A stretch of 53,101 nucleotides of DNA from Caldithrix abyssi (GTDB lineage: Bacteria > Calditrichota > Calditrichia > Calditrichales > Calditrichaceae): positions 1 through 53,101 of the forward strand of contig DRQG01000031.1 of NCBI GenBank assembly GCA_011369465.1. Direction: 5' to 3'. The notes below the pieces were generated by a model. The model made no database searches, was not told the origin of the DNA, and saw only the letters and a program-made list of their open reading frames with translations. Both the position numbers and the translations under genes were made by a program. Shown here one piece after another: positions 1 through 53,101 of this stretch (the stretch's first letter is position 1; the number at the start of each line of letters is the position of its first letter).

Positions 1-1
1 A

Positions 2-478
2 GACAATGTTGAAAACATACACCGACACGATTGCCTTTTGAATTATAATGTTTTGCACCACGCAGGTGTCGATTTTGATCGGGGTAGAGTAACCATAGAT
101 TCCTTCCCGCAATACGCCGCCGCTTATTTAAAAAAACTTAGCCATAAAACAAAATACATGGTATTTCAGATGGGCTTCAATTGGGGAGGTGATAAGACAA
201 AGCCGCTTGTTCCTCTAAATGAAGATGCGGAAAAAGTACGTTTTGTGGCGGCCATCTTACGCAAGAGCGGATGGTTCATTCAGAATGTTTTTACTGTACG
301 CTACCCGGAAGATTTTAGTTACTATGCCATAGATAATGGAATTATTCAAATATTAAATGAGGAATCCGAACAGCAAAAAGAAATGTTGGAAAAGTATTAC
401 TCGCAATATCAACCGAACTGGTTCAGTGAATTCTACAGACGACCTCTCTTTTATGCTGTTTCGAAAAATTACTTATAA
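2..478 (+). CDS. C-terminal part of a methyltransferase-like protein (5' end outside window)
   Basis: The reading frame is open to the left edge, so this is the last ~158 residues of a longer protein; a TTG at 38 is not needed as a start. Visible features are an N-L-N-Y-N-V-L-H-H-A-G stretch resembling motif IV and the following turn of class I SAM-dependent methyltransferases. A helix and a strand (K-Y-M-V-F-Q-M-G-F-N-W-G-G) follow, then a K-S-G-W turn before the last strands, as expected for the C-terminal half of a Rossmann methyltransferase. The SAM-binding glycine motif would lie upstream and cannot be seen. The gene ends 104 bp before the glycosyltransferase mega-gene on the same strand, so a role in sugar or glycan modification is plausible but inferred. 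The methyltransferase call is tentative. Confidence 0.45.
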   Translation, partial: DNVENIHRHDCLLNYNVLHHAGVDFDRGRVTIDSFPQYAAAYLKKLSHKTKYMVFQMGFNWGGDKTKPLVPLNEDAEKVRFVAAILRKSGWFIQNVFTVRYPEDFSYYAIDNGIIQILNEESEQQKEMLEKYYSQYQPNWFSEFYRRPLFYAVSKNYL

Positions 479-582
479 AAAAGATAGATAATATGATTTT
501 GTCTTCCTGTGCATCTAAAGTAAAGCTTCAGGTTTTATGAAAAAGTTGATGAAAAAATCTTTTAAAATGGACATAATATCCT

Positions 583-3500
583 ATGAGTAAAAAACTTAAA
601 AAGAAAACCAAAACCAGAAAATCAACCGGCATTGAACCGAAAATAAGTGTCATAATTTATTCATATAATTTTGAAGATTATCTGGAAGAGTGCATAGAGA
701 GCATTATCAGTCAAACATTGAAGCCTTACGAAATTATTATTGCGGACGATCACTCTACCGACTCATCCTGGGATATTATTCAGCGTTATGCCAAAAAATA
801 TCCGGGATGGATCAGAGCATTCCGGCATGAGAGCAACCTGGGCAACGTTAATAACGGTTTGTTTGCCCGATCCAAGGTGTCCGGTAATATGCAAAGTGAA
901 ATTGATGGTGACGATAAATGGCTTCCTGAAAAGCTGGAATGGGAATGGCGTACATTGCAAAAAAATCCTGAAGCAAGGGCTGCCTATTCCAATGTTTTTG
1001 TTGTGGATCAAAGTGGAAATACTATCCGCAAATATGTGGAAGAGGGTGATGAAGCTCCGGAAGGCGATGTGTTCATATATGCTTTTGCCAAACGTTTTTT
1101 TAAGAATACCCGTTCCCTGTTTCGTAACGAATTGATATACCGTGATACTTATCTGGAATCTCCACGTGACCTTCAAATGGGGATCCATTCGGATTGGGAC
1201 ATGAAGATACGCCTAACAGCCCGATATCCGGTGGCATATTCCGGTAAAGCGTTGGTTGTTTACCGGGATCATCCCGGGGGGATTCATCATCAACAGCGGA
1301 AAGCGCTATACGACTCAGCAAAAAGGGTTGTGCATAAAAATCTGTTTCTGCTCCAAAAGCGCACGGCGGCTGAAAAACAGTTTGTATTGCAAAATGTCCG
1401 GCAATTGCTGGAACATCTGGCCGGTTTGGAGGGGATGGACAAAAAAGAAGAGATTGACGCTCTGCAGGCGCCTGTAACACCGGTTGTGGTCAACAGTCTG
1501 CCCAAAGCGGGCACCAATCTGGTTACCAAAGCGCTGCGCTTAACGCCCGGCCTGTGGGAAAGCGGCTGGCATCTCGGACATTCCACGGTACAACATACGG
1601 AGGTAGCCGGGGGCAGGGAAGCCGTCGCCGTGGGCATCGATATGCCGCGTTTGGTGAAAAAAGAAGCGGTGGAACAAACTTTACAGGCCGTGCCGGACAA
1701 TCATTTTGTTTCCGCCCATCTGCCCTGGAGCAAAGCGCTGGCCGCCTCCATTAAAAAAAGCGGCCTGAAAATGCTGCTGGTTCTGCGCGACCCCCGGGAT
1801 GTGGCGGTATCTCACGCCCGCTATATCGCCGATACGCCCGATCATCCGCTGCATAAGCATTACGCCAAACTCAGCCCCGAAGAACGGCTGATGACCTCCA
1901 TTACCGGCTGTGAAGCGGATGGGGTGCGGCTGGAAAGCATCGGTAAACGCTGCGCCTCGGTGCTGCCCTGGCTTAAAGAACCGTTTGTGCAGACGGTGCG
2001 TTTTGAGGATCTGGTTGGCCCGCAGGGCGGAGGCGCGGCAGACCGGCAAAGGCGCTGCTTAAAAGAAATGTTCGAATTTATCGGGACGCCCTTTGATGAC
2101 GCCGTACTGTACAAAATAAGCGACCGGCTCTTTGGCGGCACAGGCACTTTTCGCAAGGGACAGAGCGGCGGCTGGAAAACAGCGTTTAACGACCGCCATC
2201 TGAAGGCGTTTATGCAAAGCGCCGGTAAATATCTGAAACCGATGGGTTACGCCGAGGAAGAACAGACAAACAACATCCAATCAATAAAAGGAAACGCCAC
2301 TGTGGAAAACACATATCAGGGGGAAAACCTCATTTTCCTCATTTCGCAGCCGCGCGCCGGATCTACGCTCGTGCAGCGCATTCTGGCCGGGCATTCGCAA
2401 ATTTTCAGCACTGCCGAACCGTGGATTATGCTGCACCCCTTGTACGCCCTCAAAAAGGAAGGCTTGCAGAGCGAATTTTCCTTCCGCGACGCCGTTATCG
2501 GTATGGAAGATTTTACGGCCCAACTGCCCAAAGGCGAAGAAACGTATGTGGAAGCTCTGCGGTTGATGGCCGGGCATCTGTACAACAGCGCATTGCAAAA
2601 AGCCGGAAAAAGCCGCTTTCTGGATAAAACGCCGCGCTATTATTTCATCATTAACGAATTGCAGAGGGTTTTTCCGCAGGCGCGTTTTGTATTTCTGTGG
2701 CGCAATCCACTGGCCGTGCTCTCGTCCATTCTGGATACCTGGGTAAAAAACGACTGGCCGCGGCTGGGGCTGCACCGTTCCGACCTGCTGCAGGCGCCGC
2801 AAATGCTGCTGGAAGGGGTTAAGAAGACAGAAGGTCAATCCGCCGTGTTGCATTATGAAGAACTGGCGGCGCATCCGCAGAAGCAAATACAACAACTCTG
2901 CCGACAGTTGAATCTTGAATTTGAACCGGATATGCTCAATTACGGCAGCCTGCCGGCTCCGCAGGGACGTATGGGCGACGCCGTGGGGGTGAAAAAACAT
3001 CAGTCGGCGGTAACGGACAGCATTGATAAATGGAAGCAAAATATGCGCGCTCTGCCGGCCCGCCTGCTGGCCGACGTCTATCTGACTTTGCTGGGTGAAG
3101 AAACCGTCCAAAATATGGGTTATGATTATTTTGAACTGGATCGTTATCTCAACAGCATAGATCAAAGCGGCGGCAAGTTGAGCAGGGAAGAAGCTATGCG
3201 GGCGCTTACGCCGCTGGGGCTGACCAAAGAAGCATTGGACAGGGTGGAACCGGTGTTGTATAAATATGTGGATTTAAATACCGCTCCCGCCGCCGCGACC
3301 CCATCGGCGCGAAAATCAAAAACGCCGCAGGCGCATACGTATCTGGCCTCGGCCATCGTTTCTACCTATAATTCGGAAAAATTTATCCGTGGATGTCTGC
3401 AAAGCCTGGTTGATCAAACCCTGTATCAAAGAGGCCGGTTGGAAATCATCGTTATCGACAGCCACAGCCCGCAAAATGAAAAGGCTATCGTCGAGGAATT

Positions 3501-6500
3501 CCAGCAAAAATACGATCACATCCGCTATGTGCGCACCGAACAGCGGGAAACCATCTACCGGGCCTGGAATCGGGGCATCCGCCTGGCCCGGGGCAAATAT
3601 GTTACCAACGCCAACACGGACGACCGTCTGCGCCGCGACGCCATCGAAAAACTGGTTACCCTGCTGGAAGAACATCCCGACAAAGTATTGGCCTACGGCA
3701 ACTCTCTGGTTACCAAAACGCCCAACGAAACCTTCGAGAAGAACAGCGCCATCGATGCTTTTGACTGGCCCGATTTTCGCCGGGAAACCATGCTGTCTTT
3801 CTGCTATATGGGGCCGCATCCCGTGTGGCGCAAGTCGCTGCACGATGAAATCGGCTATTTTGACGAGTCGCTCACCTCCGCGGCGGATTGGGAATTCTGG
3901 CTGCGCGCCGCTGTTGAGCACGATTTTATCCATCTGAACGAATACGTGGGTCTGTATTATCTGGACGATTCCACGGTTTCCCGCCGCGGCAACACGCCCA
4001 TTATCGAGGCCAATCAGGTGCGGGCCAAATACAAGCCCGCGTACAAAAAACTGCTTCCGGAAATTATTTTCCCGGAAAATATGCATTTCACCAAAGCGGA
4101 TGAGAAAAACCTGCTGATCGTGGCCCATAATTTCCCGCCGTTTCGTTATTCGGGAACGGAAAATTATGTGTACGACTACGCCAAAGAAATGCAGCGGCAG
4201 GGTTGGACGGTGCACGTGCTTTATCCGCACGTGGACATTGGACAGGCGGCGCCGGAATTACGCTTCCATAATTATCAGGGCGTTCCCGTCCTCGAAATAT
4301 GGCATGACGGCAGCGAATACGTGCACTATCTGGACGTAAAAGGCGAAAAGCTTTTGCGTATTGTGGAAGAGATTTTAAAATACAATCATTATCAGGCCGT
4401 GCACTACCATCATTTTTTGGGTCTGCCGTTCGAGCTGTTTCATCTTTTTAAGAAGAACGGTCTGCATGTCTCGGTCACTTTGCACGATTTTACGCTGTTG
4501 TGTTTCCGCAGTCATCTGTACATCAACGAAACCAAGTCGCTATGCAGCGGCCCGGAAGCGAATAAATGTACCGCTTGCCTGAGGAATCTGCTGGGGAATT
4601 ATTTTCCTGCGGATAAGGAAGCGGGAATCATCGAAGCCAACCGCGAAAAATGGCACAAAGCCCTGCATATTTTAAAGCACAGCGATACAATAACGGCGCC
4701 TTCGCGCTATGTGGCGGATACCTTCAGAAAACTGAGCGGTCTTAAAAATCTGGCCGTCGAAGTGCAGCCTTTGGGCTTAAAAGCGATACAGGCCGCCCCA
4801 AAACCGGTCGATCCGCAAAACATTTCTTTTGCCTATCTGGGCACCATTACGCCGCTGAAAAACATTTCCGCCTTGCTGGAAGCCTTTTCCGCGACAAAAG
4901 GTACGGCTATGCTGGATGTTTGGGGATCGGGCGACGCCGACCAGATCCGGCTGGTGCTGGAAACGGCTAAAAAAGACCAACGCATCCGCTACCACGGCCG
5001 CTACAGACCCGAAGACATTCCCTCCATCCTGTCCCGGGCCGATATGGTCGTCGTTCCCTCGTTTACCGAGAGCTATTCCCTGGTGGTGCGGGAAGCTATG
5101 ATGTGCGGCCGGCCGGTCATAGCCGCCGATGTGGGCGCCATACCGGAAATTATCCGTCACGATCAGAACGGCCTGCTGTTCAATCCTAAAGAGGTGGATT
5201 CGCTGCGGCAAAATATCCAAAAAGTGCTGGATCAACCGCGGCTCATCGATCGGTACCGCCAAAATCTGCCCGCCATCCGAACCATTGAGGAAGACGCCCG
5301 CTACTGGGCCGGCGTTTTCAATACGGCAACTTCGGAGAAGGACGGCGATACGTCTCAACCGGCCGCCTCTCCCATTGACCGGAAGAAACGTTTGCCGCGT
5401 ATCGGCTATCTGGCGCTGGAACCGTCCGCCTTTGCCTGCCCGCAGATCCGCCTGTATGGTCCGCTCTCTCTGCTGGCTGAGCAGGGCAAGATCGAATTCA
5501 TCGATTTTAAGTTGGTGGAGGCAAAAAACTACGAGCTGGATGTGAAGGCATTGCGCGGACTGGATATTTTGATCATTCAGCGCAATTTCGCGGAAACGGT
5601 GTCCTTCGATCAATTGGTACAACTACTCGGAGATAATCGGCCCAAAATCGTTTACGAATTCGACGACGCCTTCGACCGTCTGCCGGAACATCATCCCGGT
5701 TACGCCTATTATGAGAAGATGAAACCGCGCTTTCGGGAATACATCCGCAAAGCCGATCTGGTTACCGTGTCCACGGAGACTTTGGCGGAGTATTATCGCA
5801 GCCTGAATAGCCGCATAAAAGTTCTACCCAATACCGTAAATGAGCAGGTCTGGAAAAAAGTCAAGCCAAAATTTTCGGCAAATTCAAAACCGGCGCGCAT
5901 TTTGTTTGCCGGCACCATAGGTCACGAAGCGGATCTGGAGGAAATCCGTGCGGCCGTGGCGGAAATCCTGGACGAATACGGCGACAGGGTGGAGCTGCTG
6001 CTGTGGGGAAACCGTCTGCCGGAACTGGAAAAACGGCCCAATGTAAAACAGTTTACGGAATTCCGGGTGCGCTATCCCGAATACGCCGCCATTTTGCAGG
6101 AAACACCGGTGGATTTTGCCCTGGTGCCTCTGGCCGAACATCCTTTCAATCGGGCCAAATCGCATATCAAATGGCTGGAATACGGCGCCTGCGCCATTCC
6201 GGGTATCTTTTCCCGGGTGCCGGCCTACGAAAAGGTCGTGGAACACAAGAAAACCGGACTGCTGTGCCGGAACAAGGCCGAAGAGTGGAAGGAAGCCATC
6301 CGTTTTATGCTGGAACAGCCCAAAAAACGGCAGCAAATCGCCCGCAGCGTCTGGAAAAAAGTGTGGAACGAACACACGCTGAGCAGGCATATCCGTTTAT
6401 GGGAAGAAGCTTACAACCAGCTGCTGGCTGACGAAGAGGCCTCAAAAAGGGACGATACGCGGGTGTCCATCATCATCCCCGTATTCAATAAACTGGAATA

Positions 6501-9231
6501 CACCCGCCGCTGTATAGACAGTATTTACAAAAACAGCGGGGAAATCGATTTCGAAATTATTGTGGTGGATAACGCTTCCACGGACGGTACGGCCGCGTAT
6601 CTGGCCGGGCTGCGAAAAGAGAAGGGCAATGTTCGCGTTATCAGCAATCGTGAAAACGCCGGGTTTGCCGCGGCTAATAATCAAGCGGCGCGAATTGCCC
6701 GCGGGAAATACTTGCTGTTTTTAAACAACGACACCGAAGTGCACAAAGGCTGGTTAAAGGCGTTGGTGGTTACGGCGGAAAGCAATGCAAAAACCGGGGC
6801 GGTGGGCGCCAAACTGCTTTATCCGGACGGCACGCTGCAGCACGCCGGCGTTCTGATTGTGGATAACGGCGTTCAGGGCGATCCTCTGTTGGCCGTGCAC
6901 AACCACTATCATCAACCCGGCGACCTGCCCGAGGCCAATCAACTGCGGGAATATCAGGCCTTAACGGCCGCCTGTCTTTTGGTGAATCGACAGGCCTTTG
7001 AAGAGGTCGGTCGTTTTGACGAGGGCTTCTGGAACGGCTACGAGGATGTGGATTTGTGCTTTACCCTGCGCGAAAAAGGCTACAAAATCATTTATCAGCC
7101 GGCTTGCGTGGTTACCCATTACGAATCCAAAAGCGGAAGGGAACGTTTCAGCAGGGTCAAAGAGAATATTGAGCGGCTGCATGAAAAGTGGTTGGGCAAA
7201 ATACAGCCCGATGCGGTGATGGAAGCGGAACCCGCCGCGCCAAAAGAAACCGGCAGCAGGCAGACGGAAGGCAAGCTGGTGTCCATCATCATGCTCACCT
7301 ACAACGCTCTGGACTACACCAAAAAATGCGTGGATTCCATTTTAAAGCATACAACGCATCCCTATGAAATCGTTTTTGTGGATAATGCTTCCACGGACGG
7401 CACGAAAAAATATCTGCGCGGGCTTACGCAAAAACATAAGCACATCAAAGTCCTGTTCAACAAAAAGAACAGGGGATTTGCCGCGGCCAATAATCAGGCC
7501 GTGCGCAAAGCCAAAGGCGACTACGTTATGATCCTGAACAACGATGTGCTGGTTGCCGACGGCTGGCTGAAGGGACTGGTGAAGGCGCTGGAAGCGGACG
7601 AAAAAATCGGTATGGTCGGCCCGCTGACCAATAAAATCAGCGGTTTGCAGATGGTAGCCGATGTGCCGTACAGCGACGAACAGGGCTTTTACGAATACGC
7701 CCGCACCTTTCGCCGGCAATACGGCGGCAACATCACGCCTCGGCGGCGCATTGCTGGTTTTGCAATGCTGATGAAAAAAAACCTGTACCAGCAAGTGGGC
7801 GGGTTTGACGAATCCTACGGCACCGGCAATTACGAAGACGACGATCTGTGTCTGAAAGTGCGCCGGGCGGGATATGCCATTATGGTGGACGAAGGCACCT
7901 TTATCCATCATTACGGCAGCCAGACCTTCAAGGCAAATCGCATCGACATCCTCCAATCGCTGGATGAAAAAGGCAAAGTTTTCAAGCAAAAATGGCCGGA
8001 TGTGGATTACGAAGAACTGCTGGAAATGAAGAATCCGCTGACGCAGGCGCACGAAAAACGGATCGAACAAGCGGCGCGTCAGATGAGCGAAGGCAATCTG
8101 CGGGAAGCGCTGGACGGGTTCGATCAGGTTTTGCAGGAAAACCCCTTGTCCGCGCAGGCTTTACTGGGGCGGGCTATGTGTTTGCGCGGTCTGGGTCAGG
8201 CGGAAAGCGCGCTGGAGGCCGTTCAAAAATTTATGAAATGGCAACCGCAGAACGCGGCGGGACGTAATTTGTACGGCATACTGCTCAGCGAAAGCGGCCG
8301 GAAGGAAGAGGCGCTGGAACAGTTTACCCGGGCTGTGGAGAGCGATCCGGCCTATATAGAAGTGCAGCGCAATTACGCCCAAACCCTCGTCGATCTGGAA
8401 GATTACGGGAACGGAATAAAAGCCTACGTGCGCATTCTGGAAAATCACCCGGACGATGTGCCCTCGTTAACGGCAATGGCTATGTTCAACTATGAAACCG
8501 GACGGCTGGAAGAGGCCGCGACGTACTGGGAACGGGCCAACGAAGTACAGCCCGATCATCCGGATGTGCGGGCTTTGGCGGAATTGCTGAACAAGGCGGC
8601 ATCGGCTGCAGATGAGAACAAAGCGTCCGACGAACCGGCCGCGTCCATTGAACAGGATGATTATGCCGCTTTGATGGAACAGGCCAACCGGCTGTTGTCC
8701 GATGGAAACCCGGTTGAGGCGGAACAAATCTACCGCGCTTTGCTGGAACAAAACAACGAAGACCTGGCGGCTTTTTACGGGCTGGGTCTGTGTATGCGGC
8801 TGGCGGAACGGTACGACGACGCCAAGACGATTTTTTCGGCCATAGTGGACGAACAACCGGATTTCGTTCCCGCATATACCAATCTGGGAACGCTGGCCTT
8901 GTTGCAGGGCAATCTGGAAGAGGCGCTGCATTGGTTCAGCAAAGCGGTAGAATTGGATGCGGATAATCTGGAAGCCAAACAATATCTCTCCGATGTGCTC
9001 ATCGAGCTGGGGCAGTACCAGCAGGGCGTGGAGATTATTATGCAGGCTTTCAAAGATCATCCGGAAGATGTAATGACCTTGCTGCGCGTTGGTAAGCTTC
9101 ATTACGAGGCCGGCAAGCGGGACGATTCCCGCCGTTATTTTGAAACGGTTTTAAAGCTGGAACCGGAAAATGATCTGGCCGCTTCCTATTTGCAGCAGCT
9201 CAATCAGGAACAGGGAGCCGTCAATGTCTGA
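583..9231 (+). CDS. 2,882-residue multidomain glycosyltransferase/sulfotransferase with TPR tail
   Basis: One uninterrupted frame carries eight apparent catalytic units and a repeat tail. Domains by approximate residue: GT2 at 18-240 (DDHSTD, then D-G-D-D); sulfotransferase 1 at 300-558 (PAPS loop LPKAGTN, 3'-phosphate motif RDPRDVAVS); sulfotransferase 2 at 582-850 (QPRAGSTLV, WRNPLAVLSS); GT2 at 920-1150 (N-T-D-D, then A-D-W-E-F-W); GT4 at 1175-1580 (G-T-E-N near the start, E-S-Y-S-L-V-V-R-E-A-M donor site); a second GT4-like domain at 1605-1945; tandem GT2s at 1960-2220 and 2232-2475 (both VDNASTDGT and LNND); about ten TPR-like helical pairs at 2490-2876. There is no signal peptide or clear membrane segment, so it should be cytoplasmic. 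The domain set suggests stepwise building and sulfation of a glycan, perhaps on a protein held by the TPRs; acceptor and sugars are unknown. Its last 8 bases overlap the next gene. The first ~280 codons look more AT-rich than the rest, hinting at mosaic origin. Confidence 0.9.
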   Translation: MSKKLKKKTKTRKSTGIEPKISVIIYSYNFEDYLEECIESIISQTLKPYEIIIADDHSTDSSWDIIQRYAKKYPGWIRAFRHESNLGNVNNGLFARSKVSGNMQSEIDGDDKWLPEKLEWEWRTLQKNPEARAAYSNVFVVDQSGNTIRKYVEEGDEAPEGDVFIYAFAKRFFKNTRSLFRNELIYRDTYLESPRDLQMGIHSDWDMKIRLTARYPVAYSGKALVVYRDHPGGIHHQQRKALYDSAKRVVHKNLFLLQKRTAAEKQFVLQNVRQLLEHLAGLEGMDKKEEIDALQAPVTPVVVNSLPKAGTNLVTKALRLTPGLWESGWHLGHSTVQHTEVAGGREAVAVGIDMPRLVKKEAVEQTLQAVPDNHFVSAHLPWSKALAASIKKSGLKMLLVLRDPRDVAVSHARYIADTPDHPLHKHYAKLSPEERLMTSITGCEADGVRLESIGKRCASVLPWLKEPFVQTVRFEDLVGPQGGGAADRQRRCLKEMFEFIGTPFDDAVLYKISDRLFGGTGTFRKGQSGGWKTAFNDRHLKAFMQSAGKYLKPMGYAEEEQTNNIQSIKGNATVENTYQGENLIFLISQPRAGSTLVQRILAGHSQIFSTAEPWIMLHPLYALKKEGLQSEFSFRDAVIGMEDFTAQLPKGEETYVEALRLMAGHLYNSALQKAGKSRFLDKTPRYYFIINELQRVFPQARFVFLWRNPLAVLSSILDTWVKNDWPRLGLHRSDLLQAPQMLLEGVKKTEGQSAVLHYEELAAHPQKQIQQLCRQLNLEFEPDMLNYGSLPAPQGRMGDAVGVKKHQSAVTDSIDKWKQNMRALPARLLADVYLTLLGEETVQNMGYDYFELDRYLNSIDQSGGKLSREEAMRALTPLGLTKEALDRVEPVLYKYVDLNTAPAAATPSARKSKTPQAHTYLASAIVSTYNSEKFIRGCLQSLVDQTLYQRGRLEIIVIDSHSPQNEKAIVEEFQQKYDHIRYVRTEQRETIYRAWNRGIRLARGKYVTNANTDDRLRRDAIEKLVTLLEEHPDKVLAYGNSLVTKTPNETFEKNSAIDAFDWPDFRRETMLSFCYMGPHPVWRKSLHDEIGYFDESLTSAADWEFWLRAAVEHDFIHLNEYVGLYYLDDSTVSRRGNTPIIEANQVRAKYKPAYKKLLPEIIFPENMHFTKADEKNLLIVAHNFPPFRYSGTENYVYDYAKEMQRQGWTVHVLYPHVDIGQAAPELRFHNYQGVPVLEIWHDGSEYVHYLDVKGEKLLRIVEEILKYNHYQAVHYHHFLGLPFELFHLFKKNGLHVSVTLHDFTLLCFRSHLYINETKSLCSGPEANKCTACLRNLLGNYFPADKEAGIIEANREKWHKALHILKHSDTITAPSRYVADTFRKLSGLKNLAVEVQPLGLKAIQAAPKPVDPQNISFAYLGTITPLKNISALLEAFSATKGTAMLDVWGSGDADQIRLVLETAKKDQRIRYHGRYRPEDIPSILSRADMVVVPSFTESYSLVVREAMMCGRPVIAADVGAIPEIIRHDQNGLLFNPKEVDSLRQNIQKVLDQPRLIDRYRQNLPAIRTIEEDARYWAGVFNTATSEKDGDTSQPAASPIDRKKRLPRIGYLALEPSAFACPQIRLYGPLSLLAEQGKIEFIDFKLVEAKNYELDVKALRGLDILIIQRNFAETVSFDQLVQLLGDNRPKIVYEFDDAFDRLPEHHPGYAYYEKMKPRFREYIRKADLVTVSTETLAEYYRSLNSRIKVLPNTVNEQVWKKVKPKFSANSKPARILFAGTIGHEADLEEIRAAVAEILDEYGDRVELLLWGNRLPELEKRPNVKQFTEFRVRYPEYAAILQETPVDFALVPLAEHPFNRAKSHIKWLEYGACAIPGIFSRVPAYEKVVEHKKTGLLCRNKAEEWKEAIRFMLEQPKKRQQIARSVWKKVWNEHTLSRHIRLWEEAYNQLLADEEASKRDDTRVSIIIPVFNKLEYTRRCIDSIYKNSGEIDFEIIVVDNASTDGTAAYLAGLRKEKGNVRVISNRENAGFAAANNQAARIARGKYLLFLNNDTEVHKGWLKALVVTAESNAKTGAVGAKLLYPDGTLQHAGVLIVDNGVQGDPLLAVHNHYHQPGDLPEANQLREYQALTAACLLVNRQAFEEVGRFDEGFWNGYEDVDLCFTLREKGYKIIYQPACVVTHYESKSGRERFSRVKENIERLHEKWLGKIQPDAVMEAEPAAPKETGSRQTEGKLVSIIMLTYNALDYTKKCVDSILKHTTHPYEIVFVDNASTDGTKKYLRGLTQKHKHIKVLFNKKNRGFAAANNQAVRKAKGDYVMILNNDVLVADGWLKGLVKALEADEKIGMVGPLTNKISGLQMVADVPYSDEQGFYEYARTFRRQYGGNITPRRRIAGFAMLMKKNLYQQVGGFDESYGTGNYEDDDLCLKVRRAGYAIMVDEGTFIHHYGSQTFKANRIDILQSLDEKGKVFKQKWPDVDYEELLEMKNPLTQAHEKRIEQAARQMSEGNLREALDGFDQVLQENPLSAQALLGRAMCLRGLGQAESALEAVQKFMKWQPQNAAGRNLYGILLSESGRKEEALEQFTRAVESDPAYIEVQRNYAQTLVDLEDYGNGIKAYVRILENHPDDVPSLTAMAMFNYETGRLEEAATYWERANEVQPDHPDVRALAELLNKAASAADENKASDEPAASIEQDDYAALMEQANRLLSDGNPVEAEQIYRALLEQNNEDLAAFYGLGLCMRLAERYDDAKTIFSAIVDEQPDFVPAYTNLGTLALLQGNLEEALHWFSKAVELDADNLEAKQYLSDVLIELGQYQQGVEIIMQAFKDHPEDVMTLLRVGKLHYEAGKRDDSRRYFETVLKLEPENDLAASYLQQLNQEQGAVNV

Positions 9232-10216
9232 AAAAGAACAACCGCTTTTATCTCTGTGTATGATCGTTAAAGATGAAGAGCAGTGGCTGGAAGCCTGTCT
9301 GCAAAGCGTTCATCAAACGGTAGATGAAATGATTGTGGTTGATACCGGTTCAAAGGACGCCACAGCGGATATCGCCCTGCGCTACGGGGCCAAAGTGTAT
9401 CATCATTACTGGAAAAACGATTTTGCCGAGGCGCGCAACCGGGCGCTGGAGCTGGCCAAAGGGCGATGGATTTTGCATCTCGACGCCGATGAACAGTGGG
9501 ATAGCGCCGCCGCAAACGGTTTGCCGGGCATCCTTTCCGCTACCGACGCCGACGGCATACTGGTTCAGGTGCGCAACTGGCATCCCCGGGATGATATGGT
9601 ACGTTATCTGGATTCACCGCAGGTGCGTCTGTTTCGCAATCTGCCCACATTCCGCTACGAGGGCAGGGTGCACGAACAGATCGCGCCGTCCATTCAACGC
9701 CATAGCGGAAAAATACAAAACAGCGATCTGCTTATCCATCATTACGGGTATCAGCAAAATAACCGTTCCAAGGCGCGGCGGAATCTAACTATTCTGGAAG
9801 AGCAGGCTCGTAAACATCCCGAAGATTTATTCACCCGTTACAAACTGGCCGAAACCTGTAAGGCTTTGGGCGAGAACGAAAGAGCCCGGAACATTTTTAA
9901 GGAGATCGCCGATAACGAGATTAATAAACTTAATTCCGATATGGCCGAGAACCTGTATATGCGCCTGGCTCAGCTCGAACTGGCGGAAAATCATTTTGAA
10001 AATACCATACGATACGCCGAAAAAAGCTTCGGGATGAACCGGGAAAATGTACTCTCCGAATACCTGTTAAGCATCGCCTGCATCTATACCGGGCAGAGCG
10101 AACGCGCTATGAATCATTTGCAGCATATTTTGCAGGAAGACCGGCAGGACGTGATTGACCGGCAGGATGTGGAAAAATTAATATCTGTGTGCCGGCACAC
10201 GATGGAAGACCTATGA
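9224..10216 (+). CDS. GT2 glycosyltransferase with TPR-like C-terminus
   Basis: This 330-residue protein begins with a GT2 domain of the WaaE/SunS-like kind: L-C-M-I-V-K-D-E-E, then V-V-D-T-G-S-K-D-A-T, N-D-F-A-E-A-R-N, and the nucleotide-sugar motif L-D-A-D-E near residue 88. The G-R-V-H-E-Q-I element near residue 150 is typical of this group. The second half is helical and TPR-like. The ATG at 9224 is chosen over the upstream in-frame codon at 9170 because it overlaps the mega-gene stop by 8 nt, an arrangement typical of translational coupling, and gives the family's usual N-terminus. It probably adds one sugar in the same pathway as the mega-enzyme. It is a clear paralogue of the next gene. 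Confidence 0.88.
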   Translation: MSEKEQPLLSLCMIVKDEEQWLEACLQSVHQTVDEMIVVDTGSKDATADIALRYGAKVYHHYWKNDFAEARNRALELAKGRWILHLDADEQWDSAAANGLPGILSATDADGILVQVRNWHPRDDMVRYLDSPQVRLFRNLPTFRYEGRVHEQIAPSIQRHSGKIQNSDLLIHHYGYQQNNRSKARRNLTILEEQARKHPEDLFTRYKLAETCKALGENERARNIFKEIADNEINKLNSDMAENLYMRLAQLELAENHFENTIRYAEKSFGMNRENVLSEYLLSIACIYTGQSERAMNHLQHILQEDRQDVIDRQDVEKLISVCRHTMEDL

Positions 10217-11562
10217 AGCTCAGCGTTTGTTTAATTGTCAAAAACGAAGAACGGTTTCTGGCGGATTGCCTGTCCAGCGTAAAAGATGTGGCCGACCAGA
10301 TTGTTGTGCTGGATACGGGCTCCGAGGACAGAACCAGAGAGATTGCCCGAAAATTCAATGCCGAGGTGCATACAACCGCCTGGCAGGACGATTTTTCCGC
10401 GGCCCGCAACGAATCCATACAATATGCCAAAGGCGATTGGATTTTATGGCTCGACGCAGATGAACGGCTTGTCCTGCACGAAAACAGCGATATAAAAAAA
10501 CTACTGACAAAAGAAGACAAACCCATCGCTTACAATGTGCAAATTCATAATATCCTGCCGGATGGCGATAATTACAAAATAAGCCACGCCCATCGTTTAT
10601 TCCGGAACGGGCAGAGCATCCGCTTCAGCGGCCGGATTCACGAACAGATCGCCCCCAGCGTGTCCCGGCTGGGCGGAGAGGAGCGGCAGTGCAATCTGGT
10701 CATCCGGCATCTGGGATACGCTTTGGAAGGGGATGACAGGGAACGAAAAAACAAACGCAACCGCAAATTGCTGGAAAAGATGGTGCGGGAAGCGCCGCAA
10801 AACGCCTATGCGCACTACACCCTGGCCCAGCATTACGGAGTTACCGGCGAACCGAAAAAGGCCGCCCGGCATTACGAGCGGGCCCTTGGTTTAAACCAGT
10901 TCAGTAACCGAATGACCGCTTCGCTGCTGAACGTAATGGCCGAAAACTACCTGACCCTGGGCGAAACGGAAAAGGCGCGGAAACGCTGTCTGCAATCCAT
11001 CCGTATGGTACCGCATCAGTCGGGAGGGTACTATCTGCTCTATCGTATAGAAGCGCAGAAAGGAAACTGGCCGGAAGCCGAAAAAAGACTGCTTGAACTG
11101 AAGCGGCATAATGCCGCAATTCGTGGGAAAGAGCAAAGGATCGCCACCGATATCCATCTTTCCGATGATTTCATAGAGCGGTTGTTCATCCCGGTTTTTT
11201 TTTATCAGAACAAATATGAAGAGGTGTGTCAAAGTTTTGCCGGGCTTGCGGAAGAGATACGTTCAGACAATGGATTGCTTGCTCTGTACAGCGAATCCTG
11301 TTTGAAACTTGGCCGCTGGGAACAAGCAGCGCGAGCGTTGCAAAAACTGTATTCCGGGGATCCGCAAACAAAATATCTGAAAGCCTTAGCCGTAGCTTAC
11401 ATAAAGCAGCAAAAATTCCGGGAAGCAATCAATACCTATGAACGGATTTCCGCTTTGGAGCCGGAAGACGGGGATGCCATACGTCGTTTGGCCGGCCTTT
11501 ACGGCAAAATCGGTCAGATGGAAAAGTCGTTTTATCTATTACAGAAAATGAAATCAACTTAA
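10213..11562 (+). CDS. GT2 glycosyltransferase with TPR-like C-terminus (paralogue)
   Basis: This 449-residue protein has the same GT2 signature as its upstream neighbour: L-I-V-K-N-E-E, L-D-T-G-S-E-D, D-D-F-S-A-A-R-N, W-L-D-A-D-E near residue 84 and G-R-I-H-E-Q-I-A-P near residue 143. About 270 residues of helical TPR-like repeats follow. Its ATG overlaps the preceding TGA (ATGA), indicating coupled translation, so the in-frame ATG 24 nt upstream is rejected. The longer repeat tail is the main difference from the upstream copy. The two probably arose by duplication and act on related acceptors. A repeat-filled non-coding gap follows, so this gene likely ends the operon. Confidence 0.88.
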   Translation: MKLSVCLIVKNEERFLADCLSSVKDVADQIVVLDTGSEDRTREIARKFNAEVHTTAWQDDFSAARNESIQYAKGDWILWLDADERLVLHENSDIKKLLTKEDKPIAYNVQIHNILPDGDNYKISHAHRLFRNGQSIRFSGRIHEQIAPSVSRLGGEERQCNLVIRHLGYALEGDDRERKNKRNRKLLEKMVREAPQNAYAHYTLAQHYGVTGEPKKAARHYERALGLNQFSNRMTASLLNVMAENYLTLGETEKARKRCLQSIRMVPHQSGGYYLLYRIEAQKGNWPEAEKRLLELKRHNAAIRGKEQRIATDIHLSDDFIERLFIPVFFYQNKYEEVCQSFAGLAEEIRSDNGLLALYSESCLKLGRWEQAARALQKLYSGDPQTKYLKALAVAYIKQQKFREAINTYERISALEPEDGDAIRRLAGLYGKIGQMEKSFYLLQKMKST

Positions 11563-12006
11563 CCTAATTAGTTGAGTCTATTTTAAAAAAGGTGCTGTGA
11601 GTAATATGTAGTTATGGATACTGGCCTGATGCTACGACAGGCTTATCTCAGCATCCCTTGTTTGGTGGCGGGATTCCGAATCAAGTTCGGAATGACACAA
11701 GGAGTCATGCTGAACTAGTTTCAGCATCCTTTGTTTTGAGATGGGATTCCGAATCAAGTTCGGAATGACGTAACCAGTCATACTGAACTAGTTTCAGCAT
11801 CCTTTGTTTTGAGATGGGATTCCGAATCAAGTTCGGAATGACGTAACCAGTCATACTGAACTAGTTTCAGCATCCTTTGTTTTTTGAGAGGATTCCGAAT
11901 CAAGTTCGGAATGACACAAGCGGACATCAGAGGGCGGGACTGAATGACTTCTTCAACCTTTTTAGAGTGGACTCTTAGTTTTTAATCCAAAAAAAGTAAG
12001 AAGAAT
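11563..12006. other. Gene-free region dominated by a 73-bp tandem repeat
   Basis: No coding frame is credible here. Most of the stretch is the tandem repeat listed separately. The last ~80 bases before the next gene look like ordinary leader sequence, with a weak purine-rich ribosome site at about 11998-12004. No terminator with a clear T-tract was found after the glycosyltransferase stop. Confidence 0.7.
11640..11920. repeat. Four-copy 73-bp tandem repeat containing two hairpins per unit
   Basis: The perfect inverted repeat ATTCCGAA/TTCGGAAT with loop TCAAG starts at 11673, 11746, 11819 and 11892, an exact 73-bp spacing. Between successive copies lies a second imperfect palindrome (CTGAA, loop CTAGT, TTCAG). 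Units 2 and 3 are essentially identical, unit 1 differs at a few bases, and unit 4 is partial. A decayed half unit precedes the first. Sequences pairing a G-A-A-T-C-A-A-G-T-T-C palindrome with a C-T-G-A-A palindrome are, from general knowledge, common intergenic repeats in many bacterial genomes. Here the notable point is the head-to-tail array. Confidence 0.92.
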
Positions 12007-12396
12007 ATGGAAGATTTTATTGCCAAAAGGGTAAACTCCTATAAAACCGATCGCAGAACCGGACCGGACAAGGTTCTAAAAACCATGCGCTGGTTAGGCG
12101 TTTTTGGCTGGATACTGGTCATCGTTGTTTTTATTTTATTCGAAATTTCACGGCCGGTCATTACCACCTTTATCGACCGCTGGAATAATAAAGTGATCGT
12201 TCAACCGGAATGGGATAAAGCAACAGCGCATGTATTGTTATTTATCATGTATTTGGGATTAACCGTCAGCTCGATTGGAATATGGTTAAATACAAAACGG
12301 CTAAAACGGAAAACGGATTTTTACCGGATTCATTTTTTCTTTCTCGGATTCTTTATGTTTTTGGGAATACTATACATTACGTTACAGATCAGCTGA
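12007..12396 (+). CDS. Small predicted membrane protein of unknown function
   Basis: This 129-residue protein has three likely membrane helices, at about residues 28-47 (G-V-F-G-W-I-L-V-I-V-V-F), 73-92 and 106-126. The N-terminal ~25 residues are basic and hydrophilic. A purine-rich site (AAGAAG) precedes the ATG at a suitable distance. I do not recognise a family. It lies between the 73-bp repeat array and the pseudokinase gene on the same strand, separated from the latter by 176 bp in which I see nothing specific. A link to the pseudokinase, which also has a membrane helix, would be guesswork. Confidence 0.7.
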   Translation: MEDFIAKRVNSYKTDRRTGPDKVLKTMRWLGVFGWILVIVVFILFEISRPVITTFIDRWNNKVIVQPEWDKATAHVLLFIMYLGLTVSSIGIWLNTKRLKRKTDFYRIHFFFLGFFMFLGILYITLQIS

Positions 12397-12572
12397 TAAA
12401 TTCCTATTACATCAACAGATAAATGTACTGAAAAATGCCTGACCTGGTTCAGACCTGAGTAATTCATCACATCAGGACGCATAAATTTTAACCACATTAT
12501 TTTTGAATCTGTTCACATCATAAATTATATTGCATTATGTAGCCATTAATCCTGTAAGAGAAGGATAGGTGA

Positions 12573-14468
12573 ATGTTAATTTGCAGTAATTGCGGGTTGG
12601 AAATTACTAATGAGATCGAATTTTGCCCCGGCTGTGGAACACCGGCAGAATTCTTTAAACCGCTGGACTACGGCAGCAGAATAGAAAATACAGCAAAAAT
12701 GGATGCCTATACGGCGCCCGGCATAGATGTGGATAATTTTACATCGGGTCAGCTTATCACCGATCATCTCGAAGTCATTTCCAAAATAGGTTATAATCTC
12801 ATCTGTCCTGTATATCGGGTTTACGATCATACACAGCAGATCGATAAAGCGCTCATCGTTCTGCCGCCCCTTCTGTCCGATCATGCCGAAGCAATGGAGT
12901 TTTTGGCTCAGGAAATAAAAACAAAAACCCACATCAAACATCCCAATATTCTGGCGGTAACCGATTTTAGAAACAGCGGTCCCATAAAATATATCGAAAC
13001 GGAATACAGTAGCGGCGAATCGTTATCCTTTATAAAATTAAACAGCGCCCGAAAAAGACTGTCGGAAAGCGGCATTCGCAAAATAGTGCCGAAAATTGTA
13101 AAAGGGCTGGCGTATGCGCACAATCATGATCTTCTGCACCGTAATTTAAAGCCTCACAATATATTGATTACACAGGGCGGTGTAATCAAAATAAAAGATT
13201 TTGGGATTACAGACGCTTTGCGCAACGCGTTGAATATGGTGCAGGAATTTTCTTCCAGAGAAAGTCTGCTGTATATGCCTCCCGAACAAATCCGGGGCAA
13301 AAGCCTGGGAGTGTATTCCGATATCTATTCACTGGGCGCCACGATGTACGATCTGCTAAGCGGACATCCGCCCTTTTATAAAGGCGATATCTATAATCAG
13401 ATTATCCACGAAGAGGCGGAAGAAATCCCCTGGGTTTCCCCGCAAATGAATCGGCTGCTCAAAAAATGTCTGGCCAAAGATCCGGCTTATCGTTTCAGCC
13501 ACTATGACGCCTTATTGCAGGAAATACGGGCCATGGAACCGATAAAAAAGCCGCCGACACGCATCACACCGGGAGATGAGTTTAAAGAACGGCGGGCAAA
13601 AATTGCCGAGCATCAAAAAAAATTGGATGCGGCGCAAAAGCAGGCCGAGGAATTAAAATTCAAATCCGGAACCCGTCAATTTGCCGCGGTTATTACCCTT
13701 ATTGTGTTCGCGATACTGGCCTTGCTGGTAGCCCGGGGTTCTATTAAAATCCCCTGGATTAATTCTCAGTCCAAAATAACTAAAGAGGAAGCCTGGCAAA
13801 AATTAGATCCGGATCAACGGACTAAAGTTGAACAGCTGCTCCGAAAGGCCGATGAACGATTCCAGAGCCGAAATTTGGTGGAACCTCCCGGAGATAACGC
13901 CTACGAACTTTATTTACAGGCGCTGACTATCTTTCCGCAAGATGATTATGCCTGGAACCAAATTGAACTGATCCGTAAAGATTTTCTGGAACGATCCAGA
14001 GAATTGATGCACAATTTAAATTTCCGGGAGGCCAGCAGGTTATTGACTTCCTCTTTAAACTATTTCCCTGCGGACTCGCAGCTGATCCAACTAAACCAGG
14101 AAGCAAACCGGTTGATACGGGATGAAGCATCTCTCGAAGAGCCGAAAATACGCATTTTAAATGCCAATGGTCGGAGCGGCCTGGCTAAAAAAGTGGCCCG
14201 GTTGCTCAGAACTAAATACAAATATTCGGTTCCGCAAACAGATAATTACCGTAAGTACGGCCGGCTTGTTTGGAATGAAGAACATACATATATTAAAGTT
14301 TACGGGGATAATAATTTAAAAATACAACGCCTGGCCCGCCAGTTAGGGCTGCGGAAGATAGAATTTGATTCCACCTTACAAAAAGATACAAAGCGAAAAT
14401 ACAACATAGATATTATTTTAGGCCGCGATTTTGACCGGCTTCCCATAGCAAAACAACTCGCAGAATAG
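12573..14468 (+). CDS. Zinc-ribbon, membrane-anchored Ser/Thr kinase-like protein, predicted pseudokinase, LytR_C-type end
   Basis: The 631 residues fall into four parts. Residues 1-25 form a zinc ribbon (C4, C7, C18, C21). Residues 67-325 have the Ser/Thr kinase fold, with E114 in helix C, DFG at 209-211, P-P-E-Q and D-I-Y-S-L-G. Residues 370-393 are a membrane helix after a charged coiled segment. The C-terminal ~100 residues begin K-I-R-I-L-N-A-N-G-R-S-G-L-A and resemble the LytR/CpsA C-terminal domain (PF13399). Key catalytic positions are missing: the HRD aspartate is Asn (H189-R190-N191), the beta-3 lysine position reads A-L-I-V (I95), and the glycine loop is degenerate. It is therefore probably a pseudokinase that senses or scaffolds, with the LytR_C part outside the membrane. 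An AAGGATAGGTGA ribosome site precedes the ATG. The sugar kinase starts 25 bp downstream, so they are probably cotranscribed. Confidence 0.82.
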   Translation: MLICSNCGLEITNEIEFCPGCGTPAEFFKPLDYGSRIENTAKMDAYTAPGIDVDNFTSGQLITDHLEVISKIGYNLICPVYRVYDHTQQIDKALIVLPPLLSDHAEAMEFLAQEIKTKTHIKHPNILAVTDFRNSGPIKYIETEYSSGESLSFIKLNSARKRLSESGIRKIVPKIVKGLAYAHNHDLLHRNLKPHNILITQGGVIKIKDFGITDALRNALNMVQEFSSRESLLYMPPEQIRGKSLGVYSDIYSLGATMYDLLSGHPPFYKGDIYNQIIHEEAEEIPWVSPQMNRLLKKCLAKDPAYRFSHYDALLQEIRAMEPIKKPPTRITPGDEFKERRAKIAEHQKKLDAAQKQAEELKFKSGTRQFAAVITLIVFAILALLVARGSIKIPWINSQSKITKEEAWQKLDPDQRTKVEQLLRKADERFQSRNLVEPPGDNAYELYLQALTIFPQDDYAWNQIELIRKDFLERSRELMHNLNFREASRLLTSSLNYFPADSQLIQLNQEANRLIRDEASLEEPKIRILNANGRSGLAKKVARLLRTKYKYSVPQTDNYRKYGRLVWNEEHTYIKVYGDNNLKIQRLARQLGLRKIEFDSTLQKDTKRKYNIDIILGRDFDRLPIAKQLAE

Positions 14469-14493
14469 TCCGGAATTTACCTGTGGAGTAAGA

Positions 14494-15483
14494 ATGAAAA
14501 AGATATCAGTAACTCTGGGAATAGATATTGGGGGAACAAACACGGTTTTTGGATTTATAGATAAAAACGCTAATTGTCTTTGGTCCGACCAGGTTAAAAC
14601 AAGACTTCATCGTACAGCTCAGGATTTGTTTAAAGATATTTTTTCCAGGATAGATGCCACACTTAAAGATCAGTCCAACCTCGATCTGGTTGGCATCGGT
14701 GTGGGCGCGCCCAATGGGAATTATTACACCGGCTGGGTAGAAGAAGCGCCCAATCTTCCCTGGAAAAATGCCGACATTGCTACACTGGCCAGAAAACACT
14801 ATAACATACCGACTGCTCTCACCAATGATGCCAATGCTGCCGCCATAGCGGAGTTAAAATACGGAGCGGCCCGAGGGATGAAACATTTTATCGAAATCAC
14901 TCTGGGCACCGGCCTTGGTAGCGGTTTGGTCGTAGATGGAAAAATTGTTTACGGCCACAGTGGTTACGCAGGGGAATTAGGCCATACAATTGTAAAAAGA
15001 GGTGGGCGGCAGTGCAGCTGTGGAAGAAAAGGTTGTCTGGAAACCTATGTTTCCGCAACAGGGTTAAAACGAACGGTTTTCGAATTGTTAGCCAATCAGA
15101 ATTATGAAAGTACGCTTTCAAAAATCGATTTTTCGACTCTAACCGCCCATCAGGTTTTTCTCGAGGCAAAAAAAGGGGATGCTCTGGCCATAAAAGCTTT
15201 TGAAATAACCGGTACCATATTGGGGGATGCTTTGGCAAACGCAGTCACTTACTTATCACCGGAAGCCGTAATTTTATTTGGAGGCCTGGTTGGCGCCGGC
15301 GATTTATTATTGAAACCCACGCGCCTGTCTTTTGAGCAAAATGTTCTGAATGTATTCAAAAATACCGTTAAAATCATTCCGTCTGCATTGGATTTGAACA
15401 ATGCAGCCATATTGGGAGCGGGAGCACTCATCTGGAACGAACTGAATAACGGAAAACTGCATACGGAAAACTTAGCAAAGTAA
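14494..15483 (+). CDS. ROK-family sugar kinase (glucokinase-like)
   Basis: This 329-residue protein has the length and motifs of ROK glucokinases. The phosphate-binding D-I-G-G-T-N-T starts near residue 10, a conserved T-N-D-A-N-A-A-A carries the catalytic Asp, and L-G-T-G-L-G-S-G follows. The ROK zinc site C-S-C-G-R-K-G-C-L-E has C174, C176 and C181. It should phosphorylate glucose or a related hexose such as GlcNAc or ManNAc in the cytoplasm; motifs alone do not fix the sugar. A GGAG ribosome site lies upstream. The next gene is a glycosylasparaginase that would release GlcNAc from asparagine, so an amino-sugar substrate is possible but inferred. Confidence 0.9.
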   Translation: MKKISVTLGIDIGGTNTVFGFIDKNANCLWSDQVKTRLHRTAQDLFKDIFSRIDATLKDQSNLDLVGIGVGAPNGNYYTGWVEEAPNLPWKNADIATLARKHYNIPTALTNDANAAAIAELKYGAARGMKHFIEITLGTGLGSGLVVDGKIVYGHSGYAGELGHTIVKRGGRQCSCGRKGCLETYVSATGLKRTVFELLANQNYESTLSKIDFSTLTAHQVFLEAKKGDALAIKAFEITGTILGDALANAVTYLSPEAVILFGGLVGAGDLLLKPTRLSFEQNVLNVFKNTVKIIPSALDLNNAAILGAGALIWNELNNGKLHTENLAK

Positions 15484-15628
15484 AGGCTGCTATTGGACAT
15501 CCGAAAAACTTATAATCTTTTTGTTCTTTAAGTATTCAATTATTATTTTATGCTCCACAAAGGTAAATTTGATTTGCCTGAAACGATATCAAGATAGTAT
15601 CATCTTTTACATAAGAAAGGAGCGCGCT

Positions 15629-16690
15629 TTGAAGCGTAGATTATTTATTAAATCATCGATTGCTTCCGCCTTAGGATTTTCTGTGTTAAACCCGGCCTAT
15701 CTAACTAAAAAGGCTGTAGCAAATACAACGGCTGGAGGTCCGGTAACGGTGTCCAGCGCCAACGGATTACGCGCCACTCAAAAAGCAATGGAATTGATAA
15801 AGGATGGTAAAGACGCCTTGGATGGCGTTATTGCCGGAGTCAACATCGTTGAGGATGATCCCAACGACCATTCGGTCGGTCTGGGCGGGCTTCCCAACGA
15901 AGAAGGTGTTGTAGAACTGGATTCCTGCTGTATGCACGGCCCCACGCATAACGCCGGGTCAGTTGCTGCTTTGCGCAATATTCGCAATCCATCCAAAGTG
16001 GCCCGCCTGGTTATGGAACGCACCGATCACGAGCTGATTGTAGGCAAGGGCGCTTTGCGTTTCGCGAAAGCACACGGCTTTAAAGAGGAAGAACTGCTTA
16101 CCGACAAGGCAAGAGAGATCTGGCTGCGCTGGAAAGAAAATCTTAACGATAGGGACGACTGGTTTCCGCCTGCCAATAAAAAACTGAGCGCAGCGGATAT
16201 GGAATTGATGGATACCACCGGGACGATTACTTGTCTGGGTATCGATTTAAGCGGGAATATTTCTGGTGTGACTACCACCAGCGGACTGGCCTTTAAGATT
16301 CCGGGCCGGGTAGGCGACAGCCCGATAATAGGCGCCGGTTTGTATGTGGATAATGAAGTGGGCGCCTGCGGTTCAACGGGAAGAGGTGAAGAAAATCTTA
16401 AGAATCTAAGTTGCTTTTTAGTGGTAGAACTAATGCGGCAGGGATATTCACCGGAAGACGCTTGCCTTGAAGCGGCTAAGCGGATTGTAAGCCATGCCAA
16501 GCTGCCCTCTTTGTTGAACGAAAAAGGTAAACCTAATTTTAACGTGAAATTTTACGCGGTCAACAAAAAAGGAGAGTGGGGAGGCGCCGCCATTTACGGT
16601 CCGGCTGATTTTGCCGTGCATGACGGAAAGGAAAACAAACTACGCCCGATGAAATTTCTGTTTAATAGTTCCCTGCTGGAGAAAAAATAA
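15629..16690 (+). CDS. Glycosylasparaginase / isoaspartyl peptidase family (Ntn hydrolase) with Tat-type signal
   Basis: The start is taken as TTG at 15629 because AGAAAGGAG sits just upstream and the protein then begins M-K-R-R-L-F-I-K-S-S-I-A-S-A-L-G, a twin-arginine-like signal. The longer frame back to 15521 adds an AT-rich unrelated stretch. The family self-cleaves before a Thr that becomes the N-terminal nucleophile; here this is most likely T196 in M-D-T-T-G-T. Other family features are the G-G-L-P-N substrate-side loop and D-S-C-C-M-H-G near the middle, and G-S-T-G-R-G-E near residue 250. These fit aspartylglucosaminidase (GlcNAc-Asn cleavage) better than plain isoaspartyl peptidase. 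Likely periplasmic after Tat export. It is 145 bp downstream of the ROK kinase and 10 bp before the thioredoxin-like gene. Confidence 0.85.
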   Translation: MKRRLFIKSSIASALGFSVLNPAYLTKKAVANTTAGGPVTVSSANGLRATQKAMELIKDGKDALDGVIAGVNIVEDDPNDHSVGLGGLPNEEGVVELDSCCMHGPTHNAGSVAALRNIRNPSKVARLVMERTDHELIVGKGALRFAKAHGFKEEELLTDKAREIWLRWKENLNDRDDWFPPANKKLSAADMELMDTTGTITCLGIDLSGNISGVTTTSGLAFKIPGRVGDSPIIGAGLYVDNEVGACGSTGRGEENLKNLSCFLVVELMRQGYSPEDACLEAAKRIVSHAKLPSLLNEKGKPNFNVKFYAVNKKGEWGGAAIYGPADFAVHDGKENKLRPMKFLFNSSLLEKK

Positions 16691-16700
16691 ACGGGTAAAA

Positions 16701-17258
16701 ATGGAAATACATTTACTAAAGGATTATGAAACAGCGTTATCCTACGATGAATATGAAGCTATCCTGGGTGAACAAAAAGCACTGCATCAACTGCATTACC
16801 GGAAAGCCGTTCGGCGGAAGCCGCCGTTTGTGCTGCCGCCTCTCAAAATATTGATCATTACCGTACCGCCCTGCGGCGATTCTCTGGCCATCATTCCGGC
16901 ATTGCAGAAATACCTGCAGGACAGCGCTGTGGAAATCCGTATCGCCTTAAGAGAGGACTATCCGGACTTAATGAACCGCTTTTTAACCAATGGGAAACAA
17001 GCGGTGCCGGTTATACTGGTTTTAGATGAATCCGGCCGCTTCCTGTTTCGTTTTGGTCCCCGTCCAAAACCGGCGCAGGAAATTTTTGAACAGATGCGCC
17101 CATATATCGAGAGCGGGGAGATAACCCGGTTGGAAGTTTCCAAGAAAATCCGCCATTTTTATGCTAAAGACAGGGGACAATCCATTCTATACGAATTTGA
17201 AACGCTTCTGGTTAACGCCTTAAGCGAAAAAGAAAGTCTTATCCATGAGCCCGAATAA
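16701..17258 (+). CDS. Thioredoxin-like protein (Thioredoxin_9-type), monothiol variant
   Basis: This 185-residue protein matches the thioredoxin-like family PF14595 in layout: a strand, then P-P-C-G-D-S where the family usually has W-C-G-D-C, helix, A-V-P-V-I-L-V-L-D with the cis-proline, and F-G-P-R-P-K after it. Only one Cys of the pair remains and the Trp is Pro, so thiol-disulfide oxidoreductase activity of the usual dithiol kind is unlikely. No signal peptide is visible. It starts 10 bp after the glycosylasparaginase stop and overlaps the next gene by 14 nt, so it belongs to this operon. Function in that setting is unknown. Confidence 0.75.
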   Translation: MEIHLLKDYETALSYDEYEAILGEQKALHQLHYRKAVRRKPPFVLPPLKILIITVPPCGDSLAIIPALQKYLQDSAVEIRIALREDYPDLMNRFLTNGKQAVPVILVLDESGRFLFRFGPRPKPAQEIFEQMRPYIESGEITRLEVSKKIRHFYAKDRGQSILYEFETLLVNALSEKESLIHEPE

Positions 17259-18315
17259 TACAGTATCACCAGAAACCCGTTTTATTTCGTTTGCATTGGG
17301 CATTATTGTCATGGTGCTCTTTATTTGGGTTTTGGTCATCGGCCGCTCGATCATTTTACCCATCATGATCGCCTTGTTTTTGTCATATATACTGGATCCG
17401 ATCGTCAATTTACTCCAGCGCTGGAAAATCCCCAACTCGTTAGCGGTCTTTATTACCATTATTCTGGCTTTTGTTGTTCTCTATCTGTTAGGATTGATCA
17501 TATATGCAAACGTGGAAGTGTTTGTAGATCAATTCCCCAAGTACAAAGTGCGTCTTCTGGAAATGCTAAACAACCTTACACAAGCGGTCGGTTCATTGCT
17601 TGGCCGTACGATTGACATAAACGCAGTTAAGAAAATAGACTGGGTGGCCACACTTCAAAAATTTTCCGTAGGACAGGGGATTGTAACCGGCATTGGCACT
17701 TTCCTTACCTTCTTTATGAAGATGATTCTGGTTGTTCTGTTTATGGCCTATTTTTTAACGGGAAAACGGAATCTGGATAAAAAAATTCACAAAGCTTTTC
17801 CGGGGCCCCAGGCCGAACGTATTGCCGGCGTAATAGGCACGATAAATTCACAGGTACAATCGTATTTATCCGTTAAGACCCTGATCAGTTTTGTGACGGG
17901 TCTGGTCAGTATCGGCGTTTTTTATGCCTTCGGACTGGATTTTGCCATATTCTGGGGCTTTGTCATCTTCCTGTTTAACTATATTCCCAATATCGGATCA
18001 TTCATTGCTTCTGTTTTACCGGTTTTATTCAGTTTATTGCAGTTTGGTTCTATCGCTGTGGCCTTTTGGATCATGGTGGCCATGGCTGCCATTCAATTTT
18101 TAATGGGCAATGTCATTGAACCCCGCCTGATGGGCCGCACCCTGAATCTCAGCCCGCTTATTGTTATCCTTTCATTGATATTCTGGGGTTACATCTGGGG
18201 CGTTGCGGGAATGATTTTGGCCGTTCCCATACTGGCGATGTCGGCCATTGTTTTTGAAAACATCGAATCATTGCGCTTTTTAAGCGTATTCATCAGGGGA
18301 AAAGTGGAAGAATAG
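17245..18315 (+). CDS. AI-2E-family permease (PF01594)
   Basis: This 356-residue protein shows the family pattern. Two to three N-terminal helices are followed by a soluble loop at about residues 95-150, helices around residue 160, then the conserved C-terminal cluster including F-L-F-N-Y-I-P-N-I-G-S-F, G-N-V-I-E-P-R-L-M-G-R-T-L-N-L-S-P and W-G-Y-I-W-G-V-A-G-M. Members transport varied substrates (autoinducer-2, Na+/H+ and others), so the substrate cannot be assigned. It overlaps the thioredoxin-like gene by 14 nt and ends the co-oriented run; the convergent Nudix gene ends 8 bp away. Confidence 0.9.
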   Translation: MSPNNTVSPETRFISFALGIIVMVLFIWVLVIGRSIILPIMIALFLSYILDPIVNLLQRWKIPNSLAVFITIILAFVVLYLLGLIIYANVEVFVDQFPKYKVRLLEMLNNLTQAVGSLLGRTIDINAVKKIDWVATLQKFSVGQGIVTGIGTFLTFFMKMILVVLFMAYFLTGKRNLDKKIHKAFPGPQAERIAGVIGTINSQVQSYLSVKTLISFVTGLVSIGVFYAFGLDFAIFWGFVIFLFNYIPNIGSFIASVLPVLFSLLQFGSIAVAFWIMVAMAAIQFLMGNVIEPRLMGRTLNLSPLIVILSLIFWGYIWGVAGMILAVPILAMSAIVFENIESLRFLSVFIRGKVEE

Positions 18316-18322
18316 TCAATAT

Positions 18323-18871
18323 TCAGATACGATTTTGCCGCCGCAGGAAATGATATGTCCGCATTAAACCGATTATTGCCAGGGCGTCTTTTATCTCGCC
18401 CTGTAAAACCATATCCCAGGCTTCAAGAAAGGGTAATCTCCGGATTTTCAAATCTTCGGTATGATCGGGTTCGGCTTGCCCCTGGTGGAGTTCCTCTGCC
18501 AGATAAATATATCCGATCTCATCGGTAAAACTGTTGCTGGTGTACAGCGTATCCAGAAAAGTCCAGCGTTTTGCGCTTAAACCGGTTTCTTCCAACAATT
18601 CGCGTTTGGCGCCGATCAGCGGGTCTTCGTCTTCCTTCCCACCGCCTTCGGGAATCTCCCAGGAATACACATCCAGTGTATAACGATATTGGCCCACCAG
18701 GTACGTTTGTAAGTCCTCGGTCAAGGGCACAATGCCGATGGCCGGTTTGGTTTCCACAACCCCGTAGATTCCTTTACTACCGGAAGGCGTGATCACCTCG
18801 TCTTCGCGCAGCCGAATCCAGTCATTTTTGTAAATCTGTTTACTGTGTAGTCTTTTCCAGGGGTTTTTCAT
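18323..18871 (-). CDS. Nudix hydrolase, ADP-ribose pyrophosphatase type
   Basis: A complete Nudix box (G-x5-E-x7-R-E-L-x-E-E-x-G-L) spans residues 76-98 of a 182-residue protein. E-I-P-E-G-G-G before it and a Q-Y-R-Y motif earlier are typical of ADP-ribose/nucleoside-diphosphate-sugar hydrolases. The ATG at 18871 is preferred over an upstream in-frame start at 18949 because AAGGAAGA lies eight bases before it and the family N-terminus begins there. Cytoplasmic. Likely cleaves ADP-ribose or a related nucleotide sugar; exact substrate unknown. Transcribed divergently from ftcD across a 412-bp gap that contains a repeat element. Confidence 0.9.
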   Translation of the reverse strand: MKNPWKRLHSKQIYKNDWIRLREDEVITPSGSKGIYGVVETKPAIGIVPLTEDLQTYLVGQYRYTLDVYSWEIPEGGGKEDEDPLIGAKRELLEETGLSAKRWTFLDTLYTSNSFTDEIGYIYLAEELHQGQAEPDHTEDLKIRRLPFLEAWDMVLQGEIKDALAIIGLMRTYHFLRRQNRI

Positions 18872-19283
18872 CGTATCTTCCTTAAGATTCCGTAAATCGC
18901 CGGGCGCGCCGCTTCCGTTCTTCAGGAAAATTACAGGCCCGCCGGTCATTTTTGCTTTGAATTTTCAAGCTTTCTTAGTAAGTTTTGACACATAGCTGCC
19001 CTAAATGATCAGCAGCTACTTAAAAATAGTATTAAACGTAAAATTCCCCCTTAAAAAAGGGGGTAGGGGGTTGTAAAATCATCTAACAGATTGTATTTAC
19101 GTTTTGCGCAAAAACACCCCCTTAGTCCCCACGCCACGCCACGGCGCACAAGCCTTAATGGGGGAAACTTGTAAACACTGATATCTCACGTAGTCTTTTT
19201 CATCTATTAGGACGGATGTGGTTTTGACAAATATTTCACGCAAAGTTAAAAGAAAGTAAACTACAAAGCAATTTGAGGTGAAA
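18872..19283. other. 412-bp divergent intergenic region, Nudix gene / ftcD
   Basis: The gap separates two divergent genes and must hold both promoters, but I cannot place them with confidence. Its centre is occupied by a hairpin-ended repeat (19040-19168). The ~100 bases next to ftcD are AT-rich, with GAGGTGA at 19275-19281 as that gene's ribosome site. No known riboswitch fold was recognised. Confidence 0.6.
19040..19168 (+). repeat. Hairpin-ended MITE-like element, copy A
   Basis: The element begins with AAATTCCCCCTT followed by AAAAAAGGGGG and TAGGGGGTTGTAA, runs through a less conserved middle, then ends with T-T-T-T-G-C then ACACCCCCTTAGTCCCC and finally TTAATGGGGGAAAC. Copy B at 30471-30581, read on the other strand, has the same order of parts. 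Its ends are complementary (AATTCCCCC against GGGGGAAA), so each copy could fold end to end. Copy A carries about 20 extra bases (C-G-C-C-A-C-G-C-C repeats) near its right end. It has no coding capacity, so any mobility would need a transposase elsewhere. Confidence 0.75.
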
Positions 19284-21116
19284 ATGGAACAAGCGTTAGT
19301 AGAATGCGTACCGAATTTTTCCGAAGGAAAAAATCTTGATGTTATTAAACAGATTACCAATGAAATTGAAGCGGTGGAAGGCGTGAAACTGCTGGATGTG
19401 GATCCGGGCAAGGAAATGAACCGTACCGTGGTTACCTTTGTCGGCAGTCCGCAGGGAGTGAAAGAGGCTGCCTTCAGGGCGATAAAGAAAGCCTCCGAGC
19501 TCATCGATATGTCCAAACATCACGGATCGCATCCGCGTATGGGCGCCACGGATGTTTGCCCGTTTGTACCCGTAAGCGGAATCAGCACCGAAGAATGTAT
19601 AGAGCTTTCCAAAGAAGTGGCCAAACGGGTGGGCGAAGAACTGAATATTCCCGTCTATCTGTACGAAAAGTCAGCCCAGAAACCAAACCGGAAAAATCTG
19701 GCCGTTATTCGTCAGGGCGAATACGAGGCGCTGCCCCAAAAATTAAAAGACCCGGAATGGCAGCCCGATTACGGCCCGGCTGAATTTAATCCCAAAGCAG
19801 GAGCGACGGTTATCGGCGTACGGGAGTTCTTAATTGCCTATAATATCAGCCTCAATACGCGTGAATCCAAATATGCCACTGATATTGCTTTTGAATTGCG
19901 CGAAAAAGGGCGTTCGGCGCGCCGCGGCAACACCAGCCCGTTTTATTTTAAAGGCAGCGAAATCCTGAAATACCGTGAAGGCAGCTATCCTTGCGGAAAC
20001 TGTGAATTCGTGGGCAAAACCATTCAGGAAACCATCGACCATTGTTCGAAGGATCATAACTATGATTTAGCCGCTTTGTTGCGATTGAACGGGATCAATC
20101 CGCAGAAGCCGGAAGGCAAATCCGTAAAAAAACCGGGTAAATTTACCCATTGCAAAGCCATCGGCTGGTTGGTGCCCGAATATGACCGCGCACAGCTTTC
20201 TATCAATCTGACCAATTATAAAATAACCCCCATGCATGCCGTACTGGAGGAAACCCGTAAGCTGGCCGCAGAACGCGGTTTGGTGGTTACCGGCAGCGAA
20301 ATTGTGGGTATGGTGCCGTATCCCGCCCTTCTGGAAACGGGCAAGTATTATCTGAAAAAACAGGGCCGCTCTGTGGGTATTCCCATCCGCGATATATTGG
20401 AAACGGCCGTGCAGTCGCTGGGGCTGCGCGATGTGAGCGAGTTTAAAATCGAAGAACGCGTGCTGGGTCTGCCATCCGATCTGAATGCCCCGCTGGTGAA
20501 GATGACCGTAAGTGATTTTGTGGATGAAGTTTCGCGGGAATCTCCGGCGCCCGGCGGCGGTTCCATTGCCGCCCTGTCCGGAGCTCTTGGTGCAGCGCTT
20601 TCCTCTATGGTAAGCAATTTAACGGCCAATAAAAGGGGCAGCGAGAAGGTGGATGAAATTCTGAACAAAGCGGCCGAAAAAGCGCAGGAAATCAAATTTG
20701 CCCTGGTACGCGCCGTGGATGACGATACCAACGCTTTCAATGCCTATATGGATGCGCGCCGACTGCCATCCAAAACGGAAGAAGAGAAGCAGAAGAAATT
20801 TGAAGCCGAACAGGAAGGACTCAAACAGGCCGTACGGGTGCCACTGAATACAGCGGAAAACAGCTACAAAGCCATCGAAGTGGCGGAAACGGTTGTGCAG
20901 TACGGTAATCCCAACTCCATTACCGATGTAGGCGTGGGGGCATTGATGGCCTATAACGGCGTTAAAGGCGGCGTATATAATGTACTCATCAATTTAGGGG
21001 ATATCAAAGACGAGGCCTTTGTGATGACCATGCGCAATCAATGCGTGGAATTGGAAAATAAAGCCGCCGAAAAACTTAAAGAAGTACTTGAGAAAGTTGA
21101 AGCAAAAATCAAATGA
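19284..21116 (+). CDS. ftcD: Bifunctional glutamate formimidoyltransferase / formimidoyl-THF cyclodeaminase
   Basis: It transfers the formimino group from formiminoglutamate to tetrahydrofolate and then deaminates it, the last steps of one histidine-degradation route. The formiminotransferase part fills residues ~1-390 (E-C-V-P-N-F-S-E-G at the start, H-P-R-M-G-A-T-D-V near residue 80). The cyclodeaminase part fills ~405-610 (S-P-A-P-G-G-G-S-I-A-A near 420). At 610 residues it exceeds animal enzymes (~540), partly because of a Cys2His2-like insert (C237, C240, H253, H258). ATG 19284 is preferred to GTG 19278, since GAGG lies five bases before it. It overlaps the next gene (ATGA). No other hut genes are in the window. 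Confidence 0.95.
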   Translation: MEQALVECVPNFSEGKNLDVIKQITNEIEAVEGVKLLDVDPGKEMNRTVVTFVGSPQGVKEAAFRAIKKASELIDMSKHHGSHPRMGATDVCPFVPVSGISTEECIELSKEVAKRVGEELNIPVYLYEKSAQKPNRKNLAVIRQGEYEALPQKLKDPEWQPDYGPAEFNPKAGATVIGVREFLIAYNISLNTRESKYATDIAFELREKGRSARRGNTSPFYFKGSEILKYREGSYPCGNCEFVGKTIQETIDHCSKDHNYDLAALLRLNGINPQKPEGKSVKKPGKFTHCKAIGWLVPEYDRAQLSINLTNYKITPMHAVLEETRKLAAERGLVVTGSEIVGMVPYPALLETGKYYLKKQGRSVGIPIRDILETAVQSLGLRDVSEFKIEERVLGLPSDLNAPLVKMTVSDFVDEVSRESPAPGGGSIAALSGALGAALSSMVSNLTANKRGSEKVDEILNKAAEKAQEIKFALVRAVDDDTNAFNAYMDARRLPSKTEEEKQKKFEAEQEGLKQAVRVPLNTAENSYKAIEVAETVVQYGNPNSITDVGVGALMAYNGVKGGVYNVLINLGDIKDEAFVMTMRNQCVELENKAAEKLKEVLEKVEAKIK

Positions 21117-21706
21117 GTATTCGTAAACTGCTGGAAGAAAAAGAAAATCAGCTCAGCCGACACGGTTATATGGAGTTTGGCGCTGAAGAGTTGGATAATT
21201 TAAATACTATCGACTTAAAACATATTCTGGATGTGTTCAAAGGCCATGCTTTGATGAAGCTGCCGGCGTCGGAAATTCGTTTTTTTGAATGGCTGAAAGA
21301 GGCGGACCCTTCTGTGTGGGATGATTTATGGGCGGATGCCGAGGATGAAGCCTATCTGGTCAGCGTGAATTTCCTCTCCCATTTTGTAGGCCGCAACCTC
21401 GGTTTCCCCATCTGCGATTTGGTGGATGAACCCAATTACTGGTTTTCACCCCGCCACATCAAACCAAAGGGCAGGGAAGAACTGGATGAAATCTTCGTAA
21501 AGGTGGAACAGGGCGTCAAACTCAATCTGGCCGAATATTTCTTATACAGTCTCCATGCCGGTTCATTCGATATCTGGCATTTCTGTTATAAGCACCAATT
21601 AAATATTGCCGATGTTAAAGCGATTGTTGAAGATCTTGTCTTTCGGGGATTATTGGTACATCTGACCCAACGTGACGATCTGGTTAAATATCTGGATTTT
21701 GAATAG
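21113..21706 (+). CDS. Conserved-looking protein of unknown function, coupled to ftcD
   Basis: This 197-residue soluble protein starts at an ATGA overlap with the ftcD stop, so it is almost certainly translated with it. It is acidic and mostly helical, with no signal peptide, membrane segment or known catalytic motif. Notable patches are F-F-E-W-L-K-E-A-D near residue 60, N-F-L-S-H-F-V-G-R-N near 85 and a C-terminal wing-like segment (I-V-E-D-L-V-F-R-G-L-L). I do not recognise a family. Coupling to ftcD suggests folate or histidine metabolism, but nothing in the sequence shows it. Confidence 0.75.
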   Translation: MSIRKLLEEKENQLSRHGYMEFGAEELDNLNTIDLKHILDVFKGHALMKLPASEIRFFEWLKEADPSVWDDLWADAEDEAYLVSVNFLSHFVGRNLGFPICDLVDEPNYWFSPRHIKPKGREELDEIFVKVEQGVKLNLAEYFLYSLHAGSFDIWHFCYKHQLNIADVKAIVEDLVFRGLLVHLTQRDDLVKYLDFE

Positions 21707-21760
21707 ATTCATGCCGGTTTGTTCGTTCGGCTGAGTTAAATACAATTAAAAGAGCACAGT

Positions 21761-22885
21761 ATGCAAGAATTCGAAGCCTACCTGGCCATTCTGTTTAAAT
21801 TTTTAACCGCTTCTCTGCTGATTGAACGCATTCTCGAATATCTTGATAAAATCTTTACCTTCCTCGGTTTTGCCGGCGGCAATAAAAAGATGCTGATTCG
21901 CCTTTCCGGCCAGGCCTTGAGCGAGGATGAAGAGGAAAGCCGCATCCGACTTAAAATGCTGCTCATGCAGACGGTTGGCGTAATCAGCGGGATGGTGATC
22001 TGTTATTCGTCCAAGCTGGGTATCGCCAGAGAATTGGGGTTTGTTACGGGCGATACGCTTAAATGGTGGGATGTATTTCTCTCGGGGATGCTGATCAGCG
22101 GCGGTTCGGAACCGATTCATAACCTGATCAACTTTCTTAAAGAAAAGAAGGATTTACTCAAAACGGAGCGTCGCCGCTTGGAAAGCGGACAAACCGGCAC
22201 ACCCGTTGAAAAAAATAAACTACCCCGTAGTACCGGCGGCGGTGAATCCTCGCCAAAATTTCCACATCTGAAACTTTCGTACGATGGGGGAATATATCCC
22301 GATAAGCCGGGGCATTCCCTGCGTAAAAACAATCCCCGGTTTATCGTTATCCACCATTCCGCAACCAGAGAAGACCTGACCTTCGAAGACATTGTTAAAA
22401 TAGAACAAAAAGAAATCACCAATGAGAAGGGCAGCTATCGTCTTGATCCTTCCTTTCATTGTGTGATTACCAAAGACGGCAAGTATCATAATTATTGCAG
22501 GTGGGATTCGGTGGGCTGGCATTTGGCCCGTGGAAAAACCATTTACAACGCCAATTCATTAGGGCTTTGCTTTGTAGGTAATTTTGAAAATCGTAAAAAT
22601 GTGAAAGGGTATAATACCTGGAACAGTAATCCCAGACCAACCGAAGCCCAGATAGAAACCGGAGCCAGAATGCTGGCGCTATGGCGTTATTTATATGATA
22701 TTGACGAAAAAAATGTGGTTGGCCACCGCTCGGTTAAAAAACGACATACGGCCTGTCCGGGCAATAATTTCCCGCTTGATCGTCTGATTGCCAAATCCAC
22801 ACAAATTATGAATGATTGGGAAAAACAGGCCGCAGTCAAAAGAGAACTGGACACCTTTGCCAATCAAAAATACATCTATGTATAA
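21761..22885 (+). CDS. Membrane-module protein fused to N-acetylmuramoyl-L-alanine amidase (Amidase_2)
   Basis: Residues ~1-135 form a membrane module: hydrophobic helices near 5-35, 66-86 and 104-124, the last reading L-S-G-M-L-I-S-G-G-S-E-P-I-H. A Ser/Pro/Lys-rich linker follows, then an amidase domain at ~190-355. The expected zinc ligands are present: H198 in V-I-H-H-S, H322 in V-G-H-R-S and C332 in T-A-C-P-G. The domain would cut the amide between N-acetylmuramic acid and L-alanine in peptidoglycan, held at the membrane. Its membrane module is clearly related to the protein encoded 12 bp downstream. A membrane part joined to a wall hydrolase next to a second membrane protein recalls holin/endolysin pairs, but there are no phage genes around it. 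Confidence 0.82.
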   Translation: MQEFEAYLAILFKFLTASLLIERILEYLDKIFTFLGFAGGNKKMLIRLSGQALSEDEEESRIRLKMLLMQTVGVISGMVICYSSKLGIARELGFVTGDTLKWWDVFLSGMLISGGSEPIHNLINFLKEKKDLLKTERRRLESGQTGTPVEKNKLPRSTGGGESSPKFPHLKLSYDGGIYPDKPGHSLRKNNPRFIVIHHSATREDLTFEDIVKIEQKEITNEKGSYRLDPSFHCVITKDGKYHNYCRWDSVGWHLARGKTIYNANSLGLCFVGNFENRKNVKGYNTWNSNPRPTEAQIETGARMLALWRYLYDIDEKNVVGHRSVKKRHTACPGNNFPLDRLIAKSTQIMNDWEKQAAVKRELDTFANQKYIYV

Positions 22886-22897
22886 CGGGAGCCCCTG

Positions 22898-23455
22898 ATG
22901 AACAGACGGTTTCATATTATTGCATACGGGTTTTTTACATCGCTGCTTTTTTTTGAAATTTTATCAGCGCAAACGGCAGGCGGTGATTTGGTAAAAACCG
23001 ACACCAATGTGTTAAAAGTGTATTTTTTTCTGCTGGTATTTGCCACAATTATAAGCCGGATCGTCCAGTTTGTGAAGTTGTTTTTCCAATGGCTGTGGCC
23101 AAAAGTATCCTTCCTGCAGCGCATAAGTGAAGTTTTATGGCTTGCCGTTAAAAAACAGATGGATAAACTGAAACTCAGCTACAAGGAAGAGGATATCAAA
23201 CAAATCATTCGCACCGTTCTGTTAGCGATCGTATTGCACACCCTGGGGCTTATCATCGGCATTGTGATTTGCCTGAATTTTAAATTGGGCGTGGTGCATT
23301 TATTAGGCTGGGCCAATATTCATCCCACACTCAATTATTTGATTACCGGTCTGTTAATCGGAGCCGGAATAGACCCGGTTCATTCGGTTTTCCGGCTGGC
23401 CGAGGAAAAACGGCGCATTAAAAAGCTGAAATCCCGGATGGCCGGAAGCGAATAG
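22898..23455 (+). CDS. Membrane protein paralogous to the amidase membrane module
   Basis: This 185-residue protein has a signal-like N-terminal helix (to about residue 26), further helices near 37-65, 100-125 and 147-168, and a basic C-terminus. The segment G-L-I-I-G-I-V-I-C, then K-L-G-V and I-T-G-L-L-I-G-A-G-I-D-P-V-H lines up with the amidase protein's G-V-I-S-G-M-V-I-C, K-L-G-I and L-S-G-M-L-I-S-G-G-S-E-P-I-H, so the two share ancestry. GGGAG precedes the ATG and the gap to the amidase gene is 12 bp, so they form an operon. I infer a hetero-oligomeric membrane partner of the amidase; there is no named family I can give. Confidence 0.78.
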   Translation: MNRRFHIIAYGFFTSLLFFEILSAQTAGGDLVKTDTNVLKVYFFLLVFATIISRIVQFVKLFFQWLWPKVSFLQRISEVLWLAVKKQMDKLKLSYKEEDIKQIIRTVLLAIVLHTLGLIIGIVICLNFKLGVVHLLGWANIHPTLNYLITGLLIGAGIDPVHSVFRLAEEKRRIKKLKSRMAGSE

Positions 23456-23467
23456 GATGAAGGATAA

Positions 23468-26400
23468 TCAATTTTCCTCCATTTTAATCGGTTCGTAATC
23501 TTTGAACCAGGATACCCGATTCAATTCCACTTTATTGCGATAGTTTTGCCAGTCGGTTTTGATAAAACGGTTGATTGCTTTGAGCGCTTCCTTTAATGCC
23601 TGTTCCGCTTTGCGAATGCGGGTATATTCCCGTTCTCCGAGGGCGTCATAGGCCGACTGAATATAACGATACGCTGTGCTTAACAAGGCACCCACCTTAT
23701 CGGGATCGTTACGGATGCCCTGTACTTTCTTCTGAGTGATTTGCTCGATCAACACCTGAGCGGAATCATTCACAGCTTTGCCTAATTTTTTTAACGCCTT
23801 CAGTGAATCATTATCCGTAGTTCCGATTTGTTCGGAAACCAGCTTGACAGTTTTCTGAATTTCCTGCAATTGGTCAACCGCTTTGGTCGCTTTCTCTATT
23901 TTCTTTAGAAAGGAAACTGCTAAATCGTGCCGTGCCTTCAGGTTCTTTATCTCTGCCGGAATGCGGGGATCAAAACGTACGGAAAATGATGTGGAATCGA
24001 CAAATGTTCCGTGGCTGACGCGGACAGCGTAGGTTCCGGGAACCACTTGCGGCCCGGACGGTTCCGGTGCATCTTCTTTTTTGGGTTTGGGCTGGCCGGG
24101 AAAACGCACTCCCTTTTGCCGGAAATTCCAGTAAAACCGGTTAATACCGAATTTCGGTTTCTTACGTAAAGTCCGAATAACCTGACCGGAGGCGTCTAAA
24201 AATTCTATTTTTACGCTGTCCTGTAGGCTGTTGACCGCCTGCTTTTTATTCGGTCCTTTCTGTTCCGTGTCATCTTTTGGTGTTTTTTCGCTGGTATCCG
24301 GTGTCAGAATGTAGGTAATCATCGCCCCGTAAGGACGGTTCTGTCCCTTAAATTCTTCCGCTCCGGGGAAGCGCGCTCCGCTGACCGATTTATAAATCAT
24401 CATTTCAGCGTCCGGAACCGGGAAAAGGTGCAGGGGCCTATGCAAAAGCTGTTCACCTTGTCCGGCCAGTGCACGCAGCGGCTCGATCCGGTCTATGATG
24501 TAGGCTGCCCTGCCAAATGTTCCGATAATTAAATCATTCTCACGTGGATGTATCTTTAAATCCATAGTCGAAACGGTGGGGAAGCCTTGCGTCCATTTTG
24601 TCCAGTTTTTTCCGGCATCGATGCTTACATACAGTCCGGATTCCGTTCCCAGAAAATAGAGATTCGCTGCTTTTAAATCCTGAACAAAGCTCAATGCGTG
24701 TCCGTAAACCTGTTTTTCATCTACGATGCGCTTCCAGCTTTCACCATAATTTTCAGTGTGATATACATACGGTTTCCAGTCATCCTGGCGGTAATTATTA
24801 ACTACCGCAAAGGCCTCAGCCTCGTTGAATACAGAAGGATGAATCTGGGTAACCCAGCCGTTTTTCGGAAAATCATCTATGTTTGATGTGAGGTTCTGCC
24901 ATGATTTACCGCCGTTTTTGGTGAGCTGGATATTCCCGTCATCGGTGCCCACCCAGATAACGCCTTTTTTAACCGGGCTGGGTGCAATGGATACAATGGT
25001 TGTATAATTTTCCGCATTGGTTACATCGTAAGTCAAGCCGCCGCTTTCCAGCTGTTTTTGCTTTTCGGGATCGTTGGTGGTTAAATCGGGCGAAATGATT
25101 TCCCAGGTATCGCCGCGATCGGTACTTTTGTGCACATACTGACTTCCGTAGTAGATTGTGGTCGGCTCGAAAGGATCGTGGGCGATAGCGGCATTCCAGT
25201 TAAACCGCAATTTTTGCCCCTGCGGATGATAAGGCCGAATGATCTTGAGATAACCTGTTTTGCTGTCGTAGCGGCTTACCCAGCCTCCCTGCGACATACT
25301 GTAGCCGTAGCGTGGATTACTGCTGTCGGGCACAACATCAAAGCCATCGCCAAAGCTGAGTTCCAGCCAATGGCTGTTGCGTATGCCGCCCCGCTGATAG
25401 ATGCGGCTTGGGCCCTTCCACGATCCGTTGTCCTGCATACCGCCGTAAACATTGTATGGTTTCTCAAAATCGTAATTTATGTGATAGAACTGGGCCAAAG
25501 GTAAATTATGAATAAAGCGCCAGGTTTTTCCGCGATCCCGCGATATGGCCATCCCGCCGTCGTTACCGTCTATAATGAAATCAGGGTTTTGCGGATGAAT
25601 CCACCAGGCGTGATGATCCGGGTGAATGTCCTGCCAGGGGATTAAGGTATGGAAGGTTTTTCCGCCGTCCTCACTGACCGTAACAATCGAATGCAGGTTG
25701 TAAACCCGGTTCTCGTTAGAAGGGTCCACATAAAGATCGGCATAGTAAAAAGGCCGGCTGCCGATATTGCTGTCGCTGATCTTTTTCCACTTAAATCCGC
25801 CGTCCTCGGAACGGAAAAGCGCTGTTTTTTTGGCTTCTACCAGAGCATACAACACGTTGGGCATACTGCGAGATACGGCCAACCCTATACGGCCTAACTC
25901 GCCCTTGGGTAATCCGTCTTTTTCCGTCCGCCTTTGCCAGGTTTTACCGCCGTCGAAGGTAACATACAAACCGGAACCCTGCCCGCCTGATTTAAAGAAC
26001 CAGGGCCAGCGGCGATACTCCCACATGGCGGCAATAAGTTTGTTGGGGTTGCTCGGATCCATTACCAGATCGGCAGCGCCCGTTTTCGGATTTACGTAAA
26101 GAATCTTTTGCCAGGTTTTGCCGCCGTCGGTGGTTTTAAATATACCCCTTTCCTTGCCTTCGCCCCAGGCAGAACCCTGGGCCGCCACATAAACGATATC
26201 CGAATTGTAAGGATGGATGAGTATGCGATGGATATTATGTGTTTTTTCCAATCCCAGATGCTGCCAGGTTTTGCCGCCATCGATGCTTTTGTAGATGCCG
26301 TTGCCGCTGGACTGGCTGTTCCGCGGGTTGCCTTCGCCCGTGCCCACCCAGATGATATCCGGAATGCGCTGATCAATGGCTACGGCGCCAATAGAGGCTA

Positions 26401-26668
26401 CCGGCTGATCGTCAAATATGGGCTGCCAGTGTACCCCGCCGCTGCGCGAACGCCAGACGCCACCGGAAGCTGTACCGATATAGATGATGTCCGGATCGGA
26501 AAGAACCACATCGATGGAAGTTACCCTACCGCTCATCCCTGCCGGGCCAATGCTGCGGGCTTTCATTCCGTTAAACAGATCCATATCCAAAGGTTGGGCG
26601 GTTAATGTACCGAGCAACATTACCGCAATTATTAAAAAAACAGAGTGGCTTGTTGGATTAATTCGCAT
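23468..26668 (-). CDS. Secreted sortilin/VPS10-type BNR-repeat protein
   Basis: This 1,066-residue protein has a signal peptide ending near residue 25 (L-L-G-T-L-T-A-Q). Long runs of BNR/Asp-box repeats (for example S-I-D-G-G-K-T-W, T-T-D-G-G-K-T-W, S-E-D-G-G-K-T-F) spread over residues ~30-730 and would form one or two ten-bladed beta-propellers of the sortilin-N kind. From ~780 on there is a beta-sandwich-like stretch, then a helical C-terminal region (~900-1060) rich in Lys and Glu. Proteins of this layout are often called glycosyl hydrolases, but no catalytic residues are evident and a binding or scaffold role is equally likely. Exported to the periplasm or surface. GGAG lies eight bases before the ATG. 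Confidence 0.88.
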   Translation of the reverse strand: MRINPTSHSVFLIIAVMLLGTLTAQPLDMDLFNGMKARSIGPAGMSGRVTSIDVVLSDPDIIYIGTASGGVWRSRSGGVHWQPIFDDQPVASIGAVAIDQRIPDIIWVGTGEGNPRNSQSSGNGIYKSIDGGKTWQHLGLEKTHNIHRILIHPYNSDIVYVAAQGSAWGEGKERGIFKTTDGGKTWQKILYVNPKTGAADLVMDPSNPNKLIAAMWEYRRWPWFFKSGGQGSGLYVTFDGGKTWQRRTEKDGLPKGELGRIGLAVSRSMPNVLYALVEAKKTALFRSEDGGFKWKKISDSNIGSRPFYYADLYVDPSNENRVYNLHSIVTVSEDGGKTFHTLIPWQDIHPDHHAWWIHPQNPDFIIDGNDGGMAISRDRGKTWRFIHNLPLAQFYHINYDFEKPYNVYGGMQDNGSWKGPSRIYQRGGIRNSHWLELSFGDGFDVVPDSSNPRYGYSMSQGGWVSRYDSKTGYLKIIRPYHPQGQKLRFNWNAAIAHDPFEPTTIYYGSQYVHKSTDRGDTWEIISPDLTTNDPEKQKQLESGGLTYDVTNAENYTTIVSIAPSPVKKGVIWVGTDDGNIQLTKNGGKSWQNLTSNIDDFPKNGWVTQIHPSVFNEAEAFAVVNNYRQDDWKPYVYHTENYGESWKRIVDEKQVYGHALSFVQDLKAANLYFLGTESGLYVSIDAGKNWTKWTQGFPTVSTMDLKIHPRENDLIIGTFGRAAYIIDRIEPLRALAGQGEQLLHRPLHLFPVPDAEMMIYKSVSGARFPGAEEFKGQNRPYGAMITYILTPDTSEKTPKDDTEQKGPNKKQAVNSLQDSVKIEFLDASGQVIRTLRKKPKFGINRFYWNFRQKGVRFPGQPKPKKEDAPEPSGPQVVPGTYAVRVSHGTFVDSTSFSVRFDPRIPAEIKNLKARHDLAVSFLKKIEKATKAVDQLQEIQKTVKLVSEQIGTTDNDSLKALKKLGKAVNDSAQVLIEQITQKKVQGIRNDPDKVGALLSTAYRYIQSAYDALGEREYTRIRKAEQALKEALKAINRFIKTDWQNYRNKVELNRVSWFKDYEPIKMEEN

Positions 26669-26921
26669 AGGGAGGTCTCCGTGATTCTGGTAACAAAATC
26701 GGACTATTCAAATCTATCATAGAATATATTGTAATTTAGACATTCTGAAAATAATTGCAAATGAAGTTGTTTTAAAGGATGCCGCATACCATATCATAGT
26801 GTGAGTTATAGCCAACAATGGAACAAAGGGATAGCAATAAGGCGGGGGAAAACATAGTAAAAAAAACAGCGTTCCACTTAGAGTAAGCAGAACGCTGTAA
26901 ATAAGCAGGAGCTAAAATGAA
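26669..26921. other. 253-bp gap between peroxiredoxin and sortilin genes
   Basis: Both neighbours are on the minus strand. The part next to the peroxiredoxin holds its terminator hairpin. The remaining ~190 bases must hold the promoter of the sortilin gene; they are AT-rich, but I see no site I would name. Confidence 0.6.
26859..26898 (-). terminator. Rho-independent terminator of the peroxiredoxin gene
   Basis: Read on the minus strand, A-CAGCGTTC pairs perfectly with GAACGCTG-T around a 15-base loop, and eight T residues follow. It begins about 25 bases after the peroxiredoxin TAA. Stem, loop and T-tract are all seen directly. Confidence 0.88.
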
Positions 26922-27638
26922 TTAGCTGTCTTCTTTAGGGTTCCATTCTTTCCAGACATTGGCCACCAAATCCGGACCGGGTTTAAGCGTTTTTTTGCCG
27001 GGCTCCCATCCGGCAGGACACGCTTCGGTACCTTTGGATGCCCGCACATGCTGAAAGGCTTTAACCTGTCGGATGGTTTCATCCAGTTTGCGGCCAACCG
27101 GAGGGGTTAATACTTCCATGGCCTGGATAATTCCATCCGGATCGATAATGAATCGACCGCGAAGTTCGATGCCGGCCTGTTCATCATACACACCATACAC
27201 ACGTCCTACATTACCGGGACCATCGGAGGCCATGTGAAAAGGTACGTCTCGTCCGGCCATCTTGGATAATTCCTGATCATTCCAAACCTTATGGACAAAT
27301 TGGCTATCTACGCTAATGGAAATGACTTCTACTCCCAGTTTCTGTAAGGTATCATAATTGGCAGCGACCGCTGACACTTCGGTCGCTCAGACAAAGGTGA
27401 AATCGCCGGGATAAAAACATAGCAGGACCCATTTTCCAAGAAAATCGGATAATTTCACTTCGGTAAATTCACCACGATAATAGGCCGGGGCAACAAAATC
27501 GGGTGCTTTTGCTCCCACTTTTGCGGTTACCATTTTTTGCTCCTCTGTTTGGTTTTCATTTTGGGCAGTCTCAGGGACGGCAGACTCACCGACAACGGCA
27601 CCTGTTGGTCTGCCGCAGCCAATCGGTTCTTTGGACAT
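26922..27638 (-). CDS. AhpC/Prx1-type peroxiredoxin, probable selenoprotein (TGA at the peroxidatic position)
   Basis: Two frames join through one in-frame TGA (27387-27389) into a 238-residue peroxiredoxin. The TGA falls exactly where the family has its peroxidatic Cys: F-Y-P-G-D-F-T-F-V-[U84]-A-T-E-V-S-A. C207 in E-A-C-P-A-G-W is the likely resolving residue. No other stop or frameshift is present and the 154 codons after the TGA are fully family-like, so decay is unlikely; selenocysteine is the best reading. It would reduce hydroperoxides with a selenol, recycled by thioredoxin or similar. The ATG at 27638 is chosen because G-G-G-A-G-G-G sits just before it; a TTG 21 nt upstream is rejected. 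A SECIS-like hairpin follows the TGA. The selenocysteine machinery (selA, selB, selC, selD) is not in the window. Confidence 0.88.
27362..27386 (-). promoter_or_regulatory. SECIS-like hairpin directly after the peroxiredoxin UGA
   Basis: Counting from the base after UGA, positions 14-25 read CAGC-GGUC-GCUG, a four-pair stem with a GGUC loop that opens 17 bases after the UGA. Bacterial SECIS elements are described as having a small apical loop about 16-37 bases after the UGA with a G among its first bases, and the E. coli fdhF loop also contains G-G-U-C. A second, exclusive pairing, GCGACCG with CGGUCGC at positions 1-23, is longer but places its loop too close to the codon. Weak lower pairing extends the first hairpin. 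The fold was read by eye. Confidence 0.6.
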
Positions 27639-27851
27639 GTACCCTCCCTTCCTGTTCAATTTTGCGCGATAATTTATACGAACTGTTAATTCTTTTTTAC
27701 CAAATAGTGAGGTTCATAAGACCGGATGAAATATGATTTATAATATAATTAATTTAATAAAAAATCAAGAATTATTTTAACCTGGTTAACCTTTTGCTTA
27801 GTCGAGCAATAAAGAAATTGGCAAATACGCTGACTCATAGATTTACACGCA

Positions 27852-28853
27852 TTATTTTAAAGAGCGAAAGCTTACCATCTTTTGTTTATCCTCATCCCAT
27901 AAATGCAGGTTGATAGAACGCAGGCTTCTCTTAAGCGTCAGCGGTTTTATATTCTGCAGGGCCGGTATGGATGTATTGCATTTTTCCAGGTTGTAATTGG
28001 GAATCCTCGGCCGAAGATGATGAATATGGTGGAAACCGATATTGCCTGTTAGCCATTGAAATACTTTAGGCAGTTTGTAAAAGGAACTACCGTTTAAAGC
28101 CGATTGAACCAGGTTCCATTCTTCGTTTCGGGCCCAATAGGTTCCTTCGTACTGATGCTGAACATAAAATAACCAGATGCCGATTAACCCCCCAAAGAAC
28201 AGAACGGGAATCTGTATGCTCAAATAGGTTTTAAAACCGATCAGCCAACCTAAGGATAAAACTATGATTGCCAGGGCCAGGTTGGTCAACACAACGCTGC
28301 GCCATTCTTCCCATTTTGCCCCTTTATGAGCGAAACGATTGCTGTACAAAAAAAGAAAGATAGGTCCAAGACCAAACAGAATGACAGGGTTACGCACCAT
28401 TCGATAGGCAAATCGTTTTCCTTTACCTGCTGCGCGGTACTCTTTGACAGTCATTGTCCAGATGTCGCCGGTTCCGCGCCGTTCCAAATTGCCTGAAGTG
28501 GCGTGGTGAACATTGTGCAATCGGCGCCATTCCTCAAAAGGCGTGAAAGTTAATATTCCCGTTAAATATCCCACAATGGTGTTGGCTTTGCGTGAGGGGA
28601 ATAATGATCCGTGGCAGCAATCGTGGAACAAGATAAAGGTACGCACCATAAATCCCGCGGCTGCCAGAGATAAAACAAGGGTAAACCAGTATGAGTAGCC
28701 GTTCGTTGTTAAATAAATCATCCCCGCCCAGAGAGCAAGATAGGGGATGACCGTGTTCGTAAGCTGCCACAAGGCTTTTCCGGTATGAGATTTGGAATAA
28801 TAGGACAATTCCGATAACCAGGATGGAGTGGCGACAGTGGTTTTTGCAGTCAT
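27852..28853 (-). CDS. Membrane fatty-acid desaturase (omega-6/delta-12-like)
   Basis: This 333-residue protein has the three histidine boxes of the di-iron membrane desaturases: H-D-C-C-H (residues 77-81), H-N-V-H-H (113-117) and H-H-I-H-H (274-278). Q-H-Q-Y-E-G-T-Y-W near 231 also fits the FADS family. Four to six hydrophobic segments surround the boxes. It would introduce a double bond in membrane lipid acyl chains, using O2 and an electron donor such as ferredoxin. Its presence implies at least occasional oxygen exposure, in line with the peroxiredoxin 213 bp upstream on the same strand. Its own ribosome site is weak (GAAAGAAA). Confidence 0.9.
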   Translation of the reverse strand: MTAKTTVATPSWLSELSYYSKSHTGKALWQLTNTVIPYLALWAGMIYLTTNGYSYWFTLVLSLAAAGFMVRTFILFHDCCHGSLFPSRKANTIVGYLTGILTFTPFEEWRRLHNVHHATSGNLERRGTGDIWTMTVKEYRAAGKGKRFAYRMVRNPVILFGLGPIFLFLYSNRFAHKGAKWEEWRSVVLTNLALAIIVLSLGWLIGFKTYLSIQIPVLFFGGLIGIWLFYVQHQYEGTYWARNEEWNLVQSALNGSSFYKLPKVFQWLTGNIGFHHIHHLRPRIPNYNLEKCNTSIPALQNIKPLTLKRSLRSINLHLWDEDKQKMVSFRSLK

Positions 28854-28958
28854 CTGTTTCTTTCTGTTATTTGTGTCAATTTGTTATTTCAAGTGCTGAA
28901 ACGAATAAAAGTTCCATTTTATTCTTAAAAAGGGAAAATAATTTAATTTTATTTTCCG

Positions 28959-30284
28959 CTATTCCATCCGATCAATAAAATCCTGCCATTTTTTTAAGGC
29001 GGCTTTGTTCTTCTGCGGAGTCTGTTCCGGATCATATCCAAAATCCCGGCCCGTTAAGGTACGCATTTTTTGTACAATTTCCTCCCTGAGAAACGGCAGT
29101 TCACATTTTTTAAGCAATTCCATCAAAAGAGTTAAGCCGGGTTTTAATTGAAAATCAGCCAAACGTGCGGCGATTTTAAAACGGATATAGGGCTCTTTTT
29201 CAGCTTTAAACAAGTCCTGTAAACGTTCGGCACTGCGTACGGTTATCAAAAAGCGATCCAATTCTTCTTCACTCATGTTTTCCAACAACTTATGCTGCTT
29301 TACCTCGTGAATCAGGTGGGTTTCTTCCGACAAAGTATTAGGCTGGTGTTGGTGGGTATGATTAAGTTTGGATAACGCATTTCCAAGCAAATTAAATGCG
29401 AAAAAAATAACGGCAATAGAAACAGTGACCGCGGCAGTTTTTAGCAAAGCCGGCTTTTTCTCTTTGGCCCGGATGATATAGAGAAATGTGGCAAGGACAA
29501 CCAGCGTCAGGCCGTAAAAAGCGACGATGGTCGGACCGGCAGGTAAATCGGCCGTGTAGGATATGTACAATCCGACCGTGCTTACGAACAAACCTAAGCC
29601 CCAGCCGATAAGAAGTTGTTTCCATAACACATCGGTAACCAATGTGGAAGCAATGGCCGGCACAACCAGAAAAACGAAGACCAGAAGAACTCCCGCCGTG
29701 CCCACCGAGTGGGTAATAACTATCCCGAAGGAAACATAGAATAAAAAATCCCAGAAACGCACCGGCAGTCCCTGCCGATAGGCAGCATCGGCGTCATTGC
29801 TGATCAGGAAAAATTTTTCTCTGAATATATAATGAAATATACCGACAAAAGTATATACAATAGCCGCGTTACGAATGGTTTCCCATTTTACCCACAGAAT
29901 ACTGCCGGTCATTATTTCTTTTATATGCTCTGCCCCGTGCGGCGCTTTATCGATGACCAGAATAGCGATAGAGGCGGCGATGGCATACGTCAGGCCGATG
30001 ACCGCCTCCTGGGGTATTTTACCGTTGCGCAGGCGGGTAATGGAAAAAATGGCCGCCCCCAGTACGGTAAAAGCCAGTGAAAACCAGTACGCTCCCATAG
30101 TACCGGGAAGAATACCGAACAAAAAGCCCACGGTTGTTCCTAATGCCGCGATCTGTGCCAGAGCCAAATCCACAAAAATTACCTTGCGCCGGATAACATG
30201 AATACCCAGATAGGAATGTATGCCGACCAGTACCAGACATTCGAAAAAGGCCGGCGCCATAATGTCCCAGATATGAACGTTCAA
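28959..30284 (-). CDS. Metal (Zn/Mn) ABC transporter permease with cytoplasmic HEAT-like extension
   Basis: Residues ~1-290 form the ABC-3 (ZnuB/MntB/TroC-type) permease, with about eight helices and V-D-L-A-L-A-Q-I-A-A-L-G near residue 40. A further helix (~300-320), a His-rich stretch (H-T-H-Q-H-Q) and a helical extension to residue 441 follow; the extension is unusual for the family. The start is set at TTG 30284 because a perfect AGGAGGTT lies just before it, whereas the ATG at 30320 has no ribosome site. The permease would carry Zn2+ or Mn2+ across the inner membrane with the binding protein encoded upstream, but no ATPase gene is present on either side. Confidence 0.87.
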   Translation of the reverse strand: MNVHIWDIMAPAFFECLVLVGIHSYLGIHVIRRKVIFVDLALAQIAALGTTVGFLFGILPGTMGAYWFSLAFTVLGAAIFSITRLRNGKIPQEAVIGLTYAIAASIAILVIDKAPHGAEHIKEIMTGSILWVKWETIRNAAIVYTFVGIFHYIFREKFFLISNDADAAYRQGLPVRFWDFLFYVSFGIVITHSVGTAGVLLVFVFLVVPAIASTLVTDVLWKQLLIGWGLGLFVSTVGLYISYTADLPAGPTIVAFYGLTLVVLATFLYIIRAKEKKPALLKTAAVTVSIAVIFFAFNLLGNALSKLNHTHQHQPNTLSEETHLIHEVKQHKLLENMSEEELDRFLITVRSAERLQDLFKAEKEPYIRFKIAARLADFQLKPGLTLLMELLKKCELPFLREEIVQKMRTLTGRDFGYDPEQTPQKNKAALKKWQDFIDRME

Positions 30285-30470
30285 AAGAACCTCCTGAGGA
30301 AATGAGTTTGAAAAATTCATAATTCATGTAGTATGGAATGTATGAATTATTGAATTAATGAATATTTGGATTAATGAGAACAGAGTTTGGGATGTACCGG
30401 ATTAAAAATTGTTTTTGAACATATCTATCCTAAATATATAATGATGACTACTAAAAATGTCGCTATTCCT

Positions 30471-30581
30471 GAATTTCCCCCTATGAAGGGGGATTAAGGG
30501 GGTGTTTTCTGCAAAAAAGATAAGTGACTAATCTCGTCGTTATTACAACCCCCTAGCCCCCTTTTTTAAGGGGGAATTTTG
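30471..30581 (-). repeat. Hairpin-ended MITE-like element, copy B
   Basis: On the minus strand this reads AAATTCCCCCTTAAAAAAG, then GGGGCTAGGGGGTTGTAA, a variable middle, then T-T-T-T-G-C, ACACCCCCTTAATCCCCC and TTCATAGGGGGAAATTC. Each block has a counterpart in copy A at 19040-19168 in the same order but opposite genomic orientation. The ends are complementary. It lies between two genes that would be expected to be cotranscribed. Confidence 0.78.
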
Positions 30582-30651
30582 TGTTTGTTTTAACTAATAC
30601 GGTTAAATACTGCTATAGCAAATTATTTAGGACAGCTGTGATTTTTAAATT

Positions 30652-30769
30652 AATCCACTACTCCAATACTCCAATATTCCACCACTCCTCCACCAATTCA
30701 ATAATCCACCAATTCAGTAATTCTTATCCTTCCATTTCATCACTCCAATTTTCCATTACACCGATTGCA
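30652..30769 (-). repeat. Degenerate 8-nt-period tract after the metal-binding-protein stop
   Basis: Read in the sense of the gene that ends at 30770, the tract is built of loosely repeated units of the form TGGAGTNN, TGGATTNN and TGAATTNN. It starts within a few bases of the stop codon. Similar tracts follow two other genes in this window (47761-47812 and 47950-48053). Confidence 0.65.
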
Positions 30770-31831
30770 CTACTTCCACGCAGCCTTCAAATGGCTAACC
30801 CAGTAGTCCGCTAACTTGAAAACATTTTCCGTGCCCGGCGCTCCGTTGACGTAGATGGGTACGATGACCGGTACGGCATTCACTTTGGCGCAGATATTCC
30901 GAACTTTATTTTCGTCAAAGTAGTTTGCAGCCAGTATTACTTTTATATTGTTTTTTTTCATCTTAACAATCAAATCCTCAACGTGCTTGGGCGAAGGCGG
31001 AATGCCGGGTTTGGGTTCCACATATCCAATGATATCCAGCCCGAACAACTGCTTGAAGTACACCCAGTTTTTATGATAGGCCACGATCTTTTTGTTGCGG
31101 AACACCAGCCCTTCGCCCAGCCAGCCGCCCAGATAGTCAATCAGTTTCTTTCCGGCGTATGATTTATTTTGCAGAAAATCGATGAGCTGGCCCGAAAGAG
31201 CCAGCTTGGTCAGCAGAGATCCGCCCATAAGTTTGACCAGCGTCTCACCAAACAGACGTTTGTCGATTTCTTTTTGAAAAATGGAAAGATTCTGGCGATA
31301 AAAATCTTCGTTGGCCGGATCGTTTTTGATCAGGCCGATGGCGATGTTTTCGGCAATGATTTTCCAGTTTAAGGGGCTGGTGGTGATGTGCGGATTACCG
31401 TAAATATGTAAACCACCCTCGCTGCGGGAAAGAACCGTGGGTTTATCCAGTAATTCGATTCCGTCATAGGCGGCCACATAGCCTTCCTGCCCTGAACGGA
31501 TATGATCATTCTTAGACATATCAACTACCGAAGGAACCCACAGCTCCAGATCGAGCCCCGTCGTTACAAATACATCGGCTTTGCTGAGCATAACCGCATA
31601 ACTGGGTTTCGGTCGGACAAAATGGGCGTCCTGATCGCCAGGTACAATATATTGTACTTCGATCCGCTCTTTTCCGATCTGTTTGGCGATATCCGCGTAG
31701 GTGCTCAGGGTAGTTACTACATTCAATCTATCCGCCGCATATCCTGCACGCAGGAAAAACAGTGATAATACAAGGATAACTCCGGCTAAACGTGTCCGGT
31801 TGAGATTGATTTTTTTATTATTGGATTCCAT
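30770..31831 (-). CDS. Zn/Mn ABC transporter substrate-binding protein (ZnuA/TroA type)
   Basis: This 353-residue protein begins with an exported signal (hydrophobic residues 15-32). It has the cluster A-I pattern: V-V-T-T-L-S-T-Y-A-D-I near 38, G-D-Q-D-A-H with likely metal ligand H70, a second His in G-N-P-H (H148), and A-Y-H-K-N-W with H253; the fourth ligand is probably an acidic residue near the C-terminus. About 40 residues (195-240) between the second and third ligands are longer than in E. coli ZnuA. It should capture Zn2+ or Mn2+ in the periplasm for the permease gene 485 bp downstream. AAGGAGC precedes the ATG. The outer-membrane gene ends 10 bp upstream, so they are cotranscribed. 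Confidence 0.9.
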   Translation of the reverse strand: MESNNKKINLNRTRLAGVILVLSLFFLRAGYAADRLNVVTTLSTYADIAKQIGKERIEVQYIVPGDQDAHFVRPKPSYAVMLSKADVFVTTGLDLELWVPSVVDMSKNDHIRSGQEGYVAAYDGIELLDKPTVLSRSEGGLHIYGNPHITTSPLNWKIIAENIAIGLIKNDPANEDFYRQNLSIFQKEIDKRLFGETLVKLMGGSLLTKLALSGQLIDFLQNKSYAGKKLIDYLGGWLGEGLVFRNKKIVAYHKNWVYFKQLFGLDIIGYVEPKPGIPPSPKHVEDLIVKMKKNNIKVILAANYFDENKVRNICAKVNAVPVIVPIYVNGAPGTENVFKLADYWVSHLKAAWK

Positions 31832-31841
31832 TGTCTGCTCC

Positions 31842-33092
31842 TTAGTAACGCTCGTGTTTGTGTGGTCCCATAGCCCAAACCATCTGCATACGTATAAAAT
31901 GTTCCGCCATGTTCATAGCCTTACCGGCAAGATAATTATATTGTAACCGGAATTTGACCCAATGGCTTTGCCACCAGGTGATGTAGGGAACCAGTTGATA
32001 GAGATATTCATCTTTGTTATTTATCGTAAAAGGTTGGGTGTAATCGAAACGGAACCCTGCCTGCCACCGTTCATTAAATTGATATTCCATATAAGAGTAT
32101 CCGCCGTAAGCGGTAATACGGTTGTTTTCCGGCAAGGATTTATCGGCATAAAACAACTCACTGCGCCAAAGAAAGGAACGGTATAACGCTTTGTTTACCG
32201 GCTGCCAGAACAGGGTTACATCGAAACCGGCTAATTTTGTGGAGCGATACGGTTCCGTATGCAGCTCACCGTCTATATAACCGTTTTTATCGTTTCTTCC
32301 CAGCATGCCTGTTAATCCAAATTCCAGATACGTGTTTGTTGTGAGATCAGTATAACTTTTAAAATGAGCCAGTACCGCCGGGAAACTGAAAAACTCGCCG
32401 CCAAACAGTTGTTCATTCTGCCCATTGGTGAACTGAACAATAAACGAGTTAGCGTCACCCAGAAAGGCCGGCATCAGCCAGTCGAAGGAAAGACCGGCCT
32501 GGTTCAATCCATCTTCGCCCAAAATCGTTGTTAGAGCCAAAGGATAGTCGAACTGGTCCAGACCGTGGGCGTGCCAGCGATTTACCACGCCGAACTGCTG
32601 GCGAAATTTTCCGATTGTGAGCGAGACGGAAGGTAGCACTCTGGTCAGCGTCATATAGGCTTCTCCCAGTTCAAATCCGTCCGGAGTGAATTCCAAAGCT
32701 ACTTTGGCCAGGCTAAACGGATCGAGATTGCTTTGCAGGTGTAAACCAAGCACGCGGAAATGAGCCCCGCTGCGCAGGCTTTCCGTGTAATGCTTTTCAT
32801 TACCGATGTACAAACCGTACATATCGCCTGTTACGCTCATTTCGGGATTAATCGCCTGCAAAGAGCGCTGGCCGCCTTTAAAAGTTTTTATCTTCTTCTC
32901 TTCTTTCTTTTCTTTTGCTGCGTTTTCCGCTTCTTGCAGTAATTTTTCCAATTCATTCTGTGCTATTTTTTCTTCCAGTGTTTTGATGCGTTGTTCTAGT
33001 TCTTTTATGCGGGTGGAATCTTGCGCTAATGCGGGTAAAATGAACCCTAACGCCAAAAGATATATGATTGCAAATGAAAATTTTATGCGCAT
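31842..33092 (-). CDS. Outer-membrane beta-barrel protein of the metal-uptake operon
   Basis: This 416-residue protein has a signal peptide (cut after A-L-A, near residue 23), a Lys/Glu-rich coiled coil at ~27-70, then alternating hydrophobic/polar strands to the end, closing with an H-E-R-Y terminus. This fits a porin-like barrel of roughly 14-16 strands with a periplasmic coiled coil. It lies 10 bp before the metal-binding-protein gene and its coding strand carries GAGGT before the ATG. From context I infer passage of zinc or manganese, or of a complex, through the outer membrane. No TonB box or plug domain is visible, so it is not a TonB-dependent receptor. Confidence 0.82.
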   Translation of the reverse strand: MRIKFSFAIIYLLALGFILPALAQDSTRIKELEQRIKTLEEKIAQNELEKLLQEAENAAKEKKEEKKIKTFKGGQRSLQAINPEMSVTGDMYGLYIGNEKHYTESLRSGAHFRVLGLHLQSNLDPFSLAKVALEFTPDGFELGEAYMTLTRVLPSVSLTIGKFRQQFGVVNRWHAHGLDQFDYPLALTTILGEDGLNQAGLSFDWLMPAFLGDANSFIVQFTNGQNEQLFGGEFFSFPAVLAHFKSYTDLTTNTYLEFGLTGMLGRNDKNGYIDGELHTEPYRSTKLAGFDVTLFWQPVNKALYRSFLWRSELFYADKSLPENNRITAYGGYSYMEYQFNERWQAGFRFDYTQPFTINNKDEYLYQLVPYITWWQSHWVKFRLQYNYLAGKAMNMAEHFIRMQMVWAMGPHKHERY

Positions 33093-33265
33093 AGATAACC
33101 TCGTTGTAAATGATTTTATACACTATTTGTCCGGTTAAAACAGAACAAACTCCGATAAAACCTTGCAAAATAAAAAATAAGATAACCTGATAGTAATCGG
33201 TTTTCCCAAAGGTGCAAAATTATTTGAATATGGATCCCAACCGGACGTTACCTGTTCATAGGGCT

Positions 33266-33550
33266 TTAAACGAGGGATGGCGGCGCCCGGGAAGGAAGCG
33301 TATGAACAACACAGATGAGGGCAATGGTATCTTTTGTTGAAAAAATAACAAAAACAGGGGATAAGTGTATTTGTGGAATAAGGGGGTGTAGCGCAAACCC
33401 ATCGGCTTTGGTCGTCACCGACAGGACGTAGGACGGGCAATTGTTTTGTGGGAAAAGCGTCGGCCCGTGATTGTGAATCCTATCCGCATTGAAAAGAATC
33501 AGCAGGTAGATCAGGGCAATTGCTATAGATGTCGCTTTCGGGATACGCAT
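33266..33550 (-). CDS. Small exported protein ending in R-A-P-P-S-L-V, metal-operon context
   Basis: This 94-residue frame starts 8 bp after the GSCFA stop and precedes the barrel gene. It opens with a hydrophobic signal-like stretch (I-A-I-A-L-I-Y-L-L-I-L-F), then N-A-D-R-I-H-N-H-G-P and P-Q-N-N-C-P, a second hydrophobic stretch near 65-80, and the ending S-R-A-P-P-S-L-V. Small secreted proteins with His/Cys motifs and a C-terminal R-A-P-P or R-G-P-P occur near metal transporters in several bacteria (DUF2946/CzcI-like), so I judge it real. It lacks a ribosome site of its own, which fits coupling to the upstream gene. A competing overlapping frame (33135-33440) looks non-biological. Confidence 0.5.
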   Translation of the reverse strand: MRIPKATSIAIALIYLLILFNADRIHNHGPTLFPQNNCPSYVLSVTTKADGFALHPLIPQIHLSPVFVIFSTKDTIALICVVHTLPSRAPPSLV

Positions 33551-33558
33551 ATACTAAT

Positions 33559-34596
33559 TTACGAATTAAATTTACCGTTCTCAATTCCTGCTAAAAATTC
33601 TTTAAAATATGTAATTTCGTGATCCAGATTCAAATAGGTGTATTGTTTTTTCAGGCTCTCGGCGAATTGCAGCGATTTGCGAATAAATTGATGATATTTT
33701 TTACTCTGTAGATTTCGCGGTTTGTGCGAATAGGCCTGAACCACCTGTTTAACCTGTTCCATCATATTTAAACAGTCTTCGCTGAGCAGAGATCGGCTGA
33801 AAATATGCCAGATGTAATCAATAGCCATTGTATTGGGATGGGTTAGATTGCCTTCATAAAAACGGTAGTCACGCAGATCATCCATCATAATTTCATAGGC
33901 GGGGAAGTAAACACAGTGTTCTTCTCTCTCAATGGCTTTATAGACGGCCAAAATGAGCAGCGCTTTGCTAAGCTGGTTTTCGGCAAACCCCTCCTTAAGA
34001 TAGCGTACCGGGCTTATGCTAAAGATGATTTTTACCGCCGGATTAAGATTTCGGGCGATGCGAATGGAATCCCGGATCATCTCAACAATATCCGCAAAAT
34101 CCAGGCGAAAATGCTCAAACTCTGCCGCCGGAACACGATGGCAATTGGATACAATCCGGCCGCGTCGGATATGTTTATATACATAGGCGGTTCCGTAGGT
34201 GATCATCAACACCTCTGCATCTTTAAAATAAATCCGGGATTTATCCAGCCCGGAATTTACCGCCTGCAGGCATTCTTCGGCATTGCTGCGTGAGAAATCG
34301 CTGTGATGGTCGAAACTATGCCATTCTTCATCGTAATAGATTAAATCTTCTTTGGTTACCTGTTGATTACTCTGCAGCAATTGTAATGATTGCAGGATGG
34401 AGGCCGGATTGTACAGAACGCCGAAGGGATTATCCAAAACCGAAAAACGGTAGCTGCGCAAACGATCGGCAATGTTGGTTGCAAAACAGGATCCCAGTGT
34501 AACAAACTTGTAGGAATGTTCCAATCGGAAAGGATACTCGGGAAGAGGTATTTCCGTACGAAAACGTATTTTCTGCATAGTACTTGTGCCGGGCAT
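33559..34596 (-). CDS. GSCFA-domain protein
   Basis: This protein, up to 345 residues long, belongs to the GSCFA family (PF08885), named for the motif seen here as L-G-S-C-F-A near residue 35. The family is predicted to be SGNH/GDSL-like hydrolases, with the Ser of G-S-C as nucleophile; N-L-T-H-P-N near residue 251 could supply the His/Asp part. The start is uncertain: ATG 34596 or ATG 34578 (M-Q-K-I-R-F-R-T-E-I), the latter giving the usual N-terminus; neither has a ribosome site. It heads the minus-strand run into the metal-uptake genes and diverges from the M14 peptidase gene 69 bp away. Substrate unknown, possibly an acylated glycan. Confidence 0.85.
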   Translation of the reverse strand: MPGTSTMQKIRFRTEIPLPEYPFRLEHSYKFVTLGSCFATNIADRLRSYRFSVLDNPFGVLYNPASILQSLQLLQSNQQVTKEDLIYYDEEWHSFDHHSDFSRSNAEECLQAVNSGLDKSRIYFKDAEVLMITYGTAYVYKHIRRGRIVSNCHRVPAAEFEHFRLDFADIVEMIRDSIRIARNLNPAVKIIFSISPVRYLKEGFAENQLSKALLILAVYKAIEREEHCVYFPAYEIMMDDLRDYRFYEGNLTHPNTMAIDYIWHIFSRSLLSEDCLNMMEQVKQVVQAYSHKPRNLQSKKYHQFIRKSLQFAESLKKQYTYLNLDHEITYFKEFLAGIENGKFNS

Positions 34597-34665
34597 AGAT
34601 TGATTGTAGATTAAAACGTTTGCGGTTTACTCAATATCGCCAATCATATTACGATAATATCAGCA

Positions 34666-37600
34666 ATGAAGCAACCGGCCCATACATTTTTAGCCTTTTT
34701 TAGCATTACTATTCTCTTACCCTGTCTGTTGTTTTCGCAGACTTCGGCGCTGTCAAGGAATGGTTTCGACCCCGACTCGTCGGGGCAGGCAACTCTCAGC
34801 CCCCGTTCCCTGAGCCTGTCGAAGGGAACAGATGACGGCTTCGACAGGCTCAGCCTTCGAACCCTGAGCTCTGCCTATCCCGATTCGTTGGGATCGAAGG
34901 AAACGGATTTCCCTGGCTTCGACCCAGACCCGTCGGGGCAGGCAACTCTCAGCCTCCGTTCCCTGAGCTTCGCCTGTCCCGACTTGTCGGGATCGAAGGG
35001 AACGGCGATCTCTGGCTTCGATCCCACCGATAAGTCTGGACAGGTATGGCTTATGCTTCGACCCCGCCCAGTCGGGACAGGTAAGGCTCAGCATTCGCCT
35101 TTTCGTTCTTCGAGCCTGTTGGAGAACGATCAAACCGCCAAACAACCATACATTCTCCACAACCCCACGCCGATTCTGTTAAAACGTATTGAAGAAAGCG
35201 GTGGCATAGTGGCTACGTATCGCAGGGATAAATCTGCACTGGTTTATTTATACCCGCTGTTGGCACAACGCCTGCAATCTGAAGGGCTGGTTCTGCGCCA
35301 AACAAAACCGATGGCAGCCGCTGTCGATACGCTTTCATCCGGCCTGCAAATCGGCAATTGTTATCACAACTATCAAGCGGTAATTGGCATTCTGGACAGC
35401 TTATCCGCTCTCTATCCGCACATTATGCGGGTGGAAAACATCGGCTTTACCGAGGAAGGACGCTCTATCCGGGCTGTATGCCTGAGCGATAATGTGAATG
35501 AAAGGGAAGCGGAACCGGAAGTCTGTTATATTGCCGCTATGCACGGCAATGAAATACTGACTCAGGAGTTGATGCTGTGCTTTATAGATTCCCTTTTACA
35601 AAATTACGGCAGTGACGAACGAATAACATCCCTTTTGGGGAGTACGCAAATCTGGATCATTCCCAATATGAATTTCGACGGCAGCCAAAGCTTAAGTCGT
35701 TTTAATGCCAATGGAGTGGATTTAAACCGTGACTTTCCCGATCGTGAATATGATATGATAAGCGACACCAGTGGAAGAGCGGCGGAAACAAAGGCTATAA
35801 TGAATTGGCGTGCGGAACACCATTTTGTGTTGGCCGCCAATTTTCATACCGGCGAGCTGGTGGTTAATTATCCCTGGGATAAAAACCTGCCGGGCGAACA
35901 GGGTTATGCCGCCACTCCGGACGATGAAGTGTTCGTGCGGCTGGCTCTCAGTTATTCCCGCCTAAATCCAATGCTGTACAACAATCCCAGGTTTGAGCGG
36001 GGCATTGTGAACGGTGTGTTGTGGTATGCCATCGACGGAAGTATGCAGGATTGGGCTTATCACTGGCACGGCACTTTTGAAACAACCATTGAGATTGCAA
36101 AAAATATCATGCCCCCTGCAGACAGCATCCGTTATTATTTTTCGCAAAACAGCGCATCCATGCTCAGCTACCTGGAACAGGTACATAGCGGGATTGCCGG
36201 TACGATAACCGACGTAGAAAGCGGACAATCCATCGCCGCCGAAGTAGAGATACTGGGTATAGACAAAATCATACATAACAATCCTTCAAAAGGTGATTAT
36301 TACCGATTGCTTGAACCGGGGAAGTATGATGTCCGCATTAGCGCTGCAAATTATGAAGCCCGGGAATTTAAGGATATTGTCGTTGATTCGGGCAGGGTAA
36401 CCCACTTAGACGCAGCGCTGACGCCACGCAGTTACTTTATCGTATCGGGTACTGTGCTTGACTCTTTGGATTACCAACCCATAGAAGATGTTCAGGTTTA
36501 TCTGACACGATATGATCGAATTGTGGGTATGGACACAACCGCGACCGATGGAAGCTACGCGCTGAAAGCCGAAAAGGGCCTGTATGAATTGGTATTTGCC
36601 CGTAAAAACTATTTTAAACGGACAGATTCTCTGTATATAGAGACCGATCTAAAGCGAAATATTAAATTACTTAAAGTAATCCCTTCGATTGTTGCCGGTC
36701 GGGTTGTTTTGAGCGACGGCGGCAGCCCGGAGGGAACGGTCGTTTATTGCCAATCCCACACCGACACCCTGAGTGAAAATGCCGTTTTTCGGCTGGACAG
36801 CCTGCAGGGTGGAAAAATACACCTATTCGCCTGGCAGCAAAAATATGCTGCTTCGCATATCGATACAACACTCGGAAACGGCGACAGTTTATGGGTTGTC
36901 ATAACGCTGTCTCCGGGGGATAACGAATTTTACAGCGATTTTGAAGAAAGCGACGGCGGTTTTAAGGCACGTGGTGAGTGGGAATATGGAGAACCGATCG
37001 CAGGACCGGATAAAGCGTTTAACGGAGCTATGTTATGGGGAACCAATTTGGATGGAAATTATTACAGCGGCGCGCATAAAGCCGTATTGGAATCACCCCT
37101 TCTCTTTGTGCAGGGGATGGTTTTACCGCAAATTGAATTCTATCACTGGTACGATTTCGAAGAAAAATACGACGGCGGGAATCTGAAAATTTCCGTGGAT
37201 GCCGGCGAAACCTGGCAATTAGCTCATCCCAGCCCGGATTATCCTTTAACGGCTTTATCCGAGCAGTATGGCAATCCTTTGGGCGGACAGGCGGCCTATT
37301 CCGGGCAGAACGGCGCCTGGCAGCGCGTTAGTGTGGATTTAACAGAGTATAAAAACAGCGCCTCACTTTTGGTGCGATTCGAAGCGGGAATTGACGAGCA
37401 AAAAGAAGCCCTGGGCTGGTATATCGACCGTTTTCATTTGTATGACGCCAATGCGACGAAGATGATGACTGCGCTACGGGAAGACAGAAATTCCGACCCG
37501 CAATTATCCGTGGCGCCCAATCCGGCTAATCCGTTAACCTCGGTAAGGTTTTATTTGCAGAAAAAACAATTTGTTACACTTAATATCTATAATATACTGG

Positions 37601-37767
37601 GACAAAAGATTAAAACACTTTATGAAGGTGAAATGGAAAGCGGCTGGCACAGCTTAATCTGGTGGGGTCGAAACAATGCCGGCCTGCCGCAGTCTTCCGG
37701 TGTGTATATCATTCGTTTGCAGATAGATAAAAAACAGTGGAAACAGAAGTTTATATTAATACGCTAA
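34666..37767 (+). CDS. Secreted M14 zinc carboxypeptidase with repeat-expanded N-terminus and C-terminal sorting-type domain
   Basis: After a signal peptide (residues 1-25), residues ~31-156 are encoded by inserted palindromic repeats and look low-complexity (G-F-D-P-D-S-S-G-Q-A). The peptidase domain spans ~230-500. Zinc ligands are H293 and E296 in M-H-G-N-E and H394 in F-H-T-G-E-L; the catalytic Glu is E476 in F-E-T-T-I-E-I, which fits carboxypeptidase D/M-type M14 enzymes. Two transthyretin-like regulatory domains follow (~505-590 and ~595-680), then a beta-sandwich region and a C-terminal ~85-residue domain with P-N-P-A-N-P, Y-N-I-L-G-Q-K and S-S-G-V-Y. That end resembles FlgD-like/type IX-type sorting domains of FCB bacteria and implies secretion to the cell surface. 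The gene diverges from GSCFA and meets the efflux gene tail to tail with a 4-bp overlap. Confidence 0.88.
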   Translation: MKQPAHTFLAFFSITILLPCLLFSQTSALSRNGFDPDSSGQATLSPRSLSLSKGTDDGFDRLSLRTLSSAYPDSLGSKETDFPGFDPDPSGQATLSLRSLSFACPDLSGSKGTAISGFDPTDKSGQVWLMLRPRPVGTGKAQHSPFRSSSLLENDQTAKQPYILHNPTPILLKRIEESGGIVATYRRDKSALVYLYPLLAQRLQSEGLVLRQTKPMAAAVDTLSSGLQIGNCYHNYQAVIGILDSLSALYPHIMRVENIGFTEEGRSIRAVCLSDNVNEREAEPEVCYIAAMHGNEILTQELMLCFIDSLLQNYGSDERITSLLGSTQIWIIPNMNFDGSQSLSRFNANGVDLNRDFPDREYDMISDTSGRAAETKAIMNWRAEHHFVLAANFHTGELVVNYPWDKNLPGEQGYAATPDDEVFVRLALSYSRLNPMLYNNPRFERGIVNGVLWYAIDGSMQDWAYHWHGTFETTIEIAKNIMPPADSIRYYFSQNSASMLSYLEQVHSGIAGTITDVESGQSIAAEVEILGIDKIIHNNPSKGDYYRLLEPGKYDVRISAANYEAREFKDIVVDSGRVTHLDAALTPRSYFIVSGTVLDSLDYQPIEDVQVYLTRYDRIVGMDTTATDGSYALKAEKGLYELVFARKNYFKRTDSLYIETDLKRNIKLLKVIPSIVAGRVVLSDGGSPEGTVVYCQSHTDTLSENAVFRLDSLQGGKIHLFAWQQKYAASHIDTTLGNGDSLWVVITLSPGDNEFYSDFEESDGGFKARGEWEYGEPIAGPDKAFNGAMLWGTNLDGNYYSGAHKAVLESPLLFVQGMVLPQIEFYHWYDFEEKYDGGNLKISVDAGETWQLAHPSPDYPLTALSEQYGNPLGGQAAYSGQNGAWQRVSVDLTEYKNSASLLVRFEAGIDEQKEALGWYIDRFHLYDANATKMMTALREDRNSDPQLSVAPNPANPLTSVRFYLQKKQFVTLNIYNILGQKIKTLYEGEMESGWHSLIWWGRNNAGLPQSSGVYIIRLQIDKKQWKQKFILIR
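34755..35130. repeat. Cluster of palindromic repeats inside the M14 peptidase coding sequence
   Basis: Within ~375 bp there are many copies of short palindromic units of intergenic type: CCCTGAGCCTGTCGAAGGG, its complement CTTCGACAGGCTCAG, and Y-C-C-C-G-A-C-T-N-G-T-C-G-G-G variants. Two larger near-copies start at about 34762 and 34915, 153 bp (51 codons) apart. The reading frame stays open throughout, so the repeats are translated. The same family (CCCTGAGCGCAGTCGAAGGG) occurs as plain intergenic sequence at 41798-41817 and 42088-42107. Confidence 0.88.
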
Positions 37768-39008
37768 CCGACCACTTCATACCCCTTCTCAACAATGGCC
37801 TGCTTAACCTCATCCAGATTATCCGAGTCATAGTCAAAGGTAACTCTTCCGTTGCTTAAATCCACCTGCACGTCATCCGAACCGGTAATAGCGCTTACCG
37901 TACGCTTTACGGTCATTGCGCAATGGTCGCAGGTCATGCCTTTTACATCCAACTGTTTTAAAGCCATATAGGGTACCTCCGCAATATCTTTTGATTTGAT
38001 TTTTTGATATAGTTTTCTGCCATAGTGGAACAGCAGCATGCTGAGCAGCAGAGCAGAACCGAGCCATTCCAGCCAGGGCGGCAGCAATTCGTGCTGGTGC
38101 TGCATCATCACATCCACATTGTAGGAAAAAGCCAGTTCATTCAGCAAAAAGCCCAAACCGATGCTGACCACGGAAATGGAACCGATGTAGATTACCAGCG
38201 CCTTTTTGCCCATCGTTTTGACCACCGTGCTGATGGTAACGGCATTGGTAGCCGGTCCGGCCAGCAAAAACACCAGCGCTGCGCCCGGGGAAATGCCCTT
38301 GAGCAGCAATGAAGCGGCAATAGGCGTGGAGGCGGTAGCGCAAATATACATGGGCGTGGCCGCTAAAAGCATGATAAGCATCGACAGGAAATGATTGTTC
38401 AAATAGGTCTCAAAAAAACCGTCAGGTACGAGAACGGAAATCAAACCGGCGGCAAAAATACCAATCATTAAATAATTAGCGATAGAACCGAACAGTTCGA
38501 TCTGTACATAACGTAAAAGCGATCGTACCCGGTCCTGTATGCTGTTTTCCATTTCGGCTACCTGCACGGCAGGCTTTGGTTTTTCATCCCTTCCCGGTGT
38601 GAAAATATTGGCCAATATTCCGGATACCACCGCCGTGATGAAGGCCGCGGCGATGCGAAACGCCGCAAATATCCAACCTATCAGCGAATAGGTAATCATA
38701 AAACTGTCGGTACCGATTTGCGGTGTGGCCGTCAAAAAGGCCAATGAAGCACCGCGCGAAGCCCCTTTGTTACGAATGGAAGCGGCCACAGGGATCACCC
38801 CGCATGAGCAAAGGGGTAGAGGAATCCCGGCCAACGTGGCCTTGAAAACCGAACTCAGGCTGCTGCGTCCCAGATGCCGATAGATAAAGGAATCGGGAAA
38901 AATGATGTGTAATATTCCAGCCATCAAAAAACCGAATACCAGATAAACAGCCATTTCATTAAAGAAGAAGGCGGTTTCACGTGCAAAATCTATTAAAAAA
39001 TCAATCAT
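37764..39008 (-). CDS. Metal-efflux permease (SO_0444/DUF318 type) with C-terminal HMA domain
   Basis: This 414-residue protein has eight to ten helices in two halves. The first half holds P-L-P-L-C-S-C-G-V-I-P and T-P-Q-I-G-T-D-S, the second A-T-P-M-Y-I-C-A-T-A-S-T-P and G-P-A-T-N-A-V-T; both pairs are hallmarks of this permease group, which includes ArsP and the SO_0444 Cu/Zn exporters. The last ~65 residues form a heavy-metal-associated domain with G-M-T-C-D-H-C, which would hand Cu+, Zn2+ or a similar ion to the pore. Inner membrane. It faces the metal-import operon across the peptidase gene, so metal handling is a theme of this stretch. Substrate is inferred from family only. Confidence 0.88.
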   Translation of the reverse strand: MIDFLIDFARETAFFFNEMAVYLVFGFLMAGILHIIFPDSFIYRHLGRSSLSSVFKATLAGIPLPLCSCGVIPVAASIRNKGASRGASLAFLTATPQIGTDSFMITYSLIGWIFAAFRIAAAFITAVVSGILANIFTPGRDEKPKPAVQVAEMENSIQDRVRSLLRYVQIELFGSIANYLMIGIFAAGLISVLVPDGFFETYLNNHFLSMLIMLLAATPMYICATASTPIAASLLLKGISPGAALVFLLAGPATNAVTISTVVKTMGKKALVIYIGSISVVSIGLGFLLNELAFSYNVDVMMQHQHELLPPWLEWLGSALLLSMLLFHYGRKLYQKIKSKDIAEVPYMALKQLDVKGMTCDHCAMTVKRTVSAITGSDDVQVDLSNGRVTFDYDSDNLDEVKQAIVEKGYEVVG

Positions 39009-39113
39009 AAATTAACGCCAGAAGTTTTATTCATTAAAGGATTAATTCAAAACTAAAAATGCCGTGCAAATATAGCCCTAATATAAAATTATATTCCGAA
39101 AGCGACAACCGTC

Positions 39114-39485
39114 TTATTCCTTTTTTCTATAAAAAAGGACAATCATCAATATAAGACCGATAAAAACCGCAAAGGAAGCAGTGCTTGATACAGGACCGAG
39201 CGATTTCTCAGAGACGAAATGACCATACTGCAAAAATAATGTCACTAACAAAATAAGCGTTCCGATCTGGTGGAAATAATATTGAGCGAGAGCAAGTTTT
39301 GTTCCCGGTGTGCCAAGCCAAAGCTTATAACATAAGGCATAAATAAAATTAACCACAAATCCTAAAAGCAGAATATGTGCATGCGTAACCATCTGTCCAT
39401 GATTTCTTGATCCGATCATGTGTAGGCCAAACGCTAAACCGATAGCCGCATAAGCCAATGCAGAGCGAACGTATTTTATATCCAT
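39114..39485 (-). CDS. Small four-helix membrane protein with H-A-H motif
   Basis: This 123-residue protein has four hydrophobic helices (about 6-24, 36-55, 69-88 and 96-116). The start is set at ATG 39485, which AAAGGA precedes at six bases, rather than at 39521. Helix 2 begins T-H-A-H-I-L-L-L-G, and a further His lies in Y-F-H-Q-I-G; this resembles stand-alone small relatives of heme-copper oxidase subunit I, which share an H-A-H-x-x-L-L-G pattern. Heme binding is possible but unproven. It sits 105 bp upstream of the efflux permease on the same strand. Alternative: an unrelated metal-linked membrane protein. Confidence 0.65.
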   Translation of the reverse strand: MDIKYVRSALAYAAIGLAFGLHMIGSRNHGQMVTHAHILLLGFVVNFIYALCYKLWLGTPGTKLALAQYYFHQIGTLILLVTLFLQYGHFVSEKSLGPVSSTASFAVFIGLILMIVLFYRKKE

Positions 39486-39610
39486 AGTAATCCTTTGTAA
39501 ATGTGATGAGACTTTAGACATTTATATATTTACTACAGGAATTTATGAACTATTTACGGGGGATATTTATTTCGGCTTTGTTCAATTATTTATCTTTTGA
39601 AACAATTAAT

Positions 39611-40213
39611 TTAGAACACGGTATCACGAAACTGGTGAAATTTTTGTAAAACATCCTCGACAGGTATTATAAAGGTACGCTGCTCGGCGTCAAATTTAAC
39701 AGGATATAAAAATTCCTGGAATTCATCCAACTCATCATACCAGGAAATGAAAATGCAGTAATACGGCCAGCCGAAATTGTTAACCTGTTTTCCGGGTTTT
39801 CTGCCGTGACACAAACCAAGATTGAAAGTGTGGGAACCGGGAAAACGGCGCTGCATCTTCGGTTCAAGTTCAAGTGATACAATACTTCGGAGTTGATCTT
39901 CGCAATATCGGTGAAATTCTTTTCGTATGGTTTCCCGTGCCTGGTGGATACGTTTTTGGAGAGCAGAAACAATATCCGCATCTTTTTTAAACGTAAAATG
40001 CTTGCTTTTGTAAATGGAATGCATGCCCCAGCGGATCTGGAAATAGGTATCTATTTCTTCATTAATTGATTTTTGCCCGCTGTGTGCAAAAAGATGAAAA
40101 GAGAGGGTTCCGAACTTCCCGGAATCTTCAGGAAGAAGAATACCGCAGGCTTGTTCGATCGTTTCCCGCAACGACTTCTGATCTTGATTATTGAGAAGGG
40201 ATAATTCTTTCAT
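39611..40213 (-). CDS. Protein of unknown function
   Basis: This 200-residue soluble protein has no signal or membrane segment. The ATG at 40213 is used because GGAGAAAGG lies just before it; an in-frame upstream start at 40237 is less likely. The sequence has a helical N-terminal half with many Lys and His, then R-R-F-P-G-S-H-T-F-N-L-G and W-P-Y-Y-C-I-F-I-S-W-Y-D-E-L-D-E-F, which look like core beta strands, and a helical end. I do not recognise the family. It diverges from mtaB across 253 bp. Confidence 0.65.
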   Translation of the reverse strand: MKELSLLNNQDQKSLRETIEQACGILLPEDSGKFGTLSFHLFAHSGQKSINEEIDTYFQIRWGMHSIYKSKHFTFKKDADIVSALQKRIHQARETIRKEFHRYCEDQLRSIVSLELEPKMQRRFPGSHTFNLGLCHGRKPGKQVNNFGWPYYCIFISWYDELDEFQEFLYPVKFDAEQRTFIIPVEDVLQKFHQFRDTVF

Positions 40214-40466
40214 AGCCTTTCTCCACTCTTGTACCAAATATACGCTCCGGTTTTACTCAAATGCCATACTAAAAGAAATTTTTTAGGTTCTTTTTCCCCT
40301 GATGTATCGGTGGGATCAGGATAACAGTTTTTTAAATATAACCGGATTTGCAATTGCCTTAGATAAACACTAATTTTGCCCACTTGTTTATATTAAACAG
40401 ATCGAATCAGAGTAAATTCGATTTATAAAAATTAGATTCGGTATTTCATTTATCCATCGTTTATAT
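40214..40466. other. 253-bp divergent gap before mtaB
   Basis: This AT-rich region lies between two divergent genes. An imperfect inverted repeat, CCCTGATGTATCGG with GGGATCAGG, lies at about 40297-40321 and belongs to the general class of palindromes seen elsewhere in this window. Promoters must be here but cannot be fixed. Confidence 0.5.
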
Positions 40467-41738
40467 ATGCCAAAAGCGTACTTACATACCCTGGGCTGCC
40501 GGCTCAATCAGGCGGAAACAGCCTTGATCGCCGCCGGTCTTAAGCAAAAGGGCTACGAAATTGTTGGTGAGGAAGATGCGGCTGATTTGACAGTGATTAA
40601 CACCTGCACGGTTACCGAGCAGGCCGATTCCAAATGCCGGCAGGCGGTGCGGCGCAGTATCCGCAACAATCCCGATACCGTTGTGGCTGTGGTGGGCTGT
40701 TACGCCCAGATGGCCGTGGAAACCATCCGCCAAATCGAAGGCGTTGACCTTATTATCGGTAATGAGCACAAACTGAAGCTGGCCGAATATATCGACGGAA
40801 TGGGCAAGCAGTCCGAACCGACCGTGGTGCATTCATCCAAAATAAGCCGGGATGAGTTCATCATCGAATCGACCGGATTGTATGACACCCACACGCGAGC
40901 CAATATAAAAATACAAGACGGATGCAGTTACATCTGTTCGTTCTGCATTGTAGCCACCGCCCGCGGACCGGCGCGCAGCCGCAAATTTGACGATATTCTT
41001 TTGGAAGCCCGGCAATTGGTGGATATGGGATTTAAGGAAATTGTGCTAACCGGCGTCAATATCGGTACCTATCATCAGGCTGATAAGACCTTTTTGGATG
41101 TATTGCGCGGACTGGAACGGATTGACGGCTTGCAGCGCCTGCGCATCAGCTCCATCGAACCGACCACGGTGAATGAAAATCTGATCGACTATATGACCGA
41201 TTCGGAAAAGGTGTGCCGTTACCTGCACATTCCCTTGCAAAGCGGCGATGACAAAATTCTGGAATCCATGCGCCGCAAACACAGCGTGGCGGATTTCCGT
41301 CATATTGTGGAATACGCCGCTAAGAAGATACCCGATATCGGTCTGGGGACGGATATTATGGTCGGTTATCCCGGCGAGGGCAGGGAAGAATTTGTAAATA
41401 CCAAAAAATTGGTCACGGATCTGCCTTTGTCCTATTTCCACGTCTTTACCTATTCGGATAGAAAAGGCACTACGGCCTATAATTTAAAACCGAAAGTGGA
41501 TCATCAAACAAAGAAAGAACGCACGCGGGTAATGATTGAAGTGGGGCAGAGGAAAAAGTATGCCTTTTACCGGTCCTTTATCGGCCGTACGGTAGATGTA
41601 TTGTTTGAAGAAAAACACGACGGATGGTGGGAGGGCTTCACGGATAATTATATGCGTATCCGATTACGCAGCGATGAGGATCTGAAAAACAAGATTTTGT
41701 CGGTAAAGATTAGCGGGGAAGAGAATCTGGTGGTTTAA
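40467..41738 (+). CDS. mtaB: tRNA t6A37 methylthiotransferase MtaB
   Basis: This radical-SAM enzyme adds a methylthio group to N6-threonylcarbamoyladenosine at position 37 of ANN-decoding tRNAs. The 423 residues follow the methylthiotransferase layout. The N-terminal UPF0004 domain has cluster Cys in L-G-C-R-L-N, N-T-C-T-V and V-G-C-Y. The radical-SAM domain has C-S-Y-I-C-S-F-C near residues 153-160. A C-terminal TRAM-like segment completes it. T-L-G-C-R-L-N-Q-A-E points to MtaB, not MiaB or RimO. The ATG has no clear ribosome site. A long repeat-rich gap separates it from miaB, its functional relative. Confidence 0.94.
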   Translation: MPKAYLHTLGCRLNQAETALIAAGLKQKGYEIVGEEDAADLTVINTCTVTEQADSKCRQAVRRSIRNNPDTVVAVVGCYAQMAVETIRQIEGVDLIIGNEHKLKLAEYIDGMGKQSEPTVVHSSKISRDEFIIESTGLYDTHTRANIKIQDGCSYICSFCIVATARGPARSRKFDDILLEARQLVDMGFKEIVLTGVNIGTYHQADKTFLDVLRGLERIDGLQRLRISSIEPTTVNENLIDYMTDSEKVCRYLHIPLQSGDDKILESMRRKHSVADFRHIVEYAAKKIPDIGLGTDIMVGYPGEGREEFVNTKKLVTDLPLSYFHVFTYSDRKGTTAYNLKPKVDHQTKKERTRVMIEVGQRKKYAFYRSFIGRTVDVLFEEKHDGWWEGFTDNYMRIRLRSDEDLKNKILSVKISGEENLVV

Positions 41739-42360
41739 TGGCTGTCGGCTATCGGCCTTTAGCTTTTGGCTATAGGCTGTTAGCTGTTGGCTACTTGCCC
41801 TGAGCGCAGTCGAAGGGTCAAGTTCTTAATTCATAAATCGTTAATCGGTGTTCGAGATTCCTGGCTGTTGGCTGTTATTTTTCAGTTATTAAGTTACTAA
41901 GTTATTGAGTTATTGGTTCTCAATTCCTAAATCGTTAATCGGTGTTCGAGATTCAACCTTTTGTTGTTGGTTACTAGGTTATTAAGTTATTAGATCGGCT
42001 CTCGGCTGTTGGCTGCCTGCCCTGATCCCGCCCGGGCGGGACGAAGGGTCGGCTCTCGGTTATTGGCTATAAGCTATTGGCTGCCTGCCCTGAGCGCAGT
42101 CGAAGGGTCAGTTAACAGTTATCAGTTCTTAATTCCTAAATCGTTAATCGGTGTTCGAAATTCATAGCTGTTGGCTGCCGGCTCTTGGCTCACCCTGAAG
42201 CCCCTATACCCGATGTATCGGGGCGGAGAATCCCCTCCCGCGAAGGTTGCGATTGGTAATAGGGTATAGTATCTTTTGCGCTCCTAATGGAAAAAAAGCG
42301 ATTCCATCGCTTCGAGCGATGGAATCGCTCACTAAAGCCTTTTATTAGTGAGGAACAGCA
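41739..42360. repeat. 622-bp repeat-rich gap between mtaB and miaB
   Basis: No gene is visible. The stretch is a patchwork. Directly after the mtaB stop come 7-nt-period units of the form N-N-G-G-C-T-N, later 8-nt-period units such as AGTTATTA and AGTTATTG. Three near-copies of TAAATCGTTAATCGGTGTTC lie at about 41824-41860, 41918-41954 and 42126-42163. Two copies of CCCTGAGCGCAGTCGAAGGG lie at 41798-41817 and 42088-42107, a C-C-C-G-C-C-C-G-G-G-C-G-G-G palindrome near 42026-42041, and C-C-C-G-A-T-G-T-A-T-C-G-G-G near 42212. The 3' end holds a long perfect hairpin before miaB. Confidence 0.88.
42291..42329. promoter_or_regulatory. 14-bp perfect hairpin upstream of miaB
   Basis: AGCGATTCCATCGC at 42297-42310 pairs with its exact complement at 42316-42329 around the loop TTCGA. 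Seven A residues precede it, so on the minus strand it reads as a hairpin followed by seven T, i.e. a terminator-like structure, though no minus-strand gene ends here. On the plus strand it sits 32 bases before the miaB start and would lie in its leader RNA. Whether it terminates, insulates from the repeats, or regulates is open. Confidence 0.7.
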
Positions 42361-43665
42361 TTGAAGAAAGTATATATAGAAACATACGGCTGTCAGATGA
42401 ACGAATACGACAGCGAGATCGTCAAAACCATCCTGGAAAAAGAGCATTACGCCTTTACGGATAGCCCGCGGGAGGCGCAGATTATTTTCCTTAACACCTG
42501 TTCGGTGCGCGAAAACGCCCATCAAAAGGTGCATCAGCGCATAAACGAGATAAAGCAGCTGCGCCGCACAAATAAGGGTATCATATTGGGCGTATTGGGC
42601 TGTATGGCGCAAAACTTGCGGCAGGAGCTGTTGGAAGATAAGGTGGGCGTGGATATTGTAGCCGGGCCGGACACGTACAAAAAGCTGCCCACGCTTATCG
42701 AACACGTGGAAGCAACGGGAGAGAAAGATTATGCCCTGACGCTTTCCGAATACGAGACCTACAGCGATATTTTTCCCAGAGCGGAAGGCTCGGTCAACGC
42801 CTGGGTGGCGGTGATGCGCGGTTGCGATAATTTCTGTTCTTTTTGCGTGGTGCCTTACACCCGCGGACGCGAACGCAGCCGTGACCCGTACAACGTGCTG
42901 GAAGAAGTGAAACAACTGGCAGGCCAGGGCCTCAAACAGATTACCTTACTGGGGCAAAATGTCAATTCCTATAAATACGCAGAATACGATTTTGCCGATT
43001 TGATTGAAATCGTCAGCGAGGTGGACGGCATCCGGCGTATTCGCTTCACCTCGCCGCACCCCAAGGATTTTCCTGCTAAACTGATCGATGTGGTGGCCAA
43101 TAATCCCAAAGCGTGCAAACATATCCACCTGCCGTTGCAGGCGGGCAACAGCCGCGTGCTGGATATGATGAACCGCACCTATAGCAAAGAAGAATTCCTG
43201 CAACTGGCGGAGCATCTGCGCGAACGCATCCCCCATCTGGTTTTGACTACCGACGTCATTGTCGGTTTCCCCACCGAAACGGAAGAGGAATTTCAGGATA
43301 CGTTGGATGTGATGCGCAAAGTAGAATTCGATTCGGCCTTTATGTTCAAGTATTCCGAACGTCAACACACCATTGCCTCGCGCAAATATCCCGATGATGT
43401 ACCGGAAGAGGAAAAGACCTCGCGCATCACCCGTTTGGTGGAGTTGCAGCGAAAAATATCCTATAAAAGAAACCAACAACATCTGGGACAGACCTTTGAG
43501 GTGCTGGTGGAAGGTCCGGCTAAAAAGAAGGGCCAGATGGCCGGTCGTAATGACGGCAACAAGATCGTAGTTTTCCCCGATAACGGCGCCAAAGCGGGGG
43601 ATTTTGTTCAGGTGAAAATAAACGAAGTAACGGCCAATACTTTAATAGGTGAAGGCATTGGTTGA
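42361..43665 (+). CDS. miaB: tRNA i6A37 methylthiotransferase MiaB
   Basis: It converts N6-isopentenyladenosine-37 of UNN-decoding tRNAs to the 2-methylthio form. The 434 residues have the standard layout: E-T-Y-G-C-Q-M-N-E-Y-D-S at the N-terminus, N-T-C-S-V-R-E-N-A, G-C-M-A-Q, the radical-SAM C-D-N-F-C-S-F-C near residues 153-160, and a C-terminal TRAM domain ending in G-E-G-I-G. The start is TTG at 42361: GAGGAA lies just upstream and the protein then begins M-K-K-V-Y-I-E-T-Y-G-C. The perfect hairpin at 42291-42329 precedes it. Confidence 0.95.
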   Translation: MKKVYIETYGCQMNEYDSEIVKTILEKEHYAFTDSPREAQIIFLNTCSVRENAHQKVHQRINEIKQLRRTNKGIILGVLGCMAQNLRQELLEDKVGVDIVAGPDTYKKLPTLIEHVEATGEKDYALTLSEYETYSDIFPRAEGSVNAWVAVMRGCDNFCSFCVVPYTRGRERSRDPYNVLEEVKQLAGQGLKQITLLGQNVNSYKYAEYDFADLIEIVSEVDGIRRIRFTSPHPKDFPAKLIDVVANNPKACKHIHLPLQAGNSRVLDMMNRTYSKEEFLQLAEHLRERIPHLVLTTDVIVGFPTETEEEFQDTLDVMRKVEFDSAFMFKYSERQHTIASRKYPDDVPEEEKTSRITRLVELQRKISYKRNQQHLGQTFEVLVEGPAKKKGQMAGRNDGNKIVVFPDNGAKAGDFVQVKINEVTANTLIGEGIG

Positions 43666-43784
43666 GGATAGTTTGCTTAATTAACTATAAATCATTACCA
43701 ATAAATAATAAATCTCATATTATTGTATTTCATTTTTCCTTGAAAAAATGTAAATTCAATGAACACAAATTGAATAAACAGCGA

Positions 43785-44747
43785 ATGGTTGGGCCATTGG
43801 AACAGAGAACTTTCGATTTTATCAAAAACACATTTCAATCAGAATACGAAGTAATCCACGGCGATACTTTAGAGCATTTAAAGCAAATTGTTTCCGATAA
43901 ATTTGATCTGATCATTACTTCCCCTCCGTACAACATAGGAAAAGAGTACGAAACAAAGCAATCTATCGAAAATTATCTGAAACAACAGGAAGATGTCATT
44001 AAAGAACTAATACGCGTTACATCGGAAAAAGGAAGTATCTGCTGGCAGGTGGGTAATTATGTGGAAAAGGGTGAAGTATTTCCTTTAGACATTTACTATT
44101 ATCAAATCTTTAAAAAATATAAATTGAAATTGCGAAACAGAATCATTTGGCATTTCGGACACGGACTACATGCGTCTAAACGATTTTCCGGTCGCTATGA
44201 AACAATTTTATGGTTTACTAAATCGGATGATTATATATTTAATCTCGATGACGTTCGCGTACCGTCGAAATATCCGGGTAAAAGACATTTTAAAGGGCCA
44301 AATAAAGGGAAACCGTCGGGTAATCCAAAAGGAAAAAATCCTTCGGATATTTGGGAAATCATTGTAAAAGATTGGGATAATGAACTTTGGAATATTCCAA
44401 ATGTGAAATCGAATCATCCTGAAAAAACGGTTCATCCCTGTCAATATCCCATTGAACTTGTGGAGCGTTGTATTTTTGCTTTGACGAACGAAGGAAGCTG
44501 GATACTTGATCCCTATGCAGGAGTCGGTTCTGCAGTAATTGCAGCCATAAAAAATAATCGAAATGTTGTCGGTATTGAAAAAGAAAAGGAATATATAGAT
44601 ATTACAAAGGATCGAATAAATAAACTTTTTGATGGAACGCTTAAAATTCGTCCTATTAATAAACCTATTCACACGCCTTCTCCAAACGATAAAGTAGCCA
44701 AATTACCTGTGGAGTGGCTGATCGAAAACAAAGAACTTTCCAAATGA
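43785..44747 (+). CDS. Type II DNA methyltransferase, beta-class amino methyltransferase (N4-C or N6-A)
   Basis: It transfers a methyl group from SAM to an exocyclic amino group in DNA. Catalytic motif IV T-S-P-P-Y-N-I-G (residues 45-52) comes before the SAM-binding D-P-Y-A-G-V-G-S-A (242-250), the order that defines the beta class. The 320-residue length is normal. The ATG at 43785 is chosen; the open frame back to TTG 43662 is AT-rich and not protein-like. The next gene overlaps it (ATGA) and encodes a restriction enzyme of BglII type, so this is the protecting partner. Base composition is visibly more AT-rich than in miaB before or the MBL gene after it, suggesting transfer. Confidence 0.9.
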   Translation: MVGPLEQRTFDFIKNTFQSEYEVIHGDTLEHLKQIVSDKFDLIITSPPYNIGKEYETKQSIENYLKQQEDVIKELIRVTSEKGSICWQVGNYVEKGEVFPLDIYYYQIFKKYKLKLRNRIIWHFGHGLHASKRFSGRYETILWFTKSDDYIFNLDDVRVPSKYPGKRHFKGPNKGKPSGNPKGKNPSDIWEIIVKDWDNELWNIPNVKSNHPEKTVHPCQYPIELVERCIFALTNEGSWILDPYAGVGSAVIAAIKNNRNVVGIEKEKEYIDITKDRINKLFDGTLKIRPINKPIHTPSPNDKVAKLPVEWLIENKELSK

Positions 44748-45358
44748 AAATAGCTCTTAAATACTCACATTTAAACGGCGAAGAATATTTGATTGTCCAC
44801 CATAGTAATCTATATGAGGAGATAAAGAAGATAATTAGCGATATCGATGCTGAGAAACATAAAACAAAAGTCAGCAAAGAACGAAGAATAAAAGGAACAC
44901 ATCTTTACAGTCCCGTTGAGTTAAACAAATCTTTTAATAAAAAGTTTTCGTCTTTAGGATGGAATGAAAGCCGCTACCAATACTATATCACCTTAAACAG
45001 AGAATTAATGGAAAAAAGTATCTTATTACCGGCAAAGGAGCAAAAAGAATTCTTAATATCGCACGGAGAAAAATCACCTATCTTTTCATACAACCAAACG
45101 GATTATGTCAAGAATAGAATTGCAGTTGAAGTTCAATTCGGTAAATATCCGTTTGTAGCCTATGATTTATTTGTTAAACACATGCTCTTTTATTCGGGCG
45201 GTGTAATTAATCTGGGAATAGAAGTATTACCAACCAAGAAAATGCAATCACAGATGTCCTCTGGTGTTGCATATTTTGAAGGAGAAGTATATAATGTAAT
45301 GCGTCACGGACGTAATAATCCTCCTATTCCTCTATTGATTCTTGGGATAGAACCATAG
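44744..45358 (+). CDS. Type II restriction endonuclease, BglII/BstYI-like
   Basis: This 204-residue protein starts at an ATGA overlap with the methyltransferase stop. The active-site pattern D120-x8-E129-V-Q131 has exactly the spacing of BglII (D84, E93, Q95), within N-R-I-A-V-E-V-Q-F-G-K. The following A-Y-D-L-F-V-K-H and G-V-A-Y-F-E-G-E-V fit the PF09195 family, as does the size (BglII 223 residues). It should cut a GATC-centred palindrome such as AGATCT or RGATCY; which one is inferred from relatives only. Such sites (for example AGATCT, GGATCC) occur in neighbouring genes, so methylation would be needed. AT-rich like its partner. Confidence 0.85.
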   Translation: MKIALKYSHLNGEEYLIVHHSNLYEEIKKIISDIDAEKHKTKVSKERRIKGTHLYSPVELNKSFNKKFSSLGWNESRYQYYITLNRELMEKSILLPAKEQKEFLISHGEKSPIFSYNQTDYVKNRIAVEVQFGKYPFVAYDLFVKHMLFYSGGVINLGIEVLPTKKMQSQMSSGVAYFEGEVYNVMRHGRNNPPIPLLILGIEP

Positions 45359-45376
45359 TTGATAGCTGCCCATCAT

Positions 45377-46339
45377 ATGTTTTCTTACGAAAAAGATATT
45401 TTGGTCAAAGAATTAGACCTGTGGCTGGATTCCCGACGAGTACGGCCTTTCTCATTCGCTTCCCACGCCCACTCAGATCATATCGCCCGGCACAAAAAAA
45501 TACTTTGCTCGCCGCCCACAGCCGACCTTTTGCACCTGAGACTCAAAGGAGTACAATACCAGACTCTGTCTTTCGGCCGGTCGTTGCCGTTAAACGGAAG
45601 TATAGTTTCCCTGCATCCTGCCGGACACATTCTCGGGTCGGCGCAGATTAAAATTGAATCGCAGCGTGGCAGCCTGCTTTACACCGGTGATTTCCGTCCT
45701 GGGCCTTCGCGAACAACAGAACCTATGGAAATTCATACTGCCGACACTTTAATTATGGAAACCACCTTTGGCCGTCCCCACTATCGTATGCCGCCGCGCA
45801 GCGAAAGCGAACAGGAGTTGTTAGACCTTTGTTCCCGCTTGTTAAAGCAGGGCAGAACGCCGGTGATATTCGCTTACAGCTTGGGCAAGGGGCAGGAAAT
45901 TCTCAAAATACTCACGGATGCCGATTTGCCGGTAGCAGTGGATTATCAGATTTTAAAATATATCCCCGTATATCAAAAATATGGCGTTGATTTCGGTAAA
46001 TTCCGTAAATTCAGGCGCAGCGATACACAGCCCGGCGTGATTCTGTTGCCGACGACCCAGCGTCATCACCGTTTTGTGCAAAATATCACTGGTGTTTATA
46101 CCATCTATGTTTCCGGCTGGGCAATTGACGCCAATGCCCGTTACCGTTTCAATGTGGATGAGGCTATTCCCATCAGTGATCACGCCGATTTTAACGAACT
46201 ATTACATTTTGTGGAACAAGTGCGGCCAAAAGAAATTTATTGTACGCACGGTTCACGGGATTTTATTTCTGTACTACGTAATGCGGGTTTTAAAGCGTAC
46301 CCTTTGGAAAAAAATATTCAACTGCAATTAGACCTGTAA
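45377..46339 (+). CDS. MBL-fold exonuclease, ligase-associated DNA-damage-response type
   Basis: This 320-residue metallo-beta-lactamase-fold protein has H-A-H-S-D-H (residues 30-35), P-A-G-H-I-L-G-S-A, Y-T-G-D-F and I-S-D-H-A-D as metal-binding motifs. T-T-F-G-R-P-H-Y-R and Y-S-L-G-K-G-Q are characteristic of the exonucleases found with bacterial ATP-dependent DNA ligase and an Lhr-like helicase. No ligase or helicase lies next to it here. ATG 45377 is preferred to TTG 45359, which directly follows the restriction-gene stop. It likely acts on DNA ends or RNA 3' ends; which substrate is unsettled for the family. Confidence 0.8.
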   Translation: MFSYEKDILVKELDLWLDSRRVRPFSFASHAHSDHIARHKKILCSPPTADLLHLRLKGVQYQTLSFGRSLPLNGSIVSLHPAGHILGSAQIKIESQRGSLLYTGDFRPGPSRTTEPMEIHTADTLIMETTFGRPHYRMPPRSESEQELLDLCSRLLKQGRTPVIFAYSLGKGQEILKILTDADLPVAVDYQILKYIPVYQKYGVDFGKFRKFRRSDTQPGVILLPTTQRHHRFVQNITGVYTIYVSGWAIDANARYRFNVDEAIPISDHADFNELLHFVEQVRPKEIYCTHGSRDFISVLRNAGFKAYPLEKNIQLQLDL

Positions 46340-46348
46340 GGAAATGAA

Positions 46349-47755
46349 ATGGCAAAGCATTTCAAAGCGCCCAGTACGCTGGTTTTGATTTTTATCATCA
46401 TGATTGCTACGGCGGCGCTTACCTGGATTATTCCCGGCGGTCATTTTGATCGTACAATGATGAACGGCAGGGAAGTGGTGGTGAGTGATTCTTACCGTAG
46501 TATAGCGCATGTTCCGCAAGGATTAGGCGCGTTGCTGGTCGCTCCCATACGCGGATTTATGGAAGCCGTTCAGATCATCGCCTTTATTTTTATTGTTGGC
46601 GGCGCATTTAACGTGCTGCAAAACACCGGCGCATTGGACGCCTTTATCAAACGAGTCGTTCAGGCGCAGGAAAAATATCCGCTTATCCGCAAAATGATTA
46701 TTCCCGTTTTTATGCTGATCTTTTCTTTTTTCGGTTCGCTTTTCGGAATGAGCGAAGAAGTGCTGCCTTTTGTACTGATTTTTGTTCCTTTGGCCGTTTC
46801 ATTGGGATATGATTCCATCGTTGGTGTGGCCATTCCTTTTGTGGGCGCCGCGGTGGGCTTTGCCAGCGCTTTTGTCAATCCGTTTACGCTGGGGATCGCC
46901 CAGGGCATAGCTGAACTGCCGCCGCTTTCGGGAATGGGGTACCGTCTGATTTGCTGGGGGCTTTATACCTTGGTGGCTATCGTTTTTGTGCAGATATACG
47001 CCGGGCGCATAAAAAGGAAGCCGGAAAAGAGTCCCGTTTACGCTTTGGACAATCACTGGCGCGAACATCTGAAAAACAGCGAGGCAAATTTTAGCCAGGG
47101 GCGTTTAAGTGTCAGCCATCGTTGGATTTTGATCGTGTTCGGCTTGTCGATGATTTTATTGGTTGTTGGCGTTATGCTGTGGGGCTGGTATATCAACGAA
47201 ATTTCCGGGCTTTTCTTTGGTATGGCGCTGCTGGTGGGTATCATCTCGCACCTCTCGGCCAATGAAATTGCCCTCGAATTTGTAAATGGCGCCAAAGAGT
47301 TTATGACGGTGGCTTTTATCATCGCTTCGGCCCGGTCTATTCTGATCATCGCCTCGGACGGGCAGATTATCGATACCATTTTGTACAATGTAGCCCAAAT
47401 GGTGCGCAACGCTCACCCCGTCTTTGCCGCCCAGTTGATGTTTCTGGCTCAGAGCATCATCAATGTGTTTATTCCTTCCGGAAGCGGGCAGGCGGCGTTG
47501 ATGATGCCCATAATGACGCCGCTCAGCGATATTATCGGCGTAAGCCGGCAAACGGCGGTGCTGGCCTTCCAGATGGGCGACGGCCTGACCAACATGATTA
47601 TTCCCACTTCCGGAGTAACCATAGGCGTGCTGGGACTGGCGCGCATTCCTTTCGAAAAATGGTTTATCTGGATGCTGCCTTTGATGGGGATTTTCTTTTT
47701 AATGGCTTTGCTTTTGCTCATTCCGCCCGTGCTTACACATTGGGGGCCGATGTAA
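46349..47755 (+). CDS. YfcC/DcuC-family transporter
   Basis: This 468-residue inner-membrane protein has 11-13 helices. I-I-P-G-G-H-F-D in the first loop, G-S-L-F-G-M-S-E-E near residue 130, F-V-N-P-F-T near 175 and I-P-S-G-S-G-Q-A-A-L near 375 are typical of the YfcC group of the DcuC/ArcD-like superfamily (PF03606), which carries dicarboxylates, amino acids or short-chain acids. The substrate cannot be set from sequence. AAGGAA precedes the ATG, 9 bp after the exonuclease stop. Confidence 0.9.
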   Translation: MAKHFKAPSTLVLIFIIMIATAALTWIIPGGHFDRTMMNGREVVVSDSYRSIAHVPQGLGALLVAPIRGFMEAVQIIAFIFIVGGAFNVLQNTGALDAFIKRVVQAQEKYPLIRKMIIPVFMLIFSFFGSLFGMSEEVLPFVLIFVPLAVSLGYDSIVGVAIPFVGAAVGFASAFVNPFTLGIAQGIAELPPLSGMGYRLICWGLYTLVAIVFVQIYAGRIKRKPEKSPVYALDNHWREHLKNSEANFSQGRLSVSHRWILIVFGLSMILLVVGVMLWGWYINEISGLFFGMALLVGIISHLSANEIALEFVNGAKEFMTVAFIIASARSILIIASDGQIIDTILYNVAQMVRNAHPVFAAQLMFLAQSIINVFIPSGSGQAALMMPIMTPLSDIIGVSRQTAVLAFQMGDGLTNMIIPTSGVTIGVLGLARIPFEKWFIWMLPLMGIFFLMALLLLIPPVLTHWGPM

Positions 47756-47760
47756 GGCAG

Positions 47761-47812
47761 CGGAGTAATGGAGTGATGGAGTACTGGAGTAATGAATTAA
47801 TGAATTGATGCT
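47761..47812 (+). repeat. 8-nt-period tract after the YfcC-family stop
   Basis: Starting 5 bases after the stop, consecutive units read TGGAGTGA, TGGAGTAC, TGGAGTAA, TGAATTAA and TGAATTGA: a six-base core plus two variable bases. Sense is that of the gene just ended. Not coding. Confidence 0.8.
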
Positions 47813-47949
47813 GGATGGTGGGATAGTTGGTTAGCCACGAAGCCGCACAAAAGACTTTTTACCTTATGATTAGTTACCGATACGCATTATTTTATGCCGG
47901 ATGATTATACCCCTGTTAGTTGTTAGTTAATTCCAAGTTCCCAGTTCCC
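47813..47949. other. Plain stretch between two converging repeat tracts
   Basis: No gene, hairpin with T-tract or recognisable site is visible. It separates the 8-nt-period tract following the YfcC-family gene from the one following the ClC gene on the other strand. Confidence 0.5.
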
Positions 47950-48053
47950 ATTCATTAATTCACCAATTCAATAATTCATCAATTCATAAATTCCCCACTC
48001 CTTCACCCAATACTCCAACACTCCAACACTCCATCATTCCACCACTCCATCCC
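47950..48053 (-). repeat. 8-nt-period tract after the minus-strand ClC stop
   Basis: Read on the minus strand, the sequence directly after the ClC stop runs through TGGAGTGG, TGGAATGA, TGGAGTGT, TGGAGTGT and TGGAGTAT, then TGAATTGA, TGAATTAT, TGAATTGG and TGAATTAA. Same unit and same order (GGAGT-type first, GAATT-type after) as behind the converging YfcC-family gene, again in the sense of the gene just ended. Confidence 0.8.
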
Positions 48054-49835
48054 TCAGCTTCCCGTTTCCGTCAGTATCAGGTCTTTCTTCAGATAACGCT
48101 TCAGGATATCGTCTTTGGTGACGACGCCGAGGAACTGCATGTTGTTCTGCGATTCTACCACAGGCAGCAGTTCGAAGTCATCCATTTCCATCTTCTTCAG
48201 CGCTTCGGCCAGGGTGTTTTCGGGTTCCAGTACAAAAAAGTTTTCGTTCATAATATCAACCGCCAGTAAAAACGAGGCCAGTTGCTGTTCGCGTAAAATA
48301 GGGCGTAAATCACGCAGGGTGATCACACCCACTACCTTGTTTTGATCGTTGAGTACCGGAAAGGTTGTGTAGCGGGATTTCATAAAGATATCCAGGATTT
48401 GGTTGAAACCGGTTTTATCCCGGATGATATCGGCGTCTTTACGGATGAGCGCTGTGATATTGATTTTTTGCAGTAATTCCATATTCCAGCCGTGTTCGAT
48501 GCGCTCTGATAGAAAAGAAAGTTTCATCGTGTAGATGGAGCGGTGTTCAATCCAATTGGCCACCAACGTGGAAGCCACCGCGCCAAGCATTAACGGTAAA
48601 ATGATCTGGTAATCGCCGGTCACTTCGAAAATAATCAGAAAAGCCGAAAGCGGAGCGTGTATAGTGCCGGCCACGATCACACCCATACCGACCAGAGCAT
48701 ACGCTCCTGGCGGGGCAACAATATCGGGGAAAAACATAGCGGCCAGATTGCCGAAAAAGGCGCCGTACATGGCGCCAATGAACAAGGATGGTGTGAACAG
48801 CCCGCCGGTGTTACCCGAACCCAGCGTAAAAGAAGTGGCCAGGATTTTAACAAAAACGAGAATAAGTAAGAGCATAATACCCGCCTGCCCCAACAGGGCA
48901 TGGTGGATAACGCTGTCGTCAAAACCGTACACTTGCGGATACCAGTATCCGATTAATCCTGCCAGAAGACCGCCTATTGCTGGCTTTACGTAAAGGGGTA
49001 GTTTGAGCCGGTCTTCAAAAAAATCTTCGACCCCATACAACGATTTGATAAAAATAACAGATAATATACCGCCGATCAGACCCATCACCAGATAAATCGG
49101 AAATTCCCAGGGACTGTTCAGGCTATAGGTCGGAATGTGAAATATGGGCGAAGAATCGATCATATAGTGGGAGATGGCTGTAGCAATAACCGAAGCTACG
49201 GTAATGGGAGTGAAAGCCTTCAGGCTAAAATCAGCCAGAATAATTTCAATGGTAAAAACTACGCCGGCAATAGGCGCGTTGAACACCGCAGCCAGGCCGG
49301 CCGCTGTGCCGCAACCGACCAATATTTTCATACGTCTTTGCGATACGTGAAAAATCTGACCGATACTGGATCCGATAGCCGCGCCTATTTGGACAATGGG
49401 GCCTTCTTTTCCGGCTGAACCGCCTGAACCGATGGTTAATCCGGAATTAATGGAAGTGAGGATCGAAACACGTTTACGGATGTACCCGCCGCTTTTGGCA
49501 ATCGCCTCCATAACCGAAGGGATACCGTGCCCCTTTACCTCGGGAGATAAATAAAAAGTAAGCAGACCAACGGCAAGCCCGCCCACGGCAGGGAAAAGAA
49601 TACGTAAAAAATCGCTGTAATATTGCGGGCCGACAAGCTGGCGGGTGTAAACAAAAAGAATATCGTGAACAAAATTAACAATTAAATTAAGCAAGTAGGC
49701 ACCAAAACCGGTAAATGTGCCGATAAGGGCCGCCAAAAGGATAATGTAAAGATCTCCCGGGGCGTTAAGTTCGTAAAGCCTTTTCAGAAATCGGCCGCGA
49801 AATGTATTGAATCTTTTACGAATCTGAACAGACAT
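48054..49835 (-). CDS. ClC-family chloride channel/transporter with CBS pair
   Basis: This 593-residue protein has a ClC membrane domain (~1-440) with the filter motifs G-S-G-G-S, G-K-E-G-P (gating E144) and G-G-L-F-T-P, then two CBS domains (~455-585) that would bind adenine nucleotides. In the V-F-T-I-E-I-I-L segment the residue aligning with the inner proton-path Glu of E. coli ClC-ec1 (E203) is Ile198. This suggests it is a channel or uses a different proton path, if the alignment by eye is right. Inner membrane. Divergent from panD and the second ClC gene. AGGT lies before the ATG. Confidence 0.93.
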   Translation of the reverse strand: MSVQIRKRFNTFRGRFLKRLYELNAPGDLYIILLAALIGTFTGFGAYLLNLIVNFVHDILFVYTRQLVGPQYYSDFLRILFPAVGGLAVGLLTFYLSPEVKGHGIPSVMEAIAKSGGYIRKRVSILTSINSGLTIGSGGSAGKEGPIVQIGAAIGSSIGQIFHVSQRRMKILVGCGTAAGLAAVFNAPIAGVVFTIEIILADFSLKAFTPITVASVIATAISHYMIDSSPIFHIPTYSLNSPWEFPIYLVMGLIGGILSVIFIKSLYGVEDFFEDRLKLPLYVKPAIGGLLAGLIGYWYPQVYGFDDSVIHHALLGQAGIMLLLILVFVKILATSFTLGSGNTGGLFTPSLFIGAMYGAFFGNLAAMFFPDIVAPPGAYALVGMGVIVAGTIHAPLSAFLIIFEVTGDYQIILPLMLGAVASTLVANWIEHRSIYTMKLSFLSERIEHGWNMELLQKINITALIRKDADIIRDKTGFNQILDIFMKSRYTTFPVLNDQNKVVGVITLRDLRPILREQQLASFLLAVDIMNENFFVLEPENTLAEALKKMEMDDFELLPVVESQNNMQFLGVVTKDDILKRYLKKDLILTETGS

Positions 49836-50142
49836 TATAACCTGAACGAATTTGGATTACAGTTTTATTAAACAAAAGCTAAATTTATTAAATGATTTCA
49901 CAAAATAAAACTTAATTTACCAAACCGCCCGGTCGAGTTTAAAACAATAAACAGTTAGGCTACATGGTAAAACAGAATTATTGCAAAATCGTGGTATCTG
50001 AAAATTGACGAAGAATCAAAAATCCGTATAAATGCGGTTTCCGCCTTTGTTTATTTCCTCCTACGAGAAAGATAATGAAATTTGTGTTAATATATGATAT
50101 TTTTTAAATTAAACGTTTTAATAAAATACTGAAAAAATAATT
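49836..50142. other. 307-bp divergent gap, ClC gene / panD
   Basis: AT-rich DNA between divergent genes, presumably with both promoters. A short GCGG-TTT-CCGC hairpin lies at about 50034-50045. No repeat element, riboswitch or operator was recognised. Confidence 0.5.
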
Positions 50143-50514
50143 ATGACCCGTACTTTTTTAAAATCCAAATTGCATCGCGTTACGGTTACCGACGCCAACC
50201 TGAATTATGAAGGCAGCTTATCCATAGATGAAAATCTTATGGAACAAGCAGGCATCCTGCCTCTGGAAAAAGTGGATGTGGTAAATATAAATACCGGTGA
50301 TCGGTTTTCTACGTATGTCATAAAAGGTAAACGCGGCAGCGGCGAAATAAGCTTGAACGGTGGAGCCGCTCGTAAAGGCGAAATCGGCGATTTGCTCATC
50401 ATCATCACTTACGCTCAGGCAGACGAAAGTGAACTTTCCGAATACAAAGCGAAAACGATACTTGTAGATGCAAAGAATACAGTTAAGAAAATTTTAACAC
50501 AATCCATTTTGTGA
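50143..50514 (+). CDS. panD: Aspartate 1-decarboxylase proenzyme
   Basis: It makes beta-alanine from L-aspartate for pantothenate and coenzyme A. The 123-residue length and sequence fit PanD. The self-cleavage site is G24-S25 in Y-E-G-S, so Ser25 becomes the pyruvoyl group. K9, R54 and Y58, known active-site residues in the E. coli enzyme, are at identical positions. No clear ribosome site precedes the ATG. The second ClC gene starts only 7 bp after its stop, an unexpected operon partner. No other pan genes are in the window. Confidence 0.95.
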
Positions 50515-50521
50515 TATTTCG

Positions 50522-52606
50522 ATGCAGACAAAACCCGGCCCCTTTAATTACAAAAAACTAATCGAATCGCTATCCGATTTTTTTATTGAAACTCTCGATA
50601 AAGCCCGGCTTACCGAGCACGGTTTTGTTTTGCTCGTAGCTGTGGTGATCGGTTTACTGGGCGGTTACGGCGCTGTATTTATTCAACACGTCATTAAAGA
50701 ATTCCATATCCTGCTCTGGAAAGGCCCTCCGGGTTTGGAACCGATTCTGGCCATGCCCTGGTACTGGAAAATAGCCATACCCACGTTAGGCGGTATTGTG
50801 GTCGGCCTGATTATCCGTTACTGGTCGGCTGAGGCGAAAGGACACGGCGTACCCGAAGTAATGGAAGCTATTGCCTTGAAGAACGGCGTTATTCGCCCGC
50901 GCGTGGTTTTTGCCAAACTGTTGGCTTCGGCATTTTACATTGCTTCCGGGGGCTCTGTAGGAAGGGAAGGGCCGGTCATTCAAATTGGGTCGGCGGTTGG
51001 TTCTACGGTCGGCCAATTTTTTAAAGTAAATCCCAAACGGATGCGCACCTTCGTAGCCTGCGGCGCCGCTTCCGGTATTGCCGCTGCTTTTAACGCGCCT
51101 GTGGCCGGCGCTTTATTTGCGGTGGAAATAATTTTGGGTGATTTTGCCGTACCCCAATTCAGCCCGATTGTTATTTCCTCGGTAACCGCCACTATTGTTT
51201 CGCGGCATTATTTGGGTGATTTCCCGGCATTCGAAGTGCCTGCCTATAATCTGGTTTCCCCGCTGGAGTTGATTAACTATCTTGTCCTCGGGCTGCTGGC
51301 CGGATTTGTGGCCCTGGGATTTATTAAAATGTTATACGCTTCGGAAGAATTCTTTGACCGCCAGAAATATCCGGACTATGTAAAAGGGGCTATAGGCGGT
51401 ATTATCATCGGCGTTACCGGTCTGTTTTTCCCGCAAATATTCGGCGTTGGCTACGATACAATGGATTTGGCTCTAAGCGGCCAGATGATTTGGCAGCTGG
51501 CTCTGGGGCTTATTCTGATTAAAATGTTTGCTACTTCTATCAGTCTTGGTTCCGGCGGGTCGGGAGGTATATTCGCACCTTCTCTGTTTTTGGGAGCCAT
51601 GCTGGGGGCTTTTTACGGACAGGTGATCCATCAGTTTTTTCCGGATTGGACCGCATCGGCGGGCGCCTATGCGCTGGTAGCCATGGGAGGTGTGGTCGGA
51701 GCGGCAACGCACGGCCCCATTGCGGCCATTTTAATCATTTTCGAAATGACGAATGACTATAAAATCATTCTTCCTTTGATGATTACAACGATCATCGCTA
51801 CGCTTATCTCCACTCGGCTACAAAAAGAATCGATCTATACGCTTAAGCTGGTACGCCGCGGTATCGATATATTTGCCGGCCGGGAAGTCAATGTACTACG
51901 CTCGCTCAAAGTTTCTTCCGTTGTCAAGCAAAGTATAGAATTGGTCGATGAGCGGTCCACCTTTACGGACGTCCTTCAAAAAATTGTACGATCGCCTCAT
52001 AATTATATTTATGTTACCGATACAGAAGGTAAAATCAGCGGATATATTTCCATGCACGAAATCCGCCAAACGATTATGGATTACGATAATCTAAAAAATA
52101 TTTTGATTGCCCAGGATTTATCCAATCCTAATGTGGAAATTGTCCGTGAATCGGATAACCTGGACTATGTGATGAAGAAATTTGGCCGAACCGGACTGGA
52201 TGAAATGCCTGTGCTGGCCGATAATGGCGATGATAAAATCGTGGGAACAATCTGGCAAACGGATGTGATCAGTACCTACAATCAGCAGATCTTTTTGCGT
52301 GATATGTCCGGTGAAATGGGGCAGAGCGTACGCAATGTAACCAAAGATCGTCGTGTCCATGTGGTTAAGGATTATCATTTGGAAGAAATAGAAACCCCAT
52401 CTATATTCCTCGGTAAGACGTTAAAGGAAATTGAATTACGAAAAAAATACAATGTGGAACTGCTGCTAATCCGCAGAAAAGTGCGGCAAGATGGTCGTAT
52501 GGTAACCGAATATATTCAACCCCAGGCCAAAAGTACGCTGCAGATGAATGATACATTGCTGGTGTTCGGTAAAGAGAAAGACCTGCACCGTTTCGAAAAT
52601 CTATAA
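50522..52606 (+). CDS. ClC-family chloride channel/transporter with CBS pair and TrkA-C (RCK_C) domain
   Basis: Of 694 residues, ~1-450 form the ClC domain (G-S-V-G-R-E-G-P with gating E149; G-G-I-F-A-P-S), ~455-590 a CBS pair, and ~605-694 a TrkA-C-like domain (L-G-K-T-L-K-E-I near the start, D-T-L-L-V-F-G-K near the end). Two stacked cytosolic regulatory modules suggest control by nucleotides and a further ligand. As in the minus-strand ClC gene, the inner Glu position is Ile (F-A-V-E202-I203-I-L). The two ClC proteins are paralogues. Follows panD by 7 bp. Confidence 0.93.
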   Translation: MQTKPGPFNYKKLIESLSDFFIETLDKARLTEHGFVLLVAVVIGLLGGYGAVFIQHVIKEFHILLWKGPPGLEPILAMPWYWKIAIPTLGGIVVGLIIRYWSAEAKGHGVPEVMEAIALKNGVIRPRVVFAKLLASAFYIASGGSVGREGPVIQIGSAVGSTVGQFFKVNPKRMRTFVACGAASGIAAAFNAPVAGALFAVEIILGDFAVPQFSPIVISSVTATIVSRHYLGDFPAFEVPAYNLVSPLELINYLVLGLLAGFVALGFIKMLYASEEFFDRQKYPDYVKGAIGGIIIGVTGLFFPQIFGVGYDTMDLALSGQMIWQLALGLILIKMFATSISLGSGGSGGIFAPSLFLGAMLGAFYGQVIHQFFPDWTASAGAYALVAMGGVVGAATHGPIAAILIIFEMTNDYKIILPLMITTIIATLISTRLQKESIYTLKLVRRGIDIFAGREVNVLRSLKVSSVVKQSIELVDERSTFTDVLQKIVRSPHNYIYVTDTEGKISGYISMHEIRQTIMDYDNLKNILIAQDLSNPNVEIVRESDNLDYVMKKFGRTGLDEMPVLADNGDDKIVGTIWQTDVISTYNQQIFLRDMSGEMGQSVRNVTKDRRVHVVKDYHLEEIETPSIFLGKTLKEIELRKKYNVELLLIRRKVRQDGRMVTEYIQPQAKSTLQMNDTLLVFGKEKDLHRFENL

Positions 52607-52620
52607 ATTCAGGAGCATAA

Positions 52621-53101
52621 ATGATTTCATTTAACGAAGAACATCGTATGGTGCGTCAGATGGTAAGGGATTTTGCCAGGAAAGAAATGGCGCCCATCGC
52701 CATCGAAATGGATGAAAAACAGCAATTTCCAAAAGAAACCTTTCAAAAAATGGCCGAATTGAATCTGTTAGGACTGCCTTTTAGTGAAAAATACGGCGGA
52801 GCCGGATTTGATCAGATATCTTACACCATTGCCTTGGAAGAGATGGCCCGGGTTTGTGCGGCTACGGCGCTTTCCTATTCCGCCCACGTTTCACTGGCCG
52901 CTTCACCTATTAATGAATTTGGGAATGAGGAGCAGAAACAGAAATATCTGGTGCCTCTGGCCAAAGGCGAAAAAATCGGTTCCTTCGGTTTAACCGAGCC
53001 TACAGCCGGCTCCGATGCGGGCAGCACCAAAACCACGGCGGTTAAAGATGGCGATTTTTATGTAATTAACGGTTCCAAAATGTTTATTACCAACGCGGAA
53101 G
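52621..53101 (+). CDS. Acyl-CoA dehydrogenase, N-terminal part (cut by right edge)
   Basis: The frame starts at ATG 52621, behind AGGAG, and runs off the window after 160 codons. It has the N-terminal helical domain and start of the beta domain of FAD-dependent acyl-CoA dehydrogenases: G-L-P-F-S-E-K-Y-G-G-A-G near residue 55, F-G-L-T-E-P-T-A-G-S-D near 122 (FAD/substrate loop) and N-G-S-K-M-F-I-T-N-A. It resembles short-chain (butyryl-CoA type) enzymes, acting in beta-oxidation or branched-chain degradation. The catalytic Glu lies outside the window. It begins 14 bp after the ClC stop. Confidence 0.92.
   Translation, partial: MISFNEEHRMVRQMVRDFARKEMAPIAIEMDEKQQFPKETFQKMAELNLLGLPFSEKYGGAGFDQISYTIALEEMARVCAATALSYSAHVSLAASPINEFGNEEQKQKYLVPLAKGEKIGSFGLTEPTAGSDAGSTKTTAVKDGDFYVINGSKMFITNAE

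Follow-up and report, generated by a model that had tools for sequence, protein, structure and literature searches.

The gene of a predicted secreted peptidase in Caldithrix abyssi carries a segment that is best explained by REP-like dispersed palindromes which inserted into the gene and were kept because they lie in frame, are stop-free and fall into permissive loops or junctions. We put the probability of this reading at about 85%. The gene is located in the window, by which we mean the whole stretch of 53,101 nucleotides that was analysed. Alignments with orthologues or paralogues further indicate that at least six genes of the genome harbour this repeat family in frame. The genome is a 4.31 Mb draft in 161 contigs, of which 1.6 Mb (37%) was read base by base. 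Since the other 63% was searched through patterns and protein queries only, six is to be read as a minimum where composites of other types are concerned. Moreover, as only open ORFs were inspected, the preservation of the reading frame is partly a matter of ascertainment.

The peptidase ORF (34666-37767, plus strand, 1033 aa) encodes an M14 zinc carboxypeptidase (Pfam Peptidase_M14, E 1.9e-54), which according to Pfam also has carboxypeptidase regulatory-like domains and a C-terminal tail similar to FlgD_ig and Por_Secre_tail. The nearest solved structures in the PDB are those of gp180 carboxypeptidase and carboxypeptidase M. The motifs HGNE, NFHTG and TTIEI, in which M14 enzymes have their zinc ligands and catalytic glutamate, were all found. 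The ORF begins with a signal-peptide-like stretch, MKQPAHTFLAFFSITILLPCLLFSQ (34666-34740, plus strand), the position of which matches the N-terminal hydrophobic stretch of the orthologues. It is followed by a composite of palindromic repeats (34755-35130, plus strand) that encodes residues ~30-155, between the signal peptide and the pro-region. A sequence-only reading of this DNA had claimed that about 125 residues after the signal peptide are encoded by palindromes. This claim was confirmed, as the ORF is open throughout and the insert folded much more strongly than its dinucleotide shuffles (z -6.1 for DNA and -7.1 for RNA).

Two larger units had been described as lying 153 bp apart, and a direct-repeat search recovered them at this spacing, as 55-nt units that are 93% identical (34761-34815 and 34914-34968, both on the plus strand). 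The core CCCTGAGCCTGTCGAAGGG, translated as ...SLSLSKG, is located at 34808-34826 on the plus strand. An inverted core at 34839-34853 on the minus strand (CTTCGACAGGCTCAG on the plus strand) is the perfect partner of 34810-34824, and the two 15-nt arms are inverted copies of CTGAGCCTGTCGAAG. The insert also contains CCCGACNNGTCGGG palindromes and the inner palindromes CCCGACTCGTCGGG (34771-34784) and CCCGACTTGTCGGG (34978-34991). Peptides predicted from the repeat DNA of the six genes include those of the GFDPDSSGQATLSPR type and of the ALSEVEG type. An antisense ORF of 135 aa (34753-35160, minus strand), seen in the ORF list and in the six-frame openness, is produced by the palindromic segment and was not regarded as a gene. 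The codon usage of the insert is not coding-like: a model trained on the long ORFs of the genome gave it a score of 0.016 per codon, compared to 0.184 for the remainder of the peptidase, where the lowest 130-codon window was not below 0.142.

Orthologues of the peptidase were found in three genomes of the same bacterial family, where identity across the query used was 49-55%. A fourth orthologue comes from the same class (45% identity). In all four aligned orthologues (L002-L005), the N-terminal hydrophobic stretch joins the pro-region directly, and nothing conserved is found in place of the segment. At the pro-region junction, the window gene reads YILHNPTP where L003 reads YVLENPNP. The open frames of the orthologues comprise 911-917 aa, compared to 1050 aa for the window gene. 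The sequence-only reading had named a conserved, non-repetitive sequence at this place in orthologues, or a translation start after the repeats, as results that would speak against it. The first of these is contradicted by the four alignments. In the second case, the repeats would be 5′ untranslated DNA and the frame upstream would be open by chance. Other members of the family do lie in over-extended ORF starts (L064, L081 and L115 18165-19373, the last of which likely starts after its repeats), and the same has been reported for many N-terminal REPs (PMC3733652). These three loci were left uncounted, since the probable real start coincides with or follows their repeats. In the peptidase, however, the upstream 25 residues are intact, in frame, signal-peptide-like and positioned as in the orthologues, and an enzyme with a secretion tail would lose this N-terminus. 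A start after the repeats is disfavoured because the export signal kept by the orthologues would be lost, and in a heptosyltransferase, a Peptidase_MA protein and the sorting-domain proteins described below, the inserts are internal and conserved on both sides. We therefore consider a late start very unlikely.

The least likely explanation is that repeat copies were misjoined in the assembly or that the gene is a decaying pseudogene. Short repeats can mislead the assembly of such a draft. However, no other locus read has the same arrangement, and the best relatives are 65-81% identical. In addition, the remaining frame of the peptidase is intact with its catalytic motifs kept, and frame-keeping inserts are present in five other genes.

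The core CTGAGCN(1-8)GTCGAAG was found in 153 exact copies genome-wide, whereas the backwards pattern was not found at all. Together with the missing segment in the orthologues, this supports the earlier proposal that the gene was invaded by a dispersed repeat. The core has the form CTGAGC-N2/3-GTCGAAG with an outer stem that is variable but complementary (GTTCC/GGAAC, TGTCATC/GATGACA, TCACC/GGTGA and others), and occurs singly, inverted or in tandem composites. In the outer stem, pairing reached 96% at position 1 and 87% at position 2, compared to 62% and 40% with shuffled partners, and C-G, G-C and T-A pairs replace one another. This covariation suggests that the hairpin, not the sequence, is what is kept there. 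Within the 1.6 Mb read, only 13 of 121 cores are located in called ORFs, while 86% of this DNA is coding (binomial P ~1e-77, with the clustering of copies ignored), and four of these 13 sit at over-extended ORF starts. When distinct gaps were counted, cores were rarest in divergent gaps (4 of 106) and more frequent in tandem (45 of 461) and convergent ones (8 of 55), which is the distribution known for REPs from PMC3733652. A slightly stricter core was detected in 51 of 146 genomes with a patchy distribution that includes unrelated families, some with high counts (e.g. 126 in G101 and 58 in G130). In G101, an unrelated genome in one contig rated 100% complete, cores are often closely paired in inverted orientation where genes converge, and convergent ORFs enclose 16 of the 30 copies sampled.

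The insert had also been assigned to the same family as intergenic DNA at 41.8-42.1 kb of the window. This holds for the core of ~20 nt that both have in common (in the best local alignment, 20 nt at 90% with E 0.008), but the rest differs, and the intergenic DNA represents another subclass with a 24-bp unit. Closer relatives of the peptidase composite are found elsewhere in the genome, for instance 161 nt at 81% in L083. Subclass A units are located at 41794-41817 (CTTGCCCTGAGCGCAGTCGAAGGG) and 42084-42107 (CCTGCCCTGAGCGCAGTCGAAGGG), and a variant with a GC-rich palindromic centre, CCCTGATCCCGCCCGGGCGGGACGAAGGG, at 42020-42048, all on the plus strand. The gap 41740-42200, between two MiaB/MtaB-type genes, is full of repeats, among them a TTCTTAATTCNTAAATCGTTAATCGGTGTTCGAGATTC-type sequence that occurs three times and heptamer-like GGCTATTAGCTGTTGGCT arrays. 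Elsewhere in the genome, GGCT arrays adjoin most 24-bp units.

Family members in frame inside other genes, a count of which had been suggested as a check, were also found. A Peptidase_MA_2 protein (L099 15684-16811) has an insert of 66 aa that is missing in six of six aligned orthologues, and a GT9 heptosyltransferase (family 9 glycosyltransferase, L079 9371-10567) has one of ~56 aa that is missing in four of four; in both proteins, the two sides are conserved. The Peptidase_MA composite shares its reading frame with that of the window peptidase and is 69% identical to it over 67 residues. The heptosyltransferase composite, on the other hand, is read on the opposite strand (LRQAQGT), and its peptide is unrelated to those of the two peptidases. 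A GldG-like protein (L115 13346-14872), in which FDPAQDRPG fits a relaxed core, was rejected, as its orthologues match it in length and carry similar residues, so that the stretch is native.

The three other hosts are T9SS-type Por_Secre_tail C-terminal sorting domains whose loop behind ISYQL contains PALSEVEG-type octapeptides. A CotH-like protein (L074) has one octapeptide (+8 aa, +24 nt), a beta-helix protein (L138) two (+16 aa, +48 nt) and an uncharacterised protein (L094) three (+24 aa, +72 nt), while this loop has exactly 7 residues in 27 of the 36 sorting domains read. The extra DNA consists of exactly 24, 48 or 72 nt of CCTGCCCTGAGCNNNGTCGAAGGG-type units, located between ATC(A/C)GCTATC(A/G)GCTG and a TCGGC-type sequence (TCAGATG in L074). 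Uninterrupted paralogues provide empty sites from the same genome, e.g. ATCAGCTATCGGCTG directly followed by TCGGCCGTCAACGATG. The second and third units of L094 are similar to the first and second of L138; because of this likeness the three cases may share ancestry, and the insertion events may therefore be fewer than six.

It is conceivable, although we hold it for rather doubtful, that insertion of the 24-bp subclass favours one site, [AG]GCTG/T[CT][AG] (slash, point of insertion), and that the repeat in this way recurrently lengthens one secretion-tail loop in 8-residue steps. This site would be common in the intergenic heptamer-like arrays and, by a coincidence of codon choice, spelled by the sorting-domain motif ISYQL/SAVSDV, an idea that is just as tentative. 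In a list of 29 subclass-A units, [AG]GCTG precedes 16, and TC or TT follows all units other than the tandem ones. Empty-site-like strings are frequent between genes, and the three sorting domains carry their inserts at the identical site. Homologous conversion from intergenic arrays, or one ancestral insertion copied between paralogues, is a possible alternative. In another sorting domain (L143 18698-18865), the loop comprises 16 residues (PARSKARKGSVNSYVE) and may represent a degenerate insert of the repeat. Many sorting domains (L168, L169, L173, L176, L183 and L185) read ISYRLSAVSDVE-like at the affected loop; their DNA (TATCGGCTATCGGCTGTCAGC type) resembles the intergenic GGCT arrays, and conversion between arrays and genes is possible.

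The distribution over hosts could also mean that selection maintains the insert peptides, which would then serve as export spacers or surface-variable tails and would not merely be tolerated. Five of the six genes encode products predicted to be exported or membrane-associated, namely the peptidase, the Peptidase_MA protein with its C-terminal hydrophobic segment and the three sorting-domain proteins, and the 24-bp unit has no stops in five of six frames. However, the sixth gene encodes the presumably cytoplasmic heptosyltransferase, in which opposite-strand reading gives an unrelated peptide. The non-coding-like codon usage of the window insert and the strong overall depletion of cores in genes also argue against selection for the peptides, which we regard as improbable. 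Insertion with subsequent tolerance is the reading that we follow.

REPs are hairpin-forming sequences of 20-40 bp in high copy number, often more than 100. The present family likewise forms hairpins in high copy number, is mainly intergenic and prefers the 3′ sides of genes over divergent promoters. It also occurs in the inverted or composite arrangement of BIMEs and REPINs, as seen from the inverted core pair in the window and the repeated +/- pairs in G101. With the REP/BIME/REPIN and RAYT systems (PMC2817692, PMC3116915) it shares more than 100 hairpin copies, inverted pairs and the avoidance of genes, but unlike in those systems, no Y1 gene flanked by the present family was found. None of 39 Y1-transposase loci had a core (≤1 mismatch) in the fetched flanks, so that the RAYT arrangement, a Y1 gene (PF01797) flanked by the same repeat, was absent from these loci, and no Y1 gene was found in G101 with its 126 copies. 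No link to a RAYT was found in these loci; the Y1 genes of the genome are flanked by other palindromes. These are two IS200-like genes, L061 (G000:C51 ~10.8 kb) and L062 (G000:C98 ~20.1 kb), each with its own palindromes: ACGACT-AGTCGTGGG and AAACCGATGAATCGGTTTC types; CAGGGCGCTGCCCTG and TTCTCTC-GAGAGA types. The superfamily tags were also rare in the 15-nt 5′ flanks of the cores (GTAG in 4 of 121, CGTC in 6 of 121). Because both the tags and a linked RAYT are missing, we call the family REP-like and not a GTAG/CGTC or RAYT-linked member. The region had no hit in Rfam, and a plasmid search with the translated tandem unit gave weak matches only. The core spellings were found in no paper of the full-text open-access literature, although the family may have been described before in other sources.

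REPs that carry GTAG or CGTC tags and lie within genes have been reported in Opitutus, Rickettsia conorii, Thauera, Xanthomonas and others, with clusters that encode 43-82 aa and with REPs at about the same recB site in two Xanthomonas species (PMC3733652). Like the present family, they are short palindromes that lie for the most part between genes, above all in tandem or convergent gaps, form inverted dimers and clusters, and are in part located in ORFs. Here, in contrast, the stem base shows no enrichment of either tag and the core differs. Moreover, composites here reach ~125 aa and lie mainly in exported or membrane proteins, where those REPs are found in repair enzymes. One loop is also extended in three sorting-domain paralogues, by exact multiples of 24 bp. 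A review (PMC2229807) traces the first description of palindromes in frame to work on Rickettsia (RPE; Ogata et al. 2000). The likeness to these elements that the sequence-only reading had drawn is right in kind. As with the RPE and the Wolbachia palindromic elements, selfish-looking palindromic DNA lies in frame in conserved protein genes, is missing in orthologues, is predicted to be read through and also occurs between genes. RPEs, however, measure 105-146 bp, whereas the unit here is ~20-24 bp, with composites of at most ~376 bp, and the host belongs to another lineage and has a 4.3-Mb genome.

We propose that the family amplifies at the DNA level and that a cluster inserted between the signal peptide and the pro-region of the peptidase. 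Copying would proceed via a hairpin or single-stranded DNA intermediate, possibly by a Y1/HUH-type enzyme or by recombination between copies. Most insertions into genes would be purged, and the survivors would be those in frame and without stops, in loops or domain junctions. The insert peptide is presumably made and would be near-neutral, so that surviving inserts add mostly passive spacer peptide. The 1-2-3 series of the sorting domains probably arose when further 24-bp units were gained and paralogues converted one another. Another possible means of copying is conversion between sorting domains and intergenic arrays that have AGCTATCAGCTG and TCGGCTGTCAGC in common.

Intragenic REPs and RPEs are already known, and the case presented here is another variant of that phenomenon. 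The repeat family, the host group and the exact series of one, two and three units in a secretion-tail domain look undescribed. Protein-coding palindromes are thereby extended to another repeat family and bacterial lineage, beyond reduced intracellular genomes. Annotators should bear in mind that repeat DNA can underlie recurrent peptides in predicted proteins, for example ALSEVEG, RSLSLSKG and LRQAQGT. With six genes that have empty sites in orthologues or paralogues, including the 1-2-3 series, neutral insertion versus new function becomes directly testable.
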